A stretch of 41,090 nt of DNA from a virus. Both the position numbers and the translations under genes were made by a program. The notes beneath the pieces were generated by a model. It saw only the letters and a list, made by a program, of their open reading frames with translations. It did no database searches and was not told where the DNA came from. Positions within the stretch are counted from its first letter, which is position 1. Each line of letters starts with the position of its first letter. The stretch lies in the IMG/VR virus record IMGVR_UViG_3300033064_003260, positions 1-41,090 of that record; one strand, given 5' to 3'. Shown here piece after piece: positions 1 through 41,090 of this stretch.

Positions 1-44
1 ATAATGTCGATTTGGTCGGCGGTTAAGTCGAGCATAGCGATCAT
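1..44 (-). CDS. Start of a leftward gene, cut by window edge
   Basis: On the complementary strand an ATG at 44 follows a strong Shine-Dalgarno sequence (CGGAGGA, complement of 51-57) by 6 bases and opens a frame reading MIAMLDLTADQIDI up to the window edge. Only 14 residues are visible, so no function can be given. It is the only leftward gene I can support here, and it diverges from the rightward genes beginning at 210, which makes 45-209 a divergent control region. An in-frame ATG at 35 is a weaker alternative start. Confidence 0.55.
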   Translation of the reverse strand, partial: MIAMLDLTADQIDI

Positions 45-129
45 GCGAATTCCTCCGTGAATTACTTCTCTGTCGGTCGGGCGATCCCTCGCGTCTCGAC
101 TGAAATGTAGTCCCCGCCACTTCAATTTC

Positions 130-157
130 AAGCCCCCCCGCATTTGCGGGGGGGCTT
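130..157. terminator. GC-rich perfect hairpin in divergent gap
   Basis: A 12-bp perfect stem (AAGCCCCCCCGC, loop ATTT, GCGGGGGGGCTT) lies between the leftward start at 44 and the rightward start at 210. Rightward it is followed by only a weak T-rich stretch (GCTTT). It could stop rightward transcription entering from the left, insulate the divergent genes, or form a 5' leader structure for the 210 gene. Its position upstream of both starts is odd for a plain terminator. Confidence 0.55.
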
Positions 158-171
158 GCTTTGGCCCAGAA

Positions 172-188
172 GTCTGGACAGGATTACC
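172..188 (+). promoter_or_regulatory. Intercistronic GTCTGGACA motif
   Basis: GTCTGGACAGGATTACC is a member of the repeated 17-base family with consensus GTCTGGACACGnnAACC. It lies 21 bases before the first rightward start, after the hairpin at 130-157. Probable protein-binding or transcription-start element; role inferred only from recurrence. Confidence 0.5.
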
Positions 189-209
189 ACAAGTGGAGGA
201 TGGACACCG

Positions 210-635
210 ATGAAACAGCCGATTTCAGTGCAAGATGCGGCGGCGATTCTGGGAATTTCCAGGGTGGCCGTCGCAAAGCGAATCCAGCGGGGGACACTTC
301 TGGCCCTGCCGCTGTCGAGCAAGGGTTGGATGGTCTGCCAAGAGGCCGTCGCCGGCAAGCCTCACTCACCGGAAGAGTTCGAGCGGGTCTGCTCTCGGTA
401 CATCTCTGTCCCAGAGGCCTGCGACATCGTCTGCGTGACTGACGGCATGGTGATCCGGATGCTCAACGACGGCCGGCTGAATGGATTCCGCCTCAACGAC
501 AACGCATGGGCGGTCGAGAGGCGGTCGGCGGAGAAAAACATCCGCGAGTACATGCGAACAGAATCCCAGGGCGGACGGCCCCGAGACCTGATCAAGTCGC
601 ATCGCCCGGCGAAGCGGCGGCAGAAAACCGCTTGA
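210..635 (+). CDS. Tandem helix-turn-helix DNA-binding protein
   Basis: 141 residues. Two excisionase/MerR-type helix-turn-helix units can be read in series: residues about 5-40 (ISVQDAAAILGISRVAVAKR followed by a GW-containing wing) and about 65-105 (YISVPEACDIV, VIRMLNDGRLNGFRL). The basic tail, rich in Arg and Lys, suits DNA contact. The start at 210 is chosen over the ATG at 144 because a purine-rich ribosome site (GTGGAGGA) precedes it by about 9 bases and because the HTH begins at once. As the first gene after the divergent gap it is a good candidate for a regulator of this element, perhaps of the repeated operators. The exact family is not identified. Confidence 0.75.
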   Translation: MKQPISVQDAAAILGISRVAVAKRIQRGTLLALPLSSKGWMVCQEAVAGKPHSPEEFERVCSRYISVPEACDIVCVTDGMVIRMLNDGRLNGFRLNDNAWAVERRSAEKNIREYMRTESQGGRPRDLIKSHRPAKRRQKTA

Positions 636-659
636 CGGCGTTTGCCGTGTCCGTACATT
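632..659 (+). promoter_or_regulatory. Promoter with GTGTCCGTAC, apparently leaderless
   Basis: TTGACG (632-637), a 16-base spacer and TACATT (654-659) form a sigma70-like promoter. The -35 hexamer contains the TGA stop of the upstream gene. The -10 ends only six bases before ATG 666 and no Shine-Dalgarno is present, so transcription would begin at or next to the start codon. The spacer end carries GTGTCCGTAC (647-656), the inverted form of the GTACGGACAC motif seen elsewhere. Confidence 0.6.
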
Positions 660-665
660 ACGGCC

Positions 666-893
666 ATGTCGAACGTCGATCACCCCCGGCACTACAACGC
701 CCACCCGAAGGGCATCGAGTGCATCGATGTGGTCGAGGAATGGCCCTGCTTCAACGTCGCGACGGCCGCAAAGTATCTGTGGCGATGCGACCACAAGGGC
801 AGGGACATCGAAGACCTCCAGAAGGCGGTCTGGTACATAGAACGAGAAATTAGCAGGAGGCAGTTGTATGGACACGGAAAGCCACAAGACTGA
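666..893 (+). CDS. DUF3310-family small phage protein
   Basis: 75 residues. The opening VDHPRHYN, the motif GIECIDVVE, the central AATAAKYLWRC-like segment and the LQKAVWYIEREI helix match the DUF3310 family, common in phages and sometimes labelled nucleotide kinase by link to T7 gp1.7. The chemistry of most members is unproven. An earlier ATG at 642 would overlap the promoter; 666 is preferred because the family starts near the DHPxHY motif and the promoter geometry gives a leaderless transcript starting there. It overlaps the next gene by 26 bases, implying translational coupling. Confidence 0.75.
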   Translation: MSNVDHPRHYNAHPKGIECIDVVEEWPCFNVATAAKYLWRCDHKGRDIEDLQKAVWYIEREISRRQLYGHGKPQD

Positions 894-1110
894 CTGGCCG
901 GAGACGGTCGGCCGCTTTATCGGCACTTGCATGGTCGCGACGGTAGTCGCGATGGTCTCTTCATTCGCGCTCTCGGTCGCCTGGAATGCCGGTCCTGCGA
1001 AAGTCCTCTCACAACCAGACCTGACTTGGGCCGACTCGCTGGCCTGTCTCGTGTCGATCTGGATTCTGTCGGCGCCTCTGCGAGGCTTCCGCGTCAAACT
1101 GGTGGACTAA
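868..1110 (+). CDS. Small two-helix membrane protein
   Basis: 80 residues with two hydrophobic segments: about residues 17-39 (IGTCMVATVVAMVSSFALSV) and about 56-70 (SLACLVSIWILSAPL), separated by a short polar loop and followed by a basic tail (RGFRVKLVD). Start ATG 868 follows AGGAGG by about 8 bases inside the end of the DUF3310 gene. Likely sits in the host inner membrane. No family recognised. Confidence 0.65.
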   Translation: MDTESHKTDWPETVGRFIGTCMVATVVAMVSSFALSVAWNAGPAKVLSQPDLTWADSLACLVSIWILSAPLRGFRVKLVD

Positions 1111-1113
1111 GTC

Positions 1114-1392
1114 GTGGACGCAGTCTTCGTAATCGCATTTGTGGCCGCTGGATGCCCGCCGTGCGACGACTTCAAGGCCGATCTCCGGCATGGCAGCATC
1201 GAGAACGACGTCCGGATCGTGGTCGTGGACATCAAAGAGCGGCCGGAACTCGTCGCCAAGTGCCGCGTCACCGTCACGCCGACGTTCGTGGCGATCCGGG
1301 ACGAGCGGCAAGTCTTTCGCAAGTCTGGCTACACCTCGACGGAGTCGCTTAACCAGTGGCTGGAGGACGTAAAACCAGTTGCACTGAGATAG
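1114..1392 (+). CDS. Thioredoxin-like protein with CPPC motif
   Basis: 92 residues, the size of a minimal thioredoxin or glutaredoxin. It shows the order beta strand (VFVIAFVA), active-site GCPPCDDFKADL at about residues 14-25, a second strand (VRIVVVDI), and the cis-proline loop VTPTFVAI, as in thioredoxin folds. CPPC is an unusual but known active-site variant. The GTG at 1114 is the only reasonable start. A role as reductant for a phage enzyme or in cytoplasmic disulfide exchange is inferred. The ncRNA promoter at 1379-1406 overlaps its 3' end. Confidence 0.75.
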   Translation: MDAVFVIAFVAAGCPPCDDFKADLRHGSIENDVRIVVVDIKERPELVAKCRVTVTPTFVAIRDERQVFRKSGYTSTESLNQWLEDVKPVALR

Positions 1393-1406
1393 CGTGTCCG
1401 TACAAT
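1379..1406 (+). promoter_or_regulatory. Promoter for candidate small RNA
   Basis: TTGCAC (1379-1384), a 16-base spacer ending GTGTCCG, and TACAAT (1401-1406), five of six to the -10 consensus. The predicted start near 1413 is two bases before the closing stem of the RNA at 1415. GTGTCCGTAC (1394-1403) is the same inverted operator-like string as in the promoter at 632-659. Confidence 0.6.
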
Positions 1407-1412
1407 CACGAC

Positions 1413-1492
1413 CTGAGTCGCGTAGCGAAGGCATCGGTTACTTCATTACGGAAAGAACCACCGAGGCCGCTTGTTCTCGCGACTCTTTTTTT
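1413..1492 (+). ncRNA. Candidate Y RNA-like small RNA upstream of TROVE gene
   Basis: The roughly 75-80 base transcript predicted from the promoter at 1379-1406 has its two ends paired: GAGTCGCG (1415-1422) is the exact complement of CGCGACTC (1478-1485), followed at once by seven T (1486-1492), a Rho-independent end. Inside, AGCG/CGCT (1424-1427 with 1468-1471) and TCGGT/ACCGA (1434-1438 with 1460-1464) extend the structure. Bacterial Y RNAs that bind Ro60 are typically short, closed by a terminal stem and encoded next to the Ro60 gene, as here. I do not see the animal Y RNA bulged-C consensus clearly, so the Y RNA label rests on position and architecture. Confidence 0.5.
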
Positions 1493-1511
1493 GTGCCAGG
1501 GAGACCTCGCT

Positions 1512-2786
1512 GTGAAGACGAACGTCAAGCCCGCTCCTCGAACTGAGTCGCCGCTGGTCAGGCTTCGTCGCAGTGTCCTCTCGTGCCTCCTGTGGGAGGG
1601 CGAGTTCTACGAGGCCGGCGAATCGATCGCTGCTCGCATTGTCGGACTCTGCCGCGAAGTGCCGCCGCATGAGATCGCCTCGCTCGCGATCGCGGCCAGG
1701 ACGAAGTTTCATCTTCGTCATGTCTCGCTGCTCCTTGCTCGCGAGGTCGTGCGGCACGGACACGGTCCGATGGTCGCCGACACGGTCGATGCCGTGATCC
1801 AGCGAGCAGACGAACTGGCAGAATTTCTGTCGCTCTACTGGATGAGCGAGCGACAACCACTCTCGAACCAACTCAAGAAGGGTCTCGCGAGAGCCTTCCG
1901 CAGGTTCGACGCCCACCAACTCGCGAAGTACAACCGCGACGAGACGGTGAAACTCCGCGACGTCCTGTTCTTGTGCCACGCCAAGCCTGTCAACGACGAG
2001 CAGGCGGCAGTGTGGAAGGCTCTGATCGACGGCACGCTCGCGACTCCCGACACCTGGGAGGTCTCGCTCTCTGCTGGTTCGGACAAGAAGGCGACGTTCG
2101 AGCGGCTGATCCGCGAGGGATCGCTCGGCTATCTGGCTCTGCTTCGCAATCTTCGCAACATGGTCGAGGCCGGCTGCGACCTGTCGCTCGTCCGCACCGC
2201 GATCCTGGCTCGTCGAGGCGCTCATCGAGTGCTGCCGTTCCGGTATGTCGCGGCTGCACGGGCCGTGCCGCAACTCGAACCGACACTCGACACGGCACTC
2301 CTGGCCTCGCTGCTGGACGTTCCGGTCCTAAATGGCAAGACGATCGCCCTGGTGGACGTCTCGGGATCGATGGTCGAGCCGCTCTCGCAGAAGTCTGACC
2401 TCATGCGGATCGACGCAGCGGCCTCGCTGGCCTCGATCCTGCACTGCGACGACTTGCAAGTCTTCACGTTCTCCCAAGGTGTCGTCGAGGTTCCGCCCCG
2501 GAGAGGCATGGCCGGCATCGACGCGATCATTCGGTCGCAGCCTCACTCCTGCACCTACCTCGGCGCGGCGATCGAGTACATCAACCGTCTGCCTCACGAC
2601 CGGCTGATCGTCATCACCGACGAGCAGTCCCATGACTCCGTGCCGTCGCCTGTCGCCGGCAGGATGGCTTACTTGATCAACGTCGCCTCGTGCGAGCGCG
2701 GCGTGGCGAACGACTCCTGGACTCGGATCGACGGGTTCAGTGAGAACGTGATTGCCTACATCGCAGAGATCGAGTCGGGTCGTTGA
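1512..2786 (+). CDS. Ro60-like TROVE-vWA RNA-binding protein
   Basis: 424 residues from GTG 1512. Residues about 10-265 form a helical-repeat region typical of TROVE (for example ASLAIAARTKFHLRHVSLLL and LRNLRNMVEAG), the ring that holds RNA ends in Ro60. Residues about 276-424 form a von Willebrand A domain with an intact MIDAS: DVSGS (D282, S284, S286), T348 and ITDE (D370). Family members bind misfolded RNAs and Y RNAs and in Deinococcus tether PNPase to RNA. It is shorter than most bacterial Ro60 (about 500-540). GTG 1512 is chosen because AGGGAG lies 8 bases upstream; a longer reading from 1356 would run through the small RNA. The MoxR-type ATPase downstream is notable because vWA proteins often pair with MoxR. 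Confidence 0.88.
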   Translation: MKTNVKPAPRTESPLVRLRRSVLSCLLWEGEFYEAGESIAARIVGLCREVPPHEIASLAIAARTKFHLRHVSLLLAREVVRHGHGPMVADTVDAVIQRADELAEFLSLYWMSERQPLSNQLKKGLARAFRRFDAHQLAKYNRDETVKLRDVLFLCHAKPVNDEQAAVWKALIDGTLATPDTWEVSLSAGSDKKATFERLIREGSLGYLALLRNLRNMVEAGCDLSLVRTAILARRGAHRVLPFRYVAAARAVPQLEPTLDTALLASLLDVPVLNGKTIALVDVSGSMVEPLSQKSDLMRIDAAASLASILHCDDLQVFTFSQGVVEVPPRRGMAGIDAIIRSQPHSCTYLGAAIEYINRLPHDRLIVITDEQSHDSVPSPVAGRMAYLINVASCERGVANDSWTRIDGFSENVIAYIAEIESGR

Positions 2787-2803
2787 CTCTCTGCTGACGC
2801 GAA

Positions 2804-2840
2804 GGTAGCCTTTGTCTGCACACAGACACCTGGGGCTACC
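2804..2840 (+). promoter_or_regulatory. Leader hairpin covering the GTG start region
   Basis: GGTAGCC (2804-2810) pairs with GGCTACC (2834-2840), and inside it TGTCTG (2813-2818) pairs with CAGACA (2823-2828) around a CACA loop. The only Shine-Dalgarno-like run (GGGG, 2832-2835) lies in the right arm, so the fold could control translation of the gene starting at 2845. A TTGACT at 2783-2788, overlapping the TGA stop of the TROVE gene, may be a -35. Confidence 0.5.
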
Positions 2841-2844
2841 ATCC

Positions 2845-3045
2845 GTGGACGATCAGATCATCGAGTTCCTGTTGGCCGACGAAGGCCGAGACTTGCGACT
2901 CGCGGCCTTTGATGCCGTCGTCGCCACGGGCAGGCCGCTGCGGATGAATCTGCCGCAGGCCCTGGAACTGATCTCCTGGCTGGCCCGGCATCACGGCGAG
3001 CCCGGCGAAGCGGCCCGGCTGGCCGTCGAAATGCTGGCCGGCTGA
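2845..3045 (+). CDS. Small hypothetical protein
   Basis: 66 residues from GTG 2845 (VDDQIIEFLLADEGRDLRLA...). It is predicted mostly helical and acidic at the start, with a LELISWLARHHGEPGEAARLAVEML segment near the end; no family recognised. A longer reading from TTG 2812 would run through the hairpin at 2804-2840, so the shorter form is preferred. It lies between the TROVE gene and the conserved promoter block that begins six bases after its stop. Confidence 0.5.
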   Translation: MDDQIIEFLLADEGRDLRLAAFDAVVATGRPLRMNLPQALELISWLARHHGEPGEAARLAVEMLAG

Positions 3046-3050
3046 CCCCA

Positions 3051-3156
3051 GTTTCTCACTTTCCCAAGTGTCCAGTCAGGGAGGGCAGTGTGCTTTTCCC
3101 CGGGAAAGCCGCAGTTTTGACTGACCACTTGCTTTTCTTCCGACGTCGGTTATTCT
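3051..3156 (+). promoter_or_regulatory. Conserved promoter block, copy 1 (palindromic operator)
   Basis: The block opens with GTTTCTCA and AAGTGTCCAGTCAG, then CCCCGGGAAA, then a promoter: TTGCTT (3129-3134), 16-base spacer holding the palindrome CCGACGTCGG (3140-3149), and TATTCT (3151-3156). It drives the AAA+ gene at 3222. Four blocks of this kind occur in the window. An operator inside the spacer is a standard site for repression by occlusion of RNA polymerase. Confidence 0.75.
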
Positions 3157-3221
3157 TCTCCTGTCGCCGCGAACTGGTCGCGACGGCAAGCCCAGCCCAG
3201 AAATGAGAAGGAAGCCCACCC

Positions 3222-4559
3222 ATGAGCAACGCAGCCACCACCCCCGCTTGGCAGTCATACAAGATCGGAACCGTCGTCACCGTCGCCGACGGTCGCGAGT
3301 TCACGATCACCTCGATCGACGAGCGGAAGACCTCTGGCGGCTACTCCAGCCGCCTGTACACGCTGTGGGGCCCCGACGGAAAGATCGTCGTCAAGACCAG
3401 CCGCAGCCTCACTCTGTGGATTGAAGGGAAGTCTGGAGACGAGAACTCGCCTCCGCCAAAGGAGCCCCAGGCCGTCGTCGAGGTCGAGGTCGATGCCTCG
3501 CTGGGCCAGGCCGCCGTCGAGGCCGATGCCTCGCTGGGCCAGTCCGTTGTCGAGGCCGAGGCTCGCGAGGTCGATATCTCGCTGGGCAAGGCGATCGCCG
3601 CTGCCGTCGAGTCCTATCTGTCGCCGGTGGGCAAGAGCGGAGTCGATCGCGACGAGATCGCCGAGATCGTGCGTGAGGAGATCGTCCGCGTCGGCATCGC
3701 CCGTAAGGTCGAGGTCACCCGCCACGACGGCACCGTCGCGAACGTGGGTGTCCAGCACTCGTCGTTCGAGGCTGTGCTGCGGATCGTAGCCCAGCGGATC
3801 AACGTCTGGCTCCCCGGCCCTGCCGGCTCGGGCAAGACGAGTGCAGCCGCAGCGGTCTCGGAGGCTCTGACCCTGCCGTTCTACGCTGTGAGCGTCGGGC
3901 CGCAGACCAGCCAGAGCCAACTCCTGGGCTACTACGATGCCAACGGGAAGTATGTCACGACGCAGTTGCGGCAGGCTTTCGAGCACGGCGGCGTGTTCTT
4001 GCTCGACGAGGTTGACGCGGGCTCGCCCGCCGTGCTGGTGACGATCAACGCCCTGCTGGCGAACGGCCATGCGTCGTTCCCCGACCGGGTCGTCGGGCGT
4101 CATCCGGACTTCGTTCTGCTCGCGGCCGGCAACACCTACGGCCAGGGTGCGGATCGGGAGTACGTCGGACGGCAGCAACTCGACGCGGCGACCCTCGATC
4201 GGTTCGCGGTCCTCGACTGGGAGTACGACACGGCTCTGGAGGCTCACTACGCGGGCCTGCCGCTCGATGTGTTCGAGGGCCTGCCCAAGGCCAAGAGGTG
4301 GAAGTTCCTGCCCGTCGACGACGCGGCAAACGTCCAGGCTCGGTGCGAGGAGTATGCCCGCGAGGCCGTGAAGATTCGACGGGCAGTGGCCGGCTTCGGC
4401 AAGGGGCTGCGGCTCCTCGTCGGTCCCCGCTCGATCTACAACGGGCTCGCCCTCATTCGGGCTGGCTTCAGGGTGCAGGATGTGCTGGAACTGGTTGTCT
4501 GGAAGGGCTGCGACAAGGACACCCGCGCTAAGGTCGAGCAGGCCGCGAAGGCTCTCTGA
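3222..4559 (+). CDS. MoxR/CbbQ-type AAA+ ATPase
   Basis: 445 residues. Residues 1-70 form a beta-rich N-terminal domain; residues about 85-125 hold a low-complexity linker with three DASLGQ-like repeats (DASLGQ, DASLGQ, DISLGK). The AAA+ core has Walker A GPAGSGKT (199-206), Walker B FLLDEVD (259-265), sensor-1 asparagine in LLAAGNT (304) and an arginine-finger region DAATLDRF (321-328), as in the AAA_5/MoxR group that remodels partner complexes, often through vWA proteins. ATG 3222 follows AGAAGGAAG. It has its own promoter block and lies just after the TROVE-vWA gene and before two paralogous unknowns, suggesting a functional module. Target unknown. Confidence 0.87.
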   Translation: MSNAATTPAWQSYKIGTVVTVADGREFTITSIDERKTSGGYSSRLYTLWGPDGKIVVKTSRSLTLWIEGKSGDENSPPPKEPQAVVEVEVDASLGQAAVEADASLGQSVVEAEAREVDISLGKAIAAAVESYLSPVGKSGVDRDEIAEIVREEIVRVGIARKVEVTRHDGTVANVGVQHSSFEAVLRIVAQRINVWLPGPAGSGKTSAAAAVSEALTLPFYAVSVGPQTSQSQLLGYYDANGKYVTTQLRQAFEHGGVFLLDEVDAGSPAVLVTINALLANGHASFPDRVVGRHPDFVLLAAGNTYGQGADREYVGRQQLDAATLDRFAVLDWEYDTALEAHYAGLPLDVFEGLPKAKRWKFLPVDDAANVQARCEEYAREAVKIRRAVAGFGKGLRLLVGPRSIYNGLALIRAGFRVQDVLELVVWKGCDKDTRAKVEQAAKAL

Positions 4560-4565
4560 TGAATT

Positions 4566-4583
4566 GTCTGGAGACGGCAAGCC
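4566..4583 (+). promoter_or_regulatory. Intercistronic GTCTGGA motif
   Basis: GTCTGGAGACGGCAAGCC, a member of the repeated family, starts 6 bases after the stop of the AAA+ gene and its last three bases begin the hairpin at 4581. Confidence 0.45.
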
Positions 4584-4617
4584 TCCCCGGCCTCGTTGGG
4601 CTCGGGGCCGGGGAGGC
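4581..4617 (+). terminator. Strong intergenic hairpin without U-run
   Basis: GCCTCCCCGGCC (4581-4592) is perfectly complementary to GGCCGGGGAGGC (4606-4617), a 12-bp all-GC-rich stem with a 13-base loop. No T-run follows, so it may be a pause, an mRNA-stabilising end or a processing site between the AAA+ gene and its downstream partner rather than a classical terminator. Confidence 0.45.
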
Positions 4618-4660
4618 GGGAATCGAGACGAGCCCACACACCGCACCGGAGACTTGAGAC

Positions 4661-5479
4661 ATGATTGACAAGGCCACGACCGTTGTGTTTGAGAGCGTCG
4701 GCGAATTCCTGGCCGATGCCTGCAAAGACTCCCACCCCGACTCCCACGGGAAGGGCGAAAAGGAGTTCCACGGCACGAACACGTTCCAAGAAGCCGTCGA
4801 TCTGGCGACGAAGGGCTGGCCGAGTGGCCGTCGGCGACTGGAGTCGCTGCGAGCCGAACTCGACGAGGCCGTCCGCAGGGCCGTCGAGGCCAAGGCCGCG
4901 ACTCAGCACTATGACGTTGTCGGAGACTACATCGACGTCGGCCGGGTCTTGGAAAGCGAGCCAGAGTGCTGCGGCTCGTACCTCGACGCCGAGGGTGGCC
5001 ACACCAGATCGAAAGTCGTGAAGATCGTCGCCAACGTGTCCGCCCTGGGCCGTGTCGAAGAGCAGCAGATTTTCTCCCTGGGCGCGGCGATCTATGCCGC
5101 GATCGATCTCGTCGAGTCGCTTGGTAGCCGAGTCGAACTCTGGCTCGGCTCTGGCTCGGAGCAGCGCGGCGGCAAGCGGCTCAATGTCCTCGTCAAGATC
5201 AAGGATGCGGCCCAGCCGTTCGAGGCCGACCGGCTCGCCTTCTACCTGTGCAGTGCGGCCAGTCTGCGACGGCTTTTCTTCAGCGTCGAGTGTCAGCGAG
5301 GCTTCTACCCGTCCTGCACCCGCACGACCTATCTGGATGCCGAAGAGGGGACGATCATCACGGCCGAGGCACGGCACGACGACCACACCCAGGCCCGCCG
5401 GATCGCCCGGGTGATCGAGACTTGCGAGGCCTGCGGTGTCCGGTTCAGCGAACAGGAACTGGCCCAAATCACGGCCTAA
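4661..5479 (+). CDS. Conserved phage protein, paralogue A
   Basis: 272 residues. It aligns by eye over its full length with the next gene (5561-6424): both have an FxxTxTFxEAVDLAxxGWxxG segment near residue 45, a D(V)xGxYIDVxRxLxxEPECCG segment near residue 85-105, a SK/SR-VVxI strand, and a hydrophobic AAIDLVESxGxRxE helix. This pattern matches an uncharacterised phage family often found near MoxR-like ATPases (possibly DUF7192; label from memory and unverified). No catalytic motif is evident. ATG 4661 begins at the expected point, though its Shine-Dalgarno (CCGGAGACTTGAG) is modest. Confidence 0.7.
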   Translation: MIDKATTVVFESVGEFLADACKDSHPDSHGKGEKEFHGTNTFQEAVDLATKGWPSGRRRLESLRAELDEAVRRAVEAKAATQHYDVVGDYIDVGRVLESEPECCGSYLDAEGGHTRSKVVKIVANVSALGRVEEQQIFSLGAAIYAAIDLVESLGSRVELWLGSGSEQRGGKRLNVLVKIKDAAQPFEADRLAFYLCSAASLRRLFFSVECQRGFYPSCTRTTYLDAEEGTIITAEARHDDHTQARRIARVIETCEACGVRFSEQELAQITA

Positions 5480-5490
5480 AACCAGGGGAC

Positions 5491-5519
5491 TTGCTTTTAG
5501 CCGACGTCGGACATATATT
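5491..5519 (+). promoter_or_regulatory. Palindrome promoter, short form
   Basis: TTGCTT (5491-5496), CCGACGTCGG (5501-5510) and TATATT (5514-5519, 17-base spacing). This copy lacks the upstream GTTTCTCA...GTGTCC half of the larger blocks. It separates the two paralogous genes and gives the second its own promoter. Confidence 0.7.
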
Positions 5520-5560
5520 TCCCTCAGTCAGACACAGCCCCGCCCAGGAGACCCAGACCA

Positions 5561-6424
5561 ATGGCCACCATCGTCAAGCGATTCGACTCAGTCCGCGATC
5601 TGCTCGCCGAGGTCACCGACACTTCGCGGCCGATCAAGTCGGGACTCAAGGTGACCTCGCAGGATAGGGGCCGCGAAGGCTTCTTCTGGACGAAGACTTT
5701 CGGCGAGGCCGTCGATCTCGCCCGTGGCGGGTGGGCCGAAGGCACGGCCAAGATCGTCAAGCATCGCGAGGCCTGCTCGGCATTCCTGGCCGCCGCCAAG
5801 ACCGCCAAGACTCGCGAGTTTGGTTGGGACGTCACCGGGCAGTTCATCGACGTCTCGCGGCTCCTGAGCGGCGAGCCCGAATGCTGCGGCAACGAGTTCG
5901 ACGGCGGCAACCAGATCGCCTCGCGAGTGGTCTCGATCCGGCTCAATCAGAGTGTGTCCGGCGGGATCAGTGCCGACACGATCTGCGCTCGCGGCGTCAC
6001 GGTGCTGGTCGCGGTCGATCTGCTGGAGTCGCGCGGCGTCCGCTGCGAGGTCACGGTCTCGAAGGGCTCGAAGAGTACGGGCTGTGCCGGCTCTGTCCGA
6101 AACTTGCAGGTCGATTCGCACGTTGTCGTGAAGCAGGCCGGCGACCCGGTCGACCTCGACAAGTTGGCCTTCTGGGTCGCGCACCCTGCCTCGTTTCGCC
6201 GGCTGGGCTTCCGGCTCAACGAGCAGAACGGACTCTCGCCCTGCGGTGCTCAACCGGCTCGCCTGAGCGACTACGGAGCCGACCCGAACGTCATCGAGAT
6301 CGACGAGATTCTGTCCGGTGCCAGCCTGAGCGAGAGGCAGTTGCGAGCCAACGTCCTGGCGATCGCCAAGGGCTGCGGCCTGGAGTTCAGCGACGAGGAA
6401 CTTGCGGAGATCGCCCGATCATGA
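5561..6424 (+). CDS. Conserved phage protein, paralogue B
   Basis: 287 residues, homologous throughout to paralogue A at 4661-5479 (shared EAVDLARGGW, GQFIDVSRLLSGEPECCG and VAVDLLESRGVRCEV segments). The pair implies an old gene duplication followed by divergence, each copy keeping its own promoter. Function unknown; shared context with the MoxR ATPase and TROVE-vWA protein suggests participation in that module. ATG 5561 lies about 42 bases after the -10 with CAGGAGACCC upstream. Its TGA stop overlaps the next ATG. Confidence 0.72.
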   Translation: MATIVKRFDSVRDLLAEVTDTSRPIKSGLKVTSQDRGREGFFWTKTFGEAVDLARGGWAEGTAKIVKHREACSAFLAAAKTAKTREFGWDVTGQFIDVSRLLSGEPECCGNEFDGGNQIASRVVSIRLNQSVSGGISADTICARGVTVLVAVDLLESRGVRCEVTVSKGSKSTGCAGSVRNLQVDSHVVVKQAGDPVDLDKLAFWVAHPASFRRLGFRLNEQNGLSPCGAQPARLSDYGADPNVIEIDEILSGASLSERQLRANVLAIAKGCGLEFSDEELAEIARS

Positions 6425-6684
6425 GCATCGAAGAAAACGAAGTCGGCTACCGTCGGTTCACGCTCCAGTCGCCGCTGGTCAATCCGGCATTCGACCCCGG
6501 AGCCAAGAGCGGCCTGGAGACTGTGCAAGTCTTCGAGGCTGGCACTGTGGTCGAGGTCTCGTGCCGCGAGATCGACACGGGCTACGAGACGTTCACGGCA
6601 GACCTGTACTCCCTCCGAGGCCGCTCGGCCCGGGGCGACCTGGCGAACGACCTGAGAAAACTCGATCCGGAGGCGAGCGAATGA
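6421..6684 (+). CDS. Small hypothetical protein (YSLRGR tail)
   Basis: 87 residues, starting MSIEENEVGYRRFTLQ. Start and stop both use ATGA four-base overlaps, with paralogue B upstream and the next gene downstream, so it is translationally coupled in a chain. The TADLYSLRGR segment recalls the VYTLWG strand at the N-terminus of the AAA+ ATPase, but this is only a resemblance. No family recognised. Confidence 0.6.
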   Translation: MSIEENEVGYRRFTLQSPLVNPAFDPGAKSGLETVQVFEAGTVVEVSCREIDTGYETFTADLYSLRGRSARGDLANDLRKLDPEASE

Positions 6685-6950
6685 CTCCCTACATTTACCT
6701 GAGCCAGGACGAGCACGGCAGTCCGCTGGTGGTGGTCTGCGCTCTGGAGGACAGAGAGCCTCTGGAAGTCGACTGGCCCGCCAACGAGCGGGGCCTTCGC
6801 AACGCTGGTCGCCATGTCTGGCTGGCGTTCTCCCAGGACGGCTACGCCCACTCGTCTACGCTCGACTTCCCGCGAGAGAGCGGAGTCTCGCTGGACGTTC
6901 ACGATCTGATCGTACAAGGCATCGAGGAAGCGAGGCAGCACAATGGCTGA
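6681..6950 (+). CDS. Small hypothetical protein
   Basis: 89 residues starting MTPYIYLSQDEHGSPLVVVCALE. It is acidic and beta-rich at the start, with a HDLIVQGIEEARQ helix at the end. It begins in an ATGA overlap with the preceding gene. Its AGGCGAGCGA upstream sequence is a weak ribosome site, consistent with coupling rather than independent initiation. No family recognised. Confidence 0.6.
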   Translation: MTPYIYLSQDEHGSPLVVVCALEDREPLEVDWPANERGLRNAGRHVWLAFSQDGYAHSSTLDFPRESGVSLDVHDLIVQGIEEARQHNG

Positions 6951-6963
6951 AAGGGAGACAATC

Positions 6964-7245
6964 ATGAGTAACGAATCGCATACGCACGGGCCGTGGGATT
7001 TCGCCGCTGGCGACCTGACCGTCCATGCCAACAGACTGGCCGAGGAGATTGGCGGCGACAATGTCGCCAGCAACTTCAACCTCCTCGAAGCCTCGCCCGA
7101 GTTGCTTGCCTCGCTGAAGGAACTCCTGGCGATCACGCCGGGAGGCGACGGCGACGTCATGGGCCTGTCGCTGCCTCACGCCGAGGCGCTGCGAAAGGCG
7201 AGAGAGGCGATCGGCAGAGCGGAGGGCCGACAGTGGAAAACCTGA
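6964..7245 (+). CDS. Small phage hypothetical with HGPW motif
   Basis: 93 residues from ATG 6964, chosen over 6943 because AAAGGGAGA precedes it. The opening SHTHGPWDF and the later SNFNLLEASPELLASLKELL match a widespread small phage protein pattern (HGPW...ANARLIAAAPELLEALK) of unknown function. The C-terminal LRKAREAIGRAEG is helical and basic. It overlaps the next gene by 13 bases. Confidence 0.65.
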   Translation: MSNESHTHGPWDFAAGDLTVHANRLAEEIGGDNVASNFNLLEASPELLASLKELLAITPGGDGDVMGLSLPHAEALRKAREAIGRAEGRQWKT

Positions 7246-8180
7246 CTCCCGTCGAGATCGACACGCTCCTCCTGGAGCGGCTGCGGGCGAGAACCGAGGC
7301 GAGCCGCAGGCTCCGCGAGGCGACCGAGTCGATCCTCTGGTGCTTCGCCAAGCGACGACACTTCGACAGCGGCACGACCCTGTTCCTCCACCCCGACTTC
7401 GACGGCCCGCTCAACGTGTCGTTCGAGGTCGCGTCTCGGAGCCAGATCGAGGCCGACCAACTCGTCGACCTGTACCGGCAGGGCCATCCGAGACTCGCGA
7501 CGGCTGGCCTGACGGTCGCCGCCATCGAGCAGGCGTCGGCCGACCTGACCGAGGCACTCTCGATCGTCGAGGAGATCGACCAAGAGTTCAAGTCTCGGCC
7601 CTGGTCGCGGTGCTGGCTGGTGACGTCGAGCGACGGCCACATCCACCGGTCGCCCGACTGCTCGACCTGTAACAAGGGCAGGGTGCCGACCGGCTTCGCC
7701 CTGGTGCCGTACCTGAGCGGCTCGACGATCGAGGCGGCCGTCGCCGACCTGGGGCCGGCTCTCTGCTCGGTCTGCTTCCCAGGGGCTCCCGTCGAGTCCA
7801 GGGAGCAGGCCCGCATCCCGGCCAGGGTGGCCCTGGCTCTGGCCGAGGAGGGCTGCGAGGCCTTCCAGGCGGCCCGAGACAAGGCCCGCCAGGAGGCCGC
7901 CAGGAGAGCCCAGGAGCGGTGTCCTGGGGCAGGGCAGGCCCCGGCAGGGCTTCCAGACGCCCGCTGCCCGGTCTGCGGCCGTCGGAGCCGGGTGACCCGC
8001 AAGGGGCTCCTAGAGGCCCACAAGCAGGCCCTGTGGCGGGTCAGCCGCCCAGGTGAGCCTGGGAGGCTCTACTGGGCAGGGGAGGGCCGCTGGGAGCCGT
8101 CCCGGTGGCTCTCGCTGCTCAGGGACGAGGCCAAGGCCGTGGCCAAGGAGGCTCCCGGAGCCCGCCTGGAGAGGGCCTGA
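7233..8180 (+). CDS. Cysteine/histidine-cluster phage protein
   Basis: 315 residues from GTG 7233 (GGAGGG 7 bases upstream). The centre reads SSDGHIHRSPDCSTCNKGR and, about 40 residues on, ALCSVCFPGAPVE, a pattern I recognise from conserved phage proteins of unknown function, probably a zinc site. A second CPVCGRRSR pair lies near residue 246. The last 70 residues carry LYWAGEGRWEPSRWL and a Lys/Arg-rich tail. The final part of the gene has unusually few codon types (many CAGG, GGCC), giving a visibly different composition from its first half. Its stop is immediately followed by promoter block 2. Confidence 0.65.
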   Translation: MENLTPVEIDTLLLERLRARTEASRRLREATESILWCFAKRRHFDSGTTLFLHPDFDGPLNVSFEVASRSQIEADQLVDLYRQGHPRLATAGLTVAAIEQASADLTEALSIVEEIDQEFKSRPWSRCWLVTSSDGHIHRSPDCSTCNKGRVPTGFALVPYLSGSTIEAAVADLGPALCSVCFPGAPVESREQARIPARVALALAEEGCEAFQAARDKARQEAARRAQERCPGAGQAPAGLPDARCPVCGRRSRVTRKGLLEAHKQALWRVSRPGEPGRLYWAGEGRWEPSRWLSLLRDEAKAVAKEAPGARLERA

Positions 8181-8317
8181 TTTCTCATTTTCCCAGGTGT
8201 CCAGTCAGGCCCGGAAAAACGGCCCTGGGCCGGAAAATCCTGTTTTCTCGGATTTTTGGGGGTTCCGCTTGACCGAGTTGACGACCCCCTTGCCTTTTCA
8301 CCGACGTCGGTTATTCT
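8181..8317 (+). promoter_or_regulatory. Conserved promoter block, copy 2
   Basis: Starts directly after the TGA of the previous gene with TTTCTCA and AGGTGTCCAGTCAGG, then a CCGGAAAA repeat, then TTGCCT (8290-8295), palindrome CCGACGTCGG (8301-8310; 12 bases ACCGACGTCGGT including flanks) and TATTCT (8312-8317) with 16-base spacing. This copy is about 40-50 bases longer than copies 3 and 4 between the two halves, with extra TTGACC/TTGACG hexamers. Drives the small genes from 8370. Confidence 0.75.
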
Positions 8318-8369
8318 TGTGGTGTGGCCGGGAGAGACCCGGCCAGCCAGCCACGAAGGAAGCCAAGCC

Positions 8370-8663
8370 ATGAAACTCAACCAGTCAGAGCAGGCCGTCC
8401 TGAGCCTCATCGCCCGAGACCGCTACTTCACGACTGACCCCGGCCAGCGGCAGCGGCTCAACAACGCCGCCTACTCCCTGGTCAAGAAGGGTGTCTGCGA
8501 AGTGACCCACCGTCGCACCGTCTGGGAAGAGCATCGCCGCTCCGTCGGTGGCGGGTACATCGAGACTAGCCGAGTTCCATACGGCACGATCCGCATCGCC
8601 CCCGTCGCTCAGTACAGCAAGGCTGTCGGCCAACTCGGCCTCCTCCTGCACGGCAACCGCTAG
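8370..8663 (+). CDS. Small hypothetical protein, possible winged helix
   Basis: 97 residues. The N-terminal half (MKLNQSEQAVLSLIARDRYF... LNNAAYSLVKKGVCEVTHRR) has the spacing of a small winged-helix or helix-turn-helix unit with a SLVKKG recognition-like segment, but no clear family match. ATG 8370 follows ACGAAGGA. It is the first gene of a set (8370, 8692, 8998, 9331) of very similar length, each separated by short gaps that carry AACCACCACCCC-like or GGACAC motifs. Confidence 0.55.
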   Translation: MKLNQSEQAVLSLIARDRYFTTDPGQRQRLNNAAYSLVKKGVCEVTHRRTVWEEHRRSVGGGYIETSRVPYGTIRIAPVAQYSKAVGQLGLLLHGNR

Positions 8664-8691
8664 AACCACCACCCCGAAAGGAACCCGACCC

Positions 8692-8943
8692 ATGACCACG
8701 ATCGAGACCATCAGTGCCTTGGACGTCCAGGACGGCGACGTCATCGTCAAGTACGGCTACCGCTGCCGGGCGAGCCAGTGCCGGTTCAGTGCCGGCCCCG
8801 ACGGCGTCGTGGTCAAGTCGTTCGTGCTGACCAGCGAGCCCGACGCCCGCTTCCCCGATCCGCTGCCGAACGGCTTCGACGGCGGCGAGTACGGCGGGAG
8901 CAGGCAGGCCGTCGAGTTCCGTGACATCGCCGCCCAGTCTTGA
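8692..8943 (+). CDS. Small hypothetical protein
   Basis: 83 residues, starting MTTIETISALDVQDGDVIVKYGYR. Acidic (many Asp), with two cysteines (YRCRASQCRF) and a Gly/Asp-rich end. The DVQDGDVIV segment resembles small beta-barrel starts, but no family is recognised. ATG 8692 follows GAAAGGA. Ends directly at the repeated GGACAC motif. Confidence 0.55.
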   Translation: MTTIETISALDVQDGDVIVKYGYRCRASQCRFSAGPDGVVVKSFVLTSEPDARFPDPLPNGFDGGEYGGSRQAVEFRDIAAQS

Positions 8944-8944
8944 A

Positions 8945-8961
8945 GTCCGGACACGCCAACC
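8945..8961 (+). promoter_or_regulatory. Intercistronic GGACACG motif
   Basis: GTCCGGACACGCCAACC, one base from the family consensus, begins 2 bases after the upstream stop and sits before the gene at 8998. Confidence 0.5.
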
Positions 8962-8997
8962 AGTAGAACCACCACCCCGCAGCCAGGAGCCCAAGCC

Positions 8998-9291
8998 ATG
9001 CTCAAGAAGATCACCATCAGCCCCGAGTCGTCGAACTACGGCGACAACGACAAGAACGTCGCGTACCTGTATCGCGGCTACTACGTCTGGCAGGCCGGAG
9101 AGAGCGGCCTCTTCGACGCCTGGAACTTCGCCCTCGCCGTCCTCTGGACTCCCGACGCCTCCCAGGGAGGGACCTTCGAGCCCTACTGGGAAGACGACGG
9201 ATGTTCGGAGAGCGGCCCGACTCGCCGGTACTGCCTCGCGATCATCGACCGCTACTGGCAGGAGAGCGAGCAGGGCCTTGCCAAGTCTTGA
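8998..9291 (+). CDS. Small hypothetical protein rich in aromatics
   Basis: 97 residues. Contains many Tyr and Trp (VAYLYRGYYVWQAGESGLFDAWNF, PYWEDDG, IIDRYWQE), suggesting a soluble beta fold. ATG 8998 follows CCAGGAGCCC. No family recognised. Its end, LAKS followed by TGA, runs into another GTCTGGACACG motif. Confidence 0.55.
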   Translation: MLKKITISPESSNYGDNDKNVAYLYRGYYVWQAGESGLFDAWNFALAVLWTPDASQGGTFEPYWEDDGCSESGPTRRYCLAIIDRYWQESEQGLAKS

Positions 9292-9292
9292 A

Positions 9293-9309
9293 GTCTGGAC
9301 ACGACCCAT
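9293..9309 (+). promoter_or_regulatory. Intercistronic GTCTGGACACG motif
   Basis: GTCTGGACACGACCCAT follows the upstream TGA by one base, in the same TTGAAGTCTGGACACG context as the copy at 8945. Confidence 0.5.
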
Positions 9310-9330
9310 CACCCGAAAGGAACCCGACCG

Positions 9331-9624
9331 ATGAGACGACTCAAGGCAGCAACCAAACGACGGACCGTTCAGGTGTGGCATGAGCCCGAGAACGGCTACT
9401 GGGCAGACCTCAAGCCGGGACTCCGCTGCACTCTGGCCGACACCCACACTTGCCACGAAGACACACTGGCTCAGTTGGAGACGGCGGTCGCCTTGGCTCA
9501 ACCGTGCCAGTGCGAAGAGTGCGTCGCCCAGGCGGAGGGCCGAGAAGTCCCCGAATGGCAGCCCGGTTTCTCACAGACCAAAGTGTCCAACAGGCGTTTT
9601 GACCCGGAAAAGCAGGGCATTTGA
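9331..9624 (+). CDS. Small hypothetical protein with CxC/C cluster
   Basis: 97 residues. Starts with a basic stretch (MRRLKAATKRRTVQ) and holds HTCHED and CQCEECVAQAEG, a possible metal site. The last about 20 residues are encoded by promoter block 3, and the TGA stop is part of its -35 TTGACT, so the tail may be an accident of the block rather than selected protein. ATG 9331 follows GAAAGGAACCC. Confidence 0.55.
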   Translation: MRRLKAATKRRTVQVWHEPENGYWADLKPGLRCTLADTHTCHEDTLAQLETAVALAQPCQCEECVAQAEGREVPEWQPGFSQTKVSNRRFDPEKQGI

Positions 9625-9648
9625 CTTTCAACCGACGTCGGTTATTAT
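9566..9648 (+). promoter_or_regulatory. Conserved promoter block, copy 3
   Basis: GTTTCTCA (9566-9573), AAAGTGTCCAACAGG, CCCGGAAAA, then TTGACT (9621-9626), palindrome CCGACGTCGG (9632-9641; here 14 bases AACCGACGTCGGTT) and TATTAT (9643-9648), 16-base spacing. Unlike the other copies its upstream half overlaps coding sequence. Drives 9688 onward. The best -10 of the set. Confidence 0.78.
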
Positions 9649-9687
9649 CTCTGTGTGCCCGAGACACCAGCCCCGAGGAGCCCAGCC

Positions 9688-10068
9688 ATGACCAGCACGA
9701 TCACCTTCAAGAAGAGCGGCAAGTGGGATTCGTTCAGCGGCCCGTCCTATGACATCAAGGACGAGACCGCCCGGCGGTTCGGCTCGATCATCGGCGGCTA
9801 CTGCCAGACGGGCGGCGGATGTCGCTCGCAGGGCCGCAAGACTCGCGACTACACGGTGTTCGTCAACGGATGCCATGTCGGCCACGTTTTCACCCTGGAG
9901 CGAGCCAAGGAGATCGCTCGTCGTGCCGTCGCCTCGATTGGCTACAAGACTTCGCGGCGAGCCGACGGCGACATCGAAGTGTTCGACACCGCTGGAGTCC
10001 TGGTGTACGAGTGCGACTCGTACTACTCCGTCGAGGCAAAGTTCCCGTCCGCCAACAAGCCAGTCTGA
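9688..10068 (+). CDS. Small hypothetical protein
   Basis: 126 residues from ATG 9688 (GAGGAGCCC upstream; a GTG at 9655 would leave no leader). Starts MTSTITFKKSGKWDSF, has a Gly/Cys patch (GGYCQTGGGCRSQG) and a helix LERAKEIARRAVASIGYK followed by beta strands IEVFDTAGVLVYE. The overall plan (strand, helix, strand) suggests a small alpha/beta domain. No family recognised. Confidence 0.55.
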   Translation: MTSTITFKKSGKWDSFSGPSYDIKDETARRFGSIIGGYCQTGGGCRSQGRKTRDYTVFVNGCHVGHVFTLERAKEIARRAVASIGYKTSRRADGDIEVFDTAGVLVYECDSYYSVEAKFPSANKPV

Positions 10069-10070
10069 AA

Positions 10071-10087
10071 CTCTGGACACGCCAACC
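10071..10087 (+). promoter_or_regulatory. Intercistronic CTCTGGACACG motif
   Basis: CTCTGGACACGCCAACC begins 2 bases after the upstream stop, 25 bases before ATG 10112. Confidence 0.5.
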
Positions 10088-10111
10088 CCTAGCCCCGAGG
10101 AGCCCATCACC

Positions 10112-10606
10112 ATGAACGACATCAACATCACCTTCGAGAATCAGTACACGGCCGTCGATCACGGCGGTTTCGGCGAGTCGTACTCGGTCCACTGCGACCA
10201 GTTGCCGACCAAGCATGAATGTCGGATCGTCGAGCAGCCCCGCCTGGAGTCTCCGGCCGTCTGGTACCTTCACACGGCGACCCGATCCCCCAACTCGCGA
10301 CGTCGCGGTCTGACTCGCAAGCATCGCGTGTTCGAGTCTCTCGACGCTGCCAAGGCCGCGGCCGTCGCCTACGTCAAGGCGAGGGTGGCCGACTACTCCG
10401 TCGCTCTAGTCAAGGCGAGGGTGGCCGACTACTCCGTCGCTCTAGTCAACGGCAGCGACGGCTCGTTCGAGGTCATCGAGCAGTTCACGGCGGCGAGCGA
10501 CGCAGAGGCGAACGCCTACGCCGAGCAACACCATCCGGAGGACGAGTGGTTCGTCCTCGATGCCCAGGGGAAGAACATCAACGCCAACATAGGGGATCAG
10601 TCATGA
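10112..10606 (+). CDS. Hypothetical protein with internal duplication
   Basis: 164 residues starting MNDINITFENQYTAV. The middle carries a perfect in-frame tandem duplication of 36 bases, giving VKARVADYSVAL twice (about residues 88-111). The absence of any base difference shows the duplication is recent. Around it lie AAKAAAVAY and SDAEANAYAEQHH helices. ATG 10112 follows CGAGGAGCCC; the stop overlaps the next ATG. No family recognised. Confidence 0.55.
   Translation: MNDINITFENQYTAVDHGGFGESYSVHCDQLPTKHECRIVEQPRLESPAVWYLHTATRSPNSRRRGLTRKHRVFESLDAAKAAAVAYVKARVADYSVALVKARVADYSVALVNGSDGSFEVIEQFTAASDAEANAYAEQHHPEDEWFVLDAQGKNINANIGDQS
10373..10444 (+). repeat. Perfect 36-base tandem duplication
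   Basis: Unit 10373-10408 is repeated exactly at 10409-10444, both beginning GTCAAGGCGAGGGTGG, and GTCAA follows again after the second copy. It adds 12 residues in frame to the protein at 10112. Read errors from assembly of a repeat cannot be excluded. Confidence 0.9.
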
Positions 10607-11103
10607 CCACTATTCAGCAAGCAAGTCTGGACACGAACACCGGCAAGGGCCTGCTCCGCAAGATTGTGCGGCACAGGTCGACCTCGAACGACGAGTGGAC
10701 GCTCCACGCGAGCGAGGCCGAGGGCTGGAAGGTCGCGTTCGCTCGCAAGACTCGCGGCGAACTCGGCGATCCCGACACGGAGGTTGTCGTCGAGACGGAC
10801 TCCGTCGTCCGTCAGCGGGGCAAAACGGGGCTCGTCCGTTCGTTTCACGACTCCGAGGAGGTCACGGTGCCGCAGACTCGGTGGATCAGCCTGTGGGCCT
10901 GCGATACGGCGACCGTCGCCAAGTTCCTGCTCGACGGCTGGTCGCTCGAAGTCACGCACAGCGCGGGCTCTACGAACAGCAGCCGGGACGGAATCGCGTT
11001 CTCGTACCTGTCCTTAGTGAAGGGATGCCAGGGAGTCGAGATCGGAGGCCAGACCACCTACGTCCGTGGCCAGCAAGTCTGTTCAGGAGCCTGCCGCACA
11101 TGA
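10603..11103 (+). CDS. Hypothetical protein
   Basis: 166 residues, starting MTTIQQASLDTNTGKGLL in an ATGA overlap with the previous gene. The codons for ASLDTNTG contain AGTCTGGACACGAACACC, a perfect copy of the motif that elsewhere lies between genes, so either the motif is tolerated in coding sequence here or translation really begins later. The protein has a TRWISLWACDTATVAKFLLDGW segment and a cysteine-bearing tail (VCSGACRT). No family recognised. Confidence 0.55.
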   Translation: MTTIQQASLDTNTGKGLLRKIVRHRSTSNDEWTLHASEAEGWKVAFARKTRGELGDPDTEVVVETDSVVRQRGKTGLVRSFHDSEEVTVPQTRWISLWACDTATVAKFLLDGWSLEVTHSAGSTNSSRDGIAFSYLSLVKGCQGVEIGGQTTYVRGQQVCSGACRT

Positions 11104-11276
11104 GCAAGTCCTATTGTTGGTTCGTCGCGGTTCGCTCGCAGAGCGGCGCCGTGTGTGAAGTGTTCGAGTTCGATCGGAGGCGGGCTGCGGAGAAGTTCGC
11201 CGCAGCCGCGAGAAAGAAGTGGGGATTCGAGACGGCTATCTCAAGAAAGGAGAAGCAGCCATGTCCGCAAAAGTGA
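11100..11276 (+). CDS. Very small hypothetical protein
   Basis: 58 residues: MSKSYCWFVAVRSQSG..., then a basic helix RRRAAEKFAAAARKKWG. It starts at ATG 11100 within the stop of the preceding gene (CAGGAGC upstream) and overlaps the next gene by 16 bases. The pattern strand-helix is that of many small phage proteins. No family recognised. Confidence 0.5.
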   Translation: MSKSYCWFVAVRSQSGAVCEVFEFDRRRAAEKFAAAARKKWGFETAISRKEKQPCPQK

Positions 11277-11446
11277 AGGTCGAGTTGGAGTTTCTGCCCA
11301 GCACCGGCAAGTACCGAGTAAAGAGTTGCGTCAACTCGCTCGATCCGAAGCCGGGCCAGATCGTCACGGCCAAGGAGGCCGAGGAGTTGATCGTTCGTTG
11401 CGGCCGGCACGGGGGCAGCGTGACCATTCGAGAGGCGAAGCGGTGA
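11261..11446 (+). CDS. Very small hypothetical protein
   Basis: 61 residues from ATG 11261, selected over the ATG at 11219 because AAAGGAGAA lies directly upstream. The sequence MSAKVKVELEFLPSTGKYRV is a beta hairpin-like start, then a KEAEELIVRCGRHGG helix and a VTIRE strand. No family recognised. Confidence 0.5.
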   Translation: MSAKVKVELEFLPSTGKYRVKSCVNSLDPKPGQIVTAKEAEELIVRCGRHGGSVTIREAKR

Positions 11447-11486
11447 TCGCCGGAGGGGACAAGCGGCCGGTACGGATGCGGGCCGC

Positions 11487-11537
11487 TTGACTCTCTCCGA
11501 CGTCGTGCATAAGGTGTGATGTCTGGACACAGAAACC
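11487..11537 (+). promoter_or_regulatory. Palindrome promoter (degenerate) plus GTCTGGACAC motif
   Basis: TTGACT (11487-11492), CCGACGTCGT (11497-11506, one mismatch in the palindrome) and CATAAG (11508-11513). Eight bases later comes GTCTGGACACAGAAACC (11521-11537). This is the one place where the short palindrome promoter and the intercistronic motif sit together, with the motif just downstream of the expected transcription start. Confidence 0.6.
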
Positions 11538-11559
11538 CACAAAGAAAGGACAGTCAGCA

Positions 11560-12063
11560 ATGAACTGGGCAATCGCAGACGCATGGAAGGCACTCAACAT
11601 GGGCCGAGACGTCGATCCGCCAAAGGCGGAGGACGTCGAGAGCGAACACATTACGGAGTTCGACAGGCTCATTGGGTCGGCTGTCGAAGTCGAAGACGAA
11701 GAGAGTCTGAAGAAGATTCACGCGGCGGTCGCATACGGGTTTCCTCGGTTCACAACGCACAGACTGCCGTTAGCCGAGTCTGGCAAGAGTTCGCTGCGAC
11801 ACGCGGCAGATGTGGCGATCGAGTGCGTGACAGAGCATAGCCGCGAGGATGGCATCACGAAGCGAGAGCGTCGCCCGGCAGTGAAGGCCCTGAAGACCCT
11901 GGATTTCTCTGGCCTCTGCGCTTTCGACTGGTTTCTGATTTGGGACTCGCTGGGTTGCAGCGGAAGGATCAAAGATCAGGAGACGATGGACTTCTACAAG
12001 TTCGCAGGCGAGTTCAAGCACTATCTCCGCATCGCAGAAGAAGAAAGGGCGGTCGCAAAATGA
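11560..12063 (+). CDS. Hypothetical protein
   Basis: 167 residues, beginning MNWAIADAWKALNMGRD. It is acidic early (ESEHITEFDRLIGSAVEVEDEESLKK) and mostly helical; a central FPRFTTHRLPLAESG segment and the end EFKHYLRIAEEERAVAK are noticeable. First gene behind the promoter at 11487; GAAAGGACAG gives its ribosome site. No family recognised. Confidence 0.6.
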   Translation: MNWAIADAWKALNMGRDVDPPKAEDVESEHITEFDRLIGSAVEVEDEESLKKIHAAVAYGFPRFTTHRLPLAESGKSSLRHAADVAIECVTEHSREDGITKRERRPAVKALKTLDFSGLCAFDWFLIWDSLGCSGRIKDQETMDFYKFAGEFKHYLRIAEEERAVAK

Positions 12064-12308
12064 GCAAGTTAAAGCAAGAAGAAACCGTCACCCGAGACGG
12101 CGCCGTCTGGCGGCGGGTGTTTGACTCCGTCACCGGCGAGATCGTGGCCGAGGTCAACCTCGACGCGGCCTGGGGCGAGGAGACCTATGCACTGATCGAG
12201 ACGGCTCCGACCTTGGTCGAGGCCCTGGAGGCGATCGTCGAGGATCAAGCAGCGGCATTGGATCGGGCTCACACGGCGTTGTCGCTGCTCCGAGGGAGGA
12301 TCGGCTGA
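12060..12308 (+). CDS. Small hypothetical protein
   Basis: 82 residues starting MSKLKQEETVTRDGAVWRRVFDSVTGEIV. The second half (TYALIETAPTLVEALEAIVEDQAAALDRAHTALSLLRG) is a long amphipathic helix, probably a coiled coil. The APxLVEALEAIV pattern is shared loosely with the HGPW protein at 6964. It starts in an ATGA overlap and shares its final A with the next ATG. Confidence 0.55.
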   Translation: MSKLKQEETVTRDGAVWRRVFDSVTGEIVAEVNLDAAWGEETYALIETAPTLVEALEAIVEDQAAALDRAHTALSLLRGRIG

Positions 12309-12586
12309 TGAACACCACTACCCTCGAACTCGGTCAGATCGTCGCCACCGCTGGCGTGGACGCATGGTTCACGCCGGAGCGGCGAGTGGCCGTCACTCAG
12401 TGCATCCTCCGTCACCGGAGCGGCGACTGGGGTAATGTCTGCGAAGAAGACGCGGCCCTCAACGACGCCGCCGTCGAGCAGGAGTGTCGCGTCCTGTCGG
12501 CCTACACAGTCGACGACACGCGGCTCTGGATTATCACCGAATGGGATCGCAGCGTGACTACTGTGCTGTTTCCCGAGGAGTATTGA
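12308..12586 (+). CDS. Plasmid-related conserved protein
   Basis: 92 residues. The pattern LGQIVATAGVDAWF, CILRHRSGDWGNVCEED, LNDAAVEQECRVLSAY and LWIITEWDRSVTTVLFPEEY matches a small conserved protein found on many plasmids and integrative elements (often annotated plasmid-related protein), function unknown. Its presence hints at exchange between phage and plasmid or ICE gene pools. ATG 12308 overlaps the previous stop by one base. Confidence 0.72.
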   Translation: MNTTTLELGQIVATAGVDAWFTPERRVAVTQCILRHRSGDWGNVCEEDAALNDAAVEQECRVLSAYTVDDTRLWIITEWDRSVTTVLFPEEY

Positions 12587-12587
12587 G

Positions 12588-12716
12588 ATGGCAAGTCTAA
12601 GACTTCTGGCGGCAAGGCTTCTGTACGCAATTGCGGCCTGCATCGCGATCCCCGCAATGGCGATCGCGTTCGCAGCCGAAAAACTGAGCGACTTCTCCGA
12701 GGAGATCAGACGATGA
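12588..12716 (+). CDS. 42-residue single-helix membrane peptide
   Basis: Reads MASLRLLAARLLYAIAACIA followed by IPAMAIAFAAEKLSDFSEEI and two Arg. ATG 12588 follows GAGGAG by 8 bases and the TGA overlaps the ATG of the next gene, so spacing fits a real coupled gene although it is very short. Residues about 4-30 are hydrophobic with basic residues ahead of them, giving one membrane helix (N inside) and an acidic tail. Could be a small toxin-like or superinfection peptide; no evidence for either. Confidence 0.55.
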   Translation: MASLRLLAARLLYAIAACIAIPAMAIAFAAEKLSDFSEEIRR

Positions 12717-13396
12717 GAACCCTTTACCACGGCACCAGCGGCCGGCACCTGGACTCGATCCTCCGCGACGGCCTCAAGCCTCGCAGCCGGAAGCGAGGCA
12801 ACTGGCAGTCCTACCCGTCGATTCCTGGCCACGTTTACCTGACCGAGGCCTACGCGGGCTACTTCGCCACGGTCGCGGCCAAGAAGGGCGAGCGGGCTCT
12901 GATCGTCGAGGTTTGCCTGGAGGACGACTCCCGGCTCTATCCCGACGAGGACTTTATCGCCCAGGCCCTAGCGGCGAAAGAGAAGCGAACGATCGACGAC
13001 TTCCACGACCATGCCGTGAAGTGCATCGCCTACTACCGAGACTACGTCCAGGCAAGTCTCGACGGGCTGGGCAATGCCAGCCACCGCGGCGTGGTCCCGC
13101 CGTCGGCGATCTCGCGGTACGTCCTCGTCGACACGAAGAAGCAGAGCGACGTCATCATGCTCTCGCTCGATCCGACGATCTCGCTGATGAACTACCAGTT
13201 CTGCGGCGAGAAGTACCGCACGATCAACTCTTGGATGTTCGGAGACCGCAGCGACTTCTCGCTCGGTTTCGCGGGCCAGGACAACGAAGCGTATCTGGCG
13301 ATGATGCCGGCCGAGTATCGCGACCACGCCGAGAGGCTGTTTGCGAATCGGGAGGGGATCGATGTTTTCAACTTCAACAGAAAGGCGGCTGCGTGA
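12713..13396 (+). CDS. ADP-ribosyltransferase-fold-like protein
   Basis: 227 residues. The start MRTLYHGTSGRHLDSILRDGLKPRS and the segment GHVYLTEAYAGYFATVAA then ALIVEVCLE follow the layout of the ADP-ribosyltransferase/Tpt1 fold: an H-G-T for NAD (residues 6-8), a strand with Y-L-T (42-44), and a later acidic strand. Tpt1, DarT and several phage toxins or host modifiers share this plan, so it could modify RNA, DNA or protein; which one cannot be told. The C-terminal 100 residues contain DVIMLSLDPTISLMNYQF and are less conserved. Coupled to neighbours by ATGA and TGATG overlaps. Confidence 0.6.
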   Translation: MRTLYHGTSGRHLDSILRDGLKPRSRKRGNWQSYPSIPGHVYLTEAYAGYFATVAAKKGERALIVEVCLEDDSRLYPDEDFIAQALAAKEKRTIDDFHDHAVKCIAYYRDYVQASLDGLGNASHRGVVPPSAISRYVLVDTKKQSDVIMLSLDPTISLMNYQFCGEKYRTINSWMFGDRSDFSLGFAGQDNEAYLAMMPAEYRDHAERLFANREGIDVFNFNRKAAA

Positions 13397-13665
13397 TGAG
13401 TGACAAGAAGTTTGCTCGCGTGCTGGCGGAGTACGAGAGCCGAGAGGACGGCCTCGGCCAGAGTGTGTTTTCTGCGGTGATGCTGTCGCAGGACTGCGAA
13501 GACTGCGACCTCAACGGTTATCTCGAAGCCCTGGAGCGAGCCCTGGAGCGAGGCTCGCTCCAGCATATCGCAGAACTAGAAGAGAACGTCGAGGCGAGGC
13601 TTGAGATTATCGAGGATCGAGATCAGGAAGAGGCAATGCGCGATTACTACGGCACCGACGACTGA
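13396..13665 (+). CDS. Acidic helical hypothetical protein
   Basis: 89 residues, strongly acidic and almost wholly helical: FARVLAEYESREDG, a CEDCDLNGYLEALERALERG stretch, and ELEENVEARLEIIEDRDQEEA. Possibly a coiled coil or an adaptor; a DNA-mimic character is conceivable from the charge. It starts within the stop of the ADP-ribosyltransferase-like gene (TGATG), which could mark a paired product such as an antidote or partner, an inference only. Confidence 0.55.
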   Translation: MSDKKFARVLAEYESREDGLGQSVFSAVMLSQDCEDCDLNGYLEALERALERGSLQHIAELEENVEARLEIIEDRDQEEAMRDYYGTDD

Positions 13666-13687
13666 GTTAAAGGAGGGCAATCGGCAG

Positions 13688-14116
13688 ATGGAGACCATCA
13701 CCATCAACAACGAGCCGCACAAGATCGAGGCGAAGCGAGCCACGCTCGTCTTCAACTCCGACGGCTCGCGAATCGACTACCCGGAGCGGGTCATGATCAC
13801 GCCCGAGATGTCGCTCAACCACTACCGGCAACTCGACGAGATCGACTGCGTCACGGCATCGCTCGTTGAGATGGTCGTGGGACGGCGGCTCTCGAAGGCC
13901 GACCTCGACGGCTGCGACGACGGCTTCCAGCAAGTGGCCGGCCTCATGGCCCTAACGGTGCGGCTCCTGGCCCACCGGCACAAAGTGGGCTGGCGATATC
14001 CAGAGACTGGCCTTCATCCGAAGTATCAGGGTAATCTTGCCGATGTGATGCTCCTGCTCACGGACTCACAGCGGCTCATCCAGTTCGTGAGCGACGCACG
14101 GAGGAGAGTATTATGA
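13688..14116 (+). CDS. Hypothetical protein
   Basis: 142 residues from ATG 13688; a strong AAAGGAGGG lies about 11 bases upstream. Begins with a beta hairpin (METITINNEPHKIEAKRATL), then helical segments LVEMVVGRRLSKADL and MALTVRLLAHRHKVGW. Its stop overlaps the ATG of the HTH gene, suggesting coordinated synthesis. No family recognised. Confidence 0.55.
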   Translation: METITINNEPHKIEAKRATLVFNSDGSRIDYPERVMITPEMSLNHYRQLDEIDCVTASLVEMVVGRRLSKADLDGCDDGFQQVAGLMALTVRLLAHRHKVGWRYPETGLHPKYQGNLADVMLLLTDSQRLIQFVSDARRRVL

Positions 14117-14673
14117 CGACGACGACAGTTCATGTTTCGAGGACTTTCACGGTCAATCGCAATGACACGCAAGTCTTGGAAGAGTTGCGGCTCCTGGCCG
14201 CGAGGGGCTTCGAGGTCTTGGGTCCGCTCGACCTGACGCCGGTGGCGGATGTGGTAGTCGAGGCAGAGCCAGAGAAAAATCGAGTCGCTGAGATTTGCGA
14301 CGAACTCTCTGCGGTTCGAGGCCTCGGCGCCTACAAGGTCGGGGCGTTGATCGGAGTCACGAGCAGTACGATCTACAACTGGACGAAGAGTCGAACGGCG
14401 ATTTCCGCCGGTCGTCTCGCCCAACTGGAGCAACTCCTCAAGCGGAGCAGGGCTCTGCCCGCAGGTTCGGCGACGCTCTACGACGAGGCGAGCGGGGCGA
14501 TCGCAGCGGGACGGCGTGTGGCCACCAAGCCCCGAGCCAAGCCTCTGAGCGACGAGACTCGGCTGGAGATCGCCGTGCTGCGAGAGCAGGGCCTGTCGAT
14601 CAGGGAGATCAAGAAGTCGCTGGGAGTCGGCGCCGGCGCCGTGTATCGAGCACTCAAGGACTTGGGGGCATAG
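14113..14673 (+). CDS. Putative regulator with two HTH regions
   Basis: 186 residues. After an N-terminal unit of about 60 residues come an HTH at about 75-95 (YKVGALIGVTSSTIYNWTKSR, recognition helix SSTIYNWTK) and a second at about 155-180 (AVLREQGLSIREIKKSLGVG followed by AVYRAL), which is resolvase/homeodomain-like. Between them lies an Ala-rich linker. Likely a DNA-binding regulator; it may act on the palindromic or GGACAC sites, untested. Start is an ATGA overlap. Confidence 0.68.
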   Translation: MTTTTVHVSRTFTVNRNDTQVLEELRLLAARGFEVLGPLDLTPVADVVVEAEPEKNRVAEICDELSAVRGLGAYKVGALIGVTSSTIYNWTKSRTAISAGRLAQLEQLLKRSRALPAGSATLYDEASGAIAAGRRVATKPRAKPLSDETRLEIAVLREQGLSIREIKKSLGVGAGAVYRALKDLGA

Positions 14674-14677
14674 CCAA

Positions 14678-14914
14678 GTGACCGACGACCGCTGCCGCAA
14701 AATCTACCTACCGTTCGCCGTCTACGAACGGCACCTCGCTGGCCGCGACGACTGCGGCGAGTGGGTGCCGTACCTCGACGGACGGAAGGCGGTGTGTGTG
14801 ACCACTCCGGATGTCGCCGCGAGGGCCTATGCTGTCCTCCGGTCCTGCGGCGACCCGGAGGCGGCGGCAGCGGCCGATCATTCTGAGGAGCAGTTGCGAT
14901 GGCATCTACAATGA
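14678..14914 (+). CDS. Small hypothetical protein
   Basis: 78 residues from GTG 14678 with GGGGG about 8 bases upstream. Reads (V)TDDRCRKIYLPFAVYERHLAG, then GEWVPYLDGRKAVCVTTPDVAARAY and an acidic tail. The AVYERH/VAARAYAVLRS parts are helical. No family recognised. Confidence 0.5.
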   Translation: MTDDRCRKIYLPFAVYERHLAGRDDCGEWVPYLDGRKAVCVTTPDVAARAYAVLRSCGDPEAAAAADHSEEQLRWHLQ

Positions 14915-14938
14915 CACACTCTCACGGAGATCACCACG

Positions 14939-15202
14939 ATGAGCAAGAAACCGAAGATCGTCAGCGTCCCCGACGGCGTCGCCGCAATCCCATCACGCGC
15001 GGCGGCGACCATCCTGGGCTGCTCGATGGGCCACATACGATGGCTGCGGCGAGCAGGGAAACTCAAGTCCTGGAAACTGGGCGACCGCTGGGCGATGCTC
15101 GACCGCGAAGAAGTCGAAACCCTGGCGAAGACCTACGAAAAGGCCCGAAAAGAAGGCCGGAAACTAGGGGCTCCGTCCCAGGGGTTTTCGCCGGATACCT
15201 GA
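14939..15202 (+). CDS. Excisionase/MerR-like HTH protein
   Basis: 87 residues. IPSRAAATILGCSMGHIRWL, RRAGKLKSWKLGDRWAMLDR and EEVETLAKTYEKAR form a complete HTH_17-type winged helix: helix-turn-helix, then the wing with GDRW, as in excisionases and small phage regulators. Basic C-terminal tail. ATG 14939 follows CGGAGA. Located directly before promoter block 4, so it may regulate it. Could also act as an accessory factor in recombination, though no integrase is in view. Confidence 0.75.
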   Translation: MSKKPKIVSVPDGVAAIPSRAAATILGCSMGHIRWLRRAGKLKSWKLGDRWAMLDREEVETLAKTYEKARKEGRKLGAPSQGFSPDT

Positions 15203-15205
15203 GCG

Positions 15206-15287
15206 GTTTCTCATTGTCCTAAGTGTCCAATCAGCGTTTTCCCGGGAAAATGCAGCCATTTGACTTTCCACCGACGTCGGTTATTCT
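15206..15287 (+). promoter_or_regulatory. Conserved promoter block, copy 4
   Basis: GTTTCTCA (15206-15213), TAAGTGTCCAATCAGCG, CCCGGGAAAA, then TTGACT (15260-15265), palindrome CCGACGTCGG (15271-15280, 12 bases with flanks) and TATTCT (15282-15287), 16-base spacing. Very close in length and sequence to copy 3; from -10 to about +10 it is identical to copy 2 (TTATTCTTGTGGTGT). Drives 15325. Confidence 0.78.
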
Positions 15288-15324
15288 TGTGGTGTCACCG
15301 AGAACTCAGAAGGAGCCCAGCACC

Positions 15325-16227
15325 ATGCCTGCCACCGTAAACCGCCGCTCTGATGTCCACGCCCCGGCCGCCGCCGGCTTCGATCCGCAGGCCTACCGTC
15401 TGGTCGGCTGCTTCGACTCGCGGTGTCCGATCTCGAACCTCGAACTGGCCGAGACCCGTGGCCGGTTGTCTGGAGACGGCTACTCGCTGGGTAACGGCAG
15501 CAACTGCAACTGCGGCCACTGCGGCGCCGCCATCCGCTACTCAGCCCTGCTCGTGCGTGACGACTGCCAGGAGTACATCCATGTGGGCGAGGTCTGCCTC
15601 GACAACCGATTTAAGACCCTGACCAAGGACGAGTTCAAGCGGCTCCGCGAGACCGCCCGGCTCAACCGTGAGCGGGCAAACTTCGAGGAGCGGATCGACG
15701 CTCTGGTCGAGCAGCACCCGCATCTCCAGCGGCTGCTCAACAACGACGCCGTCGTCCAGGGCTCGCTGTTCCTGTCTGACGTCCGTCGCAAGTTCGTCGA
15801 GAGCGGCCGGCTCACCGACAACCAGATCAACGCCGTCGAGCGGGTGTTCAACGCCGAGAAGCAGCGGAAGCAGTGGGCTGCTGAGAAGGCCGAGCGGCAA
15901 GCCCAGTGGGCTGCTGAGAAAGCCTCGCTCAAGGCGGCTGGCGTCGAGGCTCCCGAGGGTCGCGTCGAGTTCGAGGGCGAGGTCGTGGCCTGCAAGTGGC
16001 ACGAAGTCGGCCACTACCGTGCCGTCGGCTCGTGGAAGGTCACGGTCAAGACCGACGCAGGCTGGTCGGTCTGGGTCACGCTGCCGAGCAACCTCGTCGC
16101 CTATGCCAGTGCGGGGTCTGCCAAGGGCCGTCGCCTCAAACTCACCGCAACCTTGACGAAGTCTGACCGCGATTCGACTTTCGCCTTCGGCAAACGGCCG
16201 AGCGGCGCCCAGTTCCTAAACTCTTGA
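15325..16227 (+). CDS. Zinc-cluster plus C-terminal beta-domain protein
   Basis: 300 residues from ATG 15325 (AAGGAGCCC upstream; an upstream GTG at 15223 would translate the promoter). Residues about 28-95 contain FDSRCPISN, NCNCGHCGAAI and HVGEVCLDNRF, a probable zinc-binding unit of a type I recall from phage hypotheticals. A helical middle carries two QWAAEKA repeats. Residues about 210-300 (RVEFEGEVVACKW, WKVTVKTDAGWSVWVTLPS, GRRLKLTATLTKSDRD) look like an OB-type beta barrel, so single-stranded nucleic acid binding is possible. Function not established. Confidence 0.62.
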   Translation: MPATVNRRSDVHAPAAAGFDPQAYRLVGCFDSRCPISNLELAETRGRLSGDGYSLGNGSNCNCGHCGAAIRYSALLVRDDCQEYIHVGEVCLDNRFKTLTKDEFKRLRETARLNRERANFEERIDALVEQHPHLQRLLNNDAVVQGSLFLSDVRRKFVESGRLTDNQINAVERVFNAEKQRKQWAAEKAERQAQWAAEKASLKAAGVEAPEGRVEFEGEVVACKWHEVGHYRAVGSWKVTVKTDAGWSVWVTLPSNLVAYASAGSAKGRRLKLTATLTKSDRDSTFAFGKRPSGAQFLNS

Positions 16228-16232
16228 GACTT

Positions 16233-16249
16233 GTACGGAGACGAAAACC
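16233..16249 (+). promoter_or_regulatory. Intercistronic GTACGGAGACG motif
   Basis: GTACGGAGACGAAAACC, a GTAC variant of the repeated family, ends one base before ATG 16251. There is no Shine-Dalgarno between the motif and the start codon. Confidence 0.5.
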
Positions 16250-16250
16250 C

Positions 16251-16622
16251 ATGAACACCACCACCTACATCGACGGCACAGACGGATGCCTGTACCTCGC
16301 AGGCCAGTCCGAGCCCATCCGCAAAAACTACCGCTACTCCCACGCTGCGATCGGCAACGTGGCAGACCTCAAGGCCACGCTGCGAGCAGGCGGATACGTC
16401 TGGCCCGGCGGCTACCCGCTGTACTTCATCACGGACGACGGCGGCTCGCTGTCGTTCGGGACCGTGCGTCGCGAGTTTCGGCTCGTCGCCGATGCCGTCC
16501 GTCGCCGTGACAACACCGGCGGCTGGCGAGTGATTGCCTGCGACGTCAACTGGGAAGACGACGACCTGACCGATGACCACACGGGCGAGCGAATCGAGTC
16601 CGCCTACGGAGAGGAGTCCTGA
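16251..16622 (+). CDS. Conserved plasmid/phage protein with GYPLYFITDDG
   Basis: 123 residues. The central WPGGYPLYFITDDGGSLSFGTVRREFRLV and GGWRVIACDVNWEDDD with a final GERIESAYGEE match a small conserved family on plasmids and phages of diverse bacteria; the usual version also has a zinc-like CDHCG where this one reads DDHTG. Function unknown. ATG 16251 lies immediately after the GTACGGAGACG motif without a ribosome site, which suggests leaderless or motif-linked initiation. Confidence 0.68.
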   Translation: MNTTTYIDGTDGCLYLAGQSEPIRKNYRYSHAAIGNVADLKATLRAGGYVWPGGYPLYFITDDGGSLSFGTVRREFRLVADAVRRRDNTGGWRVIACDVNWEDDDLTDDHTGERIESAYGEES

Positions 16623-16624
16623 TC

Positions 16625-17092
16625 ATGCAGACGTTTTTGCCATTGCCGTCCCCTGCTGAGTCCGCTGCCGTCCTCGACAATCGTCGCCTGGGCAAGCAGC
16701 GGGTCGAGGCCAAGCAGATTTTGATCGCTCTCGGCATCGATGTCGGCGAGCATCGAGGCAATCCGTCAAGCCGGTGGCGGCATCACCCCGCCGTCCGGAT
16801 GTGGCGAGGCTTCGAGCGGTCATTATCGCACTACGCGATAGCCGTCTGCCAGGAATGGCGGCGGCGAGGATTCAACGACTCGCTGCTCGAACAGTTCGAG
16901 GAAGCAAGTCGCGACGTCCTCGCGTCCTGCTGCGAAGTCTCGCCGTCTAGCGCCTTCGGTACGCCCGCGTGGCTGGGCAACGAGGCAGTTCACCGATCCC
17001 ACCGGAGCAACCTGCTCCGGAAGAATCCTGAGTTCTACGGGCAGTTCGGCTGGGCCGAGCCGAGCAACCTGCCCTACGTCTGGCCCAAGTGA
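16625..17092 (+). CDS. Pyr_excise / MSMEG_6728-like protein
   Basis: 155 residues. MQTFLPLPSPAESAAVLDNRRLGKQRVEAKQIL, HHPAVRMWRGFERSLSHYAIAV, then HRSHRSNLLRKNPEFYG and LPYVWP reproduce the family related to pyrimidine-dimer DNA glycosylase (T4 DenV, Pyr_excise). In DenV an N-terminal threonine or amine does the chemistry; here the start MQT leaves a Thr3, and activity is not assured. A DNA-repair role for the phage is the usual reading. ATG 16625 lies two bases after the upstream stop. Confidence 0.75.
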   Translation: MQTFLPLPSPAESAAVLDNRRLGKQRVEAKQILIALGIDVGEHRGNPSSRWRHHPAVRMWRGFERSLSHYAIAVCQEWRRRGFNDSLLEQFEEASRDVLASCCEVSPSSAFGTPAWLGNEAVHRSHRSNLLRKNPEFYGQFGWAEPSNLPYVWPK

Positions 17093-17106
17093 AGGAGAGA
17101 GCAACC

Positions 17107-17496
17107 ATGCCCAAGATCACCATCGAGATCGACGACGTCCTGCCTGCCTGCGTAGAGTCGGCGATCGATCAGGTCCGAGAACTGCTCGTCGATTACCTTG
17201 TGAACAACGAGATCAGAGAAGTGCCGTGTCTGCACAACGTCCTCGACTACAGCGGGAGAGTCCACGAAATCATCGACGGCGCGGTGCCGGTCTACACGCG
17301 GGACATCGAAGCCGCGTGGTTTCTGCACGCGAGTGAACTGGAGGAGGCCTACGAGGCTGTGGGAATCGGCAAGAACCCGAGAGAGAACGCCGGCATGGCC
17401 GCTATCTACTGCTTCATCGAGCAGAAGGTCAACGAGTGGTATTCGGAGAATGCGCAGGAGATTTTCAACAGCAGCCAGAAGGGAGTCGAAGAATGA
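17107..17496 (+). CDS. Hypothetical acidic protein
   Basis: 129 residues from ATG 17107 (AAGGAGAGAG upstream). Starts with strand MPKITIEIDDV, then helices VESAIDQVRELLVDYLVNN and MAAIYCFIEQKVNEWYSENA. Net acidic. Its TGA overlaps the next ATG. No family recognised. Confidence 0.55.
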   Translation: MPKITIEIDDVLPACVESAIDQVRELLVDYLVNNEIREVPCLHNVLDYSGRVHEIIDGAVPVYTRDIEAAWFLHASELEEAYEAVGIGKNPRENAGMAAIYCFIEQKVNEWYSENAQEIFNSSQKGVEE

Positions 17497-17798
17497 ACAC
17501 GATCACGATCTGCGAGGGGGAGGGCTTGACTCTGCTGACTGGAGTCTTAGTCAAGACTCTCAAGCGGGGCGGCTGGAGTGCCCAGGACATCCAGCAAGTT
17601 CATAACGAGATATTTCTGGAAGCCGCCCAGTTAGCGAGGGCGGCAGAGGCGGAGATCATGGAGGAAATCCAAGCCTTCGTGTCCCAGTTTGGCTTCAACG
17701 AGAAATCGTTGATGGGGCTGGTTCGGACGGAGTTCGCTGTGCGTGGTTTTGATTTGGCAAACACCCTCATACAGCGCCGCCGGGCGCTGTGCAACTAA
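17493..17798 (+). CDS. Hypothetical helical protein
   Basis: 101 residues beginning MNTITICEGEGLTLLTGVLV. Mostly helical, with KTLKRGGWSAQDIQQVHNE and AQLARAAEAEIMEEIQAFV. The final codons (NTLIQRRRALCN) coincide with a perfect hairpin at 17771-17790. Starts in an ATGA overlap. No family recognised. Confidence 0.55.
   Translation: MNTITICEGEGLTLLTGVLVKTLKRGGWSAQDIQQVHNEIFLEAAQLARAAEAEIMEEIQAFVSQFGFNEKSLMGLVRTEFAVRGFDLANTLIQRRRALCN
17771..17790 (+). other. Perfect 8-bp hairpin at gene end
   Basis: ACAGCGCC (17771-17778) pairs exactly with GGCGCTGT (17783-17790) around GCCG, inside the last codons of the gene ending at 17798 and 20 bases before ATG 17810. No T-run follows, so it is more likely an mRNA end or coupling structure than a terminator. 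Confidence 0.4.
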
Positions 17799-17809
17799 AA
17801 GGAAAAGAG

Positions 17810-18163
17810 ATGAGCAATCAAATTCGAGTGATTCATCCGTACTGGCACGAAGGCTCTCTGGTCTTCGACGACGCGACGGTCGGGCTCTCAAGAGAGCCGT
17901 TCGTGGCGGGCGCCGACGATGCTCTGCGAGCCCTGGCTGCTCAGGTCGGCGAGTCTTGCAAGGATAAGTTCACGCTGCATTTCAGCGATGAGCCGTTTCC
18001 TGGCTACCAGACGGTGGCGACCAAGACTCGGCCGGAACACGGCGGCAACTGGTACGAGATCGAAGGGACCGGGCAGGAAGGATGGCTCTGTCCCGCGCTC
18101 TATCGCTACTACCCGCAAGCACCGGAGAGACTGTTTCTGGAGATTCGGGAGAGTCGGTCATGA
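17810..18163 (+). CDS. DUF6717-like protein
   Basis: 117 residues. VIHPYWHEGSLVFDDATVGLSREPFVAG, FTLHFSDEPFPGYQTV, and GGNWYEIEGTGQEGWLCPALYRYYP are the signature segments of a small family I recall as DUF6717 (number from memory), found in plant-associated, cyanobacterial and planctomycete genomes. Function unknown. ATG 17810 follows AAAGGAAAAGA. Confidence 0.68.
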   Translation: MSNQIRVIHPYWHEGSLVFDDATVGLSREPFVAGADDALRALAAQVGESCKDKFTLHFSDEPFPGYQTVATKTRPEHGGNWYEIEGTGQEGWLCPALYRYYPQAPERLFLEIRESRS

Positions 18164-18513
18164 AGCAAACAGAGATCAAACTGGAGTACCGAGTCTCGCC
18201 CAGGGTGCTGCTCGAACCCGGGGATGTGTTCCATGCCAAGGGCGGGCCGCTGTGGCGACTCGCCGACGGCACGCGGGTGTCCATCGGCGCCAAGGGGCCG
18301 TTTCGATTCCACCGGCACTGCCTGCGAGGGTCGTGCGAGTGGATCGAGGCGGCGGACAAGCAGGGCTGCACGGCAGTGCTGCACCTGTCTGGCCGGCGGA
18401 AGCGAGTGGACCCATCCCTGATCCCGAGGCCATACGTCGTGACTCGGCGAAAAAGAAGTCTTGACACCTCTGGTACAAAAGTACGGACACGAAAACCCCG
18501 GACTAAGAAATGA
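18160..18513 (+). CDS. Basic hypothetical protein with repeat-derived tail
   Basis: 117 residues from ATG 18160 (overlapping the previous stop). The first 80 residues (TEIKLEYRVSPRVLLEPGDVF, GTRVSIGAKGPFRFHRHCL) resemble a compact beta-barrel with no recognised family. The last 40 residues are very basic (RRKRVDPSLIPRPYVVTRRK, VRTRKPRTKK) and are encoded by the 68-base repeat at 18399-18466 plus a GTACGGACAC motif, so the tail may be a by-product of an inserted regulatory repeat. Confidence 0.55.
   Translation: MKQTEIKLEYRVSPRVLLEPGDVFHAKGGPLWRLADGTRVSIGAKGPFRFHRHCLRGSCEWIEAADKQGCTAVLHLSGRRKRVDPSLIPRPYVVTRRKRSLDTSGTKVRTRKPRTKK
18399..18466 (+). repeat. 68-base direct repeat, copy 1
   Basis: From GAAGCGAGTGGACCCATC to the -35-like TTGACA at 18461-18466. 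It matches 18778-18845 at 61 of 68 positions with no gaps. Here it is translated as part of the basic tail (frame giving RVDPSLIPRPYVV). Confidence 0.9.
18461..18497 (+). promoter_or_regulatory. TTGACA plus GTACGGACACG motif
   Basis: TTGACA (18461-18466) followed 14 bases later by GTACGGACACGAAAACC (18481-18497). A consensus -35 with no good -10 at 16-18 bases; the repeated motif occupies that place. Precedes the HTH gene at 18544 but lies inside the end of the previous reading frame. Confidence 0.45.
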
Positions 18514-18543
18514 CGGTCCTCTCACCCCTTCGGAGATCGAAAA

Positions 18544-18843
18544 ATGTCAATGTTCTGCTCAAGCCCTGAACTCCTGACCGTGCGTGACGCGGCCCAGTGG
18601 ATCGAGTCACAGACGACCGTAAAGCCGTGTATCGAGACCATCCACCGCTGGATGCGAAAAGGCGTCCGGGGGCGGATGCTCCCGTCACGGCAGATCGGCG
18701 GAGTCTGGTATGTCTCGCGAGACGACCTCGCGGCCTTTATCGAGGCTGGCGACAAGCGGCAGGCAAGGTGCCCGGCAGAAGCGAGTGGACCCATCCCTGA
18801 CCCCGAGGCCATACGTTGTGACGCGGAGAAAAAGGAGGGTTGA
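18544..18843 (+). CDS. DUF1580-like helix-turn-helix protein
   Basis: 99 residues. LLTVRDAAQWIESQT, IETIHRWMRKGVRGRMLPSR and IGGVWYVSRDDLAAFI give the HTH_17/excisionase layout, and the RWxxxGVRG...L...GG...SR.D....F pattern resembles DUF1580, a small family concentrated in planctomycetes. This is a useful hint about the host. Its C-terminal 22 residues come from the second copy of the 68-base repeat, read in a different frame from copy 1. The TGA stop is part of TTGACA at 18840. Confidence 0.7.
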   Translation: MSMFCSSPELLTVRDAAQWIESQTTVKPCIETIHRWMRKGVRGRMLPSRQIGGVWYVSRDDLAAFIEAGDKRQARCPAEASGPIPDPEAIRCDAEKKEG

Positions 18844-18845
18844 CA
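18778..18845 (+). repeat. 68-base direct repeat, copy 2
   Basis: Matches copy 1 (18399-18466) at 61 of 68 bases, ending in the same TTGACA. Here it is read in another frame as the acidic tail EASGPIPDPEAIRCDAEKK of the HTH protein, so protein sequence cannot be what conserves it. Confidence 0.9.
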
Positions 18846-18874
18846 ACAGGGGTAGTATTCTGGACAAAGCAACC
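18840..18874 (+). promoter_or_regulatory. TTGACA plus TTCTGGACAAAG motif
   Basis: TTGACA (18840-18845) contains the stop of the HTH gene; ATTCTGGACAAAGCAACC (18857-18874) follows. As at 18461 the -35 is perfect and the motif lies where a -10 would be. Precedes ATG 18892, whose ribosome site is AAGAAAGGACG. Confidence 0.5.
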
Positions 18875-18891
18875 AAGAAAGGACGCCGATC

Positions 18892-19224
18892 ATGAAGCGA
18901 AGAACCAAGAGCCGATTTGCGTGGCCGTTCAACAAGAACCGCATGGATCGAATCGCGACGGCTTGCCGGCTGGCGAAGGAGGCCGGAGAAGTCGCGCGGC
19001 GCGCCAGCGACGAAATCGCGAAGGGCAGCGACGGGTGGATGGGCGTCCGTCGCGCGGCCCGAAAGTTCGAGAGGGCCGGCTCGCTCTACACCCAGTCGGG
19101 GCTCTCGGCGGCAGCGTTCGCGGCGTTCAACGGCGCGGCATTGTGCTGGCAGTTCGCCGGCGAAGAGGGCCATGCAAGCGGATGCCGCGAGGCGGCATCA
19201 TCGATCGATGTTTTCTACCCTTGA
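18892..19224 (+). CDS. Helical hypothetical protein (TPR-like appearance)
   Basis: 110 residues, basic start (MKRRTKSRFAWPFNKNR) and then repeated helix pairs: IATACRLAKEAGEVARRASD, VRRAARKFERAGSLYTQSGL, AAFAAFNGAALCWQFAG. The pattern resembles one or two tetratricopeptide-type helical hairpins, but no clear family match. ATG 18892 is supported by an upstream GAAAGGACG. Confidence 0.55.
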   Translation: MKRRTKSRFAWPFNKNRMDRIATACRLAKEAGEVARRASDEIAKGSDGWMGVRRAARKFERAGSLYTQSGLSAAAFAAFNGAALCWQFAGEEGHASGCREAASSIDVFYP

Positions 19225-19243
19225 CGAGAAAGAGAGGTCTGCG

Positions 19244-19531
19244 ATGACGATTGGACAGTTAGTGTGGGTGGGTGTGCCGTACACCGGAATCAGTTACGAG
19301 CCCGGCGGGACGGTGTACGAGGGAAGCGTGGTTGCGGTTGGCGAACGCGGCGAGGTCGTCGTGAAATGCAAGCACGGAATCCACACCTGGGGCGGGCCGT
19401 TCTCGGACTCGAAGACGTTCGAGTCGGCTCGCGAGGCGTGGTTGCACTGTGCAAGCACGCTGCTCCGGCGAGCAGAGTCGATCACCGGCGCTGCCAATAA
19501 GTGCGAAGCCAATGCAGCGGAAGTCGCATGA
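19244..19531 (+). CDS. Small hypothetical beta-rich protein
   Basis: 95 residues, MTIGQLVWVGVPYTGISYEPGG then VYEGSVVAVGERGEVVVKCKHGIHTW. The first 55 residues suggest a small SH3- or KOW-like barrel; the end is helical (AREAWLHCASTLLRRAESIT). ATG 19244 follows AGAGAGG. It overlaps the helicase start by four bases and belongs to the same transcript. Confidence 0.55.
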   Translation: MTIGQLVWVGVPYTGISYEPGGTVYEGSVVAVGERGEVVVKCKHGIHTWGGPFSDSKTFESAREAWLHCASTLLRRAESITGAANKCEANAAEVA

Positions 19532-20874
19532 CGCTCTCTCTTTGGCCACATCAAGTCGCCGAGGCCTCGATGATCGACGGCAACCCGTATGCTTTTTTGG
19601 CTGCGGACATGGGGACGGGGAAGTCCGCCGCCGCAATCGTCGGGCTCCGGCGACACGATCGGATTCTGCTCGTCTGTCCGATTGCGGTCGGCCCTGCCTG
19701 GGTGAAGCAACTCGACCACTGGGATGACACCGGCCGCGAGGTGGTGCTGGCCGTCGACGGCAGTGCCGGGAAACGGTCCGCCGCCATAAAGTCGGCCGGA
19801 AAGCGGTGCGTCGTGATCTGCAACTACGACGCCGTCTGGCGGGGCGAGGTCGGCAAGGTTGTGTCGGGCAGGAAGTGGGACGCGATCGTGCTGGACGAGT
19901 CCCACAAGATCAAGTCGCCGTCGGGACGGGCCTCGAAGTGGTTGGCAAAACTGGCCGAGGCCCAGCCGAAGGCCAAGAGAGTCTGCCTCACGGGAACGCC
20001 GACGCCGCATTCGCCGCTCGACTGGTGGGCTCAGGCTCGGTTCCTCGATCCAAGCCTGCTGGGCAAGTCTTTTACGGCGTATCGGCATCGAATCGCCGTG
20101 ATGCACCCGAGGTTTCCCAGTTTCGTGCTGGAGTACCGGCCCGAGGCTCTTCAAGCCCTGGCGGAAAGACTTGATCCTCATGTCTACCGCATCAAGGCCG
20201 ACGATGTTCTCACGCTTCCCGAGTCGCTTCACGTTGACGTCACGGTCACGCTGCCAAAATCAAGCCGCGAGTACTACGACCGGCTCGAAGAAGACCTTGT
20301 TGCGACTCTCGACACGGGCGAGACGGTCACGGCCGTGAACAAACTCGTGGTCGTGACTCGGCTGCAACAGGCGACGTCCGGCTACGCCGTAGATGAGAGC
20401 GGCAAGACCGTCGAGTTGCCGGCGGGCAATCCAAAAGAGGCCGCACTACAAGAGTGGCTCGAAGACTTGCCACCCGACGAGCCTGTAGTCATCTTCTGCA
20501 AATTCATTCGCGACATCGAGACGGCCAAGAGAGTCCTGCGACGAGTTGGCCGCTCGTACAGCGAATTGTCGGGTCGAATAAAATCACTTGACCAATGGCA
20601 GCGAGGCGATACGATCGCACTGATCGTGCAGCAGCAAGCCGGAGGAGTGGGAGTGGATTGCACTCGCGCTGCCTACGCCTGCTATTTCAGCCTGTCGCAT
20701 TCGCTCGGAGATTTCGACCAGTCGCTCGCTCGCCTTCGCCGGCCAGGACAGACGCGGCCATGCCGCTTCTACCATCTGGTCGCCGAGGACACGGTTGATC
20801 GAGCGATCTACGACGCTCTGCAAAGCAAACGCGATGTCACGGAAGCAGTGTTAATGCGACTCACACGGAGGTAG
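19528..20874 (+). CDS. SNF2-like DEAD/DEAH-box helicase
   Basis: 448 residues. Motif I ADMGTGKS (27-33, K32), motif Ia LLVCPIAVGPAW, motif II VLDESHK (121-127), motif III CLTGTP, and in the second RecA lobe VIFCKFIRDIETA, a QAGGVGVDCTRA-like motif V and ARLRRPGQTRPCRFYHLVAEDTV, close to SNF2 motif VI (RxHRxGQ) with R/PGQT. A compact phage SNF2-family ATPase that translocates on duplex DNA, probably in replication or recombination. It starts the replication block and is directly followed by a RecE/Cas4-like nuclease, a frequent phage pairing. ATG 19528 overlaps the previous gene. Confidence 0.9.
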   Translation: MTLSLWPHQVAEASMIDGNPYAFLAADMGTGKSAAAIVGLRRHDRILLVCPIAVGPAWVKQLDHWDDTGREVVLAVDGSAGKRSAAIKSAGKRCVVICNYDAVWRGEVGKVVSGRKWDAIVLDESHKIKSPSGRASKWLAKLAEAQPKAKRVCLTGTPTPHSPLDWWAQARFLDPSLLGKSFTAYRHRIAVMHPRFPSFVLEYRPEALQALAERLDPHVYRIKADDVLTLPESLHVDVTVTLPKSSREYYDRLEEDLVATLDTGETVTAVNKLVVVTRLQQATSGYAVDESGKTVELPAGNPKEAALQEWLEDLPPDEPVVIFCKFIRDIETAKRVLRRVGRSYSELSGRIKSLDQWQRGDTIALIVQQQAGGVGVDCTRAAYACYFSLSHSLGDFDQSLARLRRPGQTRPCRFYHLVAEDTVDRAIYDALQSKRDVTEAVLMRLTRR

Positions 20875-20878
20875 AGGT

Positions 20879-21706
20879 ATGGAGACGGCAACTGTCTTGG
20901 TTCGGATGGATATGCCGAATGGCGAGTATCACGCGGAGCGTGAGCACATCAGCCGTTCGACAGCGCACCGCTACGTGGGCGAAGAGGACGGCGGCATCGC
21001 ACAGTGGTATGTCGACACCTACCACGAGAGCCTGTTCGGCGGCAACTCAGCCACGACGTTCGGATCGCTGGTTGATCTGGCCTGCGACTACGAGATGCAG
21101 GGGCTCAACTGGCGGTCGGTGATCGCCGTGCCACCGCCATGTGTGCTCGCAGCCGACGGCTCGCGTCGGGGCAAAGCCTTCACCGAGTGGCGGTCGAGCC
21201 TCCCGGCCATCGCGAGCGAGTGCAGCGCCGGCGATTTCGTGAAGGTCGAGCGGATCGTAGCATCGATTCGAGGCCACCGCGCCGCCAACGCTCTCCTCGA
21301 AGCCGCCGCTCATACGCAGTACAGCGTCTTCTGGACGGACGATCACGGCCACAAGCGGAAGGCCAGGGCCGACGGCGTCACTCGCGACGGGCAGTGGTTT
21401 GACTTGAAGACCACATCCAGTGAGTGGCGAGACTTGAAGTATTCGTTCCGCAGGTTTGGCTATGACTGGCAGGCCTCGTGGTATTCAGAGGCCGCCGCGG
21501 CAGCGGGTTGTCAGCCGGCAGAGTTTCCGTTCGTCGTGGTGCAGACGCACGCGCCGTTTCGCACCAAGGTGATGACGCTGTCGGAGCGAGTCTTGCTCCG
21601 TGCCGCCGACGAGATCAAGGAGACGCTCGACGCGATCCGTACCCGTCGTGAGAGCGGCCTGTATCTGCCCGAGTCCTATCACGGCGTTGAAGAACTCGAC
21701 TTTTAA
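20879..21706 (+). CDS. PD-(D/E)XK exonuclease, RecE/Cas4-like
   Basis: 275 residues. Conserved pieces: FGSLVDLACDYE (61-72), RADGVTRDGQWFDLKTTSS (D165, D175, K177: the D...DxK core), and YDWQASWYSEA (Q198, Y202; QxxxY motif). This is the arrangement of phage RecE/exonuclease VIII-type and related PD-(D/E)XK nucleases that resect DNA ends for recombination. ATG 20879 follows GGAGGTAGAGGT closely. A single-strand annealing partner would be expected; the next gene is the only local candidate and has no recognised motif. Confidence 0.85.
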   Translation: METATVLVRMDMPNGEYHAEREHISRSTAHRYVGEEDGGIAQWYVDTYHESLFGGNSATTFGSLVDLACDYEMQGLNWRSVIAVPPPCVLAADGSRRGKAFTEWRSSLPAIASECSAGDFVKVERIVASIRGHRAANALLEAAAHTQYSVFWTDDHGHKRKARADGVTRDGQWFDLKTTSSEWRDLKYSFRRFGYDWQASWYSEAAAAAGCQPAEFPFVVVQTHAPFRTKVMTLSERVLLRAADEIKETLDAIRTRRESGLYLPESYHGVEELDF

Positions 21707-21721
21707 TACTGTTGTTTGGTT

Positions 21722-21738
21722 GTCTGGATAGTGTAACC
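21722..21738 (+). promoter_or_regulatory. Intercistronic GTCTGGATAG motif
   Basis: GTCTGGATAGTGTAACC, family member, 16 bases before ATG 21754; AT-rich DNA (TTTTAATACTGTTGTTTGG) lies upstream. Confidence 0.45.
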
Positions 21739-21753
21739 ACGGAGGCTCATATC

Positions 21754-22554
21754 ATGAGTCAGTTGATTGAGGTTGATTCGTTTCGTGCGCTCGCAAAAGG
21801 CGGCATGGCAGACGCTCTGCTGTCCGGCAGCATTGGCAGGGGCACGATTAGTTCAAAGGACTTGCCCTGGGTCAGAATCCCGACCGGAGGCTCTACTCGG
21901 TGGTCGTGGACGACCAAGAGTGGCAAGGAGTTTTCCGAGAAGGCAATCACTGGCCTGTGGGTCGTGTTGGGGCCGACGGAGTCCGTGCTCTGGCCGAACT
22001 CCGACGCGACGCCGGGGAGCCATGCGCTGCTGACGTCCGACGACGGCATCGTGGCTTACCGTACCGGCCAGGACTACGGCGACCTCGACAGGAACGTGAT
22101 CGAGGCAGCGAGGAACGCAGACGGCACCTACAGCGTGGCGAAGTTGGCGTACTTCCAGTGGGAGGGCCGGGGGCCGGGCTCGAAGCCGCCTCGCGCCAAG
22201 TCGAGCAGGGTCATCGGAATCCTTCGGCGGGAAGACCTCTTCCCGCTGTTCATTCGGGTGAGTCAGACCAGCCTGAAGGCCATCGATGACCTCTACAAGG
22301 GGCTCTACTTCGACGGGATTCAGCACTGGCAGACTGAAGTGGAACTCAGCCTGGAGAAGCGAAAGGGCGCAAGGGCCGACTACGCCGCTATCGTCGCCAA
22401 GACAGTCGGCGACGTCGGCGAGGAGCAGGGTCGAATCGCGAAAGCGAGGATCACGGACGTCATGACGCCGATCGTGTGTCCGCCGGCCTCGTCGCGTGCG
22501 AGCGGCCTCGCGAACGTCTCGGCAGTCGTCGTCGACGAGGCGGTTCCCTTCTAG
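21754..22554 (+). CDS. Phage replication/recombination-region protein
   Basis: 266 residues, no enzyme motif. DLPWVRIPTGGSTRWSWTT, the GLWVVLGPTESVLWP strand and RVIGILRREDLFPLFIRVSQTSLKAIDDLY recall a phage family that usually has a cysteine cluster in the middle; here that part is SDDGIVAYRTGQDYGDLDRN, without the cysteines. Position between the nuclease and primase suggests a DNA-binding or annealing role, inference only. ATG 21754 follows CACGGAGGCTC. A strong terminator lies after its stop. Confidence 0.6.
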   Translation: MSQLIEVDSFRALAKGGMADALLSGSIGRGTISSKDLPWVRIPTGGSTRWSWTTKSGKEFSEKAITGLWVVLGPTESVLWPNSDATPGSHALLTSDDGIVAYRTGQDYGDLDRNVIEAARNADGTYSVAKLAYFQWEGRGPGSKPPRAKSSRVIGILRREDLFPLFIRVSQTSLKAIDDLYKGLYFDGIQHWQTEVELSLEKRKGARADYAAIVAKTVGDVGEEQGRIAKARITDVMTPIVCPPASSRASGLANVSAVVVDEAVPF

Positions 22555-22600
22555 TGTCGTGGCTCCGGCAGGCTTTCATCCTTTTCCTGCCGTCGAGTCC

Positions 22601-22645
22601 GCCGTCTCGCCGCTGCACTCGCGGCGGCGAGACGGCTTTTCTTTT
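22601..22645 (+). terminator. Rho-independent terminator
   Basis: GCCGTCTCGCCGC (22601-22613) and GCGGCGAGACGGC (22624-22636) form a perfect 13-bp stem with a 10-base loop, followed by TTTTCTTTT. It ends the SNF2-nuclease transcript before the primase gene, so the primase needs its own promoter or readthrough. Confidence 0.9.
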
Positions 22646-22672
22646 ACTTCACTCACTTCACTCACTTCACTC
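22646..22672 (+). repeat. Three tandem copies of ACTTCACTC
   Basis: ACTTCACTC occurs three times without gaps directly after the terminator U-run and 20 bases before the primase start. Short tandem repeats next to a primase gene can be iteron-like binding sites; they could equally be slippage of a C/T-rich leader. The remaining leader reads TCAACACGGAGGTTGCTGGT with GGAGG as ribosome site. Confidence 0.75.
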
Positions 22673-22692
22673 TCAACACGGAGGTTGCTGGT

Positions 22693-24303
22693 ATGGATTA
22701 TTTCGCTGATTCGATGTTTAAGGCCGCTGCGGCGCTGGCTGCTAAGGGCTGGAAAATCGTAAAACTCTTCGGTGTTCAGCCGAACCTGAAATGCACCTGC
22801 GGCAAACACGAGTGCCCGACGCCGGGGAAACACCCGATCGGCCGCGAGTGGCAACACCGTGCGACCGACGACGAGAACGAGATCGAGCGGTGGTTCGACG
22901 AGATCGAGAATCACACTCGAATCAATCTCGGTGTCCGCCTGGGGGCGACCAGCGGCATTATTGACGTCGAGTTCGACTCGCCGGACGCCGAGACGGCGCT
23001 CAAGAAGTGGGGCCTAGACAAGATCGACACGCCGGCTTACTCCAGCGGTCGGGGTGTGCATCGAATCTTCCAGCATGAAGACTGGATGCCCGACTCGGCC
23101 GTCGTGAAGGTCGAGGGCATCGAGGTGCGGATCGGCGGCGGCGGCATGGCCAGCCAGTCGGTGATCCCGCCGTCTTGGCACAAGAGCAGCAAGCAGTATG
23201 CGTGGTTAGCGGGCAAGTCGCCGAACGACGTAAATCCGGCGAGGCTCCCTGACGCCTTCCGTGAGGCCGTCATGGCCTCGTCGAGGCGGCAGGGCAGTGG
23301 AGTCACGGCCCAGGCCCGAAAGGCCCTGAGAGAGGCCAAGAAGGTGTCAGAGGGTGGTCGCCACGGATTCCTCATCGGCATCGCCTCAAAACACTCGTCT
23401 CGCATCCGCCGTTTTGACGACGACGAACGCGAGGAGATTACGCAGACGCTGCTTGCGGTCAATGCCGCCCTGTGCGAGCCGCCGAAGAGCGAGGCGGAGG
23501 TCATCAAGATCGCGCACGACCAGTTCGCGCACTACCGCGATCGGGCAGAGTCGCGGCGGAAAGTCGGAAGATTCAAGTTTGAAGACTATGGTCTCGTCTG
23601 GAACCCAGAAGATCGCTGCTGGGAGCCGGGCGACTGGAGGCTCACGGTGGTTGCGAGCGAGCCGGCAGAGTTCAAGTTGCGGATTCCGCATCCCGACGGG
23701 CGAAGAGTGGTCATCCGCATGAGCGGCGACGACTGGGTCACGCCGAAGCGAGTGGCCGTGAAAGTCCTAGAGGCGACGGGGAAAATGGACTTATGCGATC
23801 CAAACCCTGGCCGCTGGGTGAAAATCTGGAACGGCGAGTCCGTCCAGAACGGCGAAGGAGTCTGGGAATCGATCCGAGGCCTCAAATGTATGCTCGCCGA
23901 CATCGCCGATGTAGAGATTCCTAGCCGCGAGACGAACGTCTCGACATACAACGCTTCGATCCTCCTGTCTTACCTCGACGGATTTCCCAAAGCCGAGCCG
24001 GGGGACGGCGAAGACGATCGCAAGCCCAACCACTCCGGAACGCCGAAGTGGATCACTAACCAATCGGGCGAGTGGTGTCTGTGGCTCAAATGGAACGAGA
24101 CGGTTTCCGCGGCGTGGCAGAAGGCAAAACTTCCTGCGCTGCCGATGGCGGCCCGCCGAGCCCTCAAGGAGGCAATCATCGAGGAGGCGGGGGACAAGGG
24201 CATTGCACAGACCTCGATGGTCTTCGGCGGAAAGACCGGAAAGTGGTTCGTGCTCAAAGAGCGGCACATCGACGCCCTGCGGAAAATCGCTGATTCTATA
24301 TAA
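22693..24303 (+). CDS. Bifunctional DNA primase/polymerase (Prim-Pol)
   Basis: 536 residues. After CTCGKHECPTPGKHP (34-48) come GVRLGATSGIIDVEFDS (acidic catalytic D91, E93/D95), SSGRGVHRIF (H123) and VRIGGGGMASQSVIPPS, the three active-site blocks of the Prim-Pol fold. A primase C-terminal-like helical unit (RHGFLIGIASKHSSRIRR..., about 222-275) follows, then about 260 residues of unrecognised sequence in place of a usual helicase; the helicase role could be filled by the separate UvrD-like or SNF2 proteins. Key replication initiator of the element. ATG 22693 follows ACGGAGGTTGCTGGT. Confidence 0.88.
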   Translation: MDYFADSMFKAAAALAAKGWKIVKLFGVQPNLKCTCGKHECPTPGKHPIGREWQHRATDDENEIERWFDEIENHTRINLGVRLGATSGIIDVEFDSPDAETALKKWGLDKIDTPAYSSGRGVHRIFQHEDWMPDSAVVKVEGIEVRIGGGGMASQSVIPPSWHKSSKQYAWLAGKSPNDVNPARLPDAFREAVMASSRRQGSGVTAQARKALREAKKVSEGGRHGFLIGIASKHSSRIRRFDDDEREEITQTLLAVNAALCEPPKSEAEVIKIAHDQFAHYRDRAESRRKVGRFKFEDYGLVWNPEDRCWEPGDWRLTVVASEPAEFKLRIPHPDGRRVVIRMSGDDWVTPKRVAVKVLEATGKMDLCDPNPGRWVKIWNGESVQNGEGVWESIRGLKCMLADIADVEIPSRETNVSTYNASILLSYLDGFPKAEPGDGEDDRKPNHSGTPKWITNQSGEWCLWLKWNETVSAAWQKAKLPALPMAARRALKEAIIEEAGDKGIAQTSMVFGGKTGKWFVLKERHIDALRKIADSI

Positions 24304-24456
24304 GAGAGAAATTTCAGAGACGAAAAGTAGAGGTTTAAGAGGTTTAGACCCCAAAATCGGGAATATCTCATCGAAAAACACGGTTAATTTGTCCTATATA
24401 CCTATACCGCTTGAAAGGTTTAGGTCGGGTTTAAGAAGCATGGCCAAGGAGGGGAG
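24304..24456 (+). other. AT-rich GGTTTA-repeat gap, candidate replication origin
   Basis: A 150-base gap much richer in A+T than its surroundings, between the primase and the UvrD-like helicase. GGTTTA occurs at 24332, 24341, 24417 and 24428, in two pairs flanking an AT-rich core (CTATATACCTATA at 24394-24406). Direct repeats plus an AT-rich segment beside a Prim-Pol gene fit a replication origin. Alternatives are a promoter region or a recombination scar; the gap also has to carry the ribosome site AAGGAGGGG for 24457. Confidence 0.5.
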
Positions 24457-26658
24457 ATGACAGCGGAGATTCATCGAGCGATCGGCGGGGCAGGGACCGG
24501 AAAAACCCGGCTCATTCTCGATCGCCTGAGCGAGGCCAGGGACGAACTGGGCCTCTCGACGGACGAGATCGGGTTCTGTACGTTTACCCGCGCGGGGCGG
24601 GCCGAGATCGCCGACCGGGCGGCGGATGCCTGGGGCGTCGCCGCTGACGACCTGACCAAAGGCGGCTGGTTCAAGACCGCTCACGCGATCGCCTACCGTT
24701 GCTGCCGCGTGGAGGAGGGCCAGTTGCTCCAGGGCCTGGAGGGCGACGAGTGGCTCAGTGGCGTCCTGGGCGGCAAGGTTCACTCCAGGACGGACTCCCG
24801 AGGCGAGCGGAGGTATGTCGCCGACGGTGACGACTCAATTCCGCTCGCCATGAAGGCCTGGGAGTTGGCCCGCAGCCGGATGGAGTCGCTCGAAGCGACG
24901 ATCCGTCGCTGGACGGGCATGGGCGAGAACTGCCCCGAGCAGGAGCAGGCGACCTCGATCATCCGTCGCTACGAAACGGCGAAGGTTCGCGAGGGCAGGC
25001 TCGACTTCACGGACATGATCGCGCGGTTCGCAGGCGTGAAGTTCACGCTTGACGGCCCCGTCAACTGCGACCCCTTCGGCGATGCGCCTGAGCATCTCCG
25101 TGTCCTGGCCGTCGACGAGGCCCAGGACTCGTCTCAACTGGTCGATCGAGTCTGTCGGCGACTTGCGGAAAGCGGTCGGATTGAGCGAGTATGGTTATGC
25201 GGCGACCCGTACCAGTGCCAGCCTGCCGGAACTCCCGTGCTGACGTTGTCTGGATACAAGAACATCGAAGACCTCGATCCGTCGGCTGACCAACTCGTTG
25301 CCTTCAGCCGCAAGGACGGGAGGTTTTACGGCGCCGCGGGCTTCGAGATCGAAAGCCGCGACGTCGACTCGTCGAGCCTGATAGAGATCACGCTCTCCGA
25401 CGGAACGAAGCACATTTCGACAGACACGCACAAGTGGGTGGCGAGGACTCGGGGCAAGAAGGATGCCTTCGCCGATCATGGCCTGAGCGAGTCGAATGCT
25501 CTCTGCGAGAAGGCAGACCGATGCAAAAACGGCGGTCAGGCGAGCAGGCTGGTTCACGCATCGAATCTGTTGCCTGGAATCCATTTTGTTCCGAAGATGA
25601 ATGACCAAGCCTGCGGAATCTCGAAGAGACGGTGCGAGTGGGTTGAGATCGTTTCGTGCCGACGGCTTCCGGCCGGCGAGACTGTTCGTGTCTGGAGCAT
25701 GAACGTCCACAAGCACCACACATACGTCACCACGGGCGGCATAGTTACCGGGAACTCCATCCACAGTTTCGCGGGCGGCGACTACAACCTGTTTCTGTCC
25801 TGGGCGGCCGAGGAGTTCACCATGCCGCAGTCCTACCGCTGCCCGAGAGAGATTCTGGCTCTTGGCGAGCGGTGCCTGCGGCAGATGCACCGAGGCTACC
25901 GTGACCGTGGCATCCTGCCAGCCGCCCCCGGCGGCCGGCTCTCGCGAGTCGCGTCCGCAGACGAGGCCCTGGCCGGCATCAACGCGAATTCGTCGGCCCT
26001 GATTCTGGGCCGCTGCACGTTCTCTCTCGACGACTACGAGGCGATCCTCAAGTCTCGCAGACTCCCGTACCAGTGGGTCGACAAGGCTCACGCGCATGTC
26101 CAGTTGTCTGGATACGGCTCCCTCTGGGCTGTCCAGAACGGACGGTCGTGCCTCGGCGAGTCACTGGCGAACGCTGTCGGCATGATCTCGGTCAAGAACA
26201 AGCACGGCACGCTTCTCCAGCGAGGAGCGAAGGCCGAGTGGAAAGACGGCCGCAAGTCGAACCTGGACATTGTGCGGCCAACCGACGGCGACCTCGAACT
26301 GGCGGGCTTCGAGCAGCCGCTGCGAGACTTGATCCGCAGCGGACGGTGGGTCGAGGCCCTGGAGCCTCGCTACCAGGAGCGGGGCTCGCTCTGGCACGAG
26401 ACCGCCACTCGCCACGGCGAGGCACTGGCAAACAATCCGCCGATCCGTCTCTCGACGATCCACTCGGCGAAAGGCTTAGAGGCCGACGACGTCATCCTGT
26501 CGTCGATCACGAGCCCGAGCATCGAGCGAGGCCGAGAGACGCTCACAGAGATTCATGACGAGGAGTGTCGTGTCGCCTACGTCGCCGTCACCAGGGCTAG
26601 GCAGTCGGTGACGTTCGTCGAGGACGGGTTCCGGTGTCGAATGGAGTTGCCACTATGA
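24457..26658 (+). CDS. UvrD/Rep-type SF1A helicase containing an intein
   Basis: 733 residues before splicing, 553 after. Motif I GGAGTGKT (10-17, K16), motif Ia FCTFTRAGRAEI, motif II VDEAQD (219-224), motif III split by the intein (CGDPYQ | SIHSFAGGD), motif IV YRCPREIL, motif V STIHSAKGLEADDV and motif VI YVAVTRARQSV. A 3'-5' superfamily-1 DNA helicase, likely for phage replication, recombination or repair. Splicing would rebuild GDPYQSIHSFAGGD, the normal motif III/IIIa junction. ATG 24457 follows AAGGAGGGGAG. The next gene starts inside its last codon. Confidence 0.92.
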   Translation: MTAEIHRAIGGAGTGKTRLILDRLSEARDELGLSTDEIGFCTFTRAGRAEIADRAADAWGVAADDLTKGGWFKTAHAIAYRCCRVEEGQLLQGLEGDEWLSGVLGGKVHSRTDSRGERRYVADGDDSIPLAMKAWELARSRMESLEATIRRWTGMGENCPEQEQATSIIRRYETAKVREGRLDFTDMIARFAGVKFTLDGPVNCDPFGDAPEHLRVLAVDEAQDSSQLVDRVCRRLAESGRIERVWLCGDPYQCQPAGTPVLTLSGYKNIEDLDPSADQLVAFSRKDGRFYGAAGFEIESRDVDSSSLIEITLSDGTKHISTDTHKWVARTRGKKDAFADHGLSESNALCEKADRCKNGGQASRLVHASNLLPGIHFVPKMNDQACGISKRRCEWVEIVSCRRLPAGETVRVWSMNVHKHHTYVTTGGIVTGNSIHSFAGGDYNLFLSWAAEEFTMPQSYRCPREILALGERCLRQMHRGYRDRGILPAAPGGRLSRVASADEALAGINANSSALILGRCTFSLDDYEAILKSRRLPYQWVDKAHAHVQLSGYGSLWAVQNGRSCLGESLANAVGMISVKNKHGTLLQRGAKAEWKDGRKSNLDIVRPTDGDLELAGFEQPLRDLIRSGRWVEALEPRYQERGSLWHETATRHGEALANNPPIRLSTIHSAKGLEADDVILSSITSPSIERGRETLTEIHDEECRVAYVAVTRARQSVTFVEDGFRCRMELPL
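25216..25755 (+). mobile_element. 180-residue mini-intein in UvrD motif III
   Basis: In-frame insertion from Cys254 to Asn433 of the precursor. Block A: C1-QPAGTPVLTLSGYKNIEDL. Block B: GTKHISTDTHKWV with T69-x-x-H72. Blocks F/G: VWSMNVHKHHTYVTTGG and final IVTGN followed by Ser+1. The usual penultimate His is replaced by Gly, a variant known in some inteins. With only about 85 residues between splicing blocks there is no room for a LAGLIDADG endonuclease, so it is a mini-intein, no longer self-mobile. Exact removal restores the helicase motif. Confidence 0.9.
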
Positions 26659-27428
26659 GAGCGATCTACGCAGTTGCGGTTGCGGCCTTGTTGTTGACCG
26701 GCGGAACGAGATCGCCGACGACGAGCGACGAGAAGCACATCGAGTATGGAGCCAAGTTCCGACACGTTGCCATGCTCCGCTGTGAAGAGCCGAAGACCGA
26801 CGGCGACATTCTTGAGAAAATCGAAGGCCTCAGCAGCATCGTCGTCGCCTCCTGCGTGATCGTTTCTCCGCACCACATCCTCACGGCGGCACATGCGGTC
26901 CGGAACTCTACGGCCTGGACGGTGACGCCTGACGACGGAAAGCCCCGCGTCCTCAAGCGAGTCTCGATACACCCTCAGTACGGCCAAGGCGGCGGCTGCT
27001 TCGACCTCGCGGTCGGATACACCGAGCAGTCATTTGACTTGGATTGGTATCCGGCCATCTACGAGGACGGCGACGAGCAGGGTCTTCTGGCGAGCATCGC
27101 AGGCTACGGCATGACCGGGGACTTCAAGACCGGCGGCGTCCAGCAGGGCGGAGGCAAGCGGCGGGCTGGCAGCAACTACATCGATTCGGCGACGGAAGAC
27201 TATCTGATCTGTTCCGCAGCAGGGCCTCCGTGGACGAGGCTTGAGTATCTGATTTGCTGGGGCGACTCCGGAGGCGGCCTGTTCATTGGCAGCAAACTGG
27301 CCGGCATCAACTCGGCCATCATGGCCGTGAACAGGAAGCCGACAGCGACCTACGGCGAGGAGAGCGTCCATGTCCGCCTGAGCCAGCACCGAGACTGGCT
27401 CATGGGGGAGATTCGCTGCAATGAGTGA
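26655..27428 (+). CDS. Secreted trypsin-like serine protease
   Basis: 257 residues from ATG 26655. MRAIYAVAVAALLLTGG is a signal peptide, followed by a charged stretch. The S1 triad is complete: LTAAH (H80), CFDLAVGY (D117) and GDSGGG (S205). Cysteines at 43, 67, 115, 186 and 201 could form disulfides. A secreted or periplasmic protease is unusual in a phage replication region; possible targets are virion precursors, host surface proteins or competing factors. It overlaps the helicase stop (ATGA-like) and the start of the next gene. GTG 26634 is a weaker start. Confidence 0.87.
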   Translation: MRAIYAVAVAALLLTGGTRSPTTSDEKHIEYGAKFRHVAMLRCEEPKTDGDILEKIEGLSSIVVASCVIVSPHHILTAAHAVRNSTAWTVTPDDGKPRVLKRVSIHPQYGQGGGCFDLAVGYTEQSFDLDWYPAIYEDGDEQGLLASIAGYGMTGDFKTGGVQQGGGKRRAGSNYIDSATEDYLICSAAGPPWTRLEYLICWGDSGGGLFIGSKLAGINSAIMAVNRKPTATYGEESVHVRLSQHRDWLMGEIRCNE

Positions 27429-27891
27429 CGGCCTGCTGTACGAGACTTCGCCGCTCGAAGTTGACGGCCCACAAGCCAAGAAGAAGGGCGGCCACAAGCA
27501 GCGGCCGCAAGAGCCCGTCCATCACGCCGCGCTGTCGGAGCCCGTCGAGGCTCCGGTCGGCTTCCTGCTCTCACTTAGCGACGTCCCCTGTCCCCAGTGC
27601 TGTGCCCCGGCCGATCTGGTCGAAGTCTTGCTCGTGGACGGCAGGAAAAGGTGGCGAGTCATGTGCGGCTGGTGGTGCATGACCACCTGGATGATCGACC
27701 CGATTCCTGGCCTGCTTGCCGAGCGTGGCCCGAAGCCGTTCGTGATTCGCGAGGGACGGTTCGCCGGCAAGACTTTTGACGAAGTCTCCGCGATGGGCGA
27801 AGAGTGGTACATCAGCGATCTAGCGTCGCTCGCGAAGAACGAAAAAGTCAAAGCGGCGGCGCGAGGCTGGCTCGCCAAGAAAATCGCTTGA
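27421..27891 (+). CDS. DUF3820-like C-terminal protein with CxxC
   Basis: 156 residues. After a basic linker the centre reads VPCPQCCAPADL and MCGWWCMTTWM, a likely zinc site. The end, VIREGRFAGKTFDEVSAMGEEWYISDLASL then a helix, matches the small DUF3820-type motif (GKxFDEVxxxDxxYLxWL) seen at the ends of exonucleases and phage proteins. It overlaps the protease stop by 8 bases. TTGACC at 27888 uses its TGA stop. Function unknown. Confidence 0.6.
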   Translation: MSDGLLYETSPLEVDGPQAKKKGGHKQRPQEPVHHAALSEPVEAPVGFLLSLSDVPCPQCCAPADLVEVLLVDGRKRWRVMCGWWCMTTWMIDPIPGLLAERGPKPFVIREGRFAGKTFDEVSAMGEEWYISDLASLAKNEKVKAAARGWLAKKIA

Positions 27892-27915
27892 CCCTCTGTC
27901 TGGAGACGCTAACCT
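27888..27915 (+). promoter_or_regulatory. TTGACC promoter-like site with GTCTGGAGACG motif
   Basis: TTGACC (27888-27893), 16-base spacer, TAACCT (27910-27915, weak -10). GTCTGGAGACGCTAACC (27898-27914) spans the spacer and -10, so binding of a protein to the motif would cover the promoter. About 165 bases of leader follow before ATG 28084, holding a GGAAGG...CCGTGG region and a possible in-frame ATG at 27973. Confidence 0.5.
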
Positions 27916-28083
27916 ACTGTCGTCTTGCCACGGAAGGTTTCCGTGGCGGGCCTCAAGGAAAGGGATTCTCAAATGTGGCCGTGGTCATCTCGCACGGTCG
28001 TTTCTGAACTCCGCAGGCTGGCGGCGCGGATGCGTCGGCCTTATGCGGTTCGTATCCACCTCATTCGCAAGGAGAGTGCCAAT

Positions 28084-28380
28084 ATGGCTCTTGTCTATTC
28101 GGTTTCTGCTGGTCCCGTCGTCGACGCCGACGTCGTGGCCCGTCGTCTTACGGTGACTGTCGATGGCGTTGTTGATTCGAGCGACTTCCCGGCCGATGCA
28201 GTCTCGTTCGGTGAGGTCACCGTCCCCCAGGGCGCGAACGTCGTTCTGGCTCTCGTCGACGTCGACGATGCCGGAAATTCCAGTGAACCGGCTGTCGTGG
28301 AGTTCGTTGCGACGGACACGATTCCTCCGGTCAAGCCGGGCGAGTTCGGCGTGAACCTCATCCGCGAGACGGCTGACTGA
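28084..28380 (+). CDS. Small Ig/FN3-like protein
   Basis: 98 residues from ATG 28084 with AAGGAG about 9 bases upstream. Alternating strands (ALVYSVSAGP, VVARRLTVTVDGVV, AVSFGEVTVPQGANVVLALVDVDDAGNSSEPAVVEFVATD) have the look of a fibronectin III or Ig-like beta sandwich used as a decoration or accessory virion domain. The in-frame ATG at 27973 also has a ribosome site (AAGGAAAGG) and would add 37 basic residues. Function unproven. Confidence 0.55.
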   Translation: MALVYSVSAGPVVDADVVARRLTVTVDGVVDSSDFPADAVSFGEVTVPQGANVVLALVDVDDAGNSSEPAVVEFVATDTIPPVKPGEFGVNLIRETAD

Positions 28381-28387
28381 CCTCGAA

Positions 28388-28401
28388 GTACGGACACGGC
28401 A
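28388..28401 (+). promoter_or_regulatory. GTACGGACACGG motif abutting methyltransferase start
   Basis: GTACGGACACGGCA runs straight into ATG 28402. No Shine-Dalgarno is visible, so the motif sits at the translation start itself, as at 16233. Confidence 0.5.
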
Positions 28402-29382
28402 ATGCACACTCTCGTCAACGCTGACGCGATCGAGCATCTCCGGTCGATGGCGACCGGGAGTGTGCATTGCATCGTGACCTCACCTCCGTACTGGGGCTTG
28501 CGGGACTACGGCCACGCCGTGCAGATCGGGCTCGAAGAGACGGTCGAGGAGTATGTCGCGAAGATGGCCGACGTCCTCGGCGAGTGTCGTCGGGTGCTGC
28601 GAGACGATGGAACGCTGTGGCTCAACGTCGGCGACTCCTACGGCAGCGGCAAGCAGTTGCTGGGAGTCCCGTGGCGGCTGGCCCTCGCAGCACAGGCAGG
28701 CGGCTGGGTGCTTCGCCAGGACATCATCTGGCACAAGCCGTCGCCGATGCCCGAGAGCGTGACCGACCGATGCACGAAGTCGCACGAGTATGTCTTTCTG
28801 CTGACGAAGAGCCCGACCTACTTCTTCGACTCGGTCGCGATCAGCGAGCCGTCGGAGGTCGCCACCCGCAACCGACGCTCCGTCTGGAAGATCGCCACAC
28901 GACCATACAGCGGCGCCCACTTCGCGACGATGCCGCCGGAACTGGCCGAGACCTGTATCAAGGCTGGTACATCCGAACACGGCTGCTGCCCGCAGTGCGG
29001 CACACCGTGGGCGAGGCTCACTGAGCGGACGAAACTGAAGCGGCAGCGTCCGGCCGACTACGTCAAGCGAACGGGCGAGGCCGGCACGGGCAACTCCTGT
29101 GCGAACAGCGTGGCCGGCGTGGCCGTGAAGACGATCGGCTGGCAGCAATCATGCGACTGCGACTGCCCGACGGCCGACACCGTGCCGTGCGTTGTCCTCG
29201 ATCCGTTCGCCGGCAGCGGCACGACTCTTGCGGTCGCCAAGACTCTCGGCCGTGACTCGATCGGCATCGAACTCAATTCGGACTACGTCGCCCTGGCCGA
29301 GCAGCGGATTTCCGAGGCGGGGACGGTGAAGAGGCGGCGGAAGCGGGCAGAGGTGGGTCAGGGGAGTTTGTTCAGTGAATGA
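28402..29382 (+). CDS. DNA methyltransferase, SPPY (beta-class) type
   Basis: 326 residues. Motif IV TSPPYW (26-31) precedes motif I DPFAGSGTT (267-275), the beta-class order of amino-methyltransferases that make N4-methylcytosine or N6-methyladenine; SPPY is common for N4. GTLWLNVGDSYG and IIWHKPSPMPESVTDRCTKSHEYVFLLTKS are typical surrounding segments. An insert of about 100 residues with a CC-PQCG zinc-like pair (GCCPQCG near 195) lies between. Unpaired with a restriction enzyme, so likely protects phage DNA or alters host marks. Confidence 0.88.
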   Translation: MHTLVNADAIEHLRSMATGSVHCIVTSPPYWGLRDYGHAVQIGLEETVEEYVAKMADVLGECRRVLRDDGTLWLNVGDSYGSGKQLLGVPWRLALAAQAGGWVLRQDIIWHKPSPMPESVTDRCTKSHEYVFLLTKSPTYFFDSVAISEPSEVATRNRRSVWKIATRPYSGAHFATMPPELAETCIKAGTSEHGCCPQCGTPWARLTERTKLKRQRPADYVKRTGEAGTGNSCANSVAGVAVKTIGWQQSCDCDCPTADTVPCVVLDPFAGSGTTLAVAKTLGRDSIGIELNSDYVALAEQRISEAGTVKRRRKRAEVGQGSLFSE

Positions 29383-29399
29383 TTTACAGCGAGGGGAAA

Positions 29400-29960
29400 A
29401 TGTCTGATATCAAAGTTCCGAAGTTCGACGATCTGCTTCGCTCGCCCGATGGTGGCTTGATTGGGGTGGTCGACAGCAGGAATCCAGTGATTGAGTTCTA
29501 TCCGTGGGAATACAAACTCGGATTCCAGATCGGCGCCGCCCGTTTTGTGGAGAACTGGGGCCGACAGAATGCAGAACACTACGATGAAAACAAGATGGAG
29601 GAAAACCGCATGGCGCAACCCGCAGCGGTGCTGTGCGAGATCGCCGTTGCCCGGTATTTGAATCAATACTGCCACTGCCATGTCTGGCACTCTTCTCAGA
29701 AGGGCAAGTACAGGCACATTGCCGATGTCGGCAACGACATTGAGGTTCGTCGTGTCCGCACGGGCAACGCGGTCAAGGTGAGGGTCGGTGACGCGGGCAA
29801 GATCGTGTGGGGCGTCAAACTCATCGACACCGAGTACCGCGCCGCTGAAATTCTTGGCCGCGTCCCGGCCGACGACGTCATCGAGTCGCTCCGTGGGACA
29901 TACCAGGACGAGAAGTACGTCGAGATCGACGACCTCCAGAAGCCCTGGACGGCCAGATGA
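29400..29960 (+). CDS. Nuclease-like phage hypothetical
   Basis: 186 residues from ATG 29400 (GCGAGGGG upstream, chosen over the ATG at 29379). LGFQIGAARFVENWG, a tract AAVLCEIAVARYLN and DVGNDIEVRRVRTGNAVKVR fit the spacing E...D...EVR of PD-(D/E)XK-like folds, with a D-x4-E-V-R core but Arg where Lys is usual. Nuclease activity is therefore uncertain. It overlaps the GP88-like gene by four bases (ATGA). Confidence 0.5.
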   Translation: MSDIKVPKFDDLLRSPDGGLIGVVDSRNPVIEFYPWEYKLGFQIGAARFVENWGRQNAEHYDENKMEENRMAQPAAVLCEIAVARYLNQYCHCHVWHSSQKGKYRHIADVGNDIEVRRVRTGNAVKVRVGDAGKIVWGVKLIDTEYRAAEILGRVPADDVIESLRGTYQDEKYVEIDDLQKPWTAR

Positions 29961-30700
29961 ACTACCCGTCCCTCAAAGACAAGACCTCGCGGCTCGACAC
30001 GGGCCAGTGCCTCGCTCCGGACGAGAATCCGTTCTCGACGAACAAAGTGACTGGTCACAGCCTCAACTATCCGATCGGTCCGACTTGCGTGCCGACGAAG
30101 GTCTGTATCGAGACTTGCTACTTCGGTCGGGGACCGTCAACGTGGCCGGCGGCCCTCGCGAAGCAGTCGAGGCTCCGCAATTCGACGATCGCGGACCCAC
30201 CCGCAACGGCCGAGCGGATCGCAGCCTGGGCAAGAAGGCTCAAACTGGATTTCGTCCGGTGGAACGGCGGCGGTGATCTGTTCGAGGAGTCCGTCCAGTG
30301 CCTGAACGTCGCCGCCGCTCTCATGTGCGACATCCCGCAGTGGGTCGTGACTCGGCTTGCCCATCACGCGGTCAACATTGAACCCCGGCCGAATGTCTAC
30401 GTCCACTTCAGCGTGGACAAGTTCTCCTGGACACGGCTCGCGGCATTGCGACCCAGAGACGATCTCCAGTGGTTCTGGTCTTACCAGTGCGAGCCCAATG
30501 AACGGCCGGTCCATCCGATCGCGCCCGTCGTGTTTCGCGACGGCTACGATCCGAAGGGCGACTCGCTGCACTCCGACGACTGTCCGCTGAACGCTGCCGA
30601 GGACATCACGGGAGTCTGCGGCCGTGGCCGTCGATGCTTCAACGGCGAGGCCGTCGCGAGAGCGAGAGAACTGGCTCCAAGCCTTCAGGAGCGAATCTGA
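29957..30700 (+). CDS. GP88-like cysteine protein
   Basis: 247 residues. TGHSLNYPIGPTCVPTKVCIETCYFG gives three cysteines (C44, C50, C54), then WNGGGDLFEESVQCLN, PQWVVTRLAHHAVNI, VYVHFSVDKFSW, and a C-terminal trio DDCPLN...VCGRGRRCF. This layout matches the phage gene product 88 family, whose first Cys cluster and barrel-like pattern recall degenerate radical-SAM enzymes; whether it binds an Fe-S cluster is unknown. Starts in an ATGA overlap and is often found with small phage genes of this sort. Confidence 0.72.
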   Translation: MNYPSLKDKTSRLDTGQCLAPDENPFSTNKVTGHSLNYPIGPTCVPTKVCIETCYFGRGPSTWPAALAKQSRLRNSTIADPPATAERIAAWARRLKLDFVRWNGGGDLFEESVQCLNVAAALMCDIPQWVVTRLAHHAVNIEPRPNVYVHFSVDKFSWTRLAALRPRDDLQWFWSYQCEPNERPVHPIAPVVFRDGYDPKGDSLHSDDCPLNAAEDITGVCGRGRRCFNGEAVARARELAPSLQERI

Positions 30701-30701
30701 A

Positions 30702-30974
30702 ATGTGGATTTCTGTCGCCGAGAAGACACCCGCGTTGAAGACGGTCGTGATCGTCGGCCAGTCAAGTGCCGGTCGCTACCGCAACTTCGCCGGCTGGCTC
30801 GACGACGGGGTCTGGCGATGCTTCTTTCCGCAGCACCCGAACGAGGTCGTCGTCATGCACGACGCCACGCAAGACTCCGGCTTCGTCGCCGACATGGGAG
30901 ACCTGCGGGTCGAGGACTTCTGGATGCCGGTTCCTGAGCAGTCACCAAAAGACGGTGGAGTCTACCCCGCATGA
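30702..30974 (+). CDS. Small hypothetical protein (DUF551-like look)
   Basis: 90 residues. The start MWISVAEKTPALKTVVIVGQ and the end LRVEDFWMPVPEQSP are in the style of small phage proteins that open W(I/V)sV.e..P and close with W.P.P; a DUF551-type match is likely but not sure. Function unknown. ATG 30702 lies directly after the upstream stop. Confidence 0.6.
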   Translation: MWISVAEKTPALKTVVIVGQSSAGRYRNFAGWLDDGVWRCFFPQHPNEVVVMHDATQDSGFVADMGDLRVEDFWMPVPEQSPKDGGVYPA

Positions 30975-31240
30975 GCCGTTTCGATGAGATCAGCGAGACC
31001 CTCGCCGAGTTGAACGACGGAGCCCTGCTCGCCGACGGGTTTGAGCAGGCACTCATCGGCTACACGGCGAACCATCACCATCCGCACGTTGCGATCTATG
31101 ACGCCATGAAGTGCATTGCCGTCCTCGTCAGGCGAGACGGCATGACCGAGGACGAGGCCGAAGAGTTCCTGTCTTTGAACACGCCGGGAGCGTATGTCGG
31201 CGAGAACGGGCCGTTGTTCATTGGAGGGAGGCTCCCGTGA
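30971..31240 (+). CDS. Small phage protein, paralogue 1
   Basis: 89 residues. GALLADGFEQALIGYTANHHHPHVAIYDAMKCIAVLVRRDGMTEDEAEEFLSLNTPGAYVGENGPLFI is a well-known phage small-protein pattern (ADGFExALIG...VAxYDxxKCI...GMxxxEAxEFxxxN). It aligns with 33076-33372 (VCRGYESAYMGF, VAVYDYDICIDI, DITEDEAVAYFVFNT). Unknown function. The pair flanks the homing-endonuclease island. Confidence 0.72.
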   Translation: MSRFDEISETLAELNDGALLADGFEQALIGYTANHHHPHVAIYDAMKCIAVLVRRDGMTEDEAEEFLSLNTPGAYVGENGPLFIGGRLP

Positions 31241-31698
31241 AGGAAGACGAAGCCTTTCTTCGAGACCTAGAGCGCAGCAGGCGGAGCGTCTTGCGCGTGG
31301 CCGACGCGATGCGAAGCAAGGGGGTCATTGTTTCTGTCCCTGAAACCATCACGCGGCCAGACGCCAGCGTGCGGAGACAGTACGCCGACCGGGGAGACTT
31401 GTTTGCCACGGCTCGCGTTGAGGTGAAACGTCGCGGCCTCCACTTCACCTGCCGCGCAGACTTTCCGTACCAGACTTTGATTGTCGACGAGGTCTACAAG
31501 GTCGAGGACAAGAGCGATCCGCTGCTGATGTATGCCATCCTCAGCCAGAGCGAGGACTACGCGGCCGTTGTTTACGGGTGGACGAGGGGCCAATGGGAGC
31601 GGCAAACGATGCACGACCGCGCCCAGAACAGAGCGTGCGAGTATTACGTCATCGACAAAGATCGAGTGCGGTTCTGTCCTGTCAGTGAAGTGATCTGA
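31237..31698 (+). CDS. Possible PD-(D/E)XK-type protein
   Basis: 153 residues from GTG 31237 with GGAGGGAGG just upstream. The core ADRGDLFATARVEVKRRGLHFTCR has D...(x)6-E-V-K, then PYQTLIVDEVYKVED, MYAILS and AVVYGWTRGQWER, the same layout as a small phage protein family with a predicted nuclease-like fold. Catalytic activity not shown. Its TGA is followed at once by the leader repeat of the GIY-YIG cassette. Confidence 0.55.
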   Translation: MKEDEAFLRDLERSRRSVLRVADAMRSKGVIVSVPETITRPDASVRRQYADRGDLFATARVEVKRRGLHFTCRADFPYQTLIVDEVYKVEDKSDPLLMYAILSQSEDYAAVVYGWTRGQWERQTMHDRAQNRACEYYVIDKDRVRFCPVSEVI

Positions 31699-31741
31699 GT
31701 CATTCGCGGAGGGGAAACCCGCGAGAGACTGATCCGTGCGA
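31699..31741 (+). repeat. Homing-endonuclease leader repeat, copy 1
   Basis: 43 bases starting with GTCATTCGCGGAGGGGAA and ending GTGCGA. It holds a hairpin TCGCGG/CCGCGA with AGGGG in the loop. It begins one base before the end of the upstream stop region and includes the GTG start of the GIY-YIG gene; nearly the same 42-base segment precedes the HNH-like gene at 32240-32281. Confidence 0.85.
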
Positions 31742-32237
31742 TGGATCGTATACGAGACCCGCTGCCTAGTCAGCGGGAAGGCCTACGTCGGCGTTCACCG
31801 ACAGGACGAAGACGGCTTCGACGGCTATCTCGGCTCAGGCAAGGCCATACGCTGCGCCATCAAGAAGCACGGCGTCGAGAACTTCGCGCGACGGACTCTC
31901 GAAGAGTTCTCGGTTGAGGCCGACGCCTACGCCTACGCCCGTGAGGCCGAGATCGTCACGGAGGAGTTCTGCAAGCGGCGGGACATTTACAACCAGAAGC
32001 CGGGGGGGGTTAGGCGCGCCGTGCGGCAACCAGTATGCACTCGGCAACAAGAGTCGGCTCGGCAAGGCCCACTCGCCCGAAGCCCGCGCGAAGATGCGAG
32101 GCAGGACGGTCTCGCCCGAAACCTGCGAGAAGATACGGGAGTCGCATCTCGGCAAGAAGCACACGCCCGAGGCTTGCGAGAACATGCGCAAGGCGCAACT
32201 CCGTCGGTGGGTCAATCACCGCAACAACGCCGCATAG
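31736..32237 (+). pseudogene. GIY-YIG homing endonuclease with +1 frameshift
   Basis: Starts GTG 31736: VRWIVYETRCLVSGKAYVGVH, the GIY-YIG signature, and IYNQKPGG near residue 90. At a run of eight G (32002-32009) the frame is off by one; restoring the frame by removing one G joins NQKPGG to LGAPCGNQYALGNKSRLG followed by GKAHSPEARAKM, GRTVSPETCEKI and GKKHTPEACENM, three NUMOD3 DNA-binding repeats, ending at TAG 32235-32237. Expected length about 166 residues. Either a sequencing error, programmed slippage or a true inactivating mutation. Free-standing homing endonuclease; cleaves a target in endonuclease-free phage relatives. Confidence 0.8.
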
Positions 32238-32239
32238 TA

Positions 32240-32281
32240 GTCATCCGCGGAGGGGACCCCGCGAGAGACCGACAAGTGCGA
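32240..32281 (+). repeat. Homing-endonuclease leader repeat, copy 2
   Basis: 42 bases (GTCATCCGCGGAGGGGAC...GTGCGA), about 36 of 42 aligned positions the same as copy 1, with the same CGCGG/CCGCG hairpin and AGGGG loop. It starts two bases after the TAG of the GIY-YIG gene and includes the GTG start of the HNH-like gene. Confidence 0.85.
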
Positions 32282-32809
32282 GACCTGTCGCAACTAATTC
32301 TTCCTGGATACAGAGGGCTATTTGAGGCTGAGTCTCCGAGGCTGTGCCGAAAGTGCGGGCTGTATCCTCCGACTTCAGCCTTCTACGAGAACAAGCGGGC
32401 CGAAGGAATGTTCGTCTACCATGTTTGCAAGCGGTGCCACAAGCAGAGGGTGGCAGAGACTCGTGCCGAACAAGTCGGAACTCCGAATTACATCGCGTCT
32501 CGTATGTACGACGCAACAAAGCGGCGAGCAGCCGAGAGGTGCGTCTCCTGCACGGTTACTCGCGATTGGTTCAGAGAAAAGATCGAGGCAGGGCAGTGCG
32601 AACTGACAAAGTTGCCATTCCACATCGGCACCGAGCAACGCCATCTGTTTCAGCCGTCGCCGGATCGGATCGACTCCAGTCGCGGCTACGAGCCAGACAA
32701 CACTCGACTCATCCTCTGGATGCTGAACGCTGCGAAAGGGGATTCTGACGAGACGATGTTCATTCAATGCCTCAAGAAAGTCGCAGAGGCGATGCTCCAT
32801 GCCGCTTGA
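32276..32809 (+). CDS. HNH-like endonuclease with zinc motifs
   Basis: 177 residues from GTG 32276. LCRKCGLYPPTSAFYENKRA then YHVCKRCHKQRV gives a four-cysteine zinc site; further on RCVSC and AGQCELTKLPFHIG, then SPDRIDSSRGYEPDNTRLILWMLNAAKGD, the family form of an HNH-type nuclease in which an Asp-Arg-Ile-Asp motif and a late Asn stand for the metal site. A free-standing homing endonuclease is the simplest reading. It is read in the same frame as the 31736 start, which could mislead an annotator into one 357-residue fusion. Overlaps the VRR-NUC gene by 11 bases. Confidence 0.72.
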   Translation: MRDLSQLILPGYRGLFEAESPRLCRKCGLYPPTSAFYENKRAEGMFVYHVCKRCHKQRVAETRAEQVGTPNYIASRMYDATKRRAAERCVSCTVTRDWFREKIEAGQCELTKLPFHIGTEQRHLFQPSPDRIDSSRGYEPDNTRLILWMLNAAKGDSDETMFIQCLKKVAEAMLHAA

Positions 32810-33098
32810 ATCCACCATCACCAAATCAATCCAAGTCTCGGCCAAGGCTCGCGGCTGGTGGGTCTTGAAAGTCGCCGGCGGCGCGTTTCAGCGACCCGGC
32901 ATACCTGACCTTCTGTGCGTCAAGCACGGTCGAGCCGTCTGGCTGGAGGTCAAGCAGCCCGGCAAGAAGCCGACGCCGCTCCAGACCCATGTCATCGGCG
33001 AACTTCGCAGTCTCGGCGGCGCGGTCGCCGAGGTCGTTACAAGCAGAGCCGAAGCCGAGGAGATTTTGGACGAAAATGATCGCAGTAGCAGCATTTGA
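32799..33098 (+). CDS. VRR-NUC domain nuclease
   Basis: 99 residues, a full minimal VRR-NUC. KVAGGAFQRPGIPDLLCV (D37), VWLEVKQPGKKPTPLQ (E50, K52, Q62) and GGAVAEVVTSRAEAEEIL make the PD-(D/E)XK core of this family, known from phage Holliday-junction or structure-specific nucleases and from FAN1. Probably processes branched DNA after replication. ATG 32799 overlaps the HNH-like gene. Confidence 0.87.
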   Translation: MPLESTITKSIQVSAKARGWWVLKVAGGAFQRPGIPDLLCVKHGRAVWLEVKQPGKKPTPLQTHVIGELRSLGGAVAEVVTSRAEAEEILDENDRSSSI

Positions 33099-33372
33099 AC
33101 AGTGTGATCCCCGCAAGATTTACGCTCCCCTGCGGGACGCGAACCCCGAGGCCCTGGTCTGTAGGGGCTATGAGTCGGCCTACATGGGCTTCACGGTCGC
33201 CAAGCGGCCGGTCGCCGTCTACGACTACGACATCTGTATCGACATCGTGATTGGCGAGGGTGACATCACGGAAGATGAGGCCGTCGCCTATTTCGTGTTT
33301 AACACGCTCCAGAAATGCACGGACGTCCCCAACGCTCCCGTGTTTCTGCGAGGGCAGGGGGTCCAGTCGTGA
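33076..33372 (+). CDS. Small phage protein, paralogue 2
   Basis: 98 residues from ATG 33076, overlapping the VRR-NUC gene by 23 bases. MIAVAAFEQCDPRKIY then ALVCRGYESAYMGF, VAVYDYDICIDIVIGEGDITEDEAVAYFVFNTL, and PVFL align with paralogue 1 at 30971. The two differ enough to be an old duplication or two independent gains of a common phage family. Function unknown. Confidence 0.68.
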   Translation: MIAVAAFEQCDPRKIYAPLRDANPEALVCRGYESAYMGFTVAKRPVAVYDYDICIDIVIGEGDITEDEAVAYFVFNTLQKCTDVPNAPVFLRGQGVQS

Positions 33373-33701
33373 CAACGATTATCCACGTTCACCAACAGGT
33401 GATCGCCAGCAACAGGAAGCACACCCGAAACGACCCGCCTCTCACGGTCAAGACTTACGCCAGCAAGTCTCGGTACGCCAGGCCGGTCTCGTCGAAGCGA
33501 GCCCACGAAGTCTTGATCACAGGCCCTGCTAGAATCGTCCACAGTCCGCACGATCCGTTACCGTGCGGCGCGAGAGTCTGGATCGAGACAGAAAGTGAGG
33601 TGATCTGTGGCAAAGAAAGTCGTGCAGTGGAAGGGCACCAGCAAGCCTGCGGTCCCCGTGATGGTCAGGGTTCCGAAGCAGGAGACGGTGAAAGTCCATG
33701 A
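33369..33701 (+). CDS. Small phage protein, possibly extended past its old stop
   Basis: 110 residues from GTG 33369. The first about 77 residues (TTIIHVHQQVIASN, RNDPPLTVKTYASKSRYARPV, ITGPARIVHSPHDPLPCGARVWIETESEVI) match small phage proteins ending near IETESEV. The remaining about 33 residues (CGKESRAVEGHQQACGPRDG...) look like out-of-frame sequence of the next small ORF. At GTGATCTGTGGC a single lost A (CTGATGG) would have given a TGATG stop/start; a possible indel, not proven. Confidence 0.55.
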   Translation: MTTIIHVHQQVIASNRKHTRNDPPLTVKTYASKSRYARPVSSKRAHEVLITGPARIVHSPHDPLPCGARVWIETESEVICGKESRAVEGHQQACGPRDGQGSEAGDGESP

Positions 33702-33720
33702 AAAATCAGTTGACAAATAG
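33607..33720 (+). CDS. 37-residue basic peptide
   Basis: From GTG 33607 (GTGAGGTGA 4 bases upstream) the frame reads (V)AKKVVQWKGTSKPAVPVM then VRVPKQETVKVHEKSVDK and stops at TAG 33720. The regular Lys/Val pattern looks more like protein than the overlapping tail of 33369-33701, and the stop lies just past a TTGACA. Small and uncertain. Confidence 0.45.
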   Translation: MAKKVVQWKGTSKPAVPVMVRVPKQETVKVHEKSVDK

Positions 33721-33739
33721 TTGTCTGGAAGCGATAACC
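33710..33739 (+). promoter_or_regulatory. TTGACA plus GTCTGGAAGCG motif
   Basis: TTGACA (33710-33715) then GTCTGGAAGCGATAACC (33723-33739) immediately before ATG 33740. GATAAC (33733-33738) at 17-base spacing could be a -10, but then transcription would start inside the gene if 33740 is the true start. Confidence 0.45.
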
Positions 33740-34189
33740 ATGACCGTCGGAGCCCTAAGCGATCTCGACGCCAGGGCCATCAGCGCTCGGCTTTCCAATG
33801 CGGGCAGTAAGTTCCAGGCGGAAGTGATGAATCGCGACGGATCGCGAACACCGATAGTTCTCGTGCGAGACGGCCTTAACCGTGTCGCATCTTGGGCGGC
33901 TACCCGCACACTGGACGGACTGGCGACCCTCGAAGGATTCACAATCGAAGAGCGTCGTCGTCAGGGCTTGTTCGCCGTTGCGACATCAATGCTCATCGGC
34001 GGTGGCCTGCTCTGCCGAGACCAGCCGATCGTCGTGTTCACGATCGAAACCATGTGCGTCGCCGTTGATCTGAAGTTCACCGACGTTCGGCTCTACCACA
34101 ACACAGGAGACGGGCCACGATTGGCGTTGTCCGTCTCGAACCATCCCCTCCGGTGGTCTCCTCCCGGCGAGTCCCGGCCGCAAGGCTGA
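33740..34189 (+). CDS. GNAT acetyltransferase-like protein
   Basis: 149 residues from ATG 33740; an earlier ATG at 33698 would add 14. The strands TPIVLVRDGLNRVASWAAT and the segment LATLEGFTIEERRRQGLFAVATSMLIGGGL give the R-x-x-G-x-(G/A) acetyl-CoA loop (RRRQGLF), then ECM/VDLKFTDVRLYH. The family is the acetyltransferase-like kind found in phages beside capsule or surface genes. Substrate unknown. A strong hairpin overlaps its stop. Confidence 0.55.
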   Translation: MTVGALSDLDARAISARLSNAGSKFQAEVMNRDGSRTPIVLVRDGLNRVASWAATRTLDGLATLEGFTIEERRRQGLFAVATSMLIGGGLLCRDQPIVVFTIETMCVAVDLKFTDVRLYHNTGDGPRLALSVSNHPLRWSPPGESRPQG

Positions 34190-34199
34190 ACTCGCCGGG
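34163..34199 (+). terminator. Strong hairpin at gene end, no U-run
   Basis: CCCGGCGAGT (34163-34172) is complementary to ACTCGCCGGG (34190-34199), a 10-bp GC-rich stem that encloses the stop of the upstream gene (34187-34189). It is followed by more G, not T, so it is a pause or insulation structure rather than a canonical terminator. Confidence 0.5.
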
Positions 34200-34232
34200 G
34201 GGGGCCATTTGGCAACAGAAAGACAGGCCGTT

Positions 34233-34529
34233 ATGACCAAAGCCGACCTCCGCGATGCGATTCCGAATCACTACTCCGTCAGAGACCTCGCCAAGACTTT
34301 CGGCGTGGCCGGCAGTGCGATCTACGCCCGAGTGGTGCAGTACGGCCTCTCGCTCGAAGAACTCAAGGAGCGGGAAGAAGTTGGCCCCACTCCGGAACAG
34401 ATAGCGGAGAGAGTCGCTGAAGTGCAGGCCAAGTGGTCACCGAGGGAGCGACGAAGCCGGCTTGTCGGCGGCTCGCCTGTTCGCTGGACGCCACCGACGT
34501 TGCGAGTCGGAACTCTGGTGAGGGCCTGA
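34233..34529 (+). CDS. HTH protein with C-terminal QAKWSPRER motif
   Basis: 98 residues from ATG 34233. NHYSVRDLAKTFGVAGSAIY is an HTH, followed by a helical linker. The end EVQAKWSPRERRSRLVGGSP aligns with EFQAGWTDEERAKRLVGGSA of the HTH protein at 36759, a shared C-terminal element on two different DNA-binding heads. It probably regulates or recruits in the late region. A weak AGACAGG supports the start. Confidence 0.62.
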   Translation: MTKADLRDAIPNHYSVRDLAKTFGVAGSAIYARVVQYGLSLEELKEREEVGPTPEQIAERVAEVQAKWSPRERRSRLVGGSPVRWTPPTLRVGTLVRA

Positions 34530-34532
34530 TTG

Positions 34533-35129
34533 ATGCTCGACGAACAGTGGCTGATTATGCCGACGGGGCGAGCGATCGCGATGCTTGCCCAGCACAAGTT
34601 GGCGATCGACGTCGGAGCCAACGTCGGCAACTGGACGGCCGAGTTGGCGAAGACGTTCGATAGAGTGGTTGCCTACGAGCCCGACCGGCGAGCCCTCGAT
34701 GTCATCCCCGAGATCGAAAACGCCGAGGTCGTCGAGGCTGCGGTATCAAACCACGACGGCGAGGCTCGCCTCTATCTCCGTCCCCAAGCCGGTAATAACT
34801 CGCTACTCTACGATCACCCCATCGGAGCCGGTGGCCAGTCTCCCGCGCCAGTCGAGTCGGCAGTTACCGTCGTGTCGGTCACGCTCGACTCGCGGCACCT
34901 CGATGGAGCCGACTTCGTCAAGGTCGACGTCGAGGGAGCAGAGCAGGACGTCTTGGCCGGCTGCTCGGACGTCCGCCGCTGGGCCAGGACGGTGTTCGTC
35001 GTCGAATGCCACAACACGAGACAGGCCGTCGCCGAGGAACTCTGGCGGCTCGGCAAGCGGGTTGAACTGCACAGGCACCCTGACCCGACGGCACACCCTG
35101 GTCACTGCTGGCTCATCGGTCGTCCATGA
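34533..35129 (+). CDS. FkbM-family methyltransferase
   Basis: 198 residues from ATG 34533. LAIDVGANVGNWTAELAKTF is the SAM-binding motif I, RVVAYEPDRRALDVI motif II and VEAAVSNHDGEARLYL, with VKVDVEGAEQDVLAG the FkbM-type VDVEGxE signature. These enzymes O-methylate sugars or other small moieties; here it is followed by two glycosyltransferase-like genes, which suggests modification of a glycan on the host surface or on the virion. GGTGAGGG supports the start. Confidence 0.85.
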   Translation: MLDEQWLIMPTGRAIAMLAQHKLAIDVGANVGNWTAELAKTFDRVVAYEPDRRALDVIPEIENAEVVEAAVSNHDGEARLYLRPQAGNNSLLYDHPIGAGGQSPAPVESAVTVVSVTLDSRHLDGADFVKVDVEGAEQDVLAGCSDVRRWARTVFVVECHNTRQAVAEELWRLGKRVELHRHPDPTAHPGHCWLIGRP

Positions 35130-35794
35130 TTCTCCTGTCGCAGCACTACGCACCGGCGAGCAAATCGCGGCGGGACGAGTTGGCCGAAGTTCGCGAGGCC
35201 AACGAGGCGAGCGGCCTGTTCGAGCAGTGCGTCTATGTCGATGGCGACAAGAAGCGGTGGACATACGGCGACTTTATTGACCTCGCGGCTCAGTCCCTGG
35301 CAGGGCAAGTCTGCGTTCTGGCCAACTCTGACATCCGATTCGACGGAACGATCCGGCTGCTCGAAGCGAGTTGCCAAAAAATGCGGCTGTTTGCCCTGAC
35401 TCGCTGGGACAGTCTTGTGAGTCCTCGCATGCTCGGCCACACGGTCGGCGAGCGGTTCTTCTCGGGCACTCAAGACACCTGGATATTCGTCGGCGGCGGG
35501 ACAGGCCGCACGGACAAAATGTCATCGATTCCGCTCGGCTTCGTCGGCTGCGAGAACGCTTTTCTCGGCGAGGCCGTGCTGGCCGGGTGCGAGGTCTTTA
35601 ACCCGGCGATCGACATCCGGACTTGGCACGTTCACCGCGAGCCGCCGCCCGAGAATAGACGCTCGGTCGACGGCTGGTTTGTGTATCCCGAACTCACGAC
35701 GGTCGTGAGTTCCGGCGAAGCGTTCGCGCACTTCTTTCCGTCAGAGCCCGACGGCCCCATCGAAGCGAAAGTGATTTCCACATGGCGACAATGA
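35126..35794 (+). CDS. Glycosyltransferase-like protein
   Basis: 222 residues. ILLSQHYAPASKSRRDELAEV, KRWTYGDFIDLA, AGQVCVLANSDIRFDGTI (a DxD-like NSDI site), RLFALTRWD, and IPLGFVGCENAF are in line with a phage/metagenomic family of putative glycosyltransferases of the GT-A kind. The catalytic acid is not certain. ATG 35126 overlaps the methyltransferase stop by four bases, and its stop overlaps the next gene. Confidence 0.55.
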   Translation: MILLSQHYAPASKSRRDELAEVREANEASGLFEQCVYVDGDKKRWTYGDFIDLAAQSLAGQVCVLANSDIRFDGTIRLLEASCQKMRLFALTRWDSLVSPRMLGHTVGERFFSGTQDTWIFVGGGTGRTDKMSSIPLGFVGCENAFLGEAVLAGCEVFNPAIDIRTWHVHREPPPENRRSVDGWFVYPELTTVVSSGEAFAHFFPSEPDGPIEAKVISTWRQ

Positions 35795-36762
35795 GCCTCA
35801 AGCAGGTCGGACTTCACGACCCTGACCGCATCTTGCCGCCCGACCCCGCTTTCGTCAGGCAATACTGGGATCGCGTCGACTTCGGCCGCCGGAAAGCGGC
35901 AGAGGCACGGGTCGCATTCGTCGGAATTTGCCGCAGCGCGATGCCCTGGCTCGGCCTGACGCTGAAGCGCGTCGAGGACACGGGCTCGCTCTTCAAGGAT
36001 TGGCGGTGCTTCGTCTACGAGAACGACTCGATCGACGGCACGAAAGAGTTCCTGGCCGACTACATGAGACAGTGCGACCGACTGTCGGTGAGTCTCAACA
36101 CGAAGAACCGGCCGCACCTGAACTTCACCAAGAGCGCTGACCGGACGTTTGCCCTGGCCGAGTACCGCAACGAGTGCCGCGACTGGGTTCGCCGGAACGT
36201 CGCCGGCTTCGACTACACGATAGTTTTCGACACCGACCCGTGGGGCGGCTGGTCGATCAACGGCATCGCGAACACGATCGGGTGGCTCGAAGACTACGAG
36301 AACGAACTCGACGAAAGCGACTCATGGATGCAGGACTGGGGGCAGGCAGCGGGCATGGCCTCATATTCGTGGTGCAAGTGGAAGATGCCGCAGTTTGGCG
36401 GCGCCGAGATGGATGCCCACTATGACGCCTGGGCTTGTCGCTGGAACCACTGGGACGAGCGGTCGGAACTCTGGTTCCACCTCTGGCATCCGCCGGTGGG
36501 CAGCGAGCCGGTGCGGATGAACTCTGCCTTCGGGCAGTTGGGCGTCTACCGGACGAGAAATTTTCTGGAGGGGACATACAGGGGCGGCGACTGCGAACAC
36601 GTTGCCCACTGGAGGTCTTGCGGAGGGGACTGTTTCCTAAACCCGTCGCAGAGGGTTGTCTCCTTTTGGGTTCCCAATGAAGAAGAAGAAGACGGAGGTC
36701 TGCGGAGGGGACTGTTTCCTAAACCCGTCGCAGAGGGTTGTCTCCTTTTGGGTTCCCAATGA
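35782..36762 (+). CDS. Glycosyltransferase with duplicated 3' end
   Basis: 326 residues from ATG 35782 (ATG 35791, an ATGA overlap, is also possible). ARVAFVGICRSAMPWLGLTL, WRCFVYENDSIDGT and DYTIVFDTDPWGGWS (DxD, metal/UDP-sugar site) mark a GT-A glycosyltransferase. The natural C-terminus CEHVAHWRS...FLNPSQRVVSFW is followed by 18 odd residues (PNEEEEDGG and then a frame-shifted RRGLFPKPVAEG) produced by an 82-base tandem duplication at 36621-36784, so the tail is new. Together with FkbM and the preceding gene it forms a glycan-modifying cassette. Confidence 0.72.
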   Translation: MATMSLKQVGLHDPDRILPPDPAFVRQYWDRVDFGRRKAAEARVAFVGICRSAMPWLGLTLKRVEDTGSLFKDWRCFVYENDSIDGTKEFLADYMRQCDRLSVSLNTKNRPHLNFTKSADRTFALAEYRNECRDWVRRNVAGFDYTIVFDTDPWGGWSINGIANTIGWLEDYENELDESDSWMQDWGQAAGMASYSWCKWKMPQFGGAEMDAHYDAWACRWNHWDERSELWFHLWHPPVGSEPVRMNSAFGQLGVYRTRNFLEGTYRGGDCEHVAHWRSCGGDCFLNPSQRVVSFWVPNEEEEDGGLRRGLFPKPVAEGCLLLGSQ

Positions 36763-36784
36763 AGAAGAAGAAGACGGAGGTCTG
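36621..36784 (+). repeat. 82-base tandem duplication at gene junction
   Basis: Unit 36621-36702 is repeated exactly at 36703-36784 (both start CGGAGGGGACTGTTTCC and end GGAGGTCTG). GGAGGTCTTG just before copy 1 resembles the unit end, suggesting recombination between short repeats. It contains the ATG of the following HTH gene (36677 in copy 1, 36759 in copy 2). 82 is not a multiple of three, so the glycosyltransferase reading frame shifts in copy 2. Confidence 0.92.
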
Positions 36785-37145
36785 CGAAAAGACCTTCGCG
36801 AAGATGTGGTTGGCGGGAACGCCGACCCGGGTGATTGCTGAGACGCTTCGGATATCTGCTGACCGCTGCGACGCTACGCGACGGTCGCTTGGCTTGCCTC
36901 GCCGAGAGAGTTGGCATAACTCCAAGGCAGGAAAACGGCGAGCCTATCTTCCCAGTCTCGAAGAAATTCGGGCGAGATGCCTGGAGTTCCAGGCTGGCTG
37001 GACGGACGAAGAGCGAGCGAAGCGGCTCGTCGGTGGCAGTGCTACGCCTCTGCCGGTCGAAATCCGCGTTGTCTCCGAGTCGGTCTTCCAGGGCGACAGC
37101 GACGGGATGTCGATCGAAGACTTGATCGATACTTCTGGTAGATAG
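36759..37145 (+). CDS. HTH protein with QAGWTDEER motif
   Basis: 128 residues from ATG 36759, the copy-2 start codon. The basic start (MKKKKTEVCEKTF) leads into an HTH (FAKMWLAGTPTRVIAETLRI, helix ADRCDATRRSL), then a linker and EFQAGWTDEERAKRLVGGSA, similar to the tail of the protein at 34233. The upstream copy-1 ATG at 36677 gives a reading of 54 codons that ends at 36841, showing that the duplication left a decoy start. No close ribosome site; the nearest purine run (GAGGG) is about 20 bases upstream, as in the endonuclease leader. Confidence 0.65.
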   Translation: MKKKKTEVCEKTFAKMWLAGTPTRVIAETLRISADRCDATRRSLGLPRRESWHNSKAGKRRAYLPSLEEIRARCLEFQAGWTDEERAKRLVGGSATPLPVEIRVVSESVFQGDSDGMSIEDLIDTSGR

Positions 37146-37191
37146 TTTCGAGTTGCTACGGTGAAGGAAGCAGCACAGGAGGGCTGTTTCT

Positions 37192-37473
37192 ATGACCAAC
37201 GACAACTACGAGTACGGGTCGAGCCTGAGCATCTGGGACAAAATCCGGCTCGTCCAAGAGTGGGCTCCCGTTTTGACGTTCGCCCAGGCTTTCCTGGCTA
37301 CGCCCGACCAGCACCAGAAGGCCCTCGTGGTGGCCGACGCTTGCGAGTGGCTGGCCTTGAAGACGACCGGAACCAAGGTGGACGATGAACTCGTCTCGCA
37401 TCTCGCGGCCGTTCTGCGGTCGAAAGAGGGCGAGACTTTCGTGCGGTGGGTGATCGCTAAGGTGCAGGCATGA
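37192..37473 (+). CDS. Hypothetical helical protein
   Basis: 93 residues, MTNDNYEYGSSLSIWDKI then RLVQEWAPVLTFAQAFLATPD and helices ALVVADACEWLALKT and HLAAVLRSKEGETFV. The W/L pattern suggests a small soluble helical bundle. ATG 37192 follows CAGGAGGGCTG. It opens the late membrane and peptidase gene group. No family recognised. Confidence 0.6.
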   Translation: MTNDNYEYGSSLSIWDKIRLVQEWAPVLTFAQAFLATPDQHQKALVVADACEWLALKTTGTKVDDELVSHLAAVLRSKEGETFVRWVIAKVQA

Positions 37474-37742
37474 TCGACTATGAATTTGCTCTTCGCGCCG
37501 CTGCCGTCGTGGCGGCGGTTGTTCTCGTGGCGGCACCCGGTGTGGTGGCTTATGCCCAAACGGCATTCGCATGGCTCTGGGCCAATCGGCCAGCCGTCGC
37601 AGCCAAGCCAGCAGGCCCCGACGACGCGCACACCGTCGTCGAGATTGCCCGACGGCTCCAGGCCGCCGGAAACAAGCGGGGGGTCGAGTTGTGTCAGCAA
37701 CTCCTCGACGTCTTGCTGACGCCGGAGGGGGCCAAGAAATGA
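37470..37742 (+). CDS. Small membrane protein
   Basis: 90 residues with one clear membrane segment at about 7-34 (ALRAAAVVAAVVLVAAPGVVAYA then TAFAWLW) and a charged cytosolic or periplasmic tail (DDAHTVVEIARRLQAAGNKRGVEL). Holin- or spanin-like placement just before an exported protein and peptidase, but no specific signature. Starts in an ATGA overlap. Confidence 0.6.
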   Translation: MIDYEFALRAAAVVAAVVLVAAPGVVAYAQTAFAWLWANRPAVAAKPAGPDDAHTVVEIARRLQAAGNKRGVELCQQLLDVLLTPEGAKK

Positions 37743-38203
37743 AGCCGCTGCGACTACTGATCGCCGCAGCGTTGGTGGTGTATGCGGTTGCGGGCTTGCC
37801 GCTACCGCAGCCGCTGCCTGTACAGGAGCCGCACCCACAGATGAAGGCCGAGGTCTTGCCTGTTACGAAGGTCGTGTCGCGGATGTCCTCGATCGACCGG
37901 CTCTGGCTCCAGTACATCTACCAGAACGCCGCTCGCGTCGTGAAGACAGACGGCGACACCGATCAGCCAACTATCCAGACGACAGACGGACTGCGGGCCG
38001 TTCATGTCGCGATTTTGCAGTACATCTGGAAAGGTCTCGCCGACAATCCGCCGGGCAAGTATCCGGACTTGAGAGATGCGATCGAGTCGGCCTTCACGAA
38101 CACGCTCGGTGACTCACGGAGGCAGATGACGCCAGAACTACGGGCGAAGGCCGCCGAACTCTTCGACGCCATTGCCTGGGCCGGTCTCGGAAAGGACGGC
38201 TAA
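37739..38203 (+). CDS. Exported hypothetical protein
   Basis: 154 residues. MKPLRLLIAAALVVYAVAGLPLPQ is a signal peptide with a likely cut after AGL or APL-like region, then a Pro-rich stretch (PQPLPVQEPHP) and a helical domain (SSIDRLWLQYIYQNAARVV, DAIESAFTNTLGDSRRQM). No family recognised. It lies between two genes of the putative lysis or entry group, overlapping the former by four bases. Confidence 0.62.
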   Translation: MKPLRLLIAAALVVYAVAGLPLPQPLPVQEPHPQMKAEVLPVTKVVSRMSSIDRLWLQYIYQNAARVVKTDGDTDQPTIQTTDGLRAVHVAILQYIWKGLADNPPGKYPDLRDAIESAFTNTLGDSRRQMTPELRAKAAELFDAIAWAGLGKDG

Positions 38204-38204
38204 C

Positions 38205-39128
38205 ATGGCGACGCCCTGGCGGCCCGAAGGCTGGACTCCCAATCCGGCCGAGACAGAGAAGTTCGTCGCGTCGCTCAGGTATCCGACGCTCTCGGACGGC
38301 GGTCCGAAGTTGAAGGTCATGGAAGACAAAGACGTCTTCCTCTACCAGTACCTTCTCGGAGTCTGCCCGAACTACAGGCGAGTAGCCCAGGCGATCGGGT
38401 CGTGCGTCGGCCACGCTTACGCTGGATGCTCGGACATCCTGGCCTGCACCGAGATCGCCGTCCACGGCGAGGCCGAAGATTGGCACGGCCGCACACTGGA
38501 AGCGTCGATTTACGCCTTCAGTCGGGTCGAGGCCAGAGGCAGGAAGCAGGCGGGCTTGTCCGATGGTTCCTATGGCGCCGCGGCCTGCAAGGCGATCATG
38601 AACTGGGGCCTTCTCCACTACGGCGTGGACTACAACAGCCAAGTCTTCAAAGAGTATTCAGGAGTCCGCGAGAAGCAGTGGGGCGACACGGGCGTTCCCG
38701 ACGAACTCGAACCGTTCGCCAAGAAGCGACGAGTTCGAGAGACGAGCCTCGTCCGCAATTTTGACGAATACTGCCGCGCGATCGGGTCTGGGTTCCCCGT
38801 GGGAATCTGCTCGAATGTTGGCTTCACTTTCAGCCGGGACAGCGAGGGATTCTGCAAGCCCAGGGGGCAGTGGAGCCACGCGATGGCAGGGATCTCGAAG
38901 AGACACGGCAAGCGACCGGGCGGACTGATCTGGAACTCGTGGGGCGACAACTCAAACTCAGGGCCTCACTATCCGGAAGATGTGCCCGTGCCGTTTCGCG
39001 GCTCCACGTTCTGGTGTGACGCGGACGTCCTCGACCGCATGCTCGGCCAGGGCGATAGTTTCGCCATCTCGAACTACGACGGCTTTCCGCCCCGGAAACT
39101 ACCCAACTGGACCGGAGGCGTGCTGTGA
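38205..39128 (+). CDS. Papain-like cysteine peptidase (C1-like)
   Basis: 307 residues. The catalytic order QAIGSCVGHA (C67), GQWSHAMAGI (H225) and LIWNSWGDN (N244) is that of papain-family (C1) peptidases; the preceding Q62 area would form the oxyanion hole. No signal peptide, so it may act in the cytoplasm, in the virion or by holin-mediated release. Phages of planctomycetes-like genomes often carry such peptidases near tail and lysis genes. ATG 38205 is four bases after the upstream stop. Catalytic residues intact, so likely active. Confidence 0.85.
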   Translation: MATPWRPEGWTPNPAETEKFVASLRYPTLSDGGPKLKVMEDKDVFLYQYLLGVCPNYRRVAQAIGSCVGHAYAGCSDILACTEIAVHGEAEDWHGRTLEASIYAFSRVEARGRKQAGLSDGSYGAAACKAIMNWGLLHYGVDYNSQVFKEYSGVREKQWGDTGVPDELEPFAKKRRVRETSLVRNFDEYCRAIGSGFPVGICSNVGFTFSRDSEGFCKPRGQWSHAMAGISKRHGKRPGGLIWNSWGDNSNSGPHYPEDVPVPFRGSTFWCDADVLDRMLGQGDSFAISNYDGFPPRKLPNWTGGVL

Positions 39129-39394
39129 GACTTGCTGTGTTTGCGGTTCTTTTCGTCTCGTGCTGGTCTTCGCCGACGCCCGATCGGCTCGCCGAGTGCT
39201 TCGCCGACGCCGCTTACGCCTGCGTGGTCGCCGAATCGAAAATCGACACGCCGGTGATCAAGTGTTGCGGCAAGTGCAACGGCACTGGCAAGGTCTTGTC
39301 GGGCGACAAGTTGGCCCTTGTCCCGTGCGACTGCGACCCCGCGTGCTCCTGCAAGTCTGGGAACAAGAAGTGCGGGCCGGAGTGCAGTTTATGA
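39125..39394 (+). CDS. Cysteine-rich exported/lipoprotein-like protein
   Basis: 89 residues from GTG 39125 (GTGA overlap). MRLAVFAVLFVSCWSS could be a lipobox (LFVSC). The rest is rich in cysteine: IKCCGKCNGTGKVLSG, LVPCDCDPACSCKSG, KKCGPEC, similar to DnaJ-type zinc repeats. Possibly a zinc- or disulfide-stabilised periplasmic protein in the lysis or entry cluster. No family recognised. Confidence 0.6.
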   Translation: MRLAVFAVLFVSCWSSPTPDRLAECFADAAYACVVAESKIDTPVIKCCGKCNGTGKVLSGDKLALVPCDCDPACSCKSGNKKCGPECSL

Positions 39395-39759
39395 ACCGCG
39401 ATGAACTCAAAATGACGGTCTGGAACTCGATGCCGCACCTTCGCAAGCGGCTGCTCGGCCGAGGGCGGATCGACCGAGTCGTCGACCTAGTGATTGACCG
39501 CGCGCCACTCGAAGTCCTGCCCTACATCGATCAGGACTCGAACGAGGAGAAGGTCGTCTGCCGAGCGTGGCAGTCGGCCGTCAAGATGCGGTACTGCACA
39601 CGTTACGGCGAGGACGCGATTCAGTTCGGCCCGCTGTTCTGGATCATCCTGTCGCCGCTGATTCAGTATGCCATTGCGGCGATTCTGAAGTGGTGGCTGG
39701 AGTCGCGGTCGAATCGCGTCTTGCTCGCAGGCTGGAGAAAGGAAGGTATTCCGTCATGA
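39391..39759 (+). CDS. Membrane-anchored hypothetical protein
   Basis: 122 residues. A soluble basic N-terminal region (MNRDELKMTVWNSMPHLRKR, RGRIDRVVDLVID) precedes one hydrophobic segment around 81-97 (PLFWIILSPLIQYAIAAIL) and a basic end. Could be a spanin-like or holin-associated protein, with no clear match. Starts within the preceding stop. Confidence 0.58.
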   Translation: MNRDELKMTVWNSMPHLRKRLLGRGRIDRVVDLVIDRAPLEVLPYIDQDSNEEKVVCRAWQSAVKMRYCTRYGEDAIQFGPLFWIILSPLIQYAIAAILKWWLESRSNRVLLAGWRKEGIPS

Positions 39760-40061
39760 CAGCGCAAGCGGTGGCAGATACGGCGATGAAGTTCGCCGAG
39801 CGTTTCGGAGTTCCGGTCGTGATCCTCGGCGCTATCCTTTGGATGACGCGAGAGGCCGCGACGGTGTTGCATGACTCGGTCGTTGTGCCGGTCGTCAAGG
39901 GCCACACTGAGTTCCTTGAGTCCACGCAGCGAACACTTGGCGAGATATCGCACACCCAGCGGTCGCACGCCGACACACTCAAAGAGTTGTCGGCCGTGCA
40001 GGTTGAGATTCGGGACGCTGTGAAATACAAGAACTTTCAGCCGCCGCCCTCCAGGCAGTAG
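39756..40061 (+). CDS. Holin-like protein with one TM helix and coiled coil
   Basis: 101 residues. FGVPVVILGAILWMTREAATVL forms a single membrane helix near residues 17-38, and the rest is an amphipathic helix (HTEFLESTQRTLGEISHTQR...LKELSAVQVEI) that can form a coiled coil, with a Pro-rich end (FQPPPSRQ). This is the layout of some phage holins or antiholins. ATG 39756 follows AAAGGAAGG. Confidence 0.62.
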   Translation: MTAQAVADTAMKFAERFGVPVVILGAILWMTREAATVLHDSVVVPVVKGHTEFLESTQRTLGEISHTQRSHADTLKELSAVQVEIRDAVKYKNFQPPPSRQ

Positions 40062-40112
40062 CCTGGAATCAGTGTCACGCGAGGAGCAGCGACTCCCACA
40101 CAGGAGAGATTC

Positions 40113-40466
40113 ATGGAACCGAAAATCAAGCGCAAGTTCCGCGCGTTTGCCCTAACCCTGGCCGCCACTGAGGGCGACGCGACGGCGATCCGGTTCGACG
40201 ACGCGGCTGGCGGCGCGATTGCGACTGGCACGGTCGCCACGAGCGTCACGACTCTGACTGTATGGGCGAGCGACTCGCCGACGGGGGCGTTCGCCCCGCT
40301 CAGAAAGAGTGACGGCTCGGAGGTCGAGTTGACGCTCTCGCCTTCGACCACCCAGGGCCGCGTGTACTCGCTGCCTGACGAGTGCTACCCGGCCGGAGCG
40401 ATCAAGTTGGTCGCGAATCACACTGCCGTCGCGGGCGCGTCCTGCACGGTCATGCTCAAGGGCTGA
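40113..40466 (+). CDS. Putative virion-associated beta protein
   Basis: 117 residues, MEPKIKRKFRAFALTLAA then a Ser/Thr/Ala-rich series of strands (TVATSVTTLTVWASDSPTG, VELTLSPSTTQGRVY, IKLVANHTAVAGASCTVML). Such Thr-rich beta proteins are typical of tail or head accessory proteins. First of three small structural-looking genes ahead of a tail gene. ATG 40113 follows CAGGAGAG. Confidence 0.55.
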   Translation: MEPKIKRKFRAFALTLAATEGDATAIRFDDAAGGAIATGTVATSVTTLTVWASDSPTGAFAPLRKSDGSEVELTLSPSTTQGRVYSLPDECYPAGAIKLVANHTAVAGASCTVMLKG

Positions 40467-40469
40467 CCA

Positions 40470-40733
40470 ATGGGAGCGTTTCGCCAAATCGTCGTGACGG
40501 CCGAACCGCAGTGCGTCACGCTCTCGCGGGGCACGACCAAGATTGACATCCTGTCTCGCGGCGGAGACTTGGCTGTCTCTGTGGGCGAAGGCCCGCAGGA
40601 CGTCGAGTTTGATGGCACGATCCTGCCAGCAGGGCACTCGGCGACGCTATCAGTCGTGGGAGAAAACCCGCACATCGCAGTCATGCTCGTCGGCGACGGC
40701 GAGATCGGAATGCTTCAGGTCACGGAGAGATAA
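40470..40733 (+). CDS. Putative virion accessory protein
   Basis: 87 residues beginning MGAFRQIVVTAEPQCVTLSR. It is beta-rich with repeated G/V strands (KIDILSRGGDLAVSVGEG, ATLSVVGENPHIAVMLVGDGEIG). Starts four bases after the previous stop without an obvious ribosome site. No family recognised; grouped with the neighbouring structural genes by position and composition. Confidence 0.5.
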   Translation: MGAFRQIVVTAEPQCVTLSRGTTKIDILSRGGDLAVSVGEGPQDVEFDGTILPAGHSATLSVVGENPHIAVMLVGDGEIGMLQVTER

Positions 40734-40737
40734 CTAG

Positions 40738-41052
40738 ATGGCTTACGAGAAGAGCAAAGTGTCGAACTTCGGCAGCGGCACTCTGTCGTCACCACCGCCG
40801 CTGGTTGGGTTTGAATACTGTCACCAGTTCTCGCGAGTGCCGGGCGAGGCCCCAGAACTGGGGTCGCTTGGCGAAGGCGAACTTGCCCTCAACACTTCCG
40901 ACGGCGTGGCGTATTTCCGCGCGGCCACCGGCGGCGCTGGCTCGTTCCCGTCGGCCGACGGCATCTTCAAGATCGTCTCCCTCACGCAGGCCGCCTACGA
41001 CGCCCTGGCCGTCAAGTCGTCTGCCACGCTCTACATCGTCACGGCGTCATAG
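40738..41052 (+). CDS. Tail-fibre-like structural protein
   Basis: 104 residues. ELGSLGEGELALNTSDGVAYF is the short collagen/tail-fibre knob-like phrase GxLxxNTxDxxxYF, and FKIVSLTQAAYDALAVKSSATLYIVT is the TQAAYDALxxKxxxTLYxxT motif common in phage tail fibres. It is a short tail fibre or fibre-assembly protein. The next ORF starts at 41068 with AGAGAGG upstream, so a tail operon continues. Confidence 0.65.
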   Translation: MAYEKSKVSNFGSGTLSSPPPLVGFEYCHQFSRVPGEAPELGSLGEGELALNTSDGVAYFRAATGGAGSFPSADGIFKIVSLTQAAYDALAVKSSATLYIVTAS

Positions 41053-41067
41053 AGAGGCTAGAGCGAC

Positions 41068-41090
41068 ATGAGCGTGAAACTGGGCAACAC
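41068..41090 (+). CDS. Start of a tail gene, cut by window edge
   Basis: ATG 41068 after AGAGAGGCTAGAGCGAC opens MSVKLGN, the opening seen in phage tail proteins that follow short fibre genes. Only 7 residues are in the window, so the identity is inferred. Confidence 0.4.

Follow-up and report, generated by a model that had tools for sequence, protein, structure and literature searches.

The window, by which we mean the whole stretch of DNA that was analysed, is a 41,090-base record of an uncultured virus that carries phage-type helicase, exonuclease, primase and methyltransferase genes. Along its + strand, a candidate promoter, a short structured RNA, a run of seven T and a TROVE-vWA gene follow one another in that order. 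The RNA ends 26 bases, and the T-run 19 bases, before the GTG start codon of the gene, which is preceded by AGGGAG. The features of the locus are as follows:

1379 to 1406, + strand: candidate promoter TTGCAC-N16-TACAAT, matching 8 of 12 consensus positions; the -10 element and half of the spacer are kept in relatives L001-L003
1415 to 1485, + strand: putative Y RNA of the short-loop type, 71 nt, or about 80 nt if the T-run is counted, from the held-out covariance model R1 and the fold z
1415 to 1422, + strand: outer helix, 5' side, GAGTCGCG, pairing with 1478-1485; 8 of 8 pairs form in the window, and the helix covaries in relatives
1423 to 1430, + strand: conserved internal strand UAGCGAAG, consensus UGGYGNAG with a bulged U; conserved in 165 distinct copies and recovered by RNAalifold
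1431 to 1438, + strand: inner helix, 5' side, GCAUCGGU, pairing with 1460-1467 with one A-G mismatch; covaries in relatives
1439 to 1459, + strand: apical part UACUUCAUUACGGAAAGAACC, 21 nt; UACUUC is invariant in the aligned family
1460 to 1467, + strand: inner helix, 3' side, ACCGAGGC, pairing with 1431-1438
1468 to 1477, + strand: conserved internal strand CGCUUGUUCU, consensus CGCUUGUUCC, conserved across relatives
1478 to 1485, + strand: outer helix, 3' side, CGCGACUC, pairing exactly with 1415-1422
1486 to 1492, + strand: seven-T run past the closing stem, a terminator or leader attenuator read from the sequence; absent after the equivalent RNA in L001-L003
1512 to 2786, + strand: putative Ro60 (TROVE-vWA) protein, 424 aa, GTG start, from PF05731, PHROG 850 and an AlphaFold model

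The basic observation, a TROVE gene with a structured RNA before it, is confirmed. The TROVE domain matches PF05731 with 58 bits (E 1.3e-15, cutoff 23), the vWA domain matches VWA_2 slightly below its cutoff of 27 (26 bits, E 1.5e-5), and the whole protein falls into the RNA-binding protein family PHROG 850 (E 2e-40). The first-pass annotation had described an intact MIDAS, and its residues D282, S284, S286, T348 and D370 are indeed invariant in 39 aligned relatives. The AlphaFold model (pLDDT 88) resembles Ro60 with a Z of about 25 over 413 residues, the crystal structure of the Thermus phage phiLo Ro60 (PDB 9L5Y) with a Z of 24 at about 28% identity, and Deinococcus radiodurans Rsr (2NVO) with a Z of 19.4. 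Judged by domain content and predicted fold, the product is a phage Ro60. Further along the window, at 3222-6424, lie a MoxR-type AAA ATPase gene and then two DUF7192 paralogues. Among the fetched loci these genes are shared only with L003 and L004, a count in which L001 and L002 are short contigs, and we therefore rejected them as part of a general RNA-TROVE system.

The RNA is compact and its ends pair exactly where the earlier reading had placed them, GAGTCGCG at 1415-1422 with CGCGACTC at 1478-1485. The stretch 1413-1492 folds with -30.3 kcal/mol, a z of -4.0 against dinucleotide shuffles, of which 1 in 200 did as well; over all runs the fold z of the RNA is -3.7 to -4.0. Between one and five RNAs of a common plan lie upstream of the TROVE genes of relatives: an outer helix, UGGYGNAG, an 8-bp inner helix, UACUUC, a variable apical part, the returning inner helix, CGCUUGUUCC and the returning outer helix. 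Covariance model R1 was built from 43 short-loop relatives, leaving out the clade of the window (the window and L001-L004); it matches the window at exactly 1415-1485 with 66.2 bits (E 8e-17), whereas the runner-up reaches 12.7 bits. This runner-up, at 40899-40956, was rejected as a second Y RNA for want of a proper inner helix, and the model found no second copy inside the 41,090 bases. Another Y RNA may still lie outside the window, which is possibly incomplete.

Both helices covary in relatives, with compensatory changes, and the conserved structure in related phages that the first-pass annotation had called for is therefore present. A looser first scan by regular expression was dropped for its many false matches on both strands and replaced by a scan with fixed spacing. 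Extraction by the motifs, with pairing not required, returned 172 copies, every one of them on the gene strand. The inner and outer helices of the 165 distinct copies pair at 73-82%, compared with 45-58% after exchanging partners among copies and 24-47% after sliding the strands. In the alignment of the 43 short-loop copies, 85.9% of cells are paired (55.3% shuffled, 33-48% slid) and 16 of 16 pairs change on both sides; since this alignment came from a scan that favours pairing, we take the motif-only count as the unbiased version. RNAalifold recovered the identical structure unprompted, adding a bulged U and, above it, two pairs. The first of these pairs is A-U in the window and usually G-C elsewhere, a compensated change. 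The strand 1423-1430 is likely the Ro60-contact strand.

The proposed adjacency of Ro60 and Y RNA was borne out, as the RNA is linked to TROVE genes in phages and in bacteria. When all viral contigs were scanned with a pattern blind to TROVE, 16 of the 20 returned stretches had a TROVE gene beside the RNA. Good Y-like RNAs (61.9-64.3 bits) also occur in L144, L145 and L151, where the available contig sequence holds no TROVE gene; these are orphan Y RNAs or fragments, and one of the contigs measures 82 kb. The remaining TROVE-less match, L153, looks like chance. Among 149 Acidobacteriota genomes, the RNA model matches three (one of them the seed genome), all of which belong to the eight with TROVE, and in each the RNA precedes the matched TROVE stretch by 0.6-1.7 kb and shares its strand. 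The scan found no RNA copy at 18 of the 81 TROVE loci in viruses and at 7 of the 57 in bacteria, figures that partly reflect cut contigs and strict thresholds. Cultured phages with the Ro60-RNA pair are Xanthomonas phage Olaya, Caulobacter phage CcrColossus, Brevundimonas phage Kikimora, Thermus phage phiLo and Bacteroides phage crAss001, with the copies downstream of the TROVE gene in the last two. In phiLo (L175), Y-like RNAs at 3889-3956 and about 4078-4160 directly follow the Ro60 gene of structure 9L5Y. Acidobacterial and related TROVE loci (L115, L117, L121, L122, L130 and L136) carry up to five tandem Y RNAs, many of them with their own distinct tRNA-like module.

Because its helices flank a conserved asymmetric internal loop, its pairing is compensatory and its linkage to TROVE extends across phages and bacteria, we consider that the RNA of 71-80 nt is probably (at roughly 0.78) a Y RNA that serves the phage's own Ro60 protein and is produced along with it.

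How this RNA is transcribed bears on the reading that competes with it most closely. The sigma70-like promoter of the first-pass annotation is present in its elements, TTGCAC at 1379-1384 and TACAAT at 1401-1406 with a 16-base spacer; however, just 8 of 12 positions agree with the consensus, and a consensus promoter scan of the window did not report TTGCAC-N16-TACAAT. The stretch TAGCGTGTCCGTACAAT is identical in L001-L003 except for one of its first three bases, and its flanks differ more, such that the surroundings of TACAAT and the first RNA bases are kept. The candidate promoter is thus weak by consensus yet conserved in three close relatives. Of the supposed terminator, the seven T stand at 1486-1492, but they follow the long-range closing stem and no classic short hairpin. 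The T-run is not kept after the equivalent RNA in L001-L003 and is mostly private to the window; TTTT lies within 10 nt of the RNA end in 33 of 221 relatives and at 78 of 3,500 random sites, an enrichment that is not general. Since the start codon follows the T-run after just 19 bases, the gene is read from the promoter of the RNA or from one upstream, and the RNA and the TROVE mRNA probably share one transcript.

This arrangement would also suit a cis-acting leader of the TROVE mRNA, in which the protein binds its own 5' leader and chooses between an end at the T-run and read-through, an autoregulated attenuator that needs no free Y RNA. The RNA does lie within the 5' leader, with the T-run this close to the start codon and no fitting second promoter, and most viral relatives too have their RNAs directly upstream of the gene. 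Against such a leader, relatives carry two to five tandem copies per locus with very different apical modules, bacterial copies sit at a distance of about 1 kb, those of crAss001 and phiLo come after the gene, and T-runs are mostly missing in relatives. We regard this reading as unlikely overall. It is a serious rival for the window alone and leaves the tandem, distant and downstream copies of relatives unexplained.

A Y RNA partnered with Ro60 fits what is known of such pairs. Likely Y RNAs beside Ro60 were reportedly found by Chen in 2014 in more than 250 bacterial and phage species, and the Salmonella rsr-yrlBA-rtcBA operon is a bacterial example of YrlA with Rsr/Ro60. Unlike in Salmonella, no rtcBA was seen beside the window RNA in the domain annotation. 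Like YrlA (RF02553), the window RNA adjoins a Ro60 gene, has ends that pair, and combines GGCGAA, an 8-bp helix and CUUGU in its Ro-binding half; the same half of the YrlA consensus, as printed for the related phage RNA of L009, has GGCGAAUGC, an 8-bp helix and CUUGU before the closing stem. Unlike YrlA, it has no tRNA-like D, T and acceptor arms and ends in a 21-nt apical hairpin instead, an outline that presumably comes closer to second Y RNAs of the YrlB kind, which have no tRNA part. In the broad sense, too, it is built as a Y RNA, with 5' and 3' ends that pair around a bulged, conserved candidate Ro-binding stem. The Rfam Y RNA covariance search proposed at first pass did not recognise it: the window gave no match at gathering or permissive thresholds, and none within 1300-1600 at E up to 5. 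The L009 RNA scores 54.7 bits against YrlA (E 5.7e-12), below the gathering score of 69, and copies in cultured phages give E 2.9e-8 to 0.0075, all below that score. The window RNA is one of many phage and bacterial RNAs that escape Rfam. Going by its position and stem, it is a Y RNA and not YrlA.

Phage Ro60 and phage YrlA are already known (PMC7765460, PMC7824862), with examples of phage Ro60 in jumbo phages (PMC7824862, PMC7765460) and mycobacteriophages (PMC12363180). As in the Rsr-Y RNA-PNPase system of D. radiodurans (RYPER), whose function is described in PMC7790460 and PMC8394870, a Ro60-fold protein is paired with a Y RNA. According to PMC8394870, the tRNA-like domain of bacterial YrlA binds PNPase as a tether; in contrast to RYPER, the window RNA is without this PNPase-binding domain. 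It shares with vertebrate Y RNAs an end stem in which one strand bulges by a single pyrimidine and the other by more (vertebrate site: PMC4726728); the same paper denies homology between bacterial Y RNAs and the vertebrate clades, and the likeness is one of outline, not of sequence homology. Like phiLo, the window encodes a TROVE-vWA protein with Y-like RNA nearby, but its RNA is single, short-looped and upstream, whereas those of phiLo lie downstream. Y RNA-Ro60 pairs are thus known in bacteria and phages, and the window RNA is a stripped-down form without the tRNA-like half. As far as sequence comparison reaches, the identity of the pair proposed in the first-pass annotation is supported, and the pair may, as also proposed there, act in RNA decay or protection.

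For a Y RNA of this form, we propose that the TROVE ring would grip the RNA at its bulged internal loop, as animal Ro60 grips Y RNAs at the bulged lower stem. The bound RNA would stabilise Ro60 and mask some of the surface open to other RNAs, with the apical hairpin (UUACUUC) pointing outwards. Because it has no tRNA-like module, the window RNA would serve as a gate or stabiliser and not as a PNPase tether. Given the short distance from the T-run to the start codon, transcription would have to pass the Y RNA end to reach the TROVE gene; more RNA than mRNA would then be made, leaving room for feedback by the Ro60 protein.

Many relatives carry a permuted tRNA in place of the short apical part of the window RNA. 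These long-loop copies lie upstream of TROVE in L005-L140. ARAGORN found a tRNA in 1 of 119 distinct long-loop RNAs as written and in none after shuffling; with the loop written twice, which restores the tRNA order, it found one in 61 of the 119, indicating that many hold a circularly permuted tRNA. In many long-loop RNAs the tRNA appears to be opened between the D arm and the anticodon arm. A five-pair anticodon arm with a 7-base loop, U33 and a purine at 37 is present in 28 of 111 long-loop RNAs, and the anticodons of these 28 perfect arms are of many different kinds. A tRNA and tmRNA scan of the window returned nothing.

The window RNA might accordingly be thought a degraded relic of a tRNA-bearing, YrlA-type Y RNA that is no longer a working partner, the more so as many relatives have the permuted tRNA at the equivalent place, the window has a single RNA, as against two upstream of TROVE (both short) in L001-L003, and the inner helix of the window RNA has a mismatch. 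We judge this improbable: the 69 short-loop copies are a distinct, conserved class, the outer stem is perfect in the window and mismatched in L001-L003, and the clade keeps both the contact strands and the promoter. Least credible of all is a mere intrinsic terminator of the upstream thioredoxin-like gene with an incidental likeness to Y RNA, for although the stem and seven T begin 22 bases past the stop of that gene, the internal-loop sequence is conserved, relatives with other upstream genes show the covariation, and the model match has an E of 8e-17.

The short-loop class and its tRNA-bearing relatives together raise a wider possibility, which we put forward tentatively. The Y stem may be a modular Ro-binding handle onto which phages and bacteria have repeatedly grafted whole tRNAs with different anticodon arms, and phage Ro60 may display them as tRNA baits or tethers. 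Such grafts would be opened at the Ro stem, giving the permuted form, or, in crAss phages, at the acceptor end. Baits on phage Ro60 could act, for example, against anticodon nucleases, and the bare handle of the window clade would act on Ro60 alone, as a gate, chaperone or feedback RNA.

What Ro60, an autoantigen in humans, does in the cell is still under debate. Here, small-genome phages retain it together with a dedicated candidate partner RNA. Through the comparison, the Ro-binding stem of Y RNAs in phages and bacteria is now defined precisely and in a form that can be tested, for a family of over 200 copies of which those tested fall below the Rfam cutoff; the comparison also shows that the tRNA-like part of Y RNAs is optional. 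Since several cultured phages have the Ro60-RNA pair, the role of the phage Ro60 particle can be tested at the bench. The permuted RNAs and the normal-order tRNA Y RNAs of crAss phages merit more study than the window itself.

In crAss001 (NC_049977), unannotated tRNA-Y RNAs lie downstream of TROVE at L161:4558-4701 and about 4814-4952, and comparable unannotated RNAs follow the crAss TROVE gene in cr106_1 (L176) and cr112_1 (L177). Inspected by eye, the RNAs of all three have normal tRNA ends, D arm and T arm, with the Y stem inserted as an extra arm; they appear to be circularly equivalent to the permuted Y RNA-tRNA of other phages, with the opening at the acceptor end instead. Phage records label some stretches of Y RNAs as tRNAs: an annotated tRNA-Gln overlaps the Y RNA at L162:2047-2215 (CcrColossus), and a tRNA-Ser the one at L167:2691-2814 (Kikimora). 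Brevundimonas phage Kikimora also has a likely permuted tmRNA at L167:6266-6611, which matches RF04321 with 57.7 bits (cutoff 47).

What the first reader, a model, noticed from the sequence alone, without database searches (positions are those of the whole stretch)
1512..6424. TROVE-vWA, MoxR ATPase and two paralogues may form one machine
MoxR AAA+ proteins often work on vWA proteins. Here the vWA half is fused to an RNA-binding TROVE domain, the MoxR gene follows after one small gene, and two paralogous unknown proteins come next under their own palindrome promoter. This suggests a remodelling ATPase acting on a Ro60-like RNA complex, a combination I do not know as described.
Basis: inference. 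Interest (0 to 1): 0.7.

Follow-up and report, generated by a model that had tools for sequence, protein, structure and literature searches.

The report
Phage Ro60-Y RNA beside MoxR-vWA module
A phage carries two neighbouring but separate machines, an RNA-binding Ro60-like protein with its own small Y-like RNA and an ATPase motor whose likely partner is a protein family of unknown function (DUF7192) that turns out to have a von Willebrand A fold, so the neighbourhood is real but the proposed single machine probably is not.

Summary
The single-machine idea is not borne out for TROVE. (1) MoxR's partner is most likely DUF7192. The two lie close together in all eight phage lineages inspected, mostly without TROVE, and two AlphaFold models of DUF7192 match best the vWA/MIDAS domains that dock on MoxR-type motors (NorD, midasin). 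(2) TROVE's partner is an unannotated ~76-nt Y-like RNA at 1413-1490, directly upstream. A covariance model built without this clade finds it as the only hit in the window (66 bits, E 4e-15), and 12 of 14 pairs covary. (3) Of 50 other TROVE-bearing virus records of 35 kb or more, one has this MoxR and DUF7192. MoxR-linked TROVEs form one clade. A syntenic contig (L082) keeps MoxR and DUF7192 but lacks exactly the TROVE-Y RNA cassette. Best reading: two modules side by side, a known kind (Ro60-Y RNA RNP) and a new variant of the phage MoxR-vWA (CobST/NorQD-like) pair. Physical interactions and substrates are inferred, not shown.

The parts
1379..1406 (+). promoter-like TTGCAC-16-TACAAT ending 8 nt before the Y-like RNA stem
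   Evidence: by eye; TACAAT/TACACT kept at the same place in L002-L005 and L086; weaker than the consensus scan threshold, so not listed
1413..1490 (+). Y-like RNA: stem GAGTCGCG (1415-1422) / CGCGACTC (1478-1485), inner stem GGC-A-TCGG/CCGA-GGCC, conserved TTACTTC and CGCTTGTTC, then T7 (1486-1492)
   Evidence: covariance model built without this clade: 66.3 bits, E 3.9e-15, only hit in the window; fold z -3.3 to -3.6; covariation
1512..2786 (+). TROVE (Ro60-like HEAT ring) plus vWA domain protein, 424 aa, MIDAS motif DVSGS
   Evidence: PF05731 E 1.3e-15, phrog_850 E 2.3e-40; aligns over 24-423 with solved TROVE proteins 9l5y/9kop E 1e-24
2812..3045 (+). small ORF, up to 77 aa, no known family; conserved in L003, L004, L082, not found in L005 and L086
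3129..3156 (+). MoxR promoter-like site: TTGCTT, palindrome CCGACGTCGG (3140-3149) in the spacer, TTATTC
   Evidence: the same arrangement before MoxR in L003, L082 and (one mismatch) L004
3222..4559 (+). MoxR AAA+ ATPase of the CobS/CbbQ/NorQ/midasin type, 445 aa; Walker A GPAGSGKT, Walker B FLLDEVD
4661..5479 (+). DUF7192 paralogue a, 272 aa; predicted vWA/MIDAS-fold partner of MoxR (NVSAL at the MIDAS position)
   Evidence: PF23822 E 3e-36; AlphaFold model pLDDT 80 matching NorD vWA and Rea1 MIDAS
5490..5518 (+). promoter-like site with palindrome CCGACGTCGG (5501-5510) before the second paralogue
   Evidence: same in L082 at 9723
5561..6424 (+). DUF7192 paralogue b, 287 aa (NQSVS at the MIDAS position)
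   Evidence: PF23822 E 7e-32; 34.5% identical to paralogue a

Best explanation
Two separate modules lie side by side. Module 1 (1379-2786) is a phage Ro60-type ribonucleoprotein: a ~76-nt Y-like hairpin RNA with its own promoter-like site and 3' T-run is made just upstream of the TROVE-vWA gene, and its basal stem would bind the TROVE ring, as in bacterial Rsr-Y RNA particles, to bind or gate structured or damaged RNA during infection. Module 2 (3129-6424) is a MoxR AAA+ motor of the NorQ/CobS/midasin type with two vWA-fold adaptors (DUF7192). By analogy with NorQD, the adaptor's segment before the first vWA strand (conserved DVGRVLSGEPECC) and its C-terminus would dock on the hexamer, which then twists or pulls a client protein; having two or three paralogous adaptors suggests more than one client or a mixed complex. 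Shown by computation: gene content, order, the RNA's conserved covarying structure, DUF7192's predicted fold match, conserved MoxR-DUF7192 linkage, and absence of the TROVE cassette from a syntenic relative. Inferred: RNA-protein binding, finger-in-pore docking, separate function, clients. The genes' location at genome ends in several phages hints at host takeover rather than virion assembly, but this is weak.
For: MoxR-DUF7192 close linkage in every MoxR locus inspected: window, L082, L084, L085, L086, L005, Tunturi_4, LeBron, Kayvirus V1SA15, Kudefre, phiM5, RHph_X2_24, down to about 20-30% identity. Genus counts agree: Staphylococcus 236 MoxR and 227 DUF7192 records, Mycobacterium 82 and 88. 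Two DUF7192 models from members about 19% identical: Foldseek best NorD vWA (9qh6_G E 1.7e-3, 9qhd_G prob 0.97); VIA-align ranks 1-9 all NorD vWA or Rea1/MDN1 MIDAS, Z 8.1-6.7 and 9.2-6.2, next row 5.5 and 5.4. The AAA+ profile independently hits midasin, CobS, CbbQ and NorQ, motors that use such vWA domains (PMC9976466, PMC13036017). Y-like RNA. Motif copies: 103 in 55.6 kb upstream of TROVE against 12 in 1,403 kb elsewhere. No RNA hit in 11 loci that hold DUF7192 but no TROVE gene in the stretch held. Natural lack of the TROVE-Y RNA cassette in L082. 1 of 50 co-occurrence; one TROVE clade.
Against: TROVE-MoxR-DUF7192 order survives in a second lineage at 53-64% identity although the small gene between them differs (L005, L086), which could mean selection to stay together. 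Z-scores of 8-9 lie only just above the range of common arrangements, and the second model has pLDDT 62.5. In the window both DUF7192 copies have N instead of the first MIDAS Asp, so MIDAS binding may be lost. L082 is a 10.9-kb fragment; TROVE could lie elsewhere in that genome. LeBron carries a Ro-like DUF2828 gene 29 kb from its MoxR-DUF7192 pair. The MoxR relatives of cyanophages and Listeria phages were not inspected for DUF7192.
Confidence: 0.77

Rival explanations
1. One reading: the MoxR ATPase acts on the vWA half of TROVE and remodels or loads RNA into the Ro60-like ring, with the paralogues as accessory subunits.
For: Adjacency here and in L004, L005/L086; TROVE vWA has an intact DxSGS motif.
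Against: 49 of 50 long TROVE records lack this MoxR; MoxR-DUF7192 without TROVE in five other phage groups and in syntenic L082; MoxR already has a predicted vWA-fold partner; TROVE shows no insertion between ring and MIDAS strand where NorD has its docking finger; TROVE and MoxR appear to have separate promoters.
Confidence: 0.08
2. MoxR and DUF7192 are the phage counterpart of CobST and serve metal insertion or cobalamin supply by joining host CobN. (A reading of what module 2 does; compatible with two separate modules.)
For: MoxR profile hits CobS structures; cobST pairs are widespread in tailed viruses and were proposed to hijack host CobN (PMC8651126); PHROGs label the ATPase family 'porphyrin biosynthesis'.
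Against: DUF7192 shows no Pfam match to CobT, and midasin and NorQ are hit as well as CobS, so the client cannot be read from the motor.
Confidence: 0.15
3. MoxR-DUF7192 is a virion or tail assembly chaperone, as proposed for the MoxR-vWA pairs of group 2.2 jumbo phages and reported for an Acidianus virus. (Also compatible with two separate modules.)
For: Precedent in PMC7824862.
Against: The genes lie away from annotated structural genes and near genome ends in LeBron, Kudefre and phiM5.
Confidence: 0.15
4. DUF7192 is not a vWA partner; the linkage to MoxR reflects something else, such as a shared substrate.
For: No sequence-level vWA hit; moderate Z and a partly low-confidence model.
Against: Two models of distant members rank only AAA+-docking vWA domains on top; D-x-T/N-x-S at the MIDAS position in phiM5 and L084 members.
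Confidence: 0.13

Closest known systems
Bacterial Ro60/Rsr-Y RNA ribonucleoprotein (D. radiodurans RYPER; Salmonella rsr-yrlA)
   Same: TROVE plus vWA protein; small hairpin RNA with a conserved basal stem encoded just upstream; many phage relatives also carry a permuted tRNA-like module like YrlA.
   Different: The window's RNA is a single short hairpin without the tRNA-like module (43 of 81 relatives have one); no RtcB in the window; PNPase tethering untested.
NorQ-NorD (also CbbQ-CbbO, midasin/Rea1) MoxR-vWA motors
   Same: AAA+ of the same type beside a protein whose predicted fold best matches NorD vWA and Rea1 MIDAS; conserved segment at the position of the NorD finger.
   Different: DUF7192 is short (about 280 aa), lacks the large N-terminal target domain, has a degenerate MIDAS in most members, and comes in 1-3 paralogous copies.
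Phage CobST pairs and metallopeptidase-vWA/MoxR pairs of jumbo phages
   Same: Phage-encoded MoxR plus vWA gene pair.
   Different: The partner is DUF7192, listed only as of unknown function in Pfam and PHROGs, without a peptidase domain.
DUF2828/DUF7788 Ro-like proteins (phage 'RNA-binding protein', 676 phage records)
   Same: Ring-plus-vWA architecture within phrog_850.
   Different: A different Pfam family from PF05731 TROVE; in LeBron it sits 29 kb from the MoxR-DUF7192 pair.

Membership tests
Ro60/TROVE-Y RNA RNP | TROVE domain (PF05731) | tested here: met
   58 bits against cut-off 23; PDB TROVE proteins E 1e-24
Ro60/TROVE-Y RNA RNP | vWA domain with DxSxS MIDAS motif | tested here: met
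   VWA_2 E 1.5e-5, just under the curated cut-off; DVSGS read directly
Ro60/TROVE-Y RNA RNP | Y RNA with conserved basal stem encoded beside the gene | tested here: met
   66.3 bits at 1413-1490, model built without this clade; covariation score 0.697 against 0.21 shuffled and at most 0.19 slid
Ro60/TROVE-Y RNA RNP | tRNA-like module in at least one Y RNA | tested here: not met
   none upstream of TROVE in the window clade (no tRNA); the works-like claim is unaffected
Ro60/TROVE-Y RNA RNP | RNA binding by the protein; link to PNPase | not testable with these tools
   needs biochemistry
MoxR-vWA motor pair (NorQD/CobST type) | AAA+ of the MoxR type with Walker A and B | tested here: met
MoxR-vWA motor pair (NorQD/CobST type) | linked gene with a vWA fold | tested here: met
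   DUF7192 models rank NorD/Rea1 vWA first; predicted, not solved
MoxR-vWA motor pair (NorQD/CobST type) | complete MIDAS DxSxS-T-D | tested here: not met
   window copies have NVSAL and NQSVS; DVTSS and DVNAS in phiM5 and L084. NorD MIDAS mutants still bind NorQ (PMC9976466)
MoxR-vWA motor pair (NorQD/CobST type) | finger inserted before the MIDAS strand that enters the pore | tested here: inconclusive
   conserved DVGRVLSGEPECC lies there but is low-confidence in the model
MoxR-vWA motor pair (NorQD/CobST type) | physical complex and ATP-driven remodelling | not testable with these tools
   needs co-purification and ATPase assays
Cobaltochelatase CobST | CobT family membership of the vWA partner | tested here: inconclusive
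   no CobT model among Pfam hits; absence from the fold list is not evidence
TROVE-MoxR single machine (reader) | co-occurrence of TROVE and MoxR across independent lineages | tested here: not met
   1 of 50 records; one TROVE clade

The most novel reading that the evidence does not exclude
In this phage clade the Ro60-like RNP has been recruited as a client of the MoxR-DUF7192 motor, so that an AAA+ engine with vWA adaptors opens or loads a Ro ring; the conserved TROVE-MoxR-DUF7192 order over 36% sequence divergence would then reflect function.
Probability: 0.08. Interest if true: 0.8.

Novelty: new variant of a known kind. Interest (0 to 1): 0.45.

Why it matters
It gives a testable role, vWA adaptor of a MoxR motor, to DUF7192, a family found in hundreds of Staphylococcus and Mycobacterium phage records that also carry this ATPase, and so far listed only as a domain of unknown function. 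It also supplies an alignment and covariance model for the Y-like RNAs of phage TROVE genes, which no Y RNA family of Rfam caught above its threshold in the loci searched.

Tried and rejected
Rfam at gathering thresholds found nothing in the window. Best sub-threshold match of the 1413-1490 RNA is Vault RNA (18.2 bits, gathering 34, E 0.12); relatives L028 and L076 do not repeat it and L076 weakly hits YrlB, so I reject a vault RNA assignment. PADLOC gave no convincing defence assignment (weak IetA hits look like generic ATPase matches). RtcB is absent from the window and present in 4 of 50 TROVE records, so an RNA-repair operon is not supported. The LeBron hit of phrog_850 is DUF2828/DUF7788 and was not counted as PF05731 TROVE. 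phrog_249 matches at E 1e-3 to 1e-6 cover only 30-70 residues, look like generic ATPase fragments and were not counted as this MoxR. Chen et al. 2014 on bacterial Y RNAs is not held in the library.
Full report
What is there. The window is a 41,090-nt virus record of GC 62% with genes mostly on the plus strand, including helicases, an exonuclease, a polymerase/primase and a methyltransferase. The two 'unknown paralogues' are DUF7192 (PF23822), 34.5% identical to each other. The palindrome CCGACGTCGG occurs five times exactly, each time between a TTGMYT-like hexamer and a TTATTM/CATATA-like hexamer; it marks the promoter-like sites of MoxR and of the second paralogue, and three later sites, but not TROVE or the first paralogue.

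TROVE has an RNA partner. Reading upstream of TROVE genes in 36 relatives showed a repeated motif, GYGWAG..CGGTTACTTC....CCG..CGCTTGTTCCCGC. With a strict 5' pattern there are 103 copies in 55.6 kb upstream of TROVE (53 of 81 loci), 12 in 1,403 kb elsewhere on the same strand and 1 on the other strand. An alignment of 24 short forms folds into two helices; 12 of 14 pairs change on both sides, 90.8% of cells pair (64% in shuffles), and the covariation score is 0.697 against 0.21 for shuffles and at most 0.19 for slid partners. A covariance model built from 18 sequences outside the window's clade finds one place in the window, 1413-1490, 66.3 bits, E 3.9e-15. It also finds RNAs before TROVE in L002-L005 and L086, none in eleven loci that hold DUF7192 but no TROVE in the stretch held, and 75 hits in 51 further TROVE loci, most of them within 1 kb of the TROVE gene. 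About half of the loci also carry a permuted tRNA-like segment (T-arm before D-arm) upstream; a tRNA-like domain is a known part of bacterial YrlA (PMC8394870). The window's clade has short hairpins only. Y RNAs near Ro-like genes of phages have been suggested before: PMC12282133 proposes them for a Listeria phage and cites Chen et al. 2014 (RNA 20:1715) for mycobacteriophages, a paper I could not read.

MoxR has a likely protein partner other than TROVE. In all MoxR loci inspected, from Kayvirus to Sinorhizobium phage phiM5, a DUF7192 gene follows within about 0.01-0.4 kb (two small genes intervene in RHph_X2_24). These are eight lineages; the MoxR relatives of cyanophages and Listeria phages were not inspected. 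AlphaFold2 of window paralogue a (14 rows, pLDDT 80, pTM 0.78) gave best Foldseek hits to NorD vWA in NorQD complexes (E 1.7e-3 and 2.1e-3) and, by VIA-align, nine leading rows that are all Rea1/MDN1 MIDAS or NorD vWA (Z 8.1 to 6.7), followed by Z 5.5. A second model, of the phiM5-like DUF7192 (L105, 17-22% identical to the others, pLDDT 62.5), gave the same nine entries on top, Z 9.2 to 6.2, then 5.4. The AAA+ profile, by sequence, hits midasin, CobS, CbbQ and NorQ. Motor and adaptor thus point to the same systems independently. In NorQD a finger of the vWA domain enters the pore and the C-terminus binds the ring, while MIDAS residues are not needed for binding the motor (PMC13036017, PMC9976466). 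DUF7192 has a conserved DVGRVLSGEPECC segment just before its first vWA strand; that this is where the NorD finger sits is my reading of the families, and this part of the model is low-confidence. The MIDAS position reads DVTSS in phiM5, DVNAS in L084, and N in place of D in most members including the window.

Are the two one machine? Of 50 TROVE-bearing virus records of at least 35 kb, one (L005's contig) has this MoxR, and the same one has DUF7192, in three copies. L086 adds a closely similar second contig. The TROVE tree puts the MoxR-linked sequences in one clade (SH-aLRT 95; quick tree; L002 and L003 are labelled by kinship, since their contigs end before MoxR). Annotated phages with TROVE (Xanthomonas 10KY502B, CcrColossus, crAss001, Rhizobium TM21B, Microcystis Mvi-JY20, Gordonia Neville and VanLee) have no DUF7192 match and no strong MoxR match. 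Contig L082 keeps the order HTH, g642, g868, thioredoxin-like, small ORF, MoxR (75%), DUF7192a (78%), DUF7192b (67%), but the TROVE gene and its RNA are missing exactly between the thioredoxin-like gene and the small ORF. TROVE and its RNA therefore behave as a cassette that can be absent without loss of the MoxR-DUF7192 genes. Against this, TROVE-MoxR-DUF7192 order is kept between the window and L005/L086 over 53-64% identity, so a clade-specific functional link cannot be excluded.

Mechanism. Most likely (0.77): a Ro60-type RNP (TROVE plus Y-like RNA) next to a NorQD/CobST-like motor with DUF7192 as vWA adaptors. The RNA's conservation, the fold match and the linkage are shown by computation; binding, docking and clients are inferred. 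Candidate roles of the motor are host takeover, metal-centre assembly (CobST-like, PMC8651126) or virion assembly (PMC7824862); the data do not decide.

Known and new. TROVE in phages is known (phrog_850; PMC7824862), and Y RNAs near phage Ro genes are known in principle. Phage MoxR-vWA pairs are known (cobST, PMC8651126; jumbo phage metallopeptidase-vWA, PMC7824862). What I did not find described is DUF7192 as a vWA-fold adaptor (no paper in the held library mentions DUF7192) or this side-by-side arrangement. I rate it a new variant of a known kind, of moderate interest.

Noticed in passing
window 3140, 5501, 8301, 9632, 15271: Palindrome CCGACGTCGG sits in the spacer of five promoter-like sites, conserved before MoxR and DUF7192b in L082; looks like the operator of a phage regulon whose regulator is unidentified.
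   Followed up: partly
window 4582-4617: Strong GC-rich hairpin without a T-run between MoxR and DUF7192a, with equivalents at the same place in L004, L005, L082 and L086.
   Followed up: no
L088 6800-6857, 7723-7784, 9958-10015, 11540-11600: Four type-P5 twister ribozymes in Tunturiibacter phage Tunturi_4 lie between genes; two of them flank the DUF7192 gene.
   Followed up: no
window 1413-1490: The Y-like RNA shares CGGUUACUUC with vault RNA (RF00006, 18.2 bits, below threshold). Not repeated in the two relatives tested.
   Followed up: partly
L006, L007, L010, L024, L028 and 38 other loci, within 700 nt upstream of TROVE: Permuted tRNA-like segments (T-arm then D-arm) upstream of TROVE; some may be annotated as ordinary tRNAs in phage records (for example L094 tRNA-Thr 5714-5781).
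   Followed up: partly
NC_014461 38743-40161 (L106 4744-6162): LeBron gp53, a DUF2828/DUF7788 Ro-like protein with relatives in 676 phage records, co-occurs with MoxR-DUF7192 in cluster L mycobacteriophages but 29 kb away on the other strand.
   Followed up: partly
L092 1349-1546 (MF074189): A small ORF nested out of frame inside the phiM5 MoxR gene is annotated as detected in the phage particle proteome.
   Followed up: no
L082 10666-10892: A third DUF7192 gene starts at the contig end; L005 and L086 also have three copies, so copy number varies in the clade.
   Followed up: partly
window 144-635: Excisionase-like HTH gene conserved upstream of the whole cluster in L002-L005, L082 and L086.
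   Followed up: no
L028 18038-18229: Strong hit to the RT-15 RNA family (174 bits), downstream of TROVE in this phage.
   Followed up: no
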